Assembly: GCF_003711515.1 (NCBI RefSeq)
Contig: NW_021167080.1
Span: 5,784,346 to 5,848,345 of the forward strand
Length of the DNA stretch: 64,000 bases
Direction of reading: 5' to 3'
Source of the DNA: Sodiomyces alkalinus F11
Lineage: Eukaryota; Ascomycota; Sordariomycetes; Glomerellales; Plectosphaerellaceae
The notes below the pieces were generated by a model. The model saw only the letters and a list, made by a program, of their open reading frames with translations. It had not been told where the DNA came from and ran no database searches. This document shows positions 1-64,000 of this stretch, piece after piece. The translations under genes and the position numbers were made by a program. The stretch's first letter is position 1. Each line of letters opens with the position of its first letter.

Positions 1-435
1 TAGAGGGCGGTCGCTTACCCATTCCGCACTATGGCTCTTTCCTCGCGACTATAGGCTACCTTATGCTACCTAGGTAATAAAAAGAACGGCTATGCTTTAT
101 TCGATATAACCCTCGAGACTTAAAACCGCGGAGCAGATTAGTTACTAAGGTTCTCGGCCCCTACTACTCGGGGTTTGTATCTGCATGTGGACGTAATACA
201 GATTTCGGCCGTGATGCAGAGAGTATAGTAGAAGGAATCCGTGAATGATAGAGCGAATATATTGAGGGTAAATTTTGTTTTACAATGGGATATAGAGAAG
301 TGAATAATGCGTAGCCCAGATTCTATACAAAATGATCTTCATTGGTCAGTTCCCTGTCCGACGCGAAGTTTCTACCCTGGTCCCTTCACGTCACCGGAGG
401 GGACCAGGCTGAAAGTCTAAGGCCTCGAGACCCGT
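1..435. other. Intergenic, no gene seen
   Basis: This stretch lies downstream of the FAD-linked oxidoreductase stop codon. I see no convincing coding frame or RNA gene. The reading frames that overlap its right end are antisense shadows of the oxidoreductase's last exon. Confidence 0.6.
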
Positions 436-2510
436 TTACGAAGGCGGATTCAGGGGAATCTTTTGCCCGCCCGTGACAAGCCTCTGGAAGACGAGGTCCG
501 GGTCGTACCGCTCCTGAACCTCCTGCAGCCGCTTGACGTTCCTCTCTCCATACGACGCAATGGCCTGCTGGGTCCCGTCCGAATACGGCAACATGCTGTT
601 TGGGAGAGCAGTCGGTCAGCCCACACTCCCGACTCACGACGATAGGATAGTAATCAAAGTCAAGCAAGCTCCACTCACATATAAGGAAACAAGAGATCCT
701 GGAGCTTGGCCTCTGCCTCCATCGTGCGGATGAACACGCCCCACGCCGGGAAGACTTCGTCGATGTCCTCCACGTTGTTGAACTGGAGGCCCAGGTAGAA
801 GACTGTTCTCGCGCGCACACGTGTCAGCCAAACCACATAGCTGATTCTCTCTTGTTGATGTGTACCTGACGGGATTGGTTGTCAGGATGGAAATATTCAG
901 CTTAAACTAACCTGTCAGGGGCCTCCCTGGCTCGGCCCTGTCGAGGCCGAGAGGGTTGTTTATCCCGGACTTCTCGATAGCCAGCGTTGAGATGGGCATG
1001 ACGGTTTGCAGGCCAGTTAGACCTTCGATGTGGGAAATGCTCGAGCAGAACTCGACCCATTTGTCGAGGATGTAGCTTAAGTACGACTCGTTTGGGTACA
1101 CGGTGAAGGTGAAGTGCGTTTGCCTGGAAATGGGACGCGATATCATATCAGCAGATTCAAGACAGACAGAGATCAAGGCCAACTTACACGAGACCGTCCG
1201 GGAACCCTGCGACCAACTCCTCAGCCAGATCCACATACGAGTTGCTCTTGATAGTTGAGTTATCGTGCTCCACGTCAAGCCACGGCTGCAGCGACTCCGG
1301 CAGCGCGTCTACGGCCTGGTTGTACACAATAGGCGAAAACCCATACGTGGTATTCGTAGCCCCATCGTACACATACGATGGCAGCACGTGTGTGTCGATG
1401 TCCCTCTCGGCCGTCTCAACCTGATACTGATACGTGAGTCTCTTCAGCTGCGGCAGGACGCTCGGCGGATACGTCACCCGTCCGCCATACATGCCCCTAT
1501 GCGGGACAGTTTGCAGAGTCAAGTGCGTAACGACGCCGAAGTTATTCGACGTGCCCTTAAGCGCCCAATACAGCTCCGGGTGGTGCTCCGCATCGGTGTC
1601 CACAACAGTGCCGTTACCGAGCACCACGCGGTGGCCCGCGACGTTGTCGATGGCGAGGCCGTGGCTGTTGGCAAAGAAGGAGAAGCCTGCTCCGAGGGCG
1701 AGGCCGGTGCCCACGGTAGCGAAGCGCCCGCCGACGACCATATAGCCGAGGGGCTCGATAGCGGGGTAAACCTCTGACCAGGTAAGGCCCATGCCGATAG
1801 TGACGGTGCTATTATCGGGAGACATAGTGATGTCGCGGATGCGCTTCATGCTGACGAGGATGCCGTTGTCGATGTTGGCGGCGCCGCGGATGGCGCTGTG
1901 CCCTCCTCCGCGGATCGCGAAAGGGCATCCCTCTTCAGAGAAGATGGAGACGGCTATAGAGACTTCATCGGTGGAGCTGGGGAGGAAGACGCAGGTCGGG
2001 TCAAGCCATTCGGTGGCGGCTGTGGTGTGAGGAAATGGGTATGGTCAGAGACGGGTTTTCAAGTTTCATCAAGCTACAGCTCAACGGAGGAGCTCCGGAG
2101 TAGGGAACGTGCGGACTCAGAGATCATCTCTCGAAGGAAAGGCCAACTTACACCAGAAGGCAGTCTTTTCTCGGTAGTAGGTCGAGGATTGCGAGTTATC
2201 CCGGGCGAAGGTGCTGTCAGGGAAATAAGATGCGAGGGCCGCACACTGCAACAAGTTAGCAGCACGATCTCATGGTAGTCGAGTAAGAGCTCTAGTCTCT
2301 CCAGCAGCCAGAGCCCAGAAGTGATACAGAGGTTAAGGGAGGGGCCAGTTGCATTCTTCTTCTGTACCATGGGACTCCAGATCCGGGCCTATCACTTACA
2401 CATGTCGAGACGGCCACACCTAGATAGGGAGGAGACGTTTCCGGACATACTGCCCACGCAAGGGATGGCAGCGTGGCAACGAGCACGGAAAGCCCACGGA
2501 GAGGTGCCAT
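436..2510 (-). CDS. Secreted FAD-linked oxidoreductase (BBE-like, PCMH-type FAD domain)
   Basis: Six exons give 510 aa and close in frame: 2510-2400, 2245-2152, 2019-1188, 1123-912, 802-679, 595-436. The N-terminus MAPLRGLSVLVATLPSLAWA is a signal peptide, so the enzyme is probably secreted. The FAD domain follows. RGGGHS at about residues 105-110 places His109 where the family binds FAD through histidine. A glycine-rich TVGTGLALGAG segment comes next. I see no Cys of the kind used for a second covalent FAD bond, so single attachment is likely. The C-terminus has the BBE signature YGERN..RL....YDP..VF. Relatives oxidise alcohols, sugars or secondary-metabolite intermediates; the substrate cannot be read from sequence. 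The gene is divergent from the alpha/beta hydrolase across an A+T-rich island. Family call firm, exact splice sites good. Confidence 0.88.
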
Positions 2511-2639
2511 CGCGCTGTGTGATACAGACTTGATAGATCCGGGTGAACACAGCACTGCAAAGTTCAGATGCAGAGTCTAGTGAGCCAAGGCACACTTTCA
2601 GAGGTGAGTTGGGATTAGGAGTTGAAACCAAGGGGGCGG

Positions 2640-4127
2640 ACGGTCCATTTCTGCTGCTACGTGCGTGCTTTTATATTATATGCAACAGCTCCCCTACTTG
2701 GAGCTTTCAGTTACACTGATGGGTTACAATTCGGGACGATTTGCAGTAAGCACGCGTGCCGCACGTGGATAGGTTACACGGGCCTCGAAGGCGAACGGCC
2801 CGAGAAAAGTGACAAGTGGTACAGCAGCAGGTACTATACAACAACCCCTGTTTAATTGTTCAATGGGGTTCATTCGTTAACTACCCTTTTAGGAAGTTGA
2901 GGAAGAGTCGAGAAACGTACCTGCATACCTGCACTAACGGCACGTACCATAAAATATTTTAACAATACAACAAGATATCTCTTTATATTAATCTAGAATC
3001 GATCTATAGCTATTTTATATAGGAATGGATTTAGCTATTATTTATACACGCTATATAGGAGGTAGTTCCTATTAACTTACTAGATATCGACTTTAACTTA
3101 CTGGGGAGTTATAAGGTAGTCTAAAAGAGTACTAAGTAGTATATTCAAACCCCTGTATTTTATATAGAAAACCTATACACTTGATATATCTAGTTGTAGT
3201 CTCTTCCGATTATTATCGTGATACTATTAGTTTATTTAGGCTCCGTAAGTATACTTTAAACAGTTAAACAGGGGTTAGAGTGTATAACTACATTATTATC
3301 TACTGGGACTATATAGTATAAGCCTTACTACTGCTCCCCGTACTTAAAGTATAGGTTAGAAGGTTCTTTAAAGGCCTACTAGTCTTTATATTTTGACAGT
3401 TAGAAGATAAATAAAATAATTATAGACTATAGGGTATATTCTAAGGATATATTCTAGAGTCGAAAAATAAAAGAATAATAGTATTAAATAGTATAGAATA
3501 TATATAGAGTATATACTCCAAAGTAGATAATAGTATATTTAATATTATTATAGAATTATATATTATATATTAAAACTGTATTAATATTCAGAGTACCTTT
3601 AATCTAGACTATAAACTGTCTATATTTCTATTTTATATCGTAATATCATTATTCCACTATTCTTTTTATTATAGTATATATACTAAGTATATATATCGTA
3701 TAAGCCCTCTTTCACGTAAAAGACTTTATTTCTTTAACGCTATAGTATAGTATATTTAAACTATATATACTATTAAGATATACTGTATACAATTAGTACC
3801 TGGCTAAAGTCACGCTTTTGCGGAGCCTATGCAGGCCGTCGCGTATGCAGTCAGGTTCCTCTATTCCTGTGCCTGAGCCGTCTCGCAAGTCCGGGACCTG
3901 AAAAGTCGGTCATCCCTTTTTACCCCCCGTCGAAGTACTCGGGTCCAGAGTCCGGGCACCACCCGGTCCATCACGATCCCTGCACTAGTTCATAAGAATA
4001 GTGGCTTAGTGGCTTTATGGGATTGGAGCTGAAATGGCTTCTTTTTCTAGCCGAATCTGGTTCAGATCTGCCTTGGCGTCACATCCGCCAGTCTGGTTGT
4101 CTAATCTCATAGTCGAACTCGCAAGCA
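2640..4127. repeat. A+T-rich island, probably RIP-mutated repeat (core about 2930-3790)
   Basis: From about 2930 to 3790 the sequence becomes strongly A+T-rich, dominated by TATA/TAGTATA-type words, with no open frame of note. Flanks on both sides return abruptly to ordinary composition. Such sharp A+T-rich blocks in Pezizomycotina are usually old transposon copies hit by RIP. I could not recognise a transposon protein, so the element type is unknown. About 2640-2930 and 3800-4127 contain no gene and probably the promoters of the two divergent genes. Confidence 0.7.
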
Positions 4128-5436
4128 ATGCACTTCACAATGCTCCCTTCCACGGCCGCCTTGGCTGTCCAGTTTCTGGCATGCGTGCAGCTCTCCCAGG
4201 CCGCGTCGAGTGGTAGTGGTAAGCTAACCCTCCGCACTGACCCTGGCGAATCCAGATCCGCATATAGCGAACCTATTGCTAATGGAAACAGAATCGCAAG
4301 ATGCCCTCCTGCAATCTCAAAATGTCCTGATGGCACAATCTAACGAGACGGAGGGACTGTTGCCCCTTTGCCGGGATGTCGTCTTCCCGGTCAAGGCCGT
4401 CAAGTCGATCGAGGGCGAATTCTCCCTAGAAAACTACGACCTCAACGTGCTCTTCGGCTGGGCATCTAGGGAGGTTCTCCGCGACGGCGAGTACGAGATC
4501 TCGGCACGCCTATGCGAGCCCGCGTCGGGCATCGAGCGCAAGGAGATGCTGCAGCTCCTGATCCACGGCGCGACCTTTAATAAGGTCATGTGGGATTTTC
4601 CCTATAAGCCAGAGACGTACAGCTGGACCCGGTTTATGACGGCCGCGGGCTACACGACTCTGGCAATAGACCTTGTGGGTATGTAGAGCGCGCCTTCTTG
4701 TTCCCCTCTGCACGAGCAAAATTTGACTGGGTCCCCTTGACTTCCAGGGAACGGAAACAGCTCCAAGCCCGACGGCCTCTTCGAAGCTCAAACAGGGACC
4801 TTCATCCAAACAGTCCACCAGGTAATCGAAACCATTCGCGCCGATGAGACCGCCCTCGGCCGTACTTTCGACAAGATCGCCATCGTCGGCTTCTCCATCG
4901 GCGCTATCGTCGCCAACTCCATCGCCGACAGGTACCCTTCTGACGCAGACGCTATTGTCCTCCTCGGTATTACTTGGGACCTCGCATGGATCTATCCTGC
5001 CTTCCTTACTGGCATGCAAACCGCAGCAAATCTGGTCGACCCGGAGCGCTGGGGCGACCTCGACGGCTGGTACCAGACGCAGCCGACGCGGGCGACGCGG
5101 CGGCTGGCCTGCTTCGCGGGCGACTTTGAAGAGGGCGCCGTGCAAACTGACTTTGAGACGCGTGATATCGACACCTTTGGTACGGCTGTTACCTTTACGT
5201 ATCATCTTGTTACGGCTCCTCAGTATGTGGGTCCAGTGTTCCTAGGGCTCGGGAAGGACGATTCGACTTTCTGCCCGCGGACTTGTGGGATCGAACCGTA
5301 CAAGGTCTATACTCAGTTCCCTAAGGCGAAGGAGCATATGGTCAAGGTGTATCCGAACACGGGGCATGCGCTGATGTATCATCGTGTTGCTCCTGTCTTG
5401 TTCGCAGACTGCAGGGAATTTTTGGACGCGTTTTGA
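4128..5436 (+). CDS. Secreted alpha/beta-hydrolase
   Basis: Three exons (4128-4218, 4292-4678, 4748-5436) join in phase to give 388 aa. The first intron has a GCTAAT branch site. A second ATG at 4140 (MLPST...) starts a cleaner signal peptide ending near QLSQA, so the true start may be either. The alpha/beta-hydrolase fold shows LLIHGATF (oxyanion region), the nucleophile elbow GFSIG with Ser209, an acidic LGKDDS (Asp330/331) and the catalytic His in NTGHALMYH (His366). The protein is probably an extracellular esterase, lipase or lactonase; substrate unknown. It is divergent from the FAD oxidoreductase with an A+T-rich block between them, an arrangement seen in small metabolic clusters. That link is inference only. 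Confidence 0.85.
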
Positions 5437-5843
5437 GGGCTGCGGCCTAGGAAAGTGACTGACTGATAGCCTGGGTTATGCTTTCATCTAGCCCTGCGTG
5501 ACTCGTGAGGCCTACTGGTTCTCGTCAGCAAGTGCCGAGCCGTACTGCTGCCTTCTGTCTATGGAAACGGATGAGAATTGAGCTTGCGTATAGAGTAGCT
5601 ATAAATCAGTCATCCTGTTTCTCGTTGCTTTGGGCAAGTTGCAACGCGGTGGCACCCCTTCTTGAGTACTTCCAATGGTGACAGCGCTTTGACGATGCTA
5701 CTATGCGTCTGTCATTCCTCCTCTTATTTACTTCCATGGATTTTATATAATACGCCTGTATTTGTCAAGTTGACGGCTCTGACGCCCTAGTATGCATTAA
5801 AGTCCTATCCTAATATATTCGAAACAAAACCTATATTTAGCTA
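5437..5843. other. Intergenic, no gene seen
   Basis: This is the 3' region of the alpha/beta-hydrolase, becoming A+T-rich towards the MITE at 5844. I see no conserved frame. Confidence 0.5.
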
Positions 5844-5995
5844 CAGTGGGTGAGCAATAACTTCGGTATATTTCAAAGATCCAGTGATTCGTTACTTTTG
5901 CAACATAATATGGTTTTTGCCCTAAGAGAAAAGTGTTACCTAAAAGGTTCGAAGCATTCTACTTTGGGTTATCCCGAACTTTTGCTCACTCACTG
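5844..5995. mobile_element. Tc1/mariner-type MITE with TA target duplication
   Basis: A 152-bp element is bounded by TA on both sides (5842-5843 and 5996-5997). The left end reads CAGTGGGTGAGCAATAACTT and the right end is its imperfect inverse (AACTTTTGCTCACTCACTG), giving terminal inverted repeats of about 25 bp. No coding capacity is visible. TA-flanked inverted repeats starting CAGT are typical of short non-autonomous derivatives of Tc1/mariner/pogo (Fot1-like) transposons in fungi. Confidence 0.8.
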
Positions 5996-5997
5996 TA

Positions 5998-7009
5998 CCT
6001 CCTAATTACTAAGATATAGAATCCAGAATAGCTGCCCTCCTAAGCAGCTTAGCTTCTACTATCGCTGCAGAAAAGACAGACGCACGCTCCGTCTTATCAG
6101 TGAAAGCCGTCAGAGAAACTCAGATTATCCAGCCGAACTATCAACAGGCCCCCGGTGAAATTGTTTCACCTCACTAGAATGCGCGTCCGCATCGGTCGCC
6201 TCTCATCAAACAGTGCCGTGGCATCCGTTGGCAGCGTATCTTTGACGGCACTTACCCGATATCGGACTCCTGCCACGGCTCTTTGAGATGCGCCACTGTC
6301 GACCGCATATAAACGCAGGTACGAACCTGAGGTCTCGACGATGCGCACAGCGTGTTGCGCTTAGTTGCCATTATAGTATATTTACTATAATTTATAAGCT
6401 ATAGCTTCTTAACCGAAACAGCAGCGATAGGAGCGTTTTCTTCTGAGAGTCCCCATCGATTGATTCAAGTTAATTTGAGTAAGGTCTTAGTTCTAAACTC
6501 GACTCGGATGATGTCTTTCTGCTCGCCTTGCCTTGCCGGCTGCATCTTTGACTCACTGTCAGATTTTGCATATTCTTAGTTATCACAAAGGCCTTGAACT
6601 GAGTGCTCTGAGCTCAGTAGCCCAAATTACCATAGTTGGGAAGAGAGGTCTGGAAGCTCCTTGCTGGGATCCGTGCGGTGGCAGTACGTTGTACGCGGGT
6701 CTAGGACTCGGGTCCCACAGGCCTCACATGCCGGTTCCTCCCCTAGATAGTGGGACTAGGACGTATTACTCAGAGCTCGGATTCGGTCTAGACAACGTCG
6801 ACGTTTCTCGTGGTTACTGGGTAGATCGCCGCAGGAACAACTGTAATTACATGTAAGCTGTTGAAGAACCCCCCACCGCATCCCATCACATCACGTAACA
6901 TCATATCACCCCACTCTCTGACTCCAGCTGTCACTTTCCGGTCAATCAGCGGCCTGGATGTAGACATCAGCTCTCAGGCCGGCATGGACGTCGGCAAGTC
7001 CCGCTAGAA
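5998..7009. other. Intergenic, no supported gene
   Basis: This is mixed-composition DNA. A 60-codon minus frame (6166-6348) and a 107-codon plus frame (6533-6856) exist but show no recognisable motif or exon partner. I see no RNA gene. Confidence 0.45.
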
Positions 7010-7330
7010 ATTGGCTTGAGGAGATTATGGAGACAACGGTGACTGATCTGTGCGAAGGTCGCAGCGCCAGCGCCCACGTGCTGCTGTATAATGGCAGCGG
7101 GAGCGGCAAGACTAAGACGGCCGTGGCCTACCCCGGGGTTCGGCGTTTAACTCGACAAGGCCATCGGACTTGGCGATAAGGCAGGGCCTAGGATCGGCAG
7201 GAATCTGCCAGCGGGAGCGGCAAGACTAAGACGGGCCGTGGCCTACCCCGGGGTTCGGCGTTTAACTCGACAAGGCCATCGGACTCGGCGACAAGGCAGG
7301 GCCTAGAATCGGCAGGAGTCTGCTGACTAT
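7010..7330 (+). pseudogene. P-loop NTPase fragment with a 114-bp tandem duplication
   Basis: A short open stretch reads WLEEIMETTVTDL followed by LLYNGSGSGKTKTAVAY, a Walker A-like P-loop. The segment 7095-7208, which contains the P-loop, is repeated directly at 7209-7323 with one inserted G and a few substitutions, so the second copy changes frame. Neither copy continues into an open NTPase domain. It looks like a degraded and locally duplicated piece of a P-loop NTPase gene. The LLYNGSGSGKT wording resembles NTPases linked to fungal crinkler/RHS-type proteins, but I cannot support that assignment. Confidence 0.4.
7095..7323. repeat. Two-copy direct tandem repeat, 114/115 bp
   Basis: Copy 1 (7095-7208) and copy 2 (7209-7323) are nearly identical. 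They differ by one inserted G after AAGACGG and by substitutions that are mainly transitions (for example ACTTGGCGATAAG versus ACTCGGCGACAAG). Confidence 0.9.
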
Positions 7331-7573
7331 TTCTCTTGCATGCAGATTTCCCCTGGCCTAGTGGCTTGACTCTCGGGATGCTTTATGATTGGCTGGGGTT
7401 GATCCCTGTTGGTTTGTTTAACGTATCGGTCCGTAAAGAACATAACCCTGACATCGTCGTCGGCGTTACTCGTGAAGTCGGTAAAATCCACCCCGAGGGA
7501 GGTCTGTGCGACACAACCGGCAAGATGCCCGAAATCCTACGGATATCCACCTTCCGTGCCTGACCGCGTAATT

Positions 7574-7748
7574 GTCGCATGGGCACAGGACCACAACGGG
7601 ACCCCTAGGGGATCCATGCCTGACTAAGGGCTTCGTGTCGCATGGGCACAGGACCACGACGTGGTCTCAGGGAATCCATGCCTGACTAAGGGCTTCGGAC
7701 TATGGCATGGGCACAGACCATGCCTGGCAGACCATGTCTGACTAAGGC
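7574..7748. repeat. About 2.7-copy tandem repeat, unit about 63 bp
   Basis: GTCGCATGGGCACAGGACCA recurs at 7574 and 7637, and a diverged copy lies near 7703. Each is followed by the shared segment ATCCATGCCTGACTAAGG (CATGTCTGACTAAGG in the third). The array ends about 20 bp before the copia LTR. No coding meaning is visible. Confidence 0.8.
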
Positions 7749-7766
7749 CCCGTTCGCGAAAGCTCA

Positions 7767-7959
7767 TGTCAGATGCCACAGCCACCTTATCGGGGTGTGA
7801 TAAACCATATTGTGTCAGACGTGTAGAGTACCTCGGTCCTATATATCCACCCTTATTTCCCCTGCTTTTTCCGTATAGTTAGACATCCCTATAAAGTATT
7901 ATAAACTTCACTTAGATGAATATATATATAATTCCGCGTACCTTATTTATATTCTAACA
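7767..7959. repeat. Copia-type LTR, RIP-mutated (5' LTR of the following remnant)
   Basis: It begins TGTCAGATGCCA and ends CTAACA, expected CTGACA if one G to A change occurred, so the ends are imperfect inverted repeats as in LTR elements. The same sequence, better preserved, occurs as a solo copy at 26350-26544. Shared blocks include TTATCGGGGTGTGATA, AGACGTGTAGAGTACCTCG, TCCTATATATCCAC and CTATAGTTAGACAT. Confidence 0.8.
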
Positions 7960-10190
7960 GTTATAAGCCTGGCGTTCTAATAAACGAAGCTATTCCGATC
8001 GATCCTATAGCTTCTAGACTATTAAATCAGCCTTAAGTCTATAGCGGGTAGTTTAGTATTATTAGTAATATCTGCCTACTTTAGTTTTATTTAATTATTT
8101 TATTGTTTTTATTATATAACTATTTAAAGCGTTTAGTATAGTTAATTAACCTTTTCGTTTATTCTATTCTACTACTTTTTATTAGTATAACGATAGCTTC
8201 CACGGTAATACTACCTATTATAGGCCTCGTAACGCTTACCGCTCCGAAAGACTAAAGGCCTTGGATTAAAGCCGTGATAACTATCGCGCACTCCTACGAC
8301 CTCGCCGACCTTATTAATCCCGATCTTAAAAAGGCTAAACGGCCTAAGCGCCGTATTCGAACCGATCCAGTAAAACCTCCTACTATAGCCAAAGAATATA
8401 ACGCCTCTAATTAGGATATACTATTTAAGATTTAGTAGGTGAAAGAGGATCGGTATAAGGCTAAAAAGAGGGGGATTTAAGCACTCCACGACTATATCAC
8501 GAAGACGGTTAGCCCTGTTTTAAAGGATTAGTACGCCGGTAAAAAGGAAGTTAAGGATATCCTATATACTCTTAAAATATATCTTAAGCTAATAAACGCC
8601 GCCCAGAAGTTATTAATTAAGCGATATTAGGAGGAATATATATAAAATATTAGGCGAATACCCTATAAGCGCTAGCTAGAGGACTTTATTAAGCTATACC
8701 GGGATACTAAGACGTATAAGGTTAATACCTATAATACTAAGGATAATTAGATTAACGGCTTCTTTAACGCTATTAGGAGCGTTATACCTAAACAGTCTAA
8801 GGCTAAATTTATATACCTTATAACGCTTAAGGAAAAGGACCTACCTTCGATATAGTCTATTATAGAGTAGTATACGATATAGCTTTATCGCCGCTACCCG
8901 TATCGACTCGATAAGAAGCCTACTGTATTATCCTTTTATACGGTAACCTTCCTAGGTAAGGATAAAGAAGGTAAGGATTAGCGGGCATAATCGGGATAAT
9001 AGGGTAATTAATAATCCAATAAATAGTAAAAGAAAGAGTGGCTTTACGACTACCGTATTAAAAAGAGGAGTAAATATAACTATAAGCCTTTATAGAAGTG
9101 CCTAAACGTTAATAAGGCACGTAGGAAGAAGGGATATACACCTTTAAAAGAGATCTTAGAACGCGTCGACCGTATTATTAAGACCTAGGATAATAAACGT
9201 TAAAAGAGATTCCGGGAGAATATCGAGAAGGACGCTAAAAGCCTAAAAACAGGTGCTAAAAAGGACTCTTAGAAGTTATAGCTAAAAGAATCGTCGATAG
9301 AGGTATCTAATTTTATCGATAACCAGGATAAGGATTCCGATAAGGAATCCTATAGAATATACTCTCTTCTATAACTAAACGATAATATTAGTAGTAACCT
9401 CTTTAACCAGCTATTAATCGATTCCGGCACCTCTAGGTATATTACTAGCTAATAACACTTACTATAAGACTTTAAACCTGCTATAGAAGAGTATCGTTTT
9501 TAAACGGGTAGTGGAGAGACTAAGCCAGTTAAGGGTTATAGCAGGATATAATTAGAAGTAGACGACGAATATAGTAATCCCTTTATTTTAGTGCTAAATC
9601 GCGTTACTTTTATATAAGACTACCTAATAACCTTAATCGCGACTAGAAGATTAAAGGAATAGAGTATCGTTTTTAATTCCGGCCTCGAAGTGCTAAAAGT
9701 TAGAAAGGGCTTATTAGCCCTACCTATAAATAACGTTAACGATTAATACGCTCTTATTCTAACGGATCGTTAATAGCACCTACTAAGCAGCTTCTTTAAT
9801 AGCTCTATAACGCCTACTATAAGCGTGGTAGACGCTTATTTATAGTATAAGAGGCTAGGGCACGTAGGCATTACTGCCCTCGATGAAATTAGAGATACCC
9901 TTGTTAGAGGCGTTATTAAAGGAAAAGGTCCTCTTATAGTAGATTATAAGGCCTATACCCTTAGTAAGGTAAAGAAGGTTATCTTAAGAAGGTCACCTAA
10001 CCACTAAACGACGAGGCCGTGGTATAGGGTGGAGGTTAACCTCTTTAGCCTTAACAAGGCCTATAACGGTATATAGGTCATAATGCTTTTATACGATCCC
10101 TGTACTCGTTAAGCTATTATACGGTTCCTGCGTGACTATAAATCAGCCTTACCCACGTTAGTGAATTTTAAGTTCTTCCTAGCAGCTGCT
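7960..10190 (+). mobile_element. Ty1/copia retrotransposon remnant, RIP-mutated and 3'-truncated
   Basis: This is the internal part of a copia element following the LTR. It is crowded with TAA and TAG codons in every frame, as expected after RIP. Recognisable pieces in order are a gag-like stretch (about 8270-9250), the aspartic protease motif DSGTSRYIT (9420-9446), the GAG-pre-integrase motif KRLGHVGITAL (about 9848-9880) and integrase-core wording RPWYRVEVNLFSLNKAYNG (about 10014-10070). Reverse transcriptase, RNase H and the 3' LTR are absent. The element ends near 10190, where a GC-richer PIF1-like fragment begins. It cannot be active. Confidence 0.85.
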
Positions 10191-10382
10191 GTTCAGCAAC
10201 TCCACGTCCGACCGGTCCTGCACTCCTTGTCGAATGCGTTAAAGTCACCGCAAAAGACGACCACTGGGATGCCGCCAAAGTTCTTGTTGGACTCATAGAG
10301 CCTGCAGAGCTGTTCATTGACGGCGTAGAGCGTTCGCGCGCCTAGCATACTAACCTCGTCTACGATAATAGCAGACTTCTAA
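10190..10382 (-). pseudogene. PIF1-like DNA helicase fragment
   Basis: On the minus strand the frame reads IIVDEVSMLGARTLYAVN, then GGIPVVVFCGDFN. These are the Walker B (DEVSM) and following motif (GDF) of PIF1-family helicases, where the family usually continues GDFHQLPPV or similar. Here the frame diverges after GDF and stops. Only about 60 codons remain and both ends are cut, one at the copia remnant. PIF1 helicase pieces occur both in genuine PIF1 paralogues and in Helitron transposons; this fragment is too short to tell. Confidence 0.7.
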
Positions 10383-10405
10383 AATATGAGTTCTAATCGT
10401 GATTG

Positions 10406-13400
10406 TTAAGTCTCGCTCCTGTCGCCATGTTCTCCTGAGGCTAATAGCTGTTGCTGTTTCTGTCGGTGTCCGCCGTGAATGTCATGCCCGAGCGATGTAC
10501 CTTCGATCATGTCCGCACTTCGCTTGAGCCCAGGGCCGCGTCCATGCCTAAGAACGGTGGTCTCTGGCATTTGCATGGCAGCAAGATTCTTGCGAGCCAA
10601 CATGGGTTTGACTCCTTCTGGCTGCCCAGAATCATACCAGGCTTTGCTCGACGTGTTTATGCTGATGTCGACAGGGTTTTCCTTGGCGGTTGAACTCTCG
10701 ACCGACGCGTAGACACTACTGTCGATCCCTTGCCAAGAATCTGGGAAGGACAATAGATGTTGGTTGACGATGGCGCTGTCGTCAGATTGAACGACTTCAA
10801 GTGTCGTCCGGCTGCTGCGCTTGGATAAGGCGAGCCTGCACGTGCCCGACCCCACACTTAGTGGTCTTCCGAGCTCTAGCCCTCCGTGAGCCAGATGAAC
10901 AAGCGCACCTCCCTCCTCTGCTCGAGCCAACTGCATCGACCAGCCGGGACCGGCCGTTTCTGACCCAAGATGACAATCTTCGGCTGCCCGCAGAGCCTCT
11001 TGGTAGATGGGGGTTGTCTTCCAAGTGATAGACATCGTGTAAATGATGTCCGTCCCTCTTTACAACGATGGTTCTCCCGCAGGCGGAGAAAAGAAGCGTC
11101 TCGACGCTTAAAAGAGGCGGACATGGAGTCGATATGGCACCAGATGGGTTAGCCGTAGTGGGCTTAAAATTCCAGAGTCGTACGATCTGAGGTCCCCCAA
11201 AGGTCGTGGTGAGGAATGGAAGAGATGGGTGGAAGCTGCAATGTCTCAACTGGACCATTGTCCCTGGGGAGCCAAACTGCCCGAGCAGAGTGTAACGCTG
11301 TCGGAGGTCATCCTTTCTGAGCACTGAGAGGCCGAACATGATTGGGTCATCAGAGGGCACCGTGGTGAGACACTTCAACTCCTGTCGCAGGATATCACGT
11401 CCGTCGTCACTGATCTGGTAGCTATGGGTGAACGCCAACCTTGGGTCCGTCCGAGGAGTTGGTGCGGGCAGGTGCCAGGATTGTTGTACTCGAGTGTCGT
11501 CCGTCACTGCGGCGCTGCTCTCTGAATCCAAGAAATATGCCCTACCAAGGACAACGAATGTGGCCCCGATGGCCATAGGGAGTGATATCATGGCTAGCGG
11601 TTTGGAGCTCAGGCTTGAATCGTTGGGGCTGAAAGGTCCCAGAGGGTAGATGTCGACAACGGCAGTCTTCTGCAAGAACTGGGATTCGAAGTATTTCGAG
11701 ATATCGCCCCAGATTTCGAAAGGCTTCGCCTCGAGAGTTTTCCCCCAATGCGAGTTGAGTAATTTGAGGTCGGCATGGAGACAGCTCATTGTCGTTGAAG
11801 CATCCCGGAACTGTCGTGGCAGGACTTGACTCACGGGCTCGACCGCAGCGCACCAATCCTCAAGTGCGTCGAGATGCCGAATGTCCCTGGCGACCGTGTA
11901 ATATAATTCGATCCAGGTCATGATACCAAACTTATTGAAGGCGAATTTGGACAGCAGCGTAGCAAGCTCAACGTACGACTCCAAGAAATGGGAGTAACGA
12001 GAAGGTGATGTCTGCTTCACCGATATAACGCTCTCGTTGAGATGGATCGGCCACGAGATTGCTGCATAGGCCGCGAATGGTACGCAGTCTTGGATCTTTT
12101 TCATGTCCCACTCCGAATCGCATTGTCGCCAGATAAAGGGGCGCTGGGAAGCCTTGTGGAAAGGTAAGTGATGCAGTCCATGGCGATCTGCTTGTGGCAT
12201 TCGGCTGACCGGGCCAGGAACTGGGCGACGTCTGGATCCTGACACTTGGTATTCTTGGAATCCAGTCCGTTCCAAAAGAAGTCCAATACAGACTGGTGAA
12301 CAAACCCGTATCCGGGGCTGCGCTTCTCGACAAGGCTTCCGCAGCGGATGAGAATCGCAGAATGGAACCATTCCAATTCCGAGGACGTTGGCGACAGGCA
12401 ATTCCGCCTGCCCGGTGAGTCTGATGGCCGGTTCCAGTGCAGAGTTACCTCCCAAAGCTCCCTAGCGTCCAAGTGACGATCGGGGTAAGTCAGGTACAGG
12501 AATACTCGCTTTGCGATGTCTCGCTCAATCGACGTCTTTCCGGAGATGAGCTTCAGGATGCGGATGTACACATCCACCAACTCTTCGTGCGGCGTAAGTT
12601 CCTTGTGTGCTTCTTCCCGGGCGGTAGCGTCCGGGAGCAGTCCCAGATAGTCCACCATCAGCTTTGCCCATGATATCATCCCGCTCGCGCGATCGCCTAG
12701 GTGCGAAACGGCCCAGGACATAGAGCAAGACGCCGGGAAGATATCCGGTCCCAGCTGGCCGAGGCGTATTTGCAGAAGGCGCTGCACGTCCCAGTCAACC
12801 TTCTTCCGAGTGAGATGGATATGCCGTAGCGAACTCTTCAGCTGGTTTTGGAGAACCCTGATGTTTGGCCGACTAAAGACAATCGCCTTTGCCTTTGTGC
12901 GATGAAGAACTGATGCCACCGATGTTGCCAGGCCCTCTGGGTTGTTGCTCTCGTCGAGAGCGTCCAAGATCAAGACCAGTCGTGGGAGCTGATTCGCGAC
13001 CAATTGGAAGAGGCCGACGAGCTCTGCCTCGAGGGCGTAAGTTTGTCGTGACAGCTTCACAGCAAACGAAAAAGCATTCAAAACATCCGGGTTATCTCGG
13101 CATTTGTCCAGGATGCGACAGAGCATGAGGCTCTAGGCCGTTCGCGGGTTTCTCGTCGCCTCGTGCCGATAGAGGAAGAAGTAAGATAGCGGGATTGCTG
13201 GCTCTTCATCAGCAGTCATGTCGAGATGTTCCAACGACTTCAGAATCGAAGACGCGAGCATCGTTTTGCCCGTTCCAGGATTCCCCGGTACACTCATGTC
13301 AGTCGCCGGGATGGAGCACACCTTGATTCTTGAACATTGGCAACCCTCAGCGTTACTAACCCTTGACCCAGAGAATATTTTCAAAACCGTCCCCATCTGA

Positions 13401-14412
13401 GGCAACGCTGTGGGCTATCCAGGACATGAATTGCGCACCGTTGAGTATCCATTGCGCTGTGCCCTCTATCCGGTCCCTGTCGCATTTATCAAGGGCGTCG
13501 TTGATGTGCTGGTCATCCGGCGGGTTTAACCATCGTTTGATGCGAATCTCGTCCGCTCTCTCTCTGGCCGTCCAAAGTTGGGACAACTCATGATATCTTT
13601 TATCCCATTCCACTTGGCGTTGTTCGGCCTTCTTGACCGCCTCAACCTGCTGCTCGTGTGTCCGCAGTAGCAGCTTTGTCTGGATCAAGGCCTGCTCCAC
13701 AGCGAGGATACCGTAGTGGTATTTGATCTTATCAAGGAAGTGTGCATATTGGGGTTCGAATGGTCGAAAAGTGACGTCCGCAACGACAAAGATGGCTCGT
13801 TTCAGCTCTAATCAGGAACATCCTACGCATCAGCCCAATGACCTGGAGTCGTTTACACATAGCTGCACCGCCAGTTAGGACTTCCTGCAGCTACTGCTGA
13901 ACAACGTGTGGGCGGCATCCCAAAGAGTGCACTCATAGATGGTCTCGCGGCAATCACTGTGGTGGTGACCTTCTTTGGCACATAGGACGCCCTCTTGAGG
14001 CAAAGAACCAGGCAACCGTGTTACCTTTAGGCGTCCCTGCCGCTTAACCGTCCACTGCCCGCGACCTAGATATCGTTTCATTCTTTGCCAATCCCCTCAG
14101 TACCTGAGCTTCGGCGCGTAGGTTGTTTATCTCGTCGTGCGTCTAACTCAAGTCGATCTTTCCATGGTATGATAGAGTTAAGTCTCGCGACGTCCCGGTT
14201 CCACGCGGCAGGTCGGCTTTCGACCAGCCGCTTGACCGTCCCACATCTTGCTCGTTTCTGCATGCGATCCTGATTCGGGCATTCGTCTGGTCGTTCACCA
14301 CGGCAAGGTCGAAGGTGTCGTCAGCTGGGCTGCTCTTGCTCTGCTCTGGCGTCTTTTCCGCAAGCGCATCAATGGCGCCCGCCGCCGTGCTTGGCGATAG
14401 GTTGAGTGACAA
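10406..14412 (-). pseudogene. Broken NACHT STAND (NLR-like) gene with WD-like C-terminus
   Basis: Reading down the minus strand: an N-terminal part (14412-13870) with no domain I recognise; a linker ending GTAQWILNGAQFMSW....ILWVKG (about 13700-13360); Walker A GNPGTGKTML (about 13290); Walker B LVLILDALDES (about 12960); the NACHT-tail motif GYGFVHQSVLDFF (about 12290); then a WD-like region with FHPSLPFLTTTFGGPQIVRLW (about 11200) and a C-terminus containing TTLEVVQSDDSA. Such proteins act in fungal non-self recognition and heterokaryon incompatibility. The gene is interrupted by an in-frame TAG at 13133-13135 between Walker A and B. The frame also changes without a usable intron near 12130-12170 and again near 11030-11050. 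The codon around the stop reads RNPRTA*SLMLC, where CAG to TAG would restore Gln. Composition is normal, so decay seems recent; sequencing error at the frameshifts remains possible. Confidence 0.75.
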
Positions 14413-14764
14413 GACTGAAGCTTGTGGGCATAATTTCGAATTAACACAAGAAAGCTGTTCAGAGCGTACTTACCTAATCAAACCATCCGCTCTGAATACG
14501 GGTAAGTCTGTCTCGTAACCGTGACGCAAGGAACGCGTCATACCTGCAAAACGTTTAGATTTGTTTTCGCTTGTCCTCTCGGCATAATTCCGAATTTGTT
14601 GTCATAGGAGATTGGTCTGGAAAACAACACGTGTAGATCACTAGAACGTCCATCTTCATCGAACTCAATCGACATACTGCCTCCTTTGCGTCAATGCCTC
14701 CCTCTGCAACTCATATCGATACTGGTTTCACCTTGAGCGCACCTTGAGCGCACCCACCAGCGCC

Positions 14765-15699
14765 ATGGCAGCGCACGTTGACATGCACACCACCAGAGAA
14801 TCTCTTCGCCTCATTGAGCAATCCGGTGTTGCGAAAGCCCGGCTCTCCTGGCTGGACTTGGTCCTAAAAGCCTTCCTCGCCGGAATCTTTATCTCCCTCG
14901 GGGGTGGCTGTACGTACTTCGTAAAACTCACGTGGTAGAAATACCAAAGGTGATGACAAAAACATTGAGTACCTTACCTTATGATGTGCACTACACAGTT
15001 ACCCTCATCGTCATCGGCGGCGCTCCTGGCTTACGCGCCGACAACCCTGCCCTCGCAAGCCTCGTCGGAGGCCTGGTCTTCCCAATCGGTTTCGTCGTTA
15101 TCATCCTCACTGGCATGGAGCTATGCACGTTGAATATCTTTGTCATGACTTATGCAACATTGCAGAGGAAAACAATACTGTGTGACCTAGCTATAAACTT
15201 GGTCGTCAGTTACGTCTGCAACATTTGTGGATGTTTATTTTACGCGGGGGTGTTGATCTACTGGGCTGATTTGCTCAGAACAAGCGACCAGCAAAGCTAT
15301 GCTTCAGCACAAGCAGAAGCCAACGTGAACGTTGGTTGGGGCATAAACCTTGCGCGGGGTATAATGTGCAATTGGCTTATTGCCATTGCTTACATTTTCT
15401 CTACAGAAGGGAGGGATCTACTGTCCAAGGTGGTAGGTATTTGGATTGCAATGGCGACGTTTGTGAGTATGGGGTTTCAGCATAGCGTTGTGAACTACTT
15501 CATGATACCAACAGGCATGTTCTACGGGACAAATTTCGGCGTTGGCAAGTTCATTTGGGCGAGTTGCATACCAGTGACATTGGGAAATATTATTGGAGGA
15601 GCATTTTTCGGGGCAGTAATGTTTTGGATGATTTATGGAAAGCACGAGTTGAAGGAGAGGGAGGCGATGAGAGAAGCAGACGAGCAGCATAGCGCTTAG
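14765..15699 (+). CDS. Formate/nitrite transporter family protein
   Basis: Two exons (14765-14909, 14999-15699; intron 89 nt) give 281 aa, the usual length for the family. FNT proteins form pentameric channels in the plasma membrane that pass formate, nitrite or related small anions; the Aspergillus member NitA takes up nitrite. Visible signatures are GGAPGLRADNPALASLVGG, the LTGMELCTLNIFVMT segment corresponding to the family's GxELFTGN region, and GFQHSVVNYFMIPTGMFYG, matching GFEHSVANMFxIP with the central channel His. Six hydrophobic segments are readable and the tail is hydrophilic (KHELKEREAMREADE). The splice restores GGGFTLIVIGGAPG. Substrate choice between formate and nitrite is not decided. 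It is divergent from the STAND pseudogene. Confidence 0.92.
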
Positions 15700-16104
15700 A
15701 TTGTATTCGAGCTTTGGAGAAATTTTGACGAGTTAGCTTTGGATTACCCGGCGCAAAGTCTCCCTGACACGTAATGTCAAAGGGCCCTCCCAGAACTGCT
15801 GGAATTTATGTTATATTCGGATATCTAGCTTAAGGACTCCATAACTTCTCGAAGGGTACTTGAGGCCTGTCGTGCACGGACCACGGCAAAATCACGTGAC
15901 GTGGGATTTGCGGGAATCAGAAAAGCTGCACCCATGGCAGCGGCACGCGGTTTCCAGAAGGCAGTTTCCCAGAACTACCTGTACACAAAACCCCACACGA
16001 CAGTCATCAGATCAAGGGAGGTCATTCGCTTAACATGTCCCTTTGCTTTGGCGCTTTCTCGCATTACGACTATTCTTTTCCTTCCTGAAGTGCTGCATAT
16101 CATC

Positions 16105-17722
16105 ATGGAGCGTAGGACGTACGAGGGCCCTATGGAATGGGAATACCATGATGGCGGACCGTTGGATGCGACGAGCCCGTTTTCACAAGTCGCCAAAAGT
16201 CATGCTCCTTCGAATGGTAGGTTGATCTCCATGCAGTCAAAGTCTTTCCTGTTGTCCCTCCCTGTCCATCATACTCGTCATCGACAGTGTGCACCTCGCT
16301 GACTCTGGTGCTGAAATAGTGTTTAGTACCCCGAGCAAGTTCGGCTCCAGGCCAAATCCATTCGCCAACACTCCGTCAAGAACACTTCCCCATCCACCAC
16401 AGACGTCGTCTTTCTCCCCGCGCATCCAGTCAGGCAACACAGCCCCTCCGTTTCGGAACCCGGCGTTTACAACACCGCGCAAGCCCTTTGACGAGAGCGT
16501 CTTCTCAGAGGCCGAGAGCAGCCCAGCTTTGACGGAGACGCCGGACCTGGGGAACGATACCCCGGAAGTGGATCGATTGAACGACATGCATTTGGGAACC
16601 ATCACACCGTCCAGGGTGGACAAGAACCTGCGTTATGGAAAATCTGTTGCCCATCCGAAGCGGTACCAGTCCGGCAAAGGGGAAATTCCACGCGGAAGCC
16701 GCGACTATGCGGCGCTCCGGAAACGAAGGCGACACAACAATGACCGGGATGTAGGAAGTTTACGCTACCACTCTTCCCGGGACGACTCCGAGTCGGAATC
16801 GGACGGCGAAGACGTCGAAGGTGTGCCCCGGCCGAGTCAGCGTCGTTCCAGGAAGGAAGGTCGAGGCAAGGTGAAGGGATGGTTCGACACCGTCGTGGAG
16901 ATGATCAACCACAATCCTAACATGCCCGACAACCTGTCCAAGTGGATCGCCCTTCTCGTCAACATGTTCGTCATTGCCGTCTTCGTCTACTTCGGGTGGT
17001 CCCTCGTGTCGACGGTGAGGAGCGACATTAACAACGCCAACGAAGCTGCACGGAGGGAAATCATCACCAGGGCTCTTGAATGCAACGACCAGTACATTCT
17101 CAACGAGTGCGCGAAGAAAGATCGGCCGGCGCTCAAAGCCATGTGCGATGAGTGGGACGAGTGCCGAATTCAGGATCCAGAATCCATCATGGTGGTCAAA
17201 AACACGGCCAAACAGGTGGCCGAGGTGATCAACGAATTTGCTGGCACAATGACAATGCACGCTTGGGTAAGGCGATGGCTTTTCTTTTATTTTTCTCTTT
17301 CTTTCCACGCGGTCTAGTACTTGAACCAGTACTTACGGGATTTTTTACAGGCATTCTTCTTTGGCCTGCTTCTGCTGTGCCTCGCCATGAATACTCTCAC
17401 TGGTGGCGTATCCGCAGGAACGGGCATCAAGCCGACGAATCCCGTTCCGTCAAAATCGGTACCTGAAGCTGGAGCCCCACAGCCTTCTGGCTTCCCCGGA
17501 GACGTGTCGCAGGCCTACATGTGGGTGCCACTTCAGACCCCGCGGCGCCTGCAGCAGGTGGATTTCGACGACGACGACGCGACGGACACGGATGGGGCAT
17601 CACCACAGCAGCGGAAGACCACCCTACCGGCTCCCCAGACCCCGTCGAGGAGACAGAGTCCTAACAAGGGCGATAGGGTGCGGAGTCCTATGAAATTGGG
17701 TCCCACGCCCAGGGGATTCTGA
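16105..17722 (+). CDS. brl1: Brl1/Brr6-family nuclear envelope protein
   Basis: Three exons (16105-16216, 16320-17266, 17351-17722) give 476 aa. The first intron has a GCTGAC branch site. Brl1/Brr6 proteins sit in the nuclear envelope, assist nuclear pore complex assembly and affect membrane lipid composition. The N-terminal two thirds are disordered, Ser/Pro-rich and then basic (RKRRRHNN). The core has a first membrane segment (WIALLVNMFVIAVFVYFGW) and a perinuclear loop with the diagnostic cysteines (LECNDQYILNECAKKD....MCDEWDEC). A second membrane segment (AFFFGLLLLCLAMN) begins exactly at exon 3. The tail is acidic then Ser/Pro/Arg-rich. The ATG at 16105 is the first in frame after the upstream non-coding stretch. 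Filamentous fungi usually have one Brl1/Brr6 gene, so the symbol is by family. Confidence 0.92.
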
Positions 17723-18313
17723 AAGCTTTACACAACTACACACCTTCCATTTTGTTTGTATGATGGCGAATGGGTTAGATGGGGCTAAGGGGCGGGAGTG
17801 TACACGTACGAGGGATTCAACGGGTCTCAGGCTTGGACATGGGGTTCGTGGGCAGCTATGATTGATCTGCCGCGAGCAGGCGGCGTGGATGGTGCCCCTC
17901 CACTTGGGAGCTTCCGAGGAGGTTGAATGGGAATGCTCATCGTCTCTCTGCTGGTCATGGACCCATATGAAAGGGGGTAGCTTCGTACACCCGTTGTACA
18001 CTAAATACGTCATTAGATCCATGATAACTGGCACGTTCCTGTGCCGATTTCATTTTTCTATTCTGCTTCTTTGCTTTTTCAGACTATTATCAATCATTCA
18101 ACCTGGGGCTTCAACAAGGTGCACCAAGTTGACAATTCCCAAACAATTGACATTCAATTCCGGATTAAATAATCCTGCAACCATTGGTGATGTCATCCAG
18201 CGTTAAATACACGTGATAAAGTCAAATGGATGACCACGGGGTTGTTGCGGAGAATCAGTAATACCTAACCGTACTCTGTTCGGATAAGGTACAGGGTTTA
18301 GAATCGCGATCGA
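17723..18313. other. Intergenic, no gene seen
   Basis: This is the 3' flank of the Brl1/Brr6 gene. A short frame at 17862-18206 lacks any recognisable motif. The MULE-like foldback element follows. Confidence 0.5.
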
Positions 18314-18322
18314 GGCCGCGAT

Positions 18323-18742
18323 GAGTGCTGGTCCTCCGCGACCCCCTGTCTGGTCCTCCGGGTCGACTCAAACTACTTTCGGATTGGATAATCCACTATA
18401 TCTCCCCACCACCCCAAATTAGGTGGGGTTCCTAGTATTCTCGATATACCTCGATATAATCCACGAAACCATTTCCAGCTGCTAAGCAGTTAGTAATAGC
18501 AGCCGTTATAGCTATAATAATAATAGAATAGATATTATAGTTACGGTTAGGGTTAGCGATAGCTTTAATTTTAGGTATGGCTGGAGGCGCCTATACTAGT
18601 TTCGTAGATTATGTCGAGGTATATAGAGAATACTAGAAATCCTACCTAATTTCGGGTGGTGGAGATATAGTGGATTATCTATCCGAAAGTAGCTTAAGTC
18701 GACCCGGAGGACTAGACAGGGGGTCGCGGAGGACCAGCACTC
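18323..18742. mobile_element. MULE-like foldback MITE, 420 bp, 9-bp target duplication
   Basis: Both ends carry long inverted repeats of roughly 150 bp. The left end reads GAGTGCTGGTCCTCCGCGAC and the right end is its exact inverse (GTCGCGGAGGACCAGCACTC). The flanks are a perfect 9-bp direct duplication, GGCCGCGAT, at 18314-18322 and 18743-18751. The central ~120 bp is A+T-rich and non-coding. Nine-base duplications with long terminal inverted repeats are characteristic of Mutator-like (MULE) elements. A related element lies at 31528-32104. Confidence 0.88.
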
Positions 18743-18751
18743 GGCCGCGAT

Positions 18752-19523
18752 CACTTCCTCTTCCGGGAGCAACCAATGAGAGAGAGTTGGTGATTCCTAA
18801 GGGGTTCGTCAAGTGCTCTAAAACACTTGGCTCTGCTGATTCCCCACATTTCTTTCGCGTTCTTTTACGTTGTACGGGTCCTCGATGTGACAATGGAATA
18901 CTTGCGCTTATGTATTGATTTGTACTTGGTGCACGGCAGGGTCCAATTCCTACCTGACCTTCCCTTTACTCCTTCCCTACAGGTACAGAGAAGAACCATT
19001 CAATTCTCTACTCGTGAATCCACGATTTTATTCTCTTCCCATCTACCGTCTACCTATCCTCACCTTCCCTGTCCCCTTGTTTTCTCTTCTTCTTCTCAAT
19101 ACACGTGTAGAAGCTAGCACCGAAGAGCGGGGAGCTTGTCTTCTTGAGGCTCCACTCTTCGAAGTCCTGCGATATTTACCTAGGAAATAATTACACAAGC
19201 TTCTCGACCAAGTCTCCTCTGTTCGTCCTATCCTTACCAACGTCTTAAATACCGTCCTGACCTAAGCTCTTTTACCAGCTTAGTTGGAGTCTGTGCAAAT
19301 GCTCCTCGACCGCTAACTGTAGCGGCCCTGACCCCGTTGTCACAGCATGTCCATTCGCCTCTGGGACCTCCGCTAATCGGCGCGGCTTCAAACCATCATC
19401 CCAGCCCATTGCTACGCCACCGGCACGGCACGGCACTTCTTGACCAACCCTCGCCCCTCGCCCCTCGCCCCTCATAGCCCGCCCTACCGCTTGCCTAACC
19501 TGAAGCGCACGGTATCTTTGAGT
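18752..19523 (+). promoter_or_regulatory. Probable promoter and pyrimidine-rich leader of the Zn2Cys6 gene
   Basis: This stretch is rich in CT runs from about 18950 onwards and contains a short TCGCCCC tandem repeat at about 19448-19472, directly before the start codon at 19524. Pyrimidine-rich tracts commonly mark transcription starts and leaders in filamentous ascomycetes. No conserved frame lies here. Confidence 0.4.
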
Positions 19524-22403
19524 ATGGAAGAAGCTTCGCGTGGTGTTCGCGACAGCACCGATAACACGACCTCGTCCGCCATTCCCTCCACCGCTCCGTC
19601 GGCCCCCCAGTCGCAAACGCACTCGACCCCGACCCCGACCCCCTCAGCCCCTCCAAGCATTGGTCCCTCCGAGACGACATCCACGACGACGTCGACGACG
19701 ACAAATACCGGCCCTGCTGCCCCAAACCCGGCATCCAAGAGACGAAGGGGTCTGGGTGTTGTGACGCCGAACGCGTGTACCGAGTGCAGAAAGAAGCGAG
19801 CAAAGGTATCTTCCAACATGTCGGGACCCCGTCACTCTTAGATTTTTGGGGAGAGCACGGCGTGGATGGCCAAGTTTGATTGACGTCGAGTGCGACCTCA
19901 GTGCGATGGCCAGAGGCCGTGCAGTCGTTGTAAGTCGCAGAAAGACCCGCAATGTATATACGAAATACCCGTCCGTCAGTCGAAAGAGGACCTTCGAACC
20001 GAGCTCGAGCAGCTGCGCCAGCGTCAACGAACCAGCGACCAGGTTTTCGCTGCCCTCGCGCGGTCCGACGCGTGGGAGGAGATCCTGCGGCGCTTGCGCG
20101 GGGGGCAATCCATTGACTCGATATCGGAATGGCTCGGTGGAACCCTACCGTCCGGCGGTGGTGCCGTGCCCTCCTTCGTCGCGGCCGGGTCGGGGACCTC
20201 TCCCATGGGAAATCTCTCCCCGTTCCCAACTGCGGCATCTGCGCCGTCTCCCATTGCCATTGCCACCATGAGGCTGGGGGCAACGGCCGTGGCCACCCTC
20301 GATCCGATGCAGGCTCAGCAGTCCGGAATTCCGCCCCAGAACATGAACCAGAGTGACGCCTGGCATTTTCCCACCAGCGCCACGCGGGACACATGTCAAG
20401 GCGACCCGATGAATTGGACCACCGATCTGAACAGGCCGCCTCAGAACCGGGTCGGGTTCTGGGGCAACGCGATGAACACAGACCAGAGCGATAGCACCTA
20501 TCGAGGTCTCGACCAGGTGCTGGGGTCATCGAACGTCGCTCAGGCTCGAGCCCCCTCAACCACATGGACCAACATCACGACAGATGCCTTTCTCGTCCAG
20601 CACCTGTTAGCCCTGTATTTCTGCTGGGAATACCCCACATTCGCCTCCTTGAGCAAAGAGCATTTCCTGAAGGATTTCCAGGAAGGGAGGCCTCGGTTCT
20701 GCTCCTCGATTCTCGTCAACGCCCTTCTTGCGCTGGGCTGCCGCTTTTCAACCAAGTCGAGCACCCGCGCCGACCCCAACGACCCGTACACCTCGGGCGA
20801 CCACTTCTTCAAGGAGTGCCAACGCCTCTTCTACCTGGAGGAGGATCACCACTCCCTCACCACCATCCAGGCCCTGGGCATCATGTCTATAAGGGAGGCC
20901 AGCTGCGGGAGGGATTCCGAAAGCTGGTATTATGCGGGCCAGAGCATCCGCCTGGCCATCGAAATGGGACTCCACCAGCTCCAAATGCACGGAGGGACGG
21001 ACGAGGACGAGCTTGCGGTCCAGGCCGCGACCTTCTGGGGCGCATTTGCTCTGGACCAGTGAGTCCTGCCGCGACTTGATGATTCTTACTGTAGCCCCCT
21101 TTCTTTTTTTTTCTTCTTTTCTTCTCGCGCTGACGACCTCCAGTGCCTGGTCTCTCGCCACCGGGTCCTTACCCCAATCCTCTTGTTTTCCTCATCTGCC
21201 TCCGAAGCCTGCCATTATTGGTGATATTGAGGCGTCTTTTTGGATACCGTATACCGACGATGGTACGTGCCGTATTCATATTTTTTTTTATGTTATATGT
21301 TTTATTTTTTCCTTCTCCTTCTCCTCCAGAGTCTGCGCGATTTTACACGTGAATTGATCATGCTTACACGGCCCCTTGCCTGTAGGCGCGCCCCTCCAGC
21401 GCTCCGCCGAACAACCATCGAATGTGCGTTCCGTGTACATGTGTTTTTGCGAACTCAGCGAACTCGTCCACCAGTCCCTCTATGTCCTTCATTCTCCAGG
21501 AAGACCTTTGACGAGTCGTGCTCTCTTGAACATCTACACGCAGTATCTCAACTGGTATGACCAGATACCCGAAGTGCTCAGGCTCGGCCACAACTTTACC
21601 CCGGCCGTGCTCTTCACACAGTAGGTGCCCCCCATGCTTTCAAGGCCGCCCACGCTATCTAACGGGATATGGAGGCTGATAATCATAACACCAGCATGTA
21701 TTATCATTTCGCCATCCTATTAATGTTCCGGCCTCTGATCAAACTGAGAATCATCGGGTCCAAAGTACTGCCACGGGACGTGTGTTTCCAGGCGGCAGAC
21801 GCAATCCAAGGCTTGCTAAGGTCGCATGCGCAGCTCTATACTCTTCGGCGGACACCGTCATTTGTCCCCTACTTCGTTTTGACGTCCTCTATCATGCATT
21901 TGGCGTTAGGCGCATCGGCTAGGTCGCCTCAAAAGGATCCAGGGGACTTGAACTTGATGGGACAGCCACCTGGAGAGACGCAAACAGTCGACCCGCGGGT
22001 AGCCAAAGCCATCAAGCAAGGAGTGGAAGATTTAAAGGAAATGTCGCCGTGCCATTATTTCGCGGAGCAGGCTCTTAATATTCTCCGGTACCTCGCGCAT
22101 GCGTGGAATATCGACGTGGACATGGGAGACGACCCAATGCCCCCCGAGGAGTACACGGATAAGGTCAGGTTCTACACTTCGAGCCTCAACTTCTTCACCC
22201 CGAACGTCCGCGAAGAGGATTTTGTGTGCATCTGGGGATCAGACGGGACGAAGGAGTCGGGAGCTAAGAGAGAGGCACAGCAACATGTGGCCGAGACGGC
22301 GGCCAAGATGGGGAACCCGCTCTTTTGGCCTTTCCCCATGCACGGGCGGCCTATCCTGCCGAGTGGGAACGAGCTGGCGGCATCCGGGTTCGAGAGGATA
22401 TGA
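19524..22403 (+). CDS. Zn2Cys6 transcription factor, NirA-like fungal_trans domain
   Basis: Five exons (19524-19805, 19902-21058, 21144-21262, 21386-21620, 21695-22403) close in frame to 833 aa. The N-terminus is Ser/Thr/Pro-rich. The binuclear zinc cluster has Cys85, 88, 95, 101, 104 and 112 (C-x2-C-x6-C-x5-C-x2-C-x7-C), with the first intron falling inside it. A short heptad helix follows (LRTELEQLRQRQ), then a long linker and the fungal transcription factor middle domain (EYPTFASLSKEHF, ALDHAWSLATG, NWYDQIPEVLRLGHNFTPAVL, MYYHFAILLMFRPLIKL). The middle-domain wording resembles regulators annotated as NirA-like. That name covers a broad family, and true nitrate-regulator function is not shown. 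A formate/nitrite transporter lies 4 kb upstream. Confidence 0.92.
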
Positions 22404-23603
22404 CCGATGTCGGTGGCATTCTCGTACTCGTCTCAAACGGGATGGTTGGGACGGTCGATAAGAGCTAATAGGTGAGATGAGATACAAAGGGGGGAAGACG
22501 TAAGCCCGGCAGGTGTGAGAACGCTTCTCGTGGCGTTGTTCCTTTCCGCATGAGGCGACGCTGGCCGTCCTCTCGTTGTCGCGAGGCGTGTGGGCTGGAG
22601 CCGGGGGAGTGCCAAAATCAAACTCATGACACCCCCTTCTTCCTCATACCCATTACCATGACTTGCTAGTAACTTTCTCGACAACCGGGATTTGGTCGTG
22701 ACAAGGCCTCAGCTGCAGGACTTCATTGATCCGGCGATTAACCCCCCCTTACTTCTTGCATCCGAATGTATTGCTGTGGGTTCGGAATCATATACAAAGG
22801 ACTTGAGGAGAGTATCAAGGTGGTGAAGGCAACGAGGACGAAAAGCCAGTAGAGAGGTTGAGAGATGAACGATATGGTAAAGATGGCTGCACATACGAAG
22901 TAGGCATCTCATACGTTTACTCAGTGCCTTGTGTATCGTCCATGGCATTGGGAAGTCAATGTTTCTGCTCTGCAATATGCCACTTTGATGATCCCGGTGA
23001 TAACGCTTTTATGATTAGCCCCTGAGTTCCAGGCTGGTTCTTCATGTGTACAACTGTACGGATCTGCGTTGCCGGTCTGTTGTAAGATGCCGAGGCACAT
23101 CTACCTCGGTGGCATGGGACATAAGTGTTACGTATCCGTACTATGTACCCTGTATTCCGGGCTAAGTATTTGTACCTGTTCGGAGTACCTCCACCAGTTT
23201 TTTGCCCTCTTCAGGCAGTCACAGCAGAACATGGTACAGCCGTTAAGCTACGCATGTAAGTATCAAATACTTGGGAGACTAGCGCGTACTGGTTCGGCAT
23301 GCGCTTCGTCTCGTGGTGTCGTGTTCGTGCGTACCTTTAGGTACCTAGGTAATCAGGGAGAGCCGTTCGTCCCTTCCTCCTTGCTATCGCGATCAGAACC
23401 TCACCCTCTTGCGTGGTCATCACGCCTCTACCAGCTTTCTACCTTATTTCCTTTCGACTGTTATTTCTATGATCCAATCTTTGTTAATTACATGTCGACA
23501 ACTGCCACATTCATCTATTGATGATGTCAATGCTGTAATCTCGATTGCCATAACCTCCCCTCTGTCGCAACGCAACACTCGTTCGCCCTGAACCGCTTTT
23601 GCT
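22404..23603. other. Intergenic, no gene seen
   Basis: This is the 3' flank of the Zn2Cys6 gene and the promoter of PEX16. It carries a TAGGTACCTAGGTAAT palindromic word near 23339 of the type found in other intergenic regions of the window. The small frames here lack motifs. Confidence 0.55.
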
Positions 23604-24861
23604 ATGTCGACGCCGGCAGGACCACCGGCCAAGGCCGGGCGTCCATCACGAACCTCTGCTGTGGGCAACATCTTCTCTCTGCCGCCGCGATGGCTTCAGT
23701 CCTACGACGACTTCATCACCAAAAACGCTAGCCAAGTGTCGCAAATAGAATCGGGCTTGCGATCGCTAACCTACGTCATTCCCGGTATTGCCCCCTCCTC
23801 CAGGCAACCTCCACCGTTAGAGGGCCAGCTTCAGTTCTCTAAGGTATCTATGTGCTGACCTTCACCCGACAGGACGCTTCCGCGATGCCGAGCTGGCGTC
23901 CGAAACCATTCACTCGAGCGTGCAACTATTATCTCTCTACCACGACACCCTCCTCATGCGAGCCCTCTCCCGCCTCCCCATCTCAAGGATACCATCACCG
24001 CACGGCCGATACACCAAGTTCTGGTCCCAACGCAGCCCCGTGTACCGGAGGATAGCATTGCTCTTACAGATGGTCACGTACACCCAGCTCTTGTGCGAAA
24101 TGGCGGCGAAGAGGAAAGGCGGGGAGCGGCAGCGGTGGCGCGTTGTTGTCTTGCTCGAGGCCATCAAGGCCTTTTGCCGGTTGCTTCTGCTACGCATTAC
24201 TCGAGTGCGACCTCTCGTTACGCCGGTGCTCCCCGAGCGTGAACCGATTCCTGAGGAGGCGGACGAGAACGCCGGTGCGGAGCTGAACGAACTGATAGGC
24301 GCCACATCGGACGACAATGACAATGACCATGCGGCGGAAGCTGACACCGACGCGGTCAAACCCCACGAGAAGGAGTGGCCCATGCCTCGAACGGGAATGA
24401 GCCTCCCGTCGCTGCCAAAGCCTGACGACATCAGCGGCTACCTGCTGAGCAAGGTATTGACGGCCGATGATATTAAACCGGCTCCCAAGCTTCTGAACCA
24501 GGCTCAGGGATCGGCGCAGGCTGCGGAGGTGCTTCATATTCTGGCGCCGTTGGTGTACGCTATCGCCCTCGCGCGGTCCAAGAACAAGCACGCCTGGACA
24601 CCATGGCTCATGGGGTTAAGCGTCGAGTATGTGGCACGTCAGCTGCGGGTCCGCGACTTCCGAACCACACCGCTAGAAAGGGAGGAATGGAACAAGAGGG
24701 GTTGGGCGATGGGCTGGTGGGCGATGCGGGGAGCATTCTACGACAGGGTCACCAAGGGGTTCGTCGAGGGACTCCGGTCCCGCGTTCCCAGCCTCGTGGG
24801 GGGCATTCTGGAAGATTACGAGTACCTGTGGGAAAACTACTACTTCAGTACCAGCGCGTAA
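23604..24861 (+). CDS. pex16: Peroxin-16 (PEX16)
   Basis: Two exons (23604-23784, 23873-24861) give 389 aa. PEX16 is an integral peroxisomal membrane protein that acts early in peroxisome biogenesis, recruiting PEX3 and membrane proteins. The N-terminus reads WLQSYDDFITKNASQVSQIESGLRSLTYVIPGRF, where the splice restores PGRFRDAELASE. The middle carries family wording RYTKFWSQRSPVYRR and LLLQMVTYTQLLCEM. An acidic insert follows (about residues 215-255), then HILAPLVYAIALAR. The C-terminus ends with the conserved LEDYEYLWENYYFSTSA. Length and order match fungal PEX16. Confidence 0.95.
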
Positions 24862-25015
24862 AAATAATACACCAGCTCAGCAGCTACTCGCCCGCCCTTG
24901 CATGACGGCTTTTCTGTCAGAAACTCTCGCGAGTCCTTGGAGGAAGAACTGGAGAAAGTCATCTCCCCCAACCGATACCGTGGGTCCTCAATTGGTCGGT
25001 CGTTGTCTCCCGGAA

Positions 25016-25054
<39 letters not shown>

Positions 25055-25504
25055 GCGTGCCGATATCACTTCTGGGCACACCAACGCACGAGCGGGTTTT
25101 ACTCCATATTATGTGCGGGACAAGACATCCCCCATGCACGCCGAAAGATGGATGGAACTCCGAAGTAATGCGTTTCGCCGCTCGTAGCGTCGAGTTAAAA
25201 GGCAAACAAAGTTAAAAATAGCATTCGCTGCGCAGATGAATACCCTCTACACTACCAGGCATGATCCCAATATAGCAGAGTAGAACTTGGTCATGAACGT
25301 GTATGGGAGGAGACCATGCGCCAACAGCTCGGGCCGATCGTACGAGACCTGCTTCATACACCAATGTCTTTTGTCAGGTGCGTCGATTAATCAACAGCTG
25401 AACGAATAGCTGCTTGGTGCCTTCGATGAATGGCGATTGCGATTGTTGACTCTGGACGAGCGAGTTGCGGTGTGACTGACCATCCGTGCGGAACAAGCTC
25501 ACCT

Positions 25505-25543
<39 letters not shown>

Positions 25544-26349
25544 TTCTTCCCACACTAACGAAGTGCGAATACGAAAACGAAGCCTGTATGTAGACCATCG
25601 CCATATCTCCGAATGGGATGGGCTAAAGAACTTCGGGGAGCCCGACGACCTGGGTGGTCGGTCGCTTAACGCGGGCCGTCGCGATCCACATCACAGGTTT
25701 ATTGGTTAAACGTGACTATTGACCTGCTTAATAAACTAGTGGTCCGCGAGCCTCCAAGATTGATGGGCAACCTGCTTCGAACTTCGAACTCGGGAGCAGC
25801 CAAAGGAACGATGAGCCAGCCAGGGATGACAAAAGGCACATGTGGAAGAGGCTCTCACAAGCCACAAAGACGCCGACGTCCACCCGAGAACCCTCAAACG
25901 GAACCGAACTGACCTATATTCGGCGAAGACCCTGTTTTCAGGTGATGTGCCCTGGCCAGACCTTTTTGGTCGCTAGTGAGGGAAGAAAAAAGAAAGCGTT
26001 TCAACGCAACTCCAGCCACCGGTCTGAGACATTCACTCACACCTATTTCCTGGTTGTACTCCGTACGTTGTATCTCTGGACCTTCGTTTGAGTCAAGAGC
26101 TAGCCGCAGCAGTGCTGGCAGTGCTGGGCATGCAGATTTTACCCGCCTTGTGCCACTTCATTGGTCTGCACTCCGTCGCGCCCCCAGATCTACCAACGCC
26201 GATCCATCGAGTTGTTCTACTGTAGTGAAGGGGAGATAGACCGCTGGCATGATGGTTCAGGGCATCGTGATGGCTAGACCGTTACCGTATGCCGCAGGGG
26301 ACACTGTAACAACTCGACAGAGTCCCCATAAAATTAGTAGGTAAACTCT
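24862..26349. other. Intergenic with simple repeats
   Basis: No gene is visible. A (GA)n microsatellite lies at about 25024-25050 and an uninterrupted run of 36 C occupies 25506-25541. The frames at 25712-26239 show no motif. Confidence 0.6.
25506..25541. repeat. Homopolymer of 36 C
   Basis: Thirty-six consecutive C bases are flanked by ACCTA and TCTTC. Homopolymers of this length are prone to copy error and to length mis-calling during assembly. Confidence 0.95.
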
Positions 26350-26544
26350 TATCAGATGCCACTACACACTTATCGGGGTGTGATATACTATATTATATTA
26401 GACGTGTAGAGTACCTCGATCCTATATATCCACACTTATTTCCCCTAGGTTTTCCCTATAGTTAGACATTCCCACAGAGTACCTTTTACTCTGCTTCAAT
26501 GCATACACATATCTTTTTACGTACTTTATTTATGTGCTGACACA
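26350..26544. repeat. Solo copia LTR with 5-bp target duplication
   Basis: The segment matches the LTR at 7767-7959 along its whole length (TCAGATGCCA..., TTATCGGGGTGTGATA, AGACGTGTAGAGTACCTCGA, CCTATATATCCAC, ...GCTGACA). It begins TATCAG where the intact terminus would be TGTCAG. The direct repeat ACTCT flanks it at 26345-26349 and 26545-26549. No internal retrotransposon sequence is attached, so it is a solo LTR left by recombination between two LTRs. Confidence 0.85.
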
Positions 26545-26549
26545 ACTCT

Positions 26550-27380
26550 ATAAGGTAGGCATGAAAATAAACACCCGTACGCTGTAGTACATGAATGTAT
26601 ATGTAAATACGCTAGTAGCAAACAAAAAGTCTATGACGTAATGATGAGCTAATAAGCTGCGAGGAAACCCGTGCCGAGTCCAGTCCTGTCCTCTCCCCCC
26701 ACTGCCAACTACAGTGTAGAGGCTCCGCGATGCTTGCCCCGATCGCCCTCGCCCGCCCACGCCCACTCCGATCATCTCGGTCTCTTAGTCGATTTTTCTT
26801 GCCATTGGAGGTTTCTGTTTCTCTGGAAGTTCTCGAGGCCACGGATCGTGACCTCGAGTCGAGATTGCCACTTCGAAGCTCCGGGTTGACCGGGATAACC
26901 CCCAAAGACGTCGCGTTGGATTTCAGTGATGTTTGCTTGAGCCGCATGGAGGGGGAGAAGAGGGGTAATACGAAGTAGGTGAACCCTAATGATCCAGACC
27001 AGCATGCCAACGGGCCTCCGAGGCTTTCGCCGTGGGCACACTGTCTCCCATCGTCTGGTCTGCACCGGTAGGAGGCGCGTTACCGTTCCTGAATACGCTG
27101 GGCTGTGGCTCCTCTCACATGCCATCCCACACCGCACTCGCCACGAACGCTTAACTCCGGGTACTCAAATTGGTAGTTTCCGCCTCGCGTGGAAGTCCAT
27201 TTTGTCTTGCTCGCCTTGGGAGCCTTTTATTCTTCTACCTCTTGCCATCCGGTATATTGCCTACTTGAATGCACCGTCTGCTTCGGATGCCCTACGGACA
27301 TGAGCCAGCCCAGCGGCACAGCCCGCACACGGCCATAGTTTTGAGAAGGGGTAGCTTGCCAATCCCCCTGGACACCCGTT
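26550..27380. other. Intergenic, no gene seen
   Basis: Overlapping short frames on both strands show no domain. This includes the upstream region of the gene starting at 27381. Confidence 0.5.
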
Positions 27381-29552
27381 ATGCTCTCTACGTTCCCCAG
27401 CATCTTCAGCTCAAAATATCTGCACCTCCTGTCAGTGGCCGCCACCCCCTTTCCCCCAACTCCTATGCTCGAACGTCAAGCCGAGGACGCGGAGGCTTCC
27501 TTCCTCCCGAGCCTTCCACTGTCCTCTGGCTGGATCGGCACAGTTCTACCCGATGCGCCAGCTGAAACGGTACAGGGTGGGCATCTCCTCGGACAAGACA
27601 GCGAGACTAGCATGGACCTTGGAACAGAGCTCCTCCCCGCAAATCAGTCTTGGCCCGGTGCTCCCGATTCCGCCTCGGCATATTTGCACGCCGCGCAGCC
27701 TCCCAATCTGATCGTCGACCCGAACCAGCTGTCAACCCCCGACCTGACTCGGCCGAAGGAGACGACTATCAGGCTCTATGGAAATGTAGCAGAGCATCTG
27801 CGCAACTTGAAAGAAGAGGACAGTCGGCGGATGCAGCGCACCGATAGTTCAACGTCACTCTTCGAGGAGAAGGGCGCACCGACGCGAATATTCGATTCCG
27901 TATGCATCTGCGCCGGTTACAGAGATAAAGGTCCTTCGATGGGATGGAGCTTCGACTACTTCGGCCTATCGGGGGACGGGAAGCGACGGGGCTACGGGGA
28001 CGGTGTTGGATGGAGGGGGCAGGAATCAGAGGCCACCCTCCCACCAAATCAACGTCCACCCGCGGAAGTGCCGTTTATTTGCCAGTTGTGTAACCTCCGG
28101 TGGACGGGGTCCCTCTATCCGGACAGGATGTGGCGATTGAGCACGGAAGAAGAGCGCGACAGACGGCTACTTGTCAGTAATAGCTTACCGTTCTGGAAGC
28201 GATTTCCTTTGCAAGGGAATATTCTTCTTTTCTTTCTTTCCTCTTTTCCTTCTTCATTTTCATCTCCTTTTTTTTCTTCGTTCTTTTCTTTTTTCTTTTC
28301 TCTTTTGTTTATATATCTTGACCTTGCTTTCTTACTTCGCATCGCACTGACTGACCTCTCGACACTGCTAACAATATCACCACCCACTTGCAGCGTGCAC
28401 CGCGCGATCCGCTGAGGGACCCGGACTTTTCGCGGCCTGACTTCTACCAGGTAACCAGACAGTCTCCTGTTGCCTTTCGTACCCCCTTGTCGTTGTTGAC
28501 ATGCATGCTTCTGGTCCCATCGATGGCTGACTGTCGCTGTGCGGCGCCTAGTTTCAATGGTACCTGAAGCACCAACATGATCTCCTAGACCCCTGTGTCA
28601 GGGAAGTTTGCGGACAAAGTCAGCCGAAGAACCCTCACCAGGAAATCAAGCGCTTATACAGCAAGGGCGAGGACGGGAAGTTCAAGCACTGCTGCCCGCC
28701 TGGCCAGCTCGGCGATCCCAACGTGAAGGTCCATGATTTCCTCCGGGGCTTCTACTTTTGCCCTTTCGACAACTGTCCGAGTGTCTACCATACGCTGCCC
28801 GGAATCTCAGTACGCGCTTAATCCCCATTCTCCCTATTTGGTGTTCGGGACTGCGCCCACCTGTGCATCATGACCAAGCCCAAAGGCTAATGAAACGTTG
28901 TTTTCTTCTTCTCTTCTTTTTGCGCTGCCAGGAACACCTTTTCCACGCTGATATACACTACGCGTACCTCCAGGCCCTCAAAGAATGGGTTTCCGCGCGC
29001 AAGGACTTGAACTGGGCCGACCGAACTATCTGCTCGCGCCTTACTCGAATTTTCAACAACGTCGACAGCTCGGGAAAGATCACAATCATGTCTCAGTCGC
29101 TTACCCCTGACCAGGTCCTCACTCCAGCCGAGCCCTCGCAACATTGGAGGTGGATGGAGCGTCTCGATCGCCAGCCGAAGCCGAGAAAGGACAGGAAATC
29201 AAAGGCCTCTGCTGCCGCGTCGGCTCGGGGTCGTTCAGGGCGCGGAGCCGGAGCACCATCGTCGACCGCACATGATGTGTACGGGGGATACCGGCGACAA
29301 CACCAAGGCCCGTTTCAGGGCCATCACCATCGCCACCACCATCAGCCTCAGTACCAACAAAAGCAGTACCAGCCCCAATTCCAGCAATATCAGGGGTCGT
29401 CCCACCTACAGTATGAGCAGCAGCGGCAGCCGCCGCACCTGCACCGACCTTCTCAGAACTCTCACCAACAGTACCCGCTTCAAGCGCAGCAGCTTCCGCA
29501 ACAACAACAACCGCAGCAACAACAACCGCATCCGTACTACCACCATCCATAA
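27381..29552 (+). CDS. Cys/His-rich protein of unknown function with Gln/His-rich tail
   Basis: Four exons (27381-28172, 28394-28450, 28552-28809, 28932-29552) close in frame to 575 aa; all three introns are phase 0 with standard ends. I do not recognise the family. The N-terminal 230 residues are low complexity. A middle region has paired cysteines (FICQLCNLRWTG, then PCVREVCGQ, then KHCCPPG) and a C2H2-like unit FYFCPFDNCPSVYHTLPG continuing ISEHLFHADIHY, interrupted by the last intron. A basic patch (PKPRKDRKSKASAA) and RGRSGRGAG follow. The tail is Gln/His-rich (HHHRHHHQPQYQQ, QQQQPQQQQP). Zinc and nucleic acid binding is a guess from composition. A later ATG (about 27465) could be the true start. 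Confidence 0.75.
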
Positions 29553-30435
29553 CCAGCAGTCCCAACCCCCATCACCACATAGCTAAAGCAACAAAGCTAC
29601 TCGCATACAAAAGTGGATAAGAAACAAACATACACCTATCCAGCTAACCTAACCATGCCCACTATCCAGATAAGGAAGGGGTGGCAGGAGACAGGAAACC
29701 GAGAGGACAGGGCTACTATCAGCAGATCCTGATGGATGCAACCGCCCATTACCAGCAATATCATCTTCTCCTCTCCGGCTTGCTTCCGATATACGAATCG
29801 CTTCCTCTTGGTGGACTTTCTTTTCTTCTTTTACTTGTCCAGCATACGGTCTTTCTCGATCTTCGGGCGCTCACTTACATACGGGCGGCGTTCTTGTTTG
29901 TTCATCTGAGATACCACAGTTTCTCGTACACCTGCTCCGATACACGTTCTAGCGAAATTCACATTTATTGCATACTCCTTTGCATCTCCGCCAAAAGTTG
30001 CCCAGTGACACTGGACCGATCTGCCTCGTCTGGTTGTTTCCATGGTTGCAATGTATGAAGTTCTCTACTACTATGCTGATACAAGTTTGCGCCAACACCT
30101 CTCAAAAACAGAGCCGACGGATGAGTATTACCGAAGACGGATTCTTGAAAGTTTAACTCGTCTTTCTCCTTTCTCCATCATGATTATGGTGTTTCTTCTT
30201 CCGGCACATCGTGACTGAGTCCCTTGTATTTCTTTATTTGCACTACCACACTACGGTTGCGCATAAAACCAAAATTTAGTCCGGTTTCAGGCCTGCAAAA
30301 CAAAACCAGACTCAACCGGAAAGAAGGGGGAGGGGGGGGGGGAGAAGAAGAAAAAAGGTCGGAAGCAGACACAGCACAGGCTCGCCATATTAGGACACGA
30401 CAGGCAAAGAAGCAATACGAGCCAAACATAACGCG
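29553..30435. other. Intergenic, no gene seen
   Basis: This is probably the 3' untranslated region of the preceding gene followed by spacer. The 125-codon frame at 29681 has no motif. Confidence 0.5.
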
Positions 30436-30444
30436 AAAAAAAAA
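30436..30444 (-). terminator. RNA polymerase III terminator (T9) of tRNA-Ile
   Basis: On the minus strand nine T residues begin immediately after the discriminator base A of the tRNA-Ile gene. This is the standard Pol III stop signal. Confidence 0.9.
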
Positions 30445-30480
30445 TGGTCCCAGAGAGGCTCGAACTCTCGGCCTTCGCAT

Positions 30481-30502
30481 CACCTAGTACACTGTGGTAT
30501 TG
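30481..30502 (-). other. Canonical tRNA intron (22 nt, after position 37)
   Basis: The segment lies between A37 (30503) and A38 (30480) of the tRNA-Ile anticodon loop, the standard position cut by tRNA splicing endonuclease. Confidence 0.85.
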
Positions 30503-30513
30503 TATTAGTACGA

Positions 30514-30573
30514 CTGGGGAGGGATTAGTGATTTTGCTCTGTCGACTGGAGGAATGGATGGATCGCAACATAC
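30514..30573 (-). other. 60-nt spliceosomal-like insert inside tRNA-Ile, between bases 26 and 27
   Basis: On the minus strand the insert begins GTATGT and ends CCCCAG. It has CACTAATC about a dozen bases before its 3' end, matching the 5' splice site, branch site and 3' splice site of short introns in the protein genes of this window. Sequence on either side is tRNA (GAGCG before, TCGTA after). It is not at the normal tRNA intron position. I see no obvious helix that would form the bulge-helix-bulge needed by tRNA endonuclease. Confidence 0.75.
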
Positions 30574-30600
30574 CGCTCTAACCAATTGAGCTATGGGACC

Positions 30601-31518
30601 GGACCGGTTCGGGTACTGTCCGAGCGCATGGAGTGAGGTATAAATTATTGACAGACCGGAATCAACCCGCGCGATGGGGCACAAAATCGCCTAGTATTTG
30701 GGTGATGCCGAAGATGAGGATCCCCGAATGCATTGCAGACGGAACCAGGGGACAGAGCCAAGATGGGGGAAAAGAGAAGAGAAGGATCTTGGTGGTGACT
30801 TTTAAATATAAGTCTCAGTCCCACCTGTACGGATACTTTGTAGTACCGGTACGAATATTAGGTATGGCGAGGCCGGAAGGAACGTGTTCTTGGATCCGAT
30901 TCGATAGCGGGTAATTTGCCCGGCTCTTTTTTTCTCCTTTTTTCTCCTTTTTTCTCTATTTTTTTATTTTATTTTCCTTCTTCAACAACTCTGGCCTATT
31001 CTCGGCATCCTTTTCTACCATCCTGACAGAGCCCAAACCCCAGCCTGTATCCAACTCTGGTCACTCTCTGGGCCACCTTTTCCGGCGGCCTAACAAGTGT
31101 CTCTTCTGTTGCCTCACCAATTTATGTTACAATTGTCATCTATTATCATTCTTTGTTCTTGAACCTTCCTCTCCTTTATGTATTTACTCTAGGGACTTCC
31201 GCGAGCAAATCCGGCTTCTCCAAATCCCTCCTTCATCAGCAGCTGTTCCTCCAAGTATTATGTTATGCATGAAAATATCACGCCTGTCCTGTTCGAGATC
31301 TTCCGTCTGATGCTGGAGCTCTTCACTTTTACACGGCAAGTTCCTTCACTCTAGGTCGACGTTATGCCCAATGGTCGCTCACCGGTGGAAGTGTAGACGG
31401 TCTTGGCCTCTTCTAGAGTCGTCGAGCTCACCTCCCAAGGGCAAGGCATACAGGACCCACCTTCTGACCCTGATGTGAAGCCTCGGAGTTCCTTTGTGTT
31501 GAAATCGAGTCCTAACCC
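30601..31518. other. Intergenic, no gene seen
   Basis: This is T-rich DNA with TTTTTTCTCC repeats near 30927-30960. I see no supported frame. Confidence 0.55.
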
Positions 31519-31527
31519 CGGATCCAG

Positions 31528-32104
31528 GAGTAGCGGTATCCCGTGTACCCCCTTCTGGTCTTCCGCATAAGCGTATCCTATTTAGGATCCCCTGCTAAGT
31601 GTTTTCGTCGGCTAGGAAATTAGTGTCTATGCCGAAAGTCCCGGTACATCGTAAGATCGTGGACTACTAGGTCGCTAGAGGTACTATCTAGGTATCTAGT
31701 CACTGTAATTAGCTAGGGGGGTACCTAAACGATACCTAAGACTACCCACGCATCAGCCTAAATTCTAGGCCGTGATAGTATACCTTTACGGACTTAAGCA
31801 GGGTTTCGTGTGTTAAAGCCCTTAAGGGCGTAGGCGGTTTCGGACAAGGGAAGGACATTATAAGATTTTAAGGCTCGAGATCAATGAAATTATCTTTAAA
31901 ATAGCAGCGAATTCGTACGTTAAAGTATCTAAGGTAAGTCGGGTAAAAACTCTTCGTCTTCTTCGTGTCCACGATCTTACGATGTACCGGGACTTTCGGT
32001 ATAGACGCTGATTTCCTAGCCGAGGAACGCCCTCGGGCAGCGCGGCCTAAATAGGATACGCTTATGCGGAAGACCAGAAGGGGGTATGCGGGATACCGCT
32101 ACTC
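31528..32104. mobile_element. MULE-like foldback MITE, 577 bp, 9-bp target duplication
   Basis: Long inverted repeats (roughly 31528-31675 and 31965-32104) enclose an A+T-rich, non-coding middle. The left end reads GAGTAGCGGTATCCCGTGTA and the right end is its near-perfect inverse (TATGCGGGATACCGCTACTC). The flanks are an exact 9-bp duplication, CGGATCCAG, at 31519-31527 and 32105-32113. Its terminus aligns with that of the element at 18323 (GAGT..., then ACCCCC, TCTGGTC and TTCCG/CTCCG), so both belong to one family. Confidence 0.87.
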
Positions 32105-32113
32105 CGGATCCAG

Positions 32114-35100
32114 ACCTGCCCGAGACCGGGGCATTTATTAGTCATCCCGGGAACTTCCATTACCAACCAGTAGGAGTACCGGGCCGTTGGTTCCGTCTCA
32201 TCCTCAGACGCCCCAGCCAGTCCTGAGCTGACTTATCCTTTTATACGTTGATGCAGGTACACCAATAATTAATAACTTTCCCCTATAAGGTCAGTCCCCT
32301 CCTTTTTCGCGTCTGGAGACGGGGCTTTCATACATAATGTAGTCGGGCTTCCTCGTCCCGCAAAAGCAAGACATTTGGCAGGGGAATACCTACCCCTTTC
32401 GATCTGGGTTATCCGTAACTTACTTTGTCCGGAAACTTTCTGAATCATCCAACCTTACAGCGGGACGTGGTACGGGTATGGTTCGTACCATGGTTTTCTT
32501 AATTCTGGTCACCGGCGTCCCAACCACATGGGAAGATCGACCCGTGGGTATAACAAATTCTTCTTTTTCTTTTTCTTTTTGTTTTTGTTTCTGTTTTTGT
32601 TTTTGTTTTGCTCGCCCAATTCTGACCATTTTGTCCACAATTGATGGAACGGGACGTCGGGCTGCCTTCTCCCATATCCTTTTTCCCATGCTCTCCGTGT
32701 CAGAAACAGCGTTGACGGGTAACGGTTAATACGATAAGACGACGTAAACGGCAGTTGATCTGTTGATTCAATTAAAGGTGTAAGAACTAGAGACCTGTAG
32801 GTCGAAGAATTCAAAACGTCCGGGCTGCGCAGGTCCTTCCCTATATATAAAGAATATATACTAGCGCGTAGGTTATAATAATATTAAGATTCATGCACCC
32901 CTAGAGTCGATAGAAGGGCATCATTCATGCTCAATAATCTCATAATGAGAATGAAGAAGATAATCAATATATAATAGGAAAATAAACCTAATATAGGGAA
33001 TTAAGGAAATTAAGAAGCAGGGGTAAAAGGGAGTGGAAATGAATAAACATACATGACAAGTTATTCGCTGGTGGTCAGTCACTACTACACAAATCTGGCT
33101 TGTATACATACATGCTTTCACTGAGCTAGTGCTCCAACATGGAAGCTCAATGTAGTATGATTGAGGCTAATGTCGACATGTTGATACTGAACAAGGTCCG
33201 GCGGTGCTTAAAGTGATGACTGCCTATATAAGACTCTCTGGCAGTCGATCCAATTCCTCGAACAGCACACATTCGAGCGTCAGGAGCCTTTGTCATGAAC
33301 TTCTAGCCCCCCTCCCCGCCCCTCGTGAGCTCTTTGAATCCTTCATGCTGCGTCCCCGAATCTGAAGGCGGTCATCAGTAGCGACGCAGACGAGGGCAAA
33401 ATGCGTCGGGTGTTAAAATCTCGTATAACATCCAAGGGGAGGGGTCCAGATGCATGGTTCCCGGCGGAGGCTTGGGGTGATTCGAAGGTCCAAGAAACCG
33501 ACCAAAAACGCCCCGTGAGGGCTCAAGGCCCGTGATTTTCAAACCTTTTGCTTTGCATTTGTTTTCGAGTGCCGCCGCGTCATCCATCAAAGAAGGAAAC
33601 GAAGGTCCTGGTGTAAACAGGTCCGTATGTTGATAATAAAGCAGGGTAGAGCGGGGAGCCCATGCAGGCAACAACAAGACAAGAGACATTTTAACCAGAA
33701 AAACACTCCTCCACTGTGTCTCGAGAGCTGCAGCAGATGGAGGATGCTTTGATGAGGCCAATGGAGCTTGAACTATACCAAGCGATGAGGAACTGGCCGA
33801 TAAATCGCGTCTATTGGGATGATGTGCTAGGGTGTTGTCGCGTCTAAGTCTGTCCCTCTTGCGTCTAATTACGAAGTACAAGTGAGAACCAACAGCCAAC
33901 GACAACGCCTAGTCAGGTGACCTGAACGACGCCACCCACCCCGCCCCCAGAACCATCGGACCCTGTTGTTTCCACTTTCATACACGACAGCTCCAAAGAC
34001 AACCTAAAAAGCAGCTTTGAAGCAGCTTTTTAAGCAGGGGCGGGACGTAAAGGCAGCAAAAGGAAGGCCGTTTCTGTTCGGTGAGGTGCAGACTGGGTGC
34101 AAACTGCCAAGACGGGTTGGAAAGGGGCTGGGAACCCGACTACCCAGGCACTGCTGCGGACCGGCACTCAAGTCCGTCACAACCGCCTGCGATTCTCAGA
34201 CCCTAGCATAGCTGGACACGTTGTGCCGGCGCTTGGAAATCGGCTTTATGATAGGTACTTCGTAAGGTACGTATGAAGCGCGAGTACTCCGTACTGAGTA
34301 CAACGCACAAGAAGACGCGTCTTCGCAAGCTCCGTACATGTTTGAATACATATATACCGCTGGTTCCTGGATGGTTAAAAGCATGTCGGGGTTTTCAGTT
34401 TTCACCCCCTCTTGCCAACTGGCAAGGTATTCCCTGCAACGAACGGTTTATCACATCATATCTCGTCCCAATGTAGGCGCAGAGCTCCAGCGGCAACCGA
34501 GAGCGGATACATAGGCGGAGAGGCGTCCGATGTCCGACCGTTTTCAAAAACCATTCCCTCTTTCTTCTTCTCAGGGGCTTGATGTTGTAAGCAACGACGC
34601 ACGATCCAATACATTACATGTGCAGGGAGGCTGATCACTGAGATTGGGACTTTGTTGGATGCAATATCGAATACAACTGTACACGATGAGCAAAAGATCT
34701 CACACTCCATCGAGAGAGCGAAAGTCCGCAGACTAAAATACGCAGTAGGGTAATGGTCCCATAGGATAAAAGCGATCGATCTGGCTTGGAAATGAGATAC
34801 ATATGAAAACGTACGGAGTAACGGTGAGATGATCAATACCACAAGGTAAGAGCCCTGGTTGGCTGGTTGAAAACCAAGAATCGGGGTTAAAAGGCTTTGC
34901 TGGGGACGGAAAAGGAGGGGAAAGATAATGTAATTGCCCAATACAAGGTAGAGACGTAGGCGCTTAGTACCTGCGAGAGACAAAATTGCGGCAGTCCACA
35001 ACAATGTGATGCGCCTCCATAAAGGAAGAGAGCTAAATTGCTACTTCGTACCATTCGTATGGACTACGAGTTCGAAGTCACGAATTAGCATATCTCTTAA

Positions 35101-36540
35101 GGTATATCTCCTCACAACAGCAAGCTGCGTAGGAGGGGCACTCCGTTGTCTTTAAAGTTGAACAGGTTCGGAGAAGTACTTTCGGGTTTCGTACGGAGTG
35201 CATATGAATGGCAACAAGTTGGAGAAAACGAGCTCCTAGAGGTCGCAGGGTCCTCCAAGGGATCAGTGCGGTACTAAACCCCTTCGGGCTGTTGATTAAT
35301 GAGATGATGGAAAGACCTCTCAGAAGAGTAAGGATCATGACCAAGTCCGACAAGGGGCTAGACAGGGGTCGTACAGGGGCAGCGCGACGGAAAAAGGGGG
35401 AATAGCCCCCCCAGGCCGTCAACGCTGCAATCTAACTGGCCAAGGAGATCCCGAAGAGGTACGTACCTTACGGAAGAACATGGGCCCAAAAGCCGTTTCG
35501 AAACAACTTGCCCGTTGCTCGCCGTTACCTACACGTACAACGTGGTACCTTACTTTTACCAGCATTCGTAAGTATGGTACCTTGTTAAGTACAACGTATG
35601 GCCGAACTTTGAACTTGCCAATTGCCGCAAATGACACGGCGGATAGTCATTGCTCTTTCCCTCCCCTCTGTTGAGAGTGCGGAGGCACGATACCGATGAT
35701 ACACATACACCTTAAGGTACTCTCGTACGTAGAACGTAGTACCGAGTACCTCTGATGACGAGTAAGGTACCTAGCATACCACGCGTGTGTACTCGTGTAC
35801 TCGGTAGCACCAGTAGGATACGATACGGGTTCTTAGAATCTGTTTCAGGTGGGCTCTCGGCTCCTCCCATGGTCCATTCTTCGAGCCTCAGTGTTTCCCG
35901 TTACAACCGCTTGTTTCTCATTGTTTCTACTACGGATAAACTCCGATCTCCTTTGCCAACATCACACATCTCTTGCCTATTCTGCTTGGAGAGGCTGGGC
36001 ACTGAGCAGGAAAGAGACCCTGGCGGCATCGGTGAACACGAGGCACTCGAAACACTGGGGACGGACTAGTATCTCCAAGCCACCACCACCACCACCACCA
36101 GTCCTTGTCAGCTCATCCCCCCTTTCCAACGCGTTTCTTCTGGCCTCACTGCCTGTTCCTGCCTCTTCTACCTCATGATTACAACACCAGCCACGCGTGT
36201 TTCGAGATCGACCAACAGCCGATACTCTTGGCAGGTTGGTACCTGCTGAAGTGTCGAAGATCTCCTCCAGCTATCTAGGTGTGAGGGTGTGATCTTCACT
36301 GGGCAATACCTCCCGATACTCCAACGCTTTCGGACCCCCCTTTCTATTATCTTTTAATCTCTTATTACTATCCGATATCCTCACATCAATTTCCACGGCG
36401 GCAGCACGACGGCCAACGTGGCCAACCAAGGATCGACCGGCCCCAGAACGGAGGGGGCATGGTCAAAATAGAATAAAATAAAATCAAAACAGGGCCGCGT
36501 TGAATCAGAAGACGAGGGTGAGTAAAAGTGGTGTAATAAG
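32114..36540. other. Long gene-poor intergenic region
   Basis: I find no supported gene. A T-rich simple repeat (TTTTTC/TTTTTG units) lies at about 32563-32615. Between 34250 and 35800 short palindromic words rich in GTAC (for example GTACGGAGTA, TACTCCGTAC, GGTACC) are frequent. Two long minus-strand frames (33375-33905 and 34456-35004) lack family motifs. Confidence 0.5.
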
Positions 36541-36993
36541 TTGTGCGCACGAATGAGAGAGGAGAATGACCCAGAACCGAAAGAGCAAGCAACACCTTCA
36601 TTACATTACCCATGCCCGTCAATGCTTCGCTCAAACCTCCCACCACCCCTGTCCTGGTGCTGCTGGGCCACCTTGCACCTTGCTGTATTCCACTTGCTCC
36701 TCCTCTTGCTCCTCCCGTTCCTGTCCCTGTTCCCATTCCCATTCCCATTCCTATTCCTTCCCTGCTCCGTCCGCCCTTTATCCTCTGTTCCTGGCTGACA
36801 ACAAATCTCTCAGCTCTCCACCGTGGAGGTCGTCTTGGGCCTTGTCTTCCCCAACCTTTGCCCTTCTTCCATCTCCAAAACAACCAGCCCCCATATCAGC
36901 GTCCGATCCAGTCAATCATTTTTCCTCGCTCATAATCGTCTAATCTTGCAGTCCTAACTGGAAGCTTGCGTTTTGTTCGGGTGGGCTTTTTCC

Positions 36994-37044
<51 letters not shown>

Positions 37045-37450
37045 TGTTTATTTTCTCGCGCCTCGTTGCACGCTCGTTTTTTTTATCGCTCGCTCTCTGC
37101 GTCGAAAGTCCGAACAACCACGGAGAAACGAAGGATTGAGAAAGTGTCGAAACAAGAATCGAACAAGAATACCGACCACGACGCGAACCTTAGCACCATT
37201 GGAGCTGGTACCTGGCCACAGATCAATCCCTTTTACCAGATTATTCTTCCGTCCAACTCGAGTCGCTCGTTTTATTCCCCCCCCCTGCGCTGCGCCCACG
37301 ATAAACCCGTTCACCGCCGATTCGGAGCTCGAAGCCCTCATCCACCCCAGTCTGCCACATCGCGCTCTTCGGAAGAGACGTAGGGCCCGTCGTCGTTCTC
37401 TGGCGGTCCACACGTCGCATCCATAAGAAACGAGAAATCGAATACCCGAG
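36541..37450 (+). promoter_or_regulatory. Pyrimidine-rich upstream region and probable leader of the C2H2 gene
   Basis: CT-rich DNA with TTCCCA/TTCCCATTCC repeats (about 36715-36765) and a 45-bp (TA)n microsatellite (36998-37042) precede the start codon at 37451. The stretch 37043-37450 has composition like a long 5' leader. No upstream conserved coding frame is seen. Confidence 0.4.
36998..37042. repeat. (TA)n microsatellite, about 22 units
   Basis: An uninterrupted TA repeat lies about 410 bp upstream of the C2H2 gene start codon. Confidence 0.95.
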
Positions 37451-39208
37451 ATGGACCAACCAATGCAGGACGCACCAGCCGACGTCCTGGTCGAGGCCAG
37501 GCGGACCCTAGAAGCCTTGAAGAGCTCAGGACTGTCGCGCGAAGTGTTGCTCGAGATGTGGGAGGCCGGAGACCGCGCCTCGTCGCAATCGTCGCCCGAT
37601 TCCGTCTTGGAAGATTCCTCTAACCGAGGTGCGTCGTCGAGTCTGTCGCCTACGTCAGCTACCATGTCATCCTTGCCCCAGGGAATATGCCACACTCAGC
37701 TCGGTCACCGGCCACGCATCTCCGTCTCGTCTACCAGCTCGGGCTCGTCGGGCCATGCCAGCATCTGGTCCATGGGTTCAATGCACTCGACTGCCTCCGT
37801 CGCCACACAGTACTCGCAGGCCCCTCTGCCCTCGCCGCCGTCGCAAGTACCTCATCATCATATGCCGGCGCAACCTGTTGCTGTTCCTGGAAACCCGCTG
37901 TCCCATGTTACGAACACCCAGCCCGGGTGGGGTCCCGGGAGGTTCAATTTCTACTGGTGCACGTCCTGCGAGACGAGGTTCAAGCGCAAATACGACTGGA
38001 AGCGCCACGAGGAGGAATTCCACGAAAGGTGGAAGAAGTACCCGTGCCCCGAGCCTGGCTGCAATCGGAGCTTCTGGGGCGCCAACACGTTCAACCAGCA
38101 TCATAAGTCGTCCCACGGATGCAAGACATGCCCGCACTCCGAGAAGGTGGTCAGATTTCTCAAGAGAAGAAAATACTGGGCCTGCGGCTTTTGCTCGGCT
38201 TTGCACCCCTCGCGCGAACGCCACGTTGAACATGTCGCTCGGCACTTCGAATCCGGGAAGACCAAATCGGACTGGATGCACTCTAGAGTCATCTACGGCC
38301 TGTTGCACCAGCCCCTCATCCACGAGGCTTGGAAGGACCTGTTAGGAAGCAAGGCGTCCGAGTTTGCCGGACGTCAGCCCAATTTCAGCTGGAATCCCAC
38401 AGAAACCGGACGCGCCCAGGGCTTCATGGAAAACGAATGCCCCGGTCAACTACAAGACCTCCTCGAGTTCTTCTCCGGCTCCAACACCGACGCCGAGTCG
38501 ATCGTAGGGCTCGCTTACGAGCTAGCTGACCTCGTCTTTCTGAACGTCCCGGCGTCGCCGCCAATGGATTACGCACAATGCTACCCACCCGGGGCATCGA
38601 ACGGAATGATGCCGACTGCTCCTCCGCAGCAGCAGCAGCAGCAGCAACAGCAACAGCAACAACAACAGCAACAACAACAACAACAACAACGACCACCGCC
38701 GCCGCAACAGCAACCTCAGCCCCAAGGCTATGCAGCCCCGCATCTCCTCCCCGCCCCTGCCATTCATTCACAATCTCTCTCTCCTCAACAGCAGTCTGCT
38801 CCAAGTCTGCCGGCTCAGCAGGGAGGACACCATCATCAGTTCATGGGTCAGATGAACCCGTTGAAACAAGAACAAGAACAACAACAACCGCCGATGAGCC
38901 ACCTAGGTCCTCAACACCAGCAGCAGATGATGGCCCCTCCCTTGTTCCACGCGCCGTCATTGGTACCACATCGTGGGAGTGCAGAGCCCATTCCGCGGTC
39001 CTCGCTCGACCGCGAACTCCCCCCACCTCCGCCGGAGGAGACCCCTATGAACTTCAACTATATGCCCAACAACGGTGTCCTTTTCGAAGATTGGCAGAGC
39101 TTCGGAAGCACGGTAGTCGACGAGCAGGGCCCTTCACCAACACCCGTTTCAGCAGAGTGGCCCGCCGTACACATGCAGTACTATCACCCTGCGCCGACCG
39201 GGCAGTGA
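37451..39208 (+). CDS. C2H2 zinc-finger protein with polyQ tract
   Basis: One uninterrupted frame of 585 aa. After a Ser-rich N-terminus come three zinc-finger units: Cys170/Cys173 with His186/His191 (FYWCTSCETRFKRKYDWKRH), Cys199/Cys204 with His near 217-222 (YPCPEPGCNRSFWGANTFNQ), and Cys245/Cys248 with His261/His265 (WACGFCSALHPSRERHVEHV). A helical region follows (SRVIYGLLHQPLIHEAWKDLL). From about residue 394 there is a run of some two dozen Gln encoded by mixed CAG/CAA, then a Pro/Gln/His-rich tail to the end. The layout fits a nuclear DNA-binding regulator of the kind common in Sordariomycetes. Target genes are unknown and I know no symbol. No intron is needed. Confidence 0.85.
   Translation: MDQPMQDAPADVLVEARRTLEALKSSGLSREVLLEMWEAGDRASSQSSPDSVLEDSSNRGASSSLSPTSATMSSLPQGICHTQLGHRPRISVSSTSSGSSGHASIWSMGSMHSTASVATQYSQAPLPSPPSQVPHHHMPAQPVAVPGNPLSHVTNTQPGWGPGRFNFYWCTSCETRFKRKYDWKRHEEEFHERWKKYPCPEPGCNRSFWGANTFNQHHKSSHGCKTCPHSEKVVRFLKRRKYWACGFCSALHPSRERHVEHVARHFESGKTKSDWMHSRVIYGLLHQPLIHEAWKDLLGSKASEFAGRQPNFSWNPTETGRAQGFMENECPGQLQDLLEFFSGSNTDAESIVGLAYELADLVFLNVPASPPMDYAQCYPPGASNGMMPTAPPQQQQQQQQQQQQQQQQQQQQQRPPPPQQQPQPQGYAAPHLLPAPAIHSQSLSPQQQSAPSLPAQQGGHHHQFMGQMNPLKQEQEQQQPPMSHLGPQHQQQMMAPPLFHAPSLVPHRGSAEPIPRSSLDRELPPPPPEETPMNFNYMPNNGVLFEDWQSFGSTVVDEQGPSPTPVSAEWPAVHMQYYHPAPTGQ
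38628..38690 (+). repeat. CAG/CAA (polyQ) repeat inside the C2H2 gene
   Basis: Consecutive CAG and CAA codons encode roughly two dozen Gln residues. The CAG/CAA mixture changes from CAG-rich to CAA-rich along the tract. Confidence 0.95.
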
Positions 39209-42200
39209 GGGCCACGTTGATCCCCAGTATATGGACCAAATCATATGTCATATTTGTCAGCCTACTGCTACCCTCGTGGATGATGGGTTGGTGAGCAGAG
39301 GCTAGTATATAATGGTTAATATTCATTTTACCTTTGAAGCTCCATTCTTGTTTCTTTTGTATCTTGACCGAGGACCACGGTCCTTTTATTTTCTGCATAT
39401 TCTCTTCATATTTTCTTCATATATTTTTTTTCTTTTTCTTTTTCTTTTTTTTCTTCTTTATCCCTTCTTTGTCATGAGTTTCTGGGTAACAAAACGAGGT
39501 TTTTGGTTGTTCGGTTGTCATCCGCGGACTGGTGACGGGGTATGGGGTCAGCCAGGCCTCGGTATAGTCGGGATCGGAAACACAGGAGGAACTACGTGCG
39601 GCCATTTGCAACTGATGTTGTTGCCTCCGTAGGAGCCAACGATTTCACACCTATGGGACGTTTACACGAGCGTCTCGTCATGCTTCATGTTCGATGGCTT
39701 GGTGGTAGTTTTGAATCATTGCTGTTCCGAGGTTGAAGGCCTGCCCTGTCTCTGTCTTCTGTCTCTTTTCTTCTCTTGCATCTCCTGGCCAATTCTTGTG
39801 CCCTATTTCCTTGCTGTATTCCTTATCCGTGCTTTACGTCTTCTCTCGCTCTCTCCTGGTCCAGACCTGGCCGGGCCAAGCAACAACCCGTCGAGGAGAC
39901 AAGCGACGATGTCTTACCAGTTACCCAACTTCATCCCCACGCCAATGTCCATCTATATGTCCATCTATACTCCTTCGGCGACAGACCGCCAGCGTCATGC
40001 CTCTCCCCGCTCTTCTCCTTGCTGCAGGGCGGCTACCCACCTCTGGCTTCGATTTTCTCGGCTCAGATCTACCCCTGTCAACACGGGGTTGGCGGTTGCG
40101 GACTGTTCCCCTTACCTACCTCCGGAGGAGAAGGNNNNNNNNNNNNNNNNNNNNNNNNNCAATTGAAGCTGAGCCGAGGCTGGACTCGTCGCATGTTTCC
40201 CTGTAACGTTTTCCCCAGGTCGGTATTGATATAGTTGTGCCACCCATCGAACCTCGCATGGGTAACCGCGTCTATAGCTCTGCATATCTTCTGGCCGTCG
40301 TAACTTTTTTCGACCTTCCTTGGTAGGTGCGAGACGTACCTCTTACCTCTCTGCCCACGTATACAACACGCAACTGTTGTCCGAGATCTCCGACATTTTT
40401 CTTTTTTTTTTTCCCTTTTGTTTTTTACCCCCTCTTAAAACACCCCTGCTTCTCTCGGTCCCTTCAAGGGTCATGGTGACACGGCTGCTAACCCATGGGC
40501 ATGCTCCCTGCCTATGATCGTGATCCTTGTGACCGCCTCGCGGTCTCGCTTGCATGGGCCACTCGGATATTTCTCGGATGGGATGAGGTGCAGGTCAGCC
40601 AGGGGCGCTGCAAATAGTTGTCCCCTGCGCCCTCTATCTACGTGCGCAGGTCCTGGGCAGAGGGGGGAAGAGGGGAGGGGAGATGGGGACTTCCTCTTCA
40701 CTTCACCGCGGCGTTCGCTGACCGACATGGTCATCGTCGCTGCAGGGTCAGTAGGTCTGTTTGTCGCCCAAGTCATCTACTGCCTCTGTGTGTAACAATG
40801 CTTTTTGGAGGTCATTTCCCCTCTTCCATCCTTCCCCCTTGCACTTTACGCACTAAATGATGGGCGGACTGTCTGTAGACTGACAGACTGGCAGAGGCTC
40901 TGGGGGGGGGGGGCATATAAGTCGAGCTGGCCTTCCGCGAAGTCCCATGGGGATGGCCGTTCAATTGTTCATGGGCTATATCTGAAAGCACTTTACTATC
41001 CTCTCGTCCCTCGTATTCCCTACAAGGTTACCCTCTCTCTCGTTATTTTGATGAGCATTGAGGCTATTATCACTTGAGAGTGTCTCAAATTCTCTTGTGT
41101 CCGCCGAGCACAGTCAATTATTTCCACAGCGCCCAGGTTTTTTTAAAAAAAAAAATCGATTTTTTCTTTTTGTATCTCATCTCGCTCATGTCTCGTCTCC
41201 GGGCTGCCGGGACCGAGGACGGCAACGGGAACGGATCCTTGAACGGATGCAAGCATGGCACGGGTCCGCCCGAGTCCAACTCGGCGGGATGCCCCACCGA
41301 CGCCGCCGCTGCCGCCGCCGCCGTCGTCGTCGTTGTCGCCGCCACCAGCAACGGGGACCGAGACGACCGGGAAGGGTTGGAGGCGGGGCATGCGGCGATT
41401 CCGAGGTCGACGACCAACCCGTACTCGATGCAGCGGTGGCTGGGCGAGAAGCCACACCAGGAACCCTGGAGCCCGCAGGGTCTTTTTACGGGGCAGTCGA
41501 CGAGGTCGATGCCGTTGCGACATCCGAGTGGGAATACGGATGGGCTCCGCGGCAGCCGCGGCAGCACTATTGCAGGGCGATCTGGGTCTCCGTAAAGGAG
41601 AAAGAAGATGGTGGTGATGATTATGATCTGTGAGTAACAATGACATCCCTCTTTTCCGTGCATTTTTTTGAACCCTTTTGATCCGTTGTCTTGGGACGTG
41701 TCGTGCGAGTCTGTCGATGTGGATATCGTGGGACATGTCCTATGTATGGGGCGACGCACAAGGCGGATTCTTGGAACGGGGTGAGCGAATGCTGACACAC
41801 CTTCTCTGTACGAATGTAGGCGTGGGGGATGGCGTTTGATGCTATCTATCATCAAGCCCCATTCTGTCTATCTAACGGCCCGTGCTTCGATGCGGTCACC
41901 GGCCTTGATCTCGTCTGAAGCGGGAGATGGATAGTTCGGATGTCCTCGTTGTCTGATCCGTACTGTGGTTGTTCTTTCATGCATTGTTTTTCTATTCCAT
42001 CTCCATTTTTTTAAGATGGGGCTTTTCCCCCTTCGTTACACGTAGAATCTTTTGTTTTAAGGTATTGTTTATTTGATTGGAGATGATTTCCCAACCGGGT
42101 CGGCCCTCGGTCGAATATGAAGACTATTTGTCGAGCGGGGTGGTGGTTTACTCGTTTCCCCTTTGGGTTGATTTGGTTGATTTTTCTTTTTCTTCTTCTT

Positions 42201-43172
42201 CTCTCTTTTCGTATTTATAATCATCTAAAGGAGGAAACAAAAGTGCCCTTTGTCGTTCCGAACTTCCGGTATCTTGATATGGTCTGTGACCTTGGTAACT
42301 AGGTAGGTCTGATCTGAAATTAACCTGCCCAACTGTTCCTGCCACATACCTACCTGTAGACAGACAGAGGGGCATTACCCCGGCATCAGACTTCCTTGTC
42401 GACAGAATGTTGTGTATCATGACCGGTGAAAGTAATACAGAGAGAGAGTCATGGGTCATCGGTGAGTACCTACTTGGTACGACCGATGTACGAAGTACGT
42501 ACCTAGGACCTAGGGGACCAATTGATTCCGCCCTGTCCTGTCCTCCAATGAGAGGTAATCGAACTGCCATATTGAGACGACGGCTTTCTTCGGATAATGT
42601 CGGCCGAACCTCTCGGCCGAGAAGCGAACCAAGAATCAAATGCCTCGGAGTTATTTTTATCCGCATTTATGGATCGTTTCTTGACATGCTCCCAGAATGA
42701 TTGTTTTTCTTTCTCTTTATATCTCTTTATACACTCAGAACAAAAGAACCAGAGCCGTCGCCAGCATTGTAAAAATTCAAGGAGATCTCATGCTGAAGAA
42801 CATGGACATACCCCCCTGTACCATCGCATTTCTGGCCAATAATACGAAACACCGAGCGTGTACGGAGCGGAGTACGGGGTGCAGCACGAGAGAATTGTTT
42901 GCTTCCAATCCAGCTGCACAGTTACAGATACAGAGAGTGCATGATGTCCCTCGCGTGGCATGGAAGACACTCGCTTCCTGTCGTGAACACGAGCAGACAC
43001 TCTCTTGTATAACCTATATGCGTCGGTCATACCCATTGAGGATGTCGTGCTGTCGTTGTACGACCCGATATTTTGAAGTCGAGACGAATAAACTTATGCT
43101 CTATGAGTTGGGAAGACGTGCATGCAAACGGCGAGATTTGGCCGAGAATGGCCCGTCAGTCATACCGTAAAG
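39209..43172. other. Gene-poor, low-complexity intergenic region
   Basis: T- and CT-rich DNA with many simple tracts (39420-39460, 40395-40440, a G run near 40901). A trinucleotide GCC/GTC region at about 41295-41345 is open in several frames at once and encodes Ala/Val or Arg runs, depending on frame. I cannot support any of the long frames here (for example 41058-41633) as a gene. Confidence 0.5.
40135..40159. other. Assembly gap (25 N)
   Basis: Twenty-five N characters mark unresolved sequence. True gap size is unknown. Confidence 1.
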
Positions 43173-43379
43173 TCGACTATACGCTAGCCAGCGCTATACC
43201 GCTTTTCACTTAATCTCCACTCCAGGAAAGATATCCTATTAGATGGCAGAGAAATAAAGACACGATCTCGGATATTAACACTTCGGTTATCTGATAAGCC
43301 CCTGAAATAAGCCCTTCTTATTGGATATTTCCAGAGAAATCTCGGGGAAAAGGGGCACTAAGCCAGTAGCGCATAGTCA
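43173..43379. mobile_element. Possible degenerate MITE with imperfect inverted ends
   Basis: The left end TCGACTATACGCTA (43173) and the right end TAGCGCATAGTCA (to 43379) are imperfect inverses. Weaker inverse similarity continues inward for about 70 bp (for example GGAAAGATATCCTA against TTGGATATTTCC). No clear target duplication is visible and there is no coding capacity. Confidence 0.4.
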
Positions 43380-43851
43380 AGTTAGTTGAGTCTTTACGGT
43401 ATATATTCTCGCTTTGGGGGGGATAGTAGGCCTGGGAGCTAATTGAGAGAGAACGGCACGACGAGTTTCGCCCTTTTGTTTCTAGGATCCCAGAGAAGGG
43501 CGAACAGTAGATACCGCCTTCGTAAACCTTTCAGAGATGGTCTCCCATGATGGCGATAGACACGCGCTCTTCTTTCCAACCAGGGTCGTCGCTTGTTCAG
43601 ATGCCATGTCCTGACACCCAAGTAGAAACAACTCAGATGCTGTCTCTTTTCAGTTCCAGGGTTTTCCGAACATGGTTTCTACAGTGTTCTTGAACCGGAA
43701 CGAGATGAATGGGCTTTAAAAAGGAACTTTCTACATATAAAAGAAAGAGATAGCCTTGAAGAAGGAGGGGTTATCATGAAGCATTCATCACCAGAAACAC
43801 ACGAAAACTTATTCTTGCCCAGAGATCAGCCGTTAGATTCTCAGAATACAA

Positions 43852-44463
43852 ATGTCCCCCAAGAGCTCGGACAAAACACCAGAGCCTTCGCTGCTCCAAG
43901 TGGTGCCCACATGGACCAAGTCGAGTCCACATCCTCCACGGATGGACGTGCCGTACCAAGAGGCAGGGCATGAATCTTCAGACTCGGAATCCCCAATGTC
44001 ATCCCCAATGTCATCCCCGTTGCCTCCACGTTTAGAAAATCCCGCGATGCGAACAGGTAATTCTGCCACGATGCCCCCAAGCATCGGCAGGCCACTCAGG
44101 AACTTTTGGCGTCTCAACGAGACTAACATCGAAACCCCCCGAGTATGTGGTAATAATGACAACTTGGACGTGCTCAGGAGTAAGGTTCACTCGATGGCCC
44201 TCCGCTCGGGCGGTGAGTTGAGGAAACGCAGCGACGACCGTCCCAGGGGCAGCAACGGTAAACTGACAAGCAGGCAGCCAGAGACCAACCCGCCAAAGGA
44301 TGGCCCTGGGTCCTTCTTCAAGAAGATGCTGTCGAAAGGCGACGCGAAACGCCAGGAAGATGACGGTGGTGAGGATGGCTCTGGTCCTGAGGGGAGAACG
44401 TCACAAGGGACGAAGGCCATCCTGACTGGAGGGCCCTGGCCGACAAGCGACAGGCACAGGTAA
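43852..44463 (+). CDS. Hypothetical Ser/Pro-rich protein
   Basis: A 203-codon open frame starts MSPKSSDKTPEPSLLQVVPT and ends GPWPTSDRHR. It is hydrophilic, rich in Ser, Pro, Arg and Lys, and contains a direct repeat (SPMSSPMSSP) and a basic stretch RSGGELRKRSDDRPRG. I recognise no domain, signal peptide or membrane segment. The reverse strand also has sizeable frames (43833-44162), so coding is not certain. It lies in a gene-poor stretch upstream of SPT8, on the opposite strand. Confidence 0.4.
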   Translation: MSPKSSDKTPEPSLLQVVPTWTKSSPHPPRMDVPYQEAGHESSDSESPMSSPMSSPLPPRLENPAMRTGNSATMPPSIGRPLRNFWRLNETNIETPRVCGNNDNLDVLRSKVHSMALRSGGELRKRSDDRPRGSNGKLTSRQPETNPPKDGPGSFFKKMLSKGDAKRQEDDGGEDGSGPEGRTSQGTKAILTGGPWPTSDRHR

Positions 44464-45071
44464 CGGGGTCGTACTACCTACCTGCCTTCTTGTCGATCTA
44501 TATGGGATAACTTAAGTTATGGATGCTGGACATCACAATAGTATAGAACTGAAGCGAAATGACACCAATTTCGTGTCAAACAATAAAGCACGACGTGGCC
44601 CTTTAGATGAACATCTTGTTAGCTAGCATGGATATCGACCATTGTGACTGAACTGTAGAGGTAAATACCTGTGCACCGCCGCAGCTCCGTTACGCGGTAT
44701 GCGGCTTGAGGGCCAGACATCGCCGACATGAACGAGTTACCGATTGCACCTGTCTCAGGATAAGGTATACTAAGGCTAGTGATATGTCCATTGGATCAAC
44801 GCCAGGTAAAGTCGCACGACCGCTGGTTTCTAGCATAATTTCCACGAAAGAAAAAGGGGTATTGTTCCGTTTAGCCCTTCTTGCGCCCTTGATGAATGCT
44901 GTCGCCGTCTCCCAACTCGTCTCCCAACTCCGACACCAAGACATCATCAGCATGTCTACTACTACCTTATGCTTACCCATCCAAAGAACCAGAGGACCAA
45001 AGTGACAGAATAGAATAGCCAGCCTCAAAGGGGGTTCGTCTGTCATTCTCACCACCCACCTACATGACCGC
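44464..45071. other. Intergenic between the hypothetical ORF and the SPT8 3' end
   Basis: No motif-bearing frame is seen. The two flanking genes converge here. Confidence 0.5.
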
Positions 45072-47415
45072 CTACTTATCATTGACCACGTTGATTTCAT
45101 ACCCAATCAGGGATTCTGTGCAGGTGCCTTCCCAACCGCGTGTGCCGGCTGCAGATATCATGTAGCGGCATGTACGATCGATGTACAGAGCGGATATGAC
45201 GCCAGCACGGGGTGGACCGGGAACAATCAGGAAGGGCACTCTCGAGTGCTTGAACGCTGCCGTATCACGCGTGTCATAGAGGCGGAGGATATCGTGCGAA
45301 GCACTGAAATGCGAATTAGAACGGGAAAGAAAAGCAAGCTGGGGAAAGAACCGAGCTGTATGGGGGAAAAAAGATTGCCAACACGAAAAGGGAAATACAC
45401 ACCATATGAGATGTCGCCCGTTGGGCATGGCCCGTACGGCGCTGACGGCACCACTGCCAGTCGGGAACTTCAGTGCCCGTTCCGGCTCCCATCCATTCCG
45501 GGCCTTATGAATACTGTACTCTTCCACGGTGCCGTTCCGCCGGCCAGCGTAGATCCAGTTACCGTCTGGGCTCCAGCAGGCACCCATGCACCAAGGAGGC
45601 ACCCCTGGCCGGGTGGCGATACGCGCAACGGCGTTCTGGACGCGCCGGTCCCAAATGCGTAGCGTGCCGTCGATGGCGGCGGAGAAGAAGACCGTATCGG
45701 CACTCTGGGTGGGGTCGTGCTCAGGTGGCGGCGGCTGGGATGAGAAGACGAGGGATGGCGATGCCGGAGGCTCTTTCAGCGACGCAGGACCCGCGGGGGG
45801 TTGGGGGGAGGCTCGTGCCTCGGGTTGGGCTGAGGAAGTTGGTGGTGGGGGTGAGGGTGGGGGTGGATCTTGTGCTGTCGCCTCCATCATAGGAGTGTCC
45901 GTCGTCTGGCCATTTGCTGGCTCCTGGCCCAATGGGGCCGTCCTCTCTGCCGCCGGTGCCGGTGCAGAAGTCGACCCCGATGCTGTCGCTGGCTCGTCAG
46001 ACGGCGGGGGCTGGGCTGGCTGCTGTCCGGGGCTGGTGCCTCCGTTGTCCTGGTTGTCAGACTGTGGTTCTTGGGGTGGAGGAGGCGGCGCGGTGCCCGA
46101 GTTGAAGGTGGCGTTGTCGGCCGAATGATCCAGCCCGCCATCTTGACCCGAACCATCATCAAGACTCATGCCCATAGCTCTCGAGAACTCGTCGTCGTCC
46201 TCTCCGCCGAACCCCCCGCCGACCGTCTCCCCAAAGAGAGAACCGGTGTCGCTGCCACCGAACAGGGACTCATGCGCAGGCGAGGCTTGGGTTTCCCGTG
46301 TATCGCCATCGCCGTCGCCATCGCCGTCGCCGTCGCCATCGCCATCGGCCCCCGCAGAGTTGTTCCGCGGTGGGTCGCCGCCGCCGCCGCCGCCGCCCGC
46401 CCTGGCAGTGCTGAAAGTCCCGGTTGCTACCGGCCTGGTGCTGTTGTTGGAGAAGAAGGTTCCGGTCTTGATACTGAAATCGGATGCTTCGGCAGGAATC
46501 GGTGCACCGTTGACGGGCCGTAGTTCGATGGCAGAGATCTGTCCGCCCGTACCGTCAAAACTGCGCTTCACATTGCCTGTGTTCAGGTCCCAATCCAGTA
46601 TTCTTTTATCCCAACTCCCACTGAGAACGCTTTTCTCATCTTGGGCCAGCGTCAAGACGCTGACGGCATTGGTGTGCTGCTGGAGGCAGGTGATGCGCTT
46701 GCCTTCATCATGGCGCACGCTCTGGAGATTGATGCCGCCGGATTCGCAGCCGGAAAGGACCCAGAGCGCCTGGGAATGCACGGCGAGGGAGTAGACGGGG
46801 GAGAGGTTGTGCTCCTCGACGCCGCGGCCGTTGGGTTGACTCGGTTCGTCGTTCTCCCAGTACGACATGAGGACACCCGCCTTGACCACACTGTCGACGA
46901 AGGGGTGCCGCTGGGCCACGGTGAGGAGCTGCCTCCCGTTGATGGTGCCGGGTCCATCAAATTTTCGGATGTAGCCGTCCGAGCCCCCGCTTAACCAGAA
47001 GCGCAGGTCCGGCGTGACGGCGATGGCGTTGATGCTGGTGGCTTGCGGGGCAGCCATGGTGGGAACGATATCGTAGAGCCTCGCAGACACGGCCTCTGGT
47101 CGGACCGGCGCGAAGAGGCGTGCCAAGAGGGCTTCTCGTGGGGAGGGTTTTGTTCCGGCAGAGGGGGACAGCCTCGATCCTGGGGAACCTGCGGCATCGG
47201 GTGCTGATGTCGCACCATCTCTTGTCCTTAGGTCCGCTGCTGTTCCTGATGGCTGCGACTGTGACCGACCACCCGTTGAAGCACCATCCGTCTTATCAAT
47301 GGCATCCTCCGCCGTCATGTCCTGATCTCGGTCGTAGTCATCGTTGTCGTTGTCATTATCATTGTCATTGTCGTTGTCATTGTCGTTGTCATTGTCATTG
47401 TCGTTGTCGTTGTCA

Positions 47416-47447
<32 letters not shown>

Positions 47448-47686
47448 TTCGTTGTCCATCTCGTTCTCGTTTTCGTTATCATTATCGTTATCCATGTCAT
47501 TATCATTGTCCTCCTCTTCTGCCTCATTGTTGTAGCCTTCGCCGTCATCAACATCCTCCATGATCTCATCCTGCTCGTTGTCCGAGCTCGCATTCGATTC
47601 TATGCGGCACTGTCAGTCGATCGATCCCGCGCCGCCTCAAACGCGTTCAGTGAAATCAACCACAAACCTCTGTCGTCGTCGTCCAT
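45072..47686 (-). CDS. spt8: SAGA complex subunit SPT8 (WD40)
   Basis: Three exons (47686-47668, 47599-45403, 45303-45072) give 815 aa. The small first exon (MDDDDRE) is supported by a phase-matched intron with CTGAC branch site. SPT8 is the WD40 subunit of SAGA that contacts TATA-binding protein. The N-terminus is highly acidic, including a long Asp/Asn repeat. The core matches the family: RLYDIVPTMAAPQATSINAI, DLRFWLSGGSDGYIRKFD, VYSLAVHSQALWVLSGCESG, HTNAVSVLTL, SVLSGSWDKRILDWDLNTG. A long Pro/Gly/Asp-rich insert (about residues 360-600) precedes the last repeats (FFSAAIDGTLRIWDRR, NWIYAGRRNGTVEEYSI, RHLICASHDILRLYDTRD). The 99-nt last intron is a multiple of three and could be mistaken for coding. 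Confidence 0.93.
47340..47470 (-). repeat. Asp/Asn-coding simple repeat in SPT8
   Basis: A degenerate GACAAT/GACAAC hexamer repeat on the minus strand encodes alternating Asp and Asn, with some Glu. Such tracts vary in length between strains. Confidence 0.9.
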
Positions 47687-48210
47687 GATGTCTGCCCCAG
47701 GTTGAGATACTCCTCTGAGATTCTACGGTAGCTCTGCTACTGCTAATGGGGAACAAGGAGAAAGCGTATGGAATGATATAAAGTGCACGGAAAACGAATT
47801 GTTTGAGCCGTGGGATCGATGGTTGTATGAATGGGAGAATATGGAGAAGGAGGATTACTTTCCACAGATATCGGGCTGGGGAAAGCTTGCTTGTTGTATT
47901 TAACTTATGTTGACCTTTGTTGAAGCCGTTTGTTGATGGCCCAGCTGCGTTTGGTTCATGCACCTTCGTGTCTCCAAATGCCTCCAAACGCAATGCTCGG
48001 AATTGAGTGGTGGGGCACTAATTATTAAGGTCTCCACTAGGTATGGTGCAGAATGATACAAAGTACCTTAGTGTACCTCGTAAAGAAGTTCAAAGACGCC
48101 GTCGGATAAACGTAATTACGCGACATTCATGTCTCACAACGCCCCAGGTCGTCGTCGCCTTCGTTCCCCCTGACATAGTAATTATTACACAGAATATGTT
48201 TATAGATTGT
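47687..48210. other. SPT8 upstream region
   Basis: The stretch lies between the SPT8 start and the 3' end of the next minus-strand gene. It is presumed to hold the SPT8 promoter. I see no gene. Confidence 0.55.
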
Positions 48211-51200
48211 TCATTCTCCCAGGTCAATGAGATTCTCGTCCAGATTCAGGTTCTCGGAGAACGCTTCCTCGAAGACCAGTAGATCTTCCTCCTCGCCCAG
48301 AACCATCCCAAGCAAATCTTCCTCGAAAACAAGTAGGTTCTCCTCGTCGTGGCCACCATGGTTAACTATCACGGCTCTTTGAGGAGACAGATAAGTAGCC
48401 AGACTATCTCCTGAAGCCTTCTTTGGCATGGGTATCGACGGATTCTGATCGACTATGAGCGGGGCCAACACGTTACCCGTCTCGTAGACGGGAGGCTCTT
48501 GGGGGAGATCCCTTGTTTCCGAACCACTTGGCTGGGGAACTGTGCTTCTCTGCGGCTTCCTATGGTCTTGTTTCTTGGGCCAGTTCTTAATATCTTGCTT
48601 GGTCCTCTTGCACGCAGCCTTAGACCCGAAGGCTAGGAATTCCACCTCGTGGCATTGGCGGCAGCAGTGTGCTGAGCACTGAGGGTGACACTTGATACTG
48701 CAGGCATGGCCACACGATAGCACCATTCCGCAAGCCTCGCCACAGCCTATCGTGGAAGCTGCCTCGCAGGTCATAGGACCGCCGTGCAAGGCGAACTCTC
48801 TGTTGTGAGAAACGCATACCATCGGCAGGAACGTGCTGCGCACCCCTCTCATCCCTTCTTCCACCTTTGCCCAGATGTTCTCCGCCCTAGCTGAGCTGAG
48901 CAGATGGGCCATGTTGCCGAAAACCACGTTCAACAGCCTCGCCCTACTCAGGGCGACGATGACTCTGTTGAGCATGCCAAGAAAGCCGACACTGGGATTC
49001 TGACGATCCCGCGAGCTTCTCGTTACCGACAGGAGAATTACATCATTCTCCTTGCCCTGGTACCCGTCCACTGTCTGGACCTCGACGCCCTTCTGGGTGA
49101 CGGCCCCTGATTGCTCGTCCTTGACATCGGCTAGTCCCGGGAGTTCGCTCATGATATTCTGAATCAGCATCTTCTGCCCGGAGTAAAAGGACAGCACGGT
49201 AATTTTGCTGGGCTCGGTGCCGTTCAGTACGAGATAGTGCGCGAATACCACGATCAACGTCGCCTCGTACTTGTTCAACCTCGAAACATCTCGGTTCATG
49301 CTGTCCGCTTCCTGGTGATCAAGCCAGATGGCCCGGGCCTCGCCCATGCCTGGTACCGACGGCAGCTGATGCACGCGTGAATGGTCCTGTAGACCGGGGT
49401 ACCAGACGTCCAGCACCTTGCGAATGGAGGGGGCCATGCGTCGTTGCACCAGCAGGGTCGAATAGTCGACACCCCTTTCGACGAGCCGCTGGAAGAGGGA
49501 GACGTTGAGGTTGAAAGCAGGCAGGCCGAGTTCTCGCACGTCGGCGTGCGGCTTCAACTGCAAGTGATCGCCGACAAGAATCAACTGCTGGAGAGACGGA
49601 AACAGCCCAGCCGCGATATTGGCCTCCCGCGATTCCGCTGCCTCCTCGACGATCATCACCCGAGGCCCAAGCGCCGCCAGGAGCCCCCGATACTTGGTGA
49701 GACCCGTCGTCGTGCAGCCGACGACTCGCGGCCCGAGACACCTGATGGTGGTGAAGTCTTCGATTAATCGCTCTAATTTGAGCTCTCTGATAAGCAGCTT
49801 GATCGCATTGATCACTTCTCGAATTTGCGATTGCGTCGCCGAGACCAGCTTCTCCACGAGGTATTCGTACACGTGGGATCGTTTGTGAGACGCTATGTCC
49901 CACAGGTCGGCATGCGCCATCAGCTCCGCTTCAGCCATCCGCCTGGCCGCTTCATGATCCATCTCGCGCCGATGATGCACTTGGGCCCCACGGGAAAGTC
50001 CGACGCCCCGGTAAGTTATCTTGGTTCTTCTGATATGGCTGGCGTTTGTCTCTTCCAGGAAATCGTAGCCTATGCGCTTGTTTCCGTAACGCCCGCCGGG
50101 CTGGCCGTGCGGTTTCTGGACGGCAGGGTGTGCATCTCGCTCGGAGTATTCGTGATGCAACCACGCCGTGAACGCCTCTCTTTCTGGATCACCCGCGCTC
50201 TCGAGTGGCTGAGATCGAGGATACCCCGACACCTTCATGATGGACTTGTGCTGACTCTCGGTAATTAGATGGGCCATTCTCAGCCAGCTGGGTCTGACAA
50301 GCCAGGGTTTCTCGGACGGGAAGCATTGAGCCATGCACATCCTCAGCTGAGCGCGCTTGTTGTCGAGCTGCCGTATCAACTGGTTCTTTGTTAATTTGAA
50401 GACTTTGTTGCGGAGTGCTAATAGACTAGACTGTCCGATCTCATCATCCTTCGACTGGCCGCCAAGCCGCGCCACCTTGATGCCACTCTTGATGAGCCGA
50501 GACAGAATGTCATCTACCGTGTCGTTCTTCTGGGCAGTGACGATGATAGGGGGATCTTGTCTCGTCTGTATGTCCAGGAGGACCTTGAGCGCTGCTATGG
50601 ACGTGAAGGTTTTGCCTGTCCCGGGGGGGCCTTGCACGACGGCGAGATCCGTTGCGAGCATTCTTTGTAAAGCGATCAGCTGGGAATCGTCGAGGCCGGT
50701 TACGTACGACAAGTCCTTGGAAAGTTCGCCGCGGGCAGGTATGGAAACCTTTTGCCCGGCGCTGACCAGCGGCGAGACGTCGATTCTAGACGAACTCGAG
50801 ATGGTTGCCGGGAGCCCGACCTCAGTGCTATCATCGGTGAGGTACTTTATCAGTGGGGATCTGAGGGAGTTGGCTGATGTTAGTCTTTCCCTCACCTTTT
50901 CGGGCACCTCGACTCACAAGGGGGTGGTTAACCTGCAAGACAGGGTCGGTACCTACGACTCACCAGCGGCTTGCTTTAAGCCGACCATGACATGACGTAC
51001 GGCCTCGTAGTAGTTGGAACGGGCCTCAACCATGACGAGGTCGAGATTGGGGTTGGCGACCCTGGCCAACGTTTCCGCGTCCTCAAACTCGAGGTCAATG
51101 ACGGGCGTCATCCTCCCAGTGGGATCGGAACAATTCCTGCCGACGACGATGGCAGGGAAACACGAGCTGTCGAACATGTCATCGGCAGGGCTTAGGGCGA

Positions 51201-51882
51201 CGCAGCACCCCGGGATAAGGCGCTCCGTCCTGGTCCAGTCGATGAACCCGGCGGAACGGAACATGGAGAACTTGAAACGGCCGAAAACGCCGAGACGGAT
51301 GACGTTTATGCTGCAACAGCGGACTTCGTCGTATATGTACGTCTCGACGGTGTCGTTCATAGTCGGGTTCTCGCGGAACTCTTGCACGGCGCGTCGGAGG
51401 GGTTCAATACCCTCGTGGCGGAGGAGGCGCCACTGGACCTCGAAGTAAGCCTTATGCGTGGCGTAGGCTGTGTTGGGGTGGTTCTCGAGGGGCAAAGTGG
51501 GATCGCGACTCATGATCTCCTCGGGCGTTGGAAGGTCGGGATAGTCAAGCCATGTCTTGTCGCTGGTGCTGGTGCTGGTGCTGGTGCTGCTGGCGACTCG
51601 TTGTGTGTGCTTTCTCATAATGGGCTCTACCGCAGCGATGAAGTCTTTGGTCTGAAAAGTTTGGGTTAGCCGTTAGTCAACCAGGGTTGGCAGAAGCGGA
51701 GTATGCCGTCCAAAACAGGGGACAAAGGGCTTGACAGTTACCTTGACTGCCTCGACCGTGGTCTTTTTCTTTTTCTTGGTTGGTCGTTTGGCCGATTTCT
51801 GTGAGGACTTCCCACCGAGAATCTTTGAAGGCTTTGCAGGACCCGGGGCACAGCGGCCCTGAACAGTTAGAGGGGGTGACAT
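48211..51882 (-). CDS. UPF1-like RNA helicase with NF-X1-type Cys/His region (SAD-3/Hrr1/ZNFX1 family)
   Basis: Three exons (51882-51742, 51651-50964, 50912-48211) give 1176 aa. The last intron, 51 nt, is chosen because its acceptor keeps phase. The N-terminus is basic (KKKKKTTVEAVK) and is followed by WLDYPDLPTPEEI, typical of the ZNFX1/Hrr1 group. The superfamily 1 helicase core shows Walker A VVQGPPGTGKTFTS, motif II VEEAAE, LILVGDHLQLKPHA, LVQRRMAPSIRK and VDGYQGKENDVILLSVTRS. A Cys/His-rich segment (CEAASTIGCGEACGMVLSCG, then HACSIKCHPQCSAHCCRQC) resembles NF-X1 fingers. The C-terminal tail is acidic with repeated LLVFEED/LLVFEEA. S. pombe Hrr1 acts with RNA-dependent RNA polymerase in RNAi heterochromatin, and Neurospora SAD-3 in meiotic silencing of unpaired DNA. 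Orthology to SAD-3 is likely but inferred. Confidence 0.88.
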
Positions 51883-53390
51883 TGGCAGTGATCATATATC
51901 GAGGAGTCAATATACGGGTAGCGAAGCGCGCCACCCTGCAGCAAGAGAAGGGGCAAGGGCCTAACAAGTCAAGCAAATGGAAGGTGTAGCTACCCCTAAA
52001 AAGAAATGTGCAAAGTAAAGAATACACAAAGCAATACATGGATGATGGTGAGATGGGAGGATGGACAGACGAAAGGATGAATAAAGTGAGTACCTTATGG
52101 TGAATATCGAACTTCATCAAGGCAGCAGCTACCTTATGTTGTTTGGGGGAGAGGAGGGATAAGAGGCAGCCTACGGTTCTGGTGGTAGGTGGCCTTGGTA
52201 ATTGCAGGTTGCTCCTGCTTGACTTAGAGAGATGGGCGCCTGGTAACTCCTCGTCATATACTTGTTCCTTCCTTAATGTTTCACTGGTCTTCAGCATAGT
52301 GACTGCCTCGGTATTCATTCAAAGCATCATCAAAGCAGCAGCTGACAGAGACACATGTTTTATGGTGCGGTGTATTGTGATGTTTGGATTATGGTTTAGT
52401 ACCTTGGAGAGTGAGACGTTCAATCTTATGATATCTGCCTGTATAGCTTAGTACTCAGGGGAAGGCAGCAAGACGAGACACATGCTTTAACCCCGAGCCC
52501 AATAATTCAACTTATATGCTTCAGATATAGGATACAAAATCTTCCGTATAATGCATTATAGGACGGCCGACGGCCATTAAAACTGAACCCTTCCAGGGTT
52601 CCTTGAAGTCCATGTTATGCCCCGGCCGAAGCAGCTTTTATGTGCATCCCCCAACCCCTGGATAAACAGTGTTATTGTACATGATGTCCTTCAGGTGAGG
52701 TGAAGTTCGGAGTGGTAGTTGCAGACAATACCCAGAGTTGCCTCCAGCTTCACCTCGTACTCCGAAAGGTAGCTGCTGTTTCGTTCCAGTTGCCAGGACT
52801 GACCTCCCTCCCGAGACGTTCCCTTCTCAGTCGCTGTTTAATGATATCGGGGCGTGCAACCTCCGAGCTTCCGGGAACACGGAGACTGTCCGAAGTATAC
52901 TACTCCGTACCTACCTAGGTATATGTTCATTGGCACCTTATACTCCGTACTCCTCGTGTCCTCTGCCTCCCAACCGTATTCCACCCATATGAAAAGAAGA
53001 AATGACATCAAGTAATCACGGAGAATTAAACTTGCCGAGTGCCGACAAGAAGGAGATGGCTTACCGGTACATTGTACGGAGATGCTTGTACACTATAACC
53101 GGAGTTCAGGAAACCCAAAATCCCCGACCGCGAGGATCATAAGGTGTGGCACCGTTTGAACCTTGTAGGACCACCAAGCCTATGCCACAAGTTGCTCTTA
53201 CATGTACGACCGACCACATGCGACGATCAGCAGCCGAAGTCGACGAATCTATTACTAACTATGATTGTGTCCGTCGGATGATGCGAAAGAAGCCAATATT
53301 AATACAATGATTTCTTTAGGCAGTCTTATAAAAACACCAAGTCTCCCCCAGGACAAAGATTTCTGGATCATCTCGACTGAGTTATCAATG
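51883..53390. other. Intergenic, no gene seen
   Basis: This is the upstream region of the helicase gene. Several TACTCCGTAC/TACCTAGGTA-type words lie at about 52902-52950. No motif-bearing frame was found; the minus frame 51677-52318 is not required by the helicase model. Confidence 0.5.
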
Positions 53391-53960
53391 CCCCAAGAAT
53401 TCATGCAGGATACAGATGTTCTCATCGTGGGTGCAGGGCCAACGGGGGTTGACCCTGGCCCTGGAACTCTCCATCCAGAATGTCCCTTCCCGCATCATCA
53501 GTAAAGACGTCGCCCGATCCGACAAGAGTCGAGCACTCATCATCCACAGCCGCACCCTGGAACTTCTCCGCCGTCACAGAAACGACGTCACAAGAGAGCT
53601 GACTGAGACATCCGTCGTAGCTTGTGGCCTTCGGCTGTTCGTCAACAAAAGGCATGTCGCCGACCGTCCCGGTAGACAACGTCAAGTTCGACGTCACGCA
53701 GTTCCCGTCGTCTCTCCTGGTATCCCAAGCCGCGACGGAATCAATTCTCGAAAGGAAACTGCAAGACTACGGGGGACACGTCGACCGGGGCTGGGAAAGC
53801 GGAGCAGATCGAACAGGACGATGACGGCGTATCCGTCTTCTTGAAGCGAACGAGCCCGTCGTTAGATAGGCCGGACGAATCGAGCGAAAACGGGGAACCC
53901 TTACGGTGCAAGTACGTAGTCGCAGCTTTCCTAGTTCCTGGATGTTGTCTGCCACAATTG
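53391..53960 (+). pseudogene. FAD-dependent monooxygenase fragment, frame-broken
   Basis: The Rossmann dinucleotide-binding start is clear: DTDVLIVGAGPTG (about 53407-53447). The frame then shifts and continues LTLALELSIQNVPSRIISKD, ending SRALIIHSRTLELLRRH. A further shift gives VDNVKFDVTQFPSSLLVSQA with ESILERKLQDYGG, and another gives DDDGVSVFLKR and later GEPLRCKYVV. These are consecutive pieces of the FAD_binding_3 (phenol hydroxylase-like) monooxygenase domain in correct order. The catalytic remainder is missing after CKYVV. At least three frame changes and the truncation mark it as a pseudogene. It lies beside tRNA-Gly. Confidence 0.8.
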
Positions 53961-54159
53961 ATACCCTCATGTAACATGTTCGCTGCGTTTGACGATGCGC
54001 GGTGTGCGTGCTGCGTGTGTACGACGTACGGATGAGTGCTGCATCTGGGTTTCCGGTTGCTGTCGCTGTACTCGGACGGAGTAAGAATAATTTGCGCGAC
54101 CACCCCGCATGACGGAATGTATGAGCCCTAATTCCGAACAACTTAATAACGTCCGAAAA

Positions 54160-54230
54160 GCGTGAATGGTTTAGTGGTAAAATTCTCCGTTGCCATCGGG
54201 GAGCCCTGGGTTCGATTCCCAGTTCACGCA
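54160..54230 (+). tRNA. tRNA-Gly (anticodon GCC)
   Basis: A 71-nt intronless tRNA: acceptor GCGTGAA pairs with TTCACGC, the anticodon loop TTGCCAT sits on stem CTCCG/CGGGG, and the T-loop contains GGTTCGATTCC (B box). A T7 tract at 54242-54248 follows as a Pol III terminator. Confidence 0.97.
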
Positions 54231-54241
54231 GCGATGTTTCA

Positions 54242-54248
54242 TTTTTTT
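54242..54248 (+). terminator. Pol III terminator (T7) of tRNA-Gly
   Basis: Seven T residues begin 12 nt after the tRNA 3' end. Confidence 0.85.
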
Positions 54249-54637
54249 GACGTATTTTGTACCGAAATCAACATATTGTCTGTCATTGAGGAGAGGAGGA
54301 CATTCATTAACCAATAATAACTGACTGGTCCTGGAAGACTATTTATGGTGTATGTAATTCTCTTTTTGCTCTATGTATATATTGTGTGTTCTTTATGAAG
54401 CTTCCTTTCCCCTCTCTCCTTTCTTATACACGGTAGCTCTCTCACTGTACATAAATATCCCCAGCTTCACGTTTGACCATACTCGAGACACTCCAAACCA
54501 CCGCCTCCGCACAGCACTGTCCCGTGCGACGAGACACGGCTGCTTCCAGGTGTGTCGTCGCGGCAAGGGTAGTCCCGCCAATAGAGCTCAGACGCAGTCG
54601 ACCCTGAAATGGCAGATGCACGACGATTTGCGGACTT

Positions 54638-55865
54638 CTATTCCGTAGATTTGTCGGCTCGCCACAGACCATAAGGGCCTTCACAATTCTTCCACATCTT
54701 GATGGTTCCGTCCTCCGATCCCGTCGCATACAGCTTGTTATCGGGCGAGAACACCACCGACCAGATGGGGCCATGGTGGCCCTTGTGGGTTTCTGCGGGA
54801 GGTCAGCTTTCAGTACACTGGAACAGGGGGAAGAAGGGAAGCCATCGGGATAGAACAAACCAATGTCGCTGCCATCGTCCCAGCGGCAGACCTTGGCCCA
54901 TGTGCCGGGCTCCTCCCCAACCACGACCTTCCTTCCCTTGAGATCGAGACCGACGCTCGCCACGCCGTGTTTCATGTCCATTCGCTTGAGCTCGTCCATG
55001 GCATTGGGTCCGCCCCAAAAGTACACCCACCGACCGGCAGACACCGCCAGAACAGGCATGCCGCCGCCGATGTCGGTAGACGACGTGTATTCCGGCGCCA
55101 GGGATACCAGCTCGCACGATTTGATCTCGCCATCCAGGACCTCCTCACGGATCACCTGTTTTGTGGGCAGGTCGAACCATCGCAAAGTCTTATTAGACGC
55201 GGTGACAATGATGCTCGGGTTCTGCGTCCAGATGATGGACTTGATCGAGTCCTTGTGGACGCCTTCGCCAATCTCGTGGCCCGACGATGCGGGAATGGTG
55301 ATGGGCTCGGGCCGCGACGCGCCGTTTTGCCCGTGACCGTTCTGACTAAGGGCGTTACTTCGGTTGTACTCGGTCAGGTCAAAGACACGCAGCTTCTTCT
55401 CGTGGCCTCCCGTCGCAACGAGGTCGGAGTTATCGGGCGGATAGGCGACGGCGCGGACAATATGGTCGTGCTGCAGAGTGTAAAGGACTTCGCCCGTATG
55501 CGTGTCCCAAATCTTTCTGCAAGACAAGACATGTTAGAAAAAGAAGGAAAGGGAAAAAAAGGATCACCACCGCAAAGTTTGACCAACGTGCCTGGTGTGA
55601 CTCACGCGGTGAAGTCGGCCGAAGCGGTGGCCGCATTGTTGATGTCCGGGCTCAGTCTGGCCTGCCAGACTGCGCCTTTGTGGCCGATGAATGTCCCAAT
55701 CCAATCGCCCGTCGTGCCATCGCGCAGCATGGGGTTCCCGTCCTTACAAGCCGAGATCATGAAATATTGCCCATCCTTCTCCAAGCTCGAGAAGCAGAGA
55801 TGGGGTACAGGTCGCGAGTGGCCATGGCAGGTCAAAGGAACGTATTGGCGCGCGGCTTCCGTCAT
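54638..55865 (-). CDS. STRAP-like WD40 repeat protein
   Basis: Three exons (55865-55606, 55516-54861, 54792-54638) give 356 aa. The sequence matches serine/threonine kinase receptor-associated protein (STRAP, unr-interacting protein), a seven-bladed WD40 scaffold. Its animal relatives associate with the SMN complex and mRNA-binding proteins. Visible blades include [116 protein letters not shown] and [20 protein letters not shown]. The last two introns restore TAKIWD and [12 protein letters not shown]. It is divergent from DOA1 across about 1.1 kb. The fungal role is not established from sequence. Confidence 0.92.
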
Positions 55866-56982
55866 GATTGTGCTCGTTTAGAGAAGGTATTCACTCTTCA
55901 ATTTCGTATATGGTGTCTGCTCTGTCGGTTGTATCCTCAATGCTGGAAATTGCCCTCTTCCCAAGAATAACAACCGGGGGGGATATCAAGCCGGCGAATA
56001 CCTCGTGATAAACCGCGAGATTAAAGTGGAGAATGAAGACAACAGTCGAGAACCTCTTAAGGGAAGGGGAATTATCGTGACGTCGTAAAATCGTGATTCG
56101 GAAGATGCTGTCAAGTCAGTTCAAGATGCGCTCCAGGGCGTTGACTTGACGTGAAAACGGGTTTGGGGACCGGTGAACGGAGAAAATGCTGAGGAAAGAA
56201 AAGGAGAAAAGAAAAGAAAAGAAAAAGGGGCCTAGTGCCTCGACGAAGACGGAAAAGGAGGGAATGGGAGAAATAACCCGGGGCCGAGAGTATACAGTAA
56301 TGCGCGAAGGAGAGATTAAAGAAAAAAAGCCTTGAGATGGCCCGGCCCTTTAGGTCGAGTCGTTTATCCTACCGTAGAAGATGGATGGATCAGTCAGGAT
56401 CAGTCGCGGGGGGAAAGAAGATCAACTGGGTTAGGTAGTAATTAAGCCTTCCCAAATCTCAACGGTCGTTCGTAGCCCCACCTTCCCAATGAGACGACTG
56501 CGAAACGGGCACGTACCTAGGTACTACCTAGGTACTGTTACAGGGTCCTTTCGCAGCAATCATTTGCAAAGTCAGAAACTCCTACGGGAAACTTAGGTAC
56601 GTACTTAGCCTTACATAAGCGACTAATGCAGGGCAACCGACACGACTAGTAACGAGTGGGGCTAGGTACCTACTCCGTACCCATAACGCCATCTGCATCC
56701 GTCTTCAAACCTTAGGAGGAGTACGTAATTGCTTTGTACTCGGTACACGGTGGTCCATGCAGCGGGGCAGGTGCTATCAGCTTCCATCGTCATCGCTCGT
56801 TCGCTCCCTCCTTCAGCCACGACACCAAACCAATAGCACCTCATACTCCATTTTCTCTCAACCCAATACCACCAACTTTATTTCAACCCGGAGTTCTATC
56901 ACAATTTGTTTCATAGATCTTCTTTTGACAACTTCACCTGTTCGCTTGCGCCCCCATCAATCGAAGCCATAGCTACCCCGCT
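55866..56982. promoter_or_regulatory. Shared upstream region of the STRAP-like and DOA1 genes
   Basis: No gene lies here. The two flanking genes diverge from it. Purine-rich runs at about 56185-56230 and GTAC-rich palindromic words (ACGTACCTAGGTAC near 56510, TACTCCGTACC near 56680) are visible. I cannot assign a factor. Confidence 0.45.
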
Positions 56983-59449
56983 ATGGCCGACTTCAAGCTC
57001 TCCGCTCGGCTTGCCAGCCACGACTCCGACGTATGCGCTGCCCCTTGCCGATCGGCTATCCGAGGACCCTTCCATCCGTTATCCCTCCTGTCTATCAGTT
57101 TTCCCAACCACTTATGCGTTATATAGGTCAAGGCAGTCAGCTTCCCCTCTCCAGACACCGTCCTCTCCGCTTCGCGTGATGGTAGCGTCCGGATATGGAA
57201 CCGCACCTCGAGCGCCCCGCCCGTCTTCGAACCCACCGTCTCAAGCCAGACATCGGAGTTTGTGAACTCTGTCGGATATCTCCCTCCTTCAGCGGACTTT
57301 CCCCAGGGGTTGATACTATCTGGTGGCAAGGACACGTTTGTTGAAGTCCGTCAGCCCCAATCGAGCGCTAGCGACAACGCCGAACGCCTCCTCGTTGGCC
57401 ATTCGCAGAATGTCTGCAGCCTTGATGTTTCTCCTACCGGAAATTACATAGTTTCTGGAGGCTGGGACTTCCAGGCGCTTGTATGGAGTACGTCGAGCTG
57501 GGAGAACCAAGTCCGTCTCGGCGGCCACGACAAGGCTGTCTGGGCTGTCCTCGCTTGGGACGACCACACCGTCTTGACCGGCTGTGCCGACGGATGTATT
57601 CGCATCTTTGACCTTAGGAAGGCTATTGCCGGTGAGGCCGAGGCCCAGTCGACCATCACCGCCCCAGATGTGGTGCGGGCCCTCTGCCGGGTGCCTCGAG
57701 GGCACCCCAGCGGTGCCGATATAGCGAGTGCGAGCAACGACGGGATCATTAGGTTGTGGAAGCTCAATGGCCAACAAGTTGGTGAACTTGTTGGTCATGA
57801 GAATTTTATCTACTCTCTGACCAGTTTGCCGTCCGGGGAACTGGTGAGCTCCGGGGAAGACCGAACACTTCGGGTATGGAAAGGAAACGACTGTATTCAG
57901 ACCATCACGCATCCCGCCATATCCGTGTGGGCCGTGGCAGTTTGTCAAGAATCTGGCGACATCGTCTCGGGCTCAAGCGACGGCATTGCTCGCGTCTTCA
58001 CTCGGAGCAGCGAGCGGACCGCCGACGCCGCCACTCTCGCCGATTTCGAGGAGTCTATCAAGGCGTCTGCCATTCCTCAGCAGCAAGTACCCGATATTAA
58101 TAAAGAGAAGCTCCCTGGACCCGACTTTCTCACGACTCGCTCCGGCACCAAGGAAGGACAGGTTCAGATGATCAACGAAGGCAATGGCACGATTACTGCC
58201 CACCAGTGGTCGATGAGTGTGTTTCGCCCCGGAAGGAACTACTGCCATGTTGCATGCTAATGTGAAAGTAGGTCAGCAGCAGTGGATCAATATTGGCACT
58301 GTTGTCGACGCTGCCGCGAGTAGCGGTAAGAAAACAGAGTATAACGGAAAGTCGTACGACTTCGTGTTTGACGTTGATATCGAGGATGGCAAACCACCCC
58401 TCAAGCTTCCTTACAACCTGTCCGAAAACCCGTACGAGGCTGCCACCAGGTTCCTCGGCGATAACGAGCTCCCCATGACATATCTCGACAACGTCGCCAA
58501 CTTCATCACGCAAAACACGCAAGGGGCAACACTAGGCCAGTCATCGCAGGGCGAGGCTGACCCGTACGGCACCGAATCAAGGTATCGCCCGGGTGAATCC
58601 GCCCCGAGGCCAAAAGTCCTCCCCCAATCCGAGTATCTCGGCATCACGGCCGCCAAGTTCGATGCCATGATCAACAAGATCCTGCAGATCAATGGGAACA
58701 TGATTTCCTCAGGCCGGAAGGATGCTGCGTTGAACCCGACTCAACAGAACGACCTCAAGGAAGTTCGCGAGGCGATTGAAACGTCGCAACCCATCAACCA
58801 ATTTGGCCTTGACTTGGCAGTTGGAATTGTCACCAAGTGGACGTACTCCGATCGTCTACCGGGGTTAGACCTGCTGCGATGCATGGTGCCTTCCCCCCTT
58901 GTCGCAAAGTACTCCTCGGACGAAGGATCCATTCTCCAGATCGCCATTAACAGCGCCACGACCGTCCCGGATGGCGGTTCACCCAACGAGAATAGTGTGA
59001 TGTTGGCTCTCCGTTCCGTCGCAAACATTTTTGCTTCTCCCGAGGGGAGACAGGTAGCCGCAAGGGAGGCGAACATCTCTGCTGACCTTCTAGAGCGTGT
59101 TGTTGGCATCTCTGACAGCGGTCCTATCGGACAGAACAACCGTAACGTTCTAATTGCCGCCACGACTGTTTTGATCAACTACGCAGTTCTCTCTCACAAG
59201 GAGAAATCGGCTCTCGCCGGCCCTGGCCTTCCCAAGCGCTTCTTGGGTATTCTTGGCAAGATCTTGACCCCACAGAACGACTCTGAAGTTCTGTACCGGG
59301 GGCTGGTGGCCCTGGGTACGTTTGCTGTTAGTTATAAAGCGGAGGCAGTATCTCAGGGGGCAGAGAGCTGGGTGAATACGGCGCGGGACAAAGCGGTGGA
59401 GCCCAGAGTGAAGGCCGTTGGCAGTGAGGTTTTGGAACGTCTGAGGTGA
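56983..59449 (+). CDS. doa1: DOA1/PLAA/Ufd3 ubiquitin-binding WD40 protein
   Basis: Three exons (56983-57030, 57127-58216, 58272-59449) close in frame to 771 aa. Doa1 binds ubiquitin and the AAA ATPase Cdc48 (p97) and works in ubiquitin recycling, ER-associated degradation and endosomal sorting. An N-terminal WD40 propeller (about residues 1-300) shows VLSASRDGSVRIWN, VCSLDVSPTGNYIVSGGWDF, VLTGCADGCIRIFDLR and LVSSGEDRTLRVWKGNDCIQ. A PFU domain follows (QQQWINIGTVVDAA, YDFVFDVDIEDGKPPLKLPY, NPYEAATRFL). A C-terminal PUL armadillo-like domain runs from about 500 to 770 and includes NVLIAATTVLINYAV and RGLVALGTFAVS. The second intron (55 nt, GCTAATG branch) restores WSMSQQQWI. Length matches fungal Doa1. 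Confidence 0.96.
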
Positions 59450-60144
59450 CGCGACTGGTGCTCTGTGAGCGATGCGGCGCGGACTTGAATCTCATGAAGC
59501 CGAACTGGGAACAGTCGTCATTAAGCATAAGACTCCGACTAGCGTAATGATAAACAAAAACGTTTTGAGTTGTTTTGATCTTCGGTACTTGCTCTCTTCT
59601 TCGCCTATGGTGCGGCATGTGTATTCTCGGTCCATGCTAATCAGGTAATTCGTTAAGAAAGCGGTTTACTAGGTAGTCGTGAACAATGACCGTCATGTGC
59701 TACTGTTATACCCCAACGTGGCTCACATGGTTGGACTCGATTTTCATGGTTCATCGTGAAAGGACGTGTTGCCAGAGATGTTTCGACGGCTCTGGCTTCG
59801 TCGAATTGCAGCTAGGTGCTTGTAAAAACAAAAAGCAAAAGTAAAAGTAAAAGAAAGAGAGAGAGAGAGAGAGGAAGAAAACAACGAGATGGAAATAATG
59901 TCCCCCATCCCTTCCCGTAGATACGACCGTGATATATCCTTTGTTCCAGACCGAACTTATTCGCCTCCAACGCCCATGATCTATTTCCCGCCAAATGTAC
60001 AATTCCGTCTTGGAAACCGACGTGGCTTCCGCACCAGCCAGCCAGGCATGTGTGTGTGTGTGTATGTGTGTTTTGTCTTTTTTATAGCCGCTCCTCATCG
60101 TGGTCGTGCTCATTCCGATGCGCATTTCGCCACCTTGTCCGATT
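59450..60144. other. Convergent 3' region of DOA1 and the Bim1-like gene
   Basis: No gene is seen. A short (AG)n repeat lies near 59857-59875 and a (TG)n repeat near 60049-60070. Confidence 0.6.
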
Positions 60145-61095
60145 TTATAGCACGGCCCAAATACCGGCGCCGATGAGCGGGAGCCAGCCGAGGAGAGAGG
60201 CGCTAAGGCCGGGTAGAGAGATGGCGGGATGGGCGGCGGAGACGCGGTACTCATCGGAGCCGGACTCGCGGGTGGTGATGGTGTAGATGTCGGCGACGCC
60301 GATGTCGGTGGAGTTGTAGCAGTTGGTCGCGTTCACTTCGGCGATGCGCTCGTCTCCTGGCTCGAGGAAGGTGATGTCGACGCACTTTTTTGGGGGGTCC
60401 ATGTTAGTCAGTTTTTTTTCTTTTCTTGATCTGGGGTAGAAAGGACATGACGCCTTGGAGAGAGACATGAAGTATAGGGGGGAGGCGAGAAGGGGGGAGG
60501 CGAGAAACGTACAGAATAGAGAGCAGCTCCGTGCACGGCGAGCTCGACGACTTGGATGGTGGCATTATCACCCGGCTGCACAGTGACGTTGTTGGGTAGA
60601 GGCACCTGGGTGAGACAGACGGTGCCCGGGTACGGATTCTTGCTGGGGCCAAGGATCTGGAAGGGGTGAATCATGGGGAAGGACATGTTGGCGGGACCGC
60701 CATCGGGGCCGTCGGTGCCGAAACCCATGTTGACGTAGACGAAGGCGGTGGCGTGGCCCTGGAACCAGCCGGGTTGGAAGGCGATGGCGCCGCCTGTGGT
60801 GGGCCAGTAGGTGCGGTTGCCAGTGACTGGTGTACCGCCGCCTAGGGATGAGATGGTCAGTTCTACGTGTTCAGAGGCATGGATGGAGGAAATGAAGAAT
60901 AGAATATGAGCAGGGAAAACGAAAGGAAGAAGAAGAAGAAGAAAAAAGATGCTTACATGGATAGCTCCATTGCATGCCGTAGGGGAATGTCTCGTTGGTG
61001 ACGAGGTTGTTCCCTCGCCAGCCTGGGTAGGAGATGACGATGTGGGCGGATGCGGTGGCCGCGAGGGCCAGGACTGATATCGCTGAAGAAAGCAT
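60145..61095 (-). CDS. GPI-anchored Bim1/X325-like copper-binding protein (LPMO fold)
   Basis: Three exons (61095-60957, 60841-60513, 60384-60145) give 235 aa. The signal peptide MLSSAISVLALAATASA is followed directly by His18 (HIVISYPGWRGNN), so the mature protein would begin with the copper-chelating N-terminal His. Family features: YPCGGTPVTGNRTYWPTTGG, AFVYVNMGFGTDG, QPGDNATIQVV with HGAALYSC, VDITFLEPGD and ATNCYNST. The hydrophobic C-terminus after a Ser/Leu-rich stretch fits a GPI-anchor signal. X325/Bim1 proteins resemble lytic polysaccharide monooxygenases but are linked to copper acquisition (Cryptococcus Bim1) rather than polysaccharide cleavage. The splice joins YPC|GGTP and ALYS|CVDI are in phase. 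The gene is convergent with DOA1. Confidence 0.92.
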
Positions 61096-62975
61096 TGTGG
61101 TGGTTGATGCGTGGTGTATGTATGAACTGGTCGGATGGTTGGGTAGAATCGTCGAATAGTCCCTCGAATTCGGGTTCGATTCGATTCCCTAAAGGTCCGT
61201 CTGTTGTCGTCCCTGATCTCCGGAAGGCGATAGCGACCCTCTCTTGTTCTCTTTCAACGCAGAATGGCTCCTGGCCTGTTCTTTGTTCCAAATCCTCCTC
61301 TCCCCAAAAAAAACTATTCCACCTCGGCCTGTGTGTGGTCTTCGAGGGATGTGGCTTCGTCCCAAGGATAAAGCAATGCCCGGGAGAAGGAAGAAAACAT
61401 GAAAAGCCACGGAGATTGAACGGTAAATTCTCAGAGATAAAAGAGAGGAGAGGAGAGGAGAGGAGGGAGTGGGCGGGCTATTATCAGTGGCCGCCGCCCA
61501 GAAGGGCCAGCCACAGGGTACGAAGTAATCACAGCTCGTCACACCCAGAAAGACCTCTCTCCCGTCCCTTTCTTGCCTCCCACAGAGTACCATTTCTTAC
61601 TTGGATGGTACTTTGGGTCGGAGTCAGCCGCCCATCGATGTGCAGGGTTGCAGGACACCGCTTGACGAGAGGGGATGGCACCTGCATGGGTCCAATGGCG
61701 CTCTGAGCGGGTTTCCGGCCCCCCGCCTCGAGCTGGGACCAACATGCACAAAGTATGTACGTTGTACATACACTACAGTTAGAAAGCAAGGCCAGAGAAG
61801 GGGGGAACCCGGCAGAGGGTTTGGACGTATTTTCTCCTGTTGGGTTGGTGATATGCAGGACGGGTGATTTGGCCCCCTGCTCCCCTGCTCCCCCATCCCC
61901 CTTTCCGTGTGAAGTAAACTGCAAGTGGTTCTTTTGGGGTCGTGTCCTGCCACCAACTTGGAGGAGTTTCCTAGTTTCCTCCTAGGTTCACTCTTGTTCG
62001 TTGAACAAGGTGAAAAAGAAGCTGGCCAATGGCCATGCCTGGAGTGCTGGGCGAGGCGCTGCAGTGGGATAGTGTCTTTTCGGTATGGCCAATGATTGGC
62101 GCAGGGGGACAGAGCACGCTAAAAGCCGGCGCTTACGGGTGGAGCGAAACCCTGTTTAACGATCGGTTCCCGCCACTCAGCGTGGGTTCTGCCATCAATA
62201 CCATCAATACCGTGTGCTCCGTGCTCCGTGCTCCGTGCTCAGGGCCATTTGCCATTCCCCGCCTCCTCGGTCTTTAAAAAAGCTCGAGGGCACCTTACTC
62301 CGTATAACGTGGGATTCTGGGAAATATCATTGGTCAGATCAAGAGATGCAGCCAACGGCTGGTATCCCCACACAGTTCCCTTTTTGTCGTTCCCGTTCTT
62401 TCTCCGATCTTGTTGGAGAATCTTGTGACAGACAACCGACAATACAGGTGTTGATAACTTGGTACTTGGTGTTGACCAGATGATGAACATCGCCATCTTT
62501 GGTGACGAACGAGTCTGGTTGCATTCGTCCGACTAACGCTACGGAAACAGGAGTAAGCTTGCGTATTTGAAAAGCTGCCCAACGTTGCCTACTCGGAAGG
62601 AGCAGAGATAACACAAGACACTTGCGAAAACTTCCAGGTCCAATGAGACTTTTATTTTGGGACCCTATGGCGCACTTTCCCCCGGCTGCAAATAATCCTG
62701 GCATAGCACGCCTCCATGTGTACAGGTAACCAAGTAATACCAACATACCACTGAGATCGATTATCGAAGCAATTCCCGCCCCTTGTACCGAGCAACCGAG
62801 AGGCTTGTGTTCTACCTTAAATTTACTAACTCGTACAAGGAAGGCGGTGAGTTGACAAACCCCTCATTCTGCCGGCCTTGCATCCCACCCACCCACCTCA
62901 ATCCCCCCCCAACGCAGAATTATTCCGGAGTAGGCTCGCTCTGATCGTGTTGCGCTCCTGGCACATTATGCCACG
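61096..62975. other. Intergenic, no gene seen
   Basis: This region separates the Bim1-like gene and the SRR1-like gene, which point away from each other, so it should hold both promoters. It contains a (GGAGA)n run (about 61443-61467), a four-unit TGCTCCG repeat (about 62214-62240) and a palindromic double CCAAT box. I find no supported frame or RNA gene. Confidence 0.55.
62088..62100. promoter_or_regulatory. Palindromic double CCAAT box
   Basis: GCCAATGATTGGC contains two CCAAT boxes in opposite orientation, a potential HAP/NF-Y binding site between divergent genes. It lies about 880 bp upstream of the SRR1-like start, so its target is uncertain. Confidence 0.3.
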
Positions 62976-63914
62976 ATGACCATGCCGGCCACCCAGCCGA
63001 CCCAAACCGACCAGTCCGATAAAGAAGGATGGACCAAAGTGGCTTCGAAATCTCGATTTCGTCGCGCTCCGCGTGCAGTTCCCACTCAAAAAGACCTGGT
63101 CGCAGCCAAGGCCCTGTACGGCCGTTGTCGCGACCAGCAGCCCCGCGAGCCACGCCCCGTGTACGACATCAAAAACGAATTCGACTCTTTCAGCACCAGA
63201 TGGCGGGAATCCGAGTCTCACCAGCCCCAGTCCCTGCAATCATTGATCTTGGAACACCATAAACACCACGCGCCTGTTCGGAAGGCCGTCTGCTTGGGCA
63301 TTGGGACCTTTGATCCGGACGATGGGAGTTGGGAGGTGAAACGCAGGGCACACGTTCAGCTGGCTGCCTTCATGGCCATGGTCGAGCTTTTGGGTACGCA
63401 TGCACATCCCCTGTCGCCTCCCTTGTCCGCGCTTTATTTTATATCTAACTCGAGATTCCCAGCCGACATCTCGGGCGAGACTATCAGCTGCATCTTCCAA
63501 GAGCCTCTCTTCTCATCCACCGACAAAGACTTCCTGCTGTCTCTAGGCCACGAGGTCGTCGACTCTCCCGCGGCATTTGACGCAGTCGACGAAGAGACCC
63601 TCCTTTTCGCTATTCATATGTACCGTCCCATTTACGAGGCGGCACTCGAGAGAGCCCTGCCTGTCATGTTCGTCGGCACGGGCTGGGAAACCTGGGACCA
63701 CGTGGGCAATCTGAAGGAGGGCGATTTCAAGTGTATGCAGGAGATGCACGCGTCGCATCGACTGTTTCCGTTCCCCCGGGATGGGACAAGCACGACTTTC
63801 TCCTCGACATGTCTTTATTGGCGACCTATTTCCACGCGACAGGAGACGACAAACCCCCACGTGCATCGCTTGGACGAGTCAGCTCCTGCTGCGGATGCCA
63901 GTGCAGGCGGTTGA
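62976..63914 (+). CDS. SRR1-like domain protein
   Basis: One frame runs through, but a 69-nt intron (63394-63462, GTACGC...CCAG) probably interrupts it. Splicing gives VELLADISGET and a protein of 289 aa. The SRR1-like domain is recognisable: AVCLGIGTFDPDD, RRAHVQLAAFMAMVELL, FQEPLFSSTDKDFLLSLGHE, ETLLFAIHMYRPIYEAAL and ALPVMFVGTGWETWD. The C-terminus has LFPFPRDGTSTTFSSTCLYW, matching the end of the domain. SRR1 was named for a plant gene in light signalling and the clock; the fungal role is unknown. The N-terminus reads EGWTKVASKSRFRR, typical of the family. The start may be either of two ATGs two codons apart. Confidence 0.88.
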   Translation: MTMPATQPTQTDQSDKEGWTKVASKSRFRRAPRAVPTQKDLVAAKALYGRCRDQQPREPRPVYDIKNEFDSFSTRWRESESHQPQSLQSLILEHHKHHAPVRKAVCLGIGTFDPDDGSWEVKRRAHVQLAAFMAMVELLGTHAHPLSPPLSALYFISNSRFPADISGETISCIFQEPLFSSTDKDFLLSLGHEVVDSPAAFDAVDEETLLFAIHMYRPIYEAALERALPVMFVGTGWETWDHVGNLKEGDFKCMQEMHASHRLFPFPRDGTSTTFSSTCLYWRPISTRQETTNPHVHRLDESAPAADASAGG

Positions 63915-64000
63915 CTTGACCCGTCATGTAGATGGGGATACAGCCAAAATCCCAAACAGCAAAGCTAGCAATCCATGGCGGCGGTCCTTCCGGTTGAATT
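63915..64000. other. Window end, 3' flank
   Basis: Only 86 bases follow the SRR1-like stop codon and they hold no recognisable feature. Confidence 0.6.

Follow-up and report, generated by a model that had tools for sequence, protein, structure and literature searches.

In the soda-lake fungus Sodiomyces alkalinus F11 (Plectosphaerellaceae, Glomerellales, Sordariomycetes), a tRNA-Ile(AAU) gene is interrupted twice, by a 22-nt intron at the canonical 37/38 site and by a 60-nt insert between bases 26 and 27. The gene lies at 30600-30445 on the minus strand of the window, the whole 64,000-nt stretch of DNA that was analysed. Judged from sequence, the 60-nt segment is probably a spliceosomal intron, which would be excised ahead of the endonuclease step at 37/38, and the tRNA gene that contains it is probably still functional. 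Sequence comparison also leans, with rather less assurance, towards two unrelated splicing machines being needed in turn, and towards an intron that predates the split of the paralogues, its signals and the window exons having been kept while its interior diverged. The features of the locus, with that of one paralogue from elsewhere in the genome, are as follows.

30574..30600, minus strand: tRNA-Ile(AAU) exon 1, 27 nt, tRNA positions 1-26 with the A box within; a single D-loop difference from the paralogue L002
30514..30573, minus strand: putative spliceosomal-type intron at 26/27, 60 nt; absent in L002 and L018-L021, with a diverged 60-nt counterpart in L003
30568..30573, minus strand: 5' splice-site-like GTATGT; fits GTRWGT of fungal introns (PMC5832005)
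30523..30530, minus strand: branch-site-like CACTAATC, branch-type A at 30525; fits RCTRAY, 6-36 nt from the acceptor (PMC5832005)
30514..30519, minus strand: 3' splice-site-like CCCCAG, from the sequence
30503..30513, minus strand: tRNA exon 2, 11 nt, positions 27-37, anticodon AAT at 34-36; from the script check and ARAGORN
30481..30502, minus strand: canonical tRNA intron at 37/38, 22 nt; pairing with the anticodon loop is possible (CUA/UAG, followed by a 4-bp helix)
30445..30480, minus strand: tRNA exon 3, 36 nt, positions 38-73 with the B box within; identical to L002
30436..30444, minus strand: run of nine Ts, Pol III terminator-like, directly after the tRNA 3' end, by direct reading
L003 1502-1634 (G000:C2:2953686-2953819), minus strand: decayed tRNA-Ile(AAU) paralogue, from sequence comparison

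The five-segment layout of the window gene was verified letter by letter with a script. Once both inserts are removed, 74 nt remain; all four arms of this RNA can pair (the T stem, by reading, as GAGAG/CTCTC), and ARAGORN calls it tRNA-Ile(aat). This is what the original prediction had claimed, namely that all arms pair once two segments are taken out. Its placing of 30481-30502 at the standard site after position 37 agrees with the layout, and its placing of 30514-30573 between bases 26 and 27 is upheld by the paralogue L002, which fixes the borders. That the gene is on the minus strand is new with respect to that prediction. By reading and by ARAGORN, the arms of the window gene pair and the expected bases are kept, as in a functional tRNA. 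The covariance-model tRNA search that had been proposed likewise covers the gene: RF00005, the Rfam tRNA model, aligns to 30600-30445 on the minus strand from its first to its last position with 41.5 bits against a cut-off of 29, although the inserts cause it to misalign the anticodon arm, with four non-standard pairs. The minimum-energy fold of the 74-nt mature form has three of the arms (acceptor, D and anticodon), with a different hairpin overlapping the T arm. Genes of this kind can be missed or misnamed by tRNA finders. ARAGORN made no call of this tRNA-Ile gene in a default run on the window and miscalled it tRNA-Ala(tgc) with introns allowed; after removal of the 60 nt only, it reported tRNA-Val(aac) with a 2-nt intron.

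The borders of the 60-nt insert are set by homology, independently of any splice signal, because L002 is continuous through the 26/27 site. The sequence GAGCG-TCGTA is unbroken in the five insert-free Ile(AAU) genes, and the borders are ambiguous by one base (a G). Within them the insert starts GTATGT, carries CACTAATC with a branch-type A at 11 nt from the end, and terminates in CCCCAG; the original prediction, which had named the same two termini and a branch-like site about 12 nt from the end, was accurate here. The consensus for fungal introns is given as GTRWGT, RCTRAY 6-36 nt from the acceptor, and YAG (PMC5832005). The window insert agrees with GTATGT, with ACTAAT at the stated distance, and with CAG, as expected of a U2-type intron. 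Its length falls within that of the organism's introns, at the short end of a small sample (60 nt, against 58 nt in U6), and the host RNA is intact after removal, with 73 of 74 positions identical to L002 and a call of tRNA-Ile(aat). Its position, 26/27, is not the 37/38 of an endonuclease-type intron.

For a given start and a length of 50-70 nt, the combination GTRNGT, CTRAY and YAG was found in 68 of 9,181,158 start-by-length cells of genome DNA (7e-6), and the stricter GTAYGT, CTAAY and YAG in eight of the same number (9e-7), after masking of the window gene and exclusion of overlapping loci; both values are overestimates because real introns are counted in. Counts made with neither masking nor removal of overlaps (97 and 13 of 13,887,762) agree with these. 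A DNA insertion, by a mobile element or by chance, that merely resembles an intron would have to present such signals at a chance of about 7e-6, and seems extremely improbable. When the genome (43.4 Mb, 22 contigs) was searched with the window insert, common words and simple repeats being skipped, no other match was found. An insertion is in keeping with this in so far as no match elsewhere marks a spreading intron, but the same search also gave no further copy of an inserted element. By reading, no target-site duplication was found beyond one shared G, and a second insert of equal length occupies the same site in L003.

When the 5' half of tRNA-Ile was used to search the genome, with up to three mismatches allowed, seven places were found, two of them with the insert and five without. 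Seven Ile(AAU) genes is a lower bound because the genome tRNA census is partial: 63 of 1453 candidates were scored with RF00005, and that run missed the window gene. Four of the genes (L018-L021) are identical and intronless and represent another isodecoder, differing from L002 at 12 of 74 positions. The window-type genes are three: the window gene; L002, with a 12-nt intron at 37/38 and no insert at 26/27; and L003, with a 60-nt insert at 26/27 and no intron at 37/38.

The L003 insert starts GTACGT, one base off GTRWGT, contains CACTAATT with an A 16 nt before the end, within the consensus range for RCTRAY (ACTAAT), and ends CTCAG. It shares GTAYGT, CACTAAT and CAG with the window insert, with CACTAAT 5 nt out of register. 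Outside these signals, eight of 42 positions are identical in an ungapped comparison, no better than shuffles (p 0.83), and in the stretch from donor to branch site the gapped score was equalled by 714 of 2000 shuffles. Either one intron has diverged to saturation with its signals kept, or two introns have reached the same site, and both readings point to splicing. Of these two putative origins, only the divergence of one intron also shows age.

Comparison of the mature window tRNA with L002 reveals identity at 73 of 74 positions, the one difference lying in the D loop. The 37/38 introns of the two genes differ in length (22 and 12 nt) and in sequence, and the flanks are unrelated, with matches only in simple A-rich or TTG-rich stretches. 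Exons so alike, despite differing introns and unrelated flanks, are as expected if selection held them. Gene conversion among tRNA copies could be an alternative cause of the likeness; it is known between tRNA copies, introns included, according to passages of a review (PMC4090602), but in this case the introns would have to have escaped it. The intact exons would also say little if both inserts arose independently and recently.

Against a functional, spliced gene stand the decayed exons of L003 and the one-base departure of its donor, GTACGT, from GTRWGT. The four differences between L003 and L002 affect the anticodon stem, position 37, the T loop and a lost T-stem base, and Rfam gave no detection of L003 at E values up to 1. 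As the tRNA could come from the five Ile(AAU) genes without the insert, the window gene could be dispensable. It is conceivable, though unlikely, that the insert killed the window copy and is never removed, the five other genes doing the work; damage to the exons of L003 fits such a history. In addition, short insertions in the D and T arms of eukaryotic tRNA genes supposedly mark pseudogenes, and occur mostly in one of many synonymous tRNA genes, according to the parts of a review that deal with them (PMC4090602). One half of what the original prediction had named as the mark of an inactive gene is indeed present, since insert-free Ile(AAU) genes exist (five of the seven places), and it is for this reason that a dead gene keeps some probability. 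However, the decay of exons expected of a pseudogene is seen in L003 and not in the window copy, whose exons are intact, at 73 of 74 positions like those of L002, and are followed by the T run. The borders are precise and of the splice type, and the signals are kept in the diverged insert of L003. The window insert has no other match in the genome, and hence there is no sign of a fresh copy.

Removal of the 26/27 insert as an ectopic tRNA intron, by the tRNA splicing endonuclease or by another nuclease with a ligase, seems very unlikely. Excised ectopic introns do exist, as described in passages on Cyanidioschyzon (where excision is inferred) and the Guillardia nucleomorph (where removal only is seen) (PMC4090602, PMC3978253), and archaeal introns are reported at nearby sites, e.g. 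25/26 and 29/30 (PMC4090602). The original prediction held that a bulge-helix-bulge (BHB) at 26/27 would favour the endonuclease. A scan for helices of at least 3 bp in BHB geometry found none at 26/27 in the window copy, but the scan is insensitive and only indicative because it was blank at the ordinary 37/38 intron of L002 too. At the 37/38 site of the window gene it returned CUA/UAG followed by a 4-bp helix, and at 26/27 in L003 a weak 4-bp helix is allowed. For an insert removed by the endonuclease, the spliceosomal signals would be a coincidence.

Predicted folds bear on the order of removal. In the unspliced RNA the 5' side of the D stem is paired into the insert, at -39.1 kcal/mol compared with -32.9 kcal/mol when the cloverleaf is forced, a fold better by 6.2 kcal/mol. 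Since the unspliced RNA prefers this pairing of D stem and insert, folding of the tRNA probably requires prior removal of the insert. For the form that lacks the 60 nt but retains the 22-nt intron, a cloverleaf was not predicted.

The tRNA endonuclease requires a folded tRNA body. In yeast the enzyme is located on mitochondria (PMC3978253, in the part concerned with its location), and these two properties together suggest that the spliceosome would act first. On this view, a nuclear tRNA-Ile(AAU) gene would have acquired a U2-type spliceosomal intron at 26/27. The gene would be transcribed by Pol III, and the nuclear spliceosome would take out the 60-nt intron first. The D arm, anticodon arm and body could then adopt the tRNA fold, and the tRNA splicing endonuclease, measuring from the folded body, would excise the 22-nt intron at 37/38. 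In this scheme we infer transcription, removal, the enzyme, the order of the steps and the use of the mature tRNA. That the transcript would not be one of Pol II need not, in principle, prevent splicing, because U6 is made by Pol III (PMC10484740, in part) and the U6 gene of fission yeast has an intron. The splicing of that intron suffers in pre-mRNA splicing mutants, according to reference titles cited in PMC5832005.

An intron is also present in the U6 snRNA gene of S. alkalinus. The sole U6 match above the cut-off (C18:28181-28338, L097 62-219; 68.6 bits; 47 of 1917 candidates scored) contains a 58-nt spliceosomal-type intron, GTAAGT ... AACTAACA ... TTACAG, between AGAAGAT and TAGCATGG. 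Its signals are GTAAGT, ACTAAC and ACAG, and the letters flanking it fit the U6 model. A second U6-like place (G000:C1:2110152-2110262, L101) is degenerate, below the cut-off at 35.5 bits, and without an intron. The 31 matches to 5S genes (30 above the cut-off; 47 of 2443 candidates scored), each of 120-121 nt, showed no sign of introns, nor did the single match to SRP RNA, which spans 280 nt where the model has 293 positions (26 of 244 candidates scored). This suggests that introns are not general in the small RNA genes of this genome. Among the options given in the original prediction, the spliceosome is favoured by the signals kept in L003, the intact exons, the lack of a detected BHB and the intron-bearing U6 gene.

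For comparison with mRNA introns, four were placed by homology in the window (68-103 nt), with one ambiguous case near 55 nt. Those of a Brr6-like gene are of 103 nt (GTAGGT, CTGAC, TAG) and 84 nt (GTAAGG, CAG, with no branch motif match found), and those of a STRAP-like gene of 89 nt (GTGAGT, CTAAC, CAG) and 68 nt (GTTTGT, CTGAC, CAG). A PLAA-like gene has an intron of about 55 nt (GTGTGT, CTAAT, TAG), for which other placements are possible. The claim that the insert matches the mRNA introns of this genome in length and signals thus holds for the signals, which are alike, and in part for the length, 60 nt being at the short end of few cases. An ORF-based intron finder was dropped as too noisy, with 76 candidates (repeats counted once) compared with 51 in reversed and complemented controls; in the window alone it gave 12 candidates compared with two in controls. 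Two stretches of the window, 8001-10000 and 2001-4000, are AT-rich (35.5% and 41.2% GC) compared with most of it (near 50-57%), and are perhaps decayed repeats.

Similar genes were sought in the genome by pattern. The D-arm patterns TAGC, TGGC, TAGT and TGGT, each with GTRNGT after position 26, gave 13 matches (5, 3, 4 and 1), compared with 2, 0, 6 and 5 for the reversed-pattern controls. Six of the 13 were examined, and two are the Ile copies. Three others (L093-L095) have no Rfam match at the gathering score. One candidate was rejected: L096 57-149 (G000:C1:2622160-2622460) is by eye a tRNA-Leu(UAG) with a 37/38 intron, at 47.9 bits. Its anticodon stem reads GTACG and looks like a 5' splice site (GTACGT), which can mislead pattern searches. 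Two pattern searches for an A-box to B-box spacing of 84-114 nt, a range exceeded by the window gene itself (116), gave 50 and 18 matches, compared with 13 and 12 in controls; at the gathering score Rfam matched none of the 18, all of which were run, and none of three run from the 50. By reading, 41 of the 50 belong to a dispersed repeat beginning TAGCTTAGAGGCTATCTCC (e.g. L043-L051).

Other tRNA-like loci were seen in passing. L100 (G000:C18:43090-43260) has, by eye, the look of a tRNA gene with an ordinary intron at 37/38 and a long run of Ts, but no Rfam match at the gathering score. Three tRNA matches with like spacing lie at each of two places, G000:C16:528372-529609 and G000:C1:3272974-3274327; as L015 resembles a mitochondrial tRNA on reading, both places may represent mitochondrial DNA within nuclear contigs. 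Among three pattern scans of IMG/VR for fungal relatives, one was empty, and the match L098, on a viral contig, is an ordinary tRNA as judged by eye.

If the spliceosomal reading is true, the substrates of the spliceosome include a tRNA precursor, and such precursors are thought to be processed by endonuclease and ligase only. The two RNA-splicing systems of eukaryotes would meet on one small molecule, where their order and place are directly testable, and an intron would have been gained in a gene that encodes no protein. Searches of an open-access collection, which takes in few subscription journals, turned up no earlier description of spliceosomal introns in nuclear tRNA genes.

Several known systems resemble the window gene in part. 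The introns of fungal U6 snRNA and U3 snoRNA genes are, like the window insert, short GT-AG introns with fungal branch sites in small structured host RNAs; here, in contrast, the insert sits in a tRNA that also carries an endonuclease-type intron. One of the fungi concerned, Acremonium alcalophilum, is presumably the later Sodiomyces alcalophilus, in line with the ACRALDRAFT tag. Its U3 copies include both intron-bearing and intronless ones, and paralogues with and without the intron occur among fungal U6 and U3 genes (PMC5832005, in part). Frequent interruption by an intron is known, according to passages of the same study, for no small structured RNAs other than U3 and U6 (Canzler et al. 2017, PMC5832005).

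Ectopic introns in the tRNA genes of Cyanidioschyzon merolae and nucleomorphs resemble the window case in lying at sites off 37/38, with more than one intron in some genes, as set out in parts of two reports (PMC4090602, PMC3978253). Those of C. merolae are tied to BHB motifs, whereas no BHB was found at the window insert in the insensitive scan. Those of Guillardia are of 3-24 nt, many without a defined BHB, whereas the window insert is of 60 nt with GT, branch-site and AG signals. The host here is a filamentous ascomycete, in contrast to the algal cases. Introns of the mRNA type in fungal nuclear rRNA genes were the subject of a 1993 report, known from its title as cited in PMC11782384. These, like the window insert, represent spliceosomal-type introns in a non-coding RNA that is not made by Pol II, but their host is an rRNA, transcribed by Pol I, and not a tRNA.
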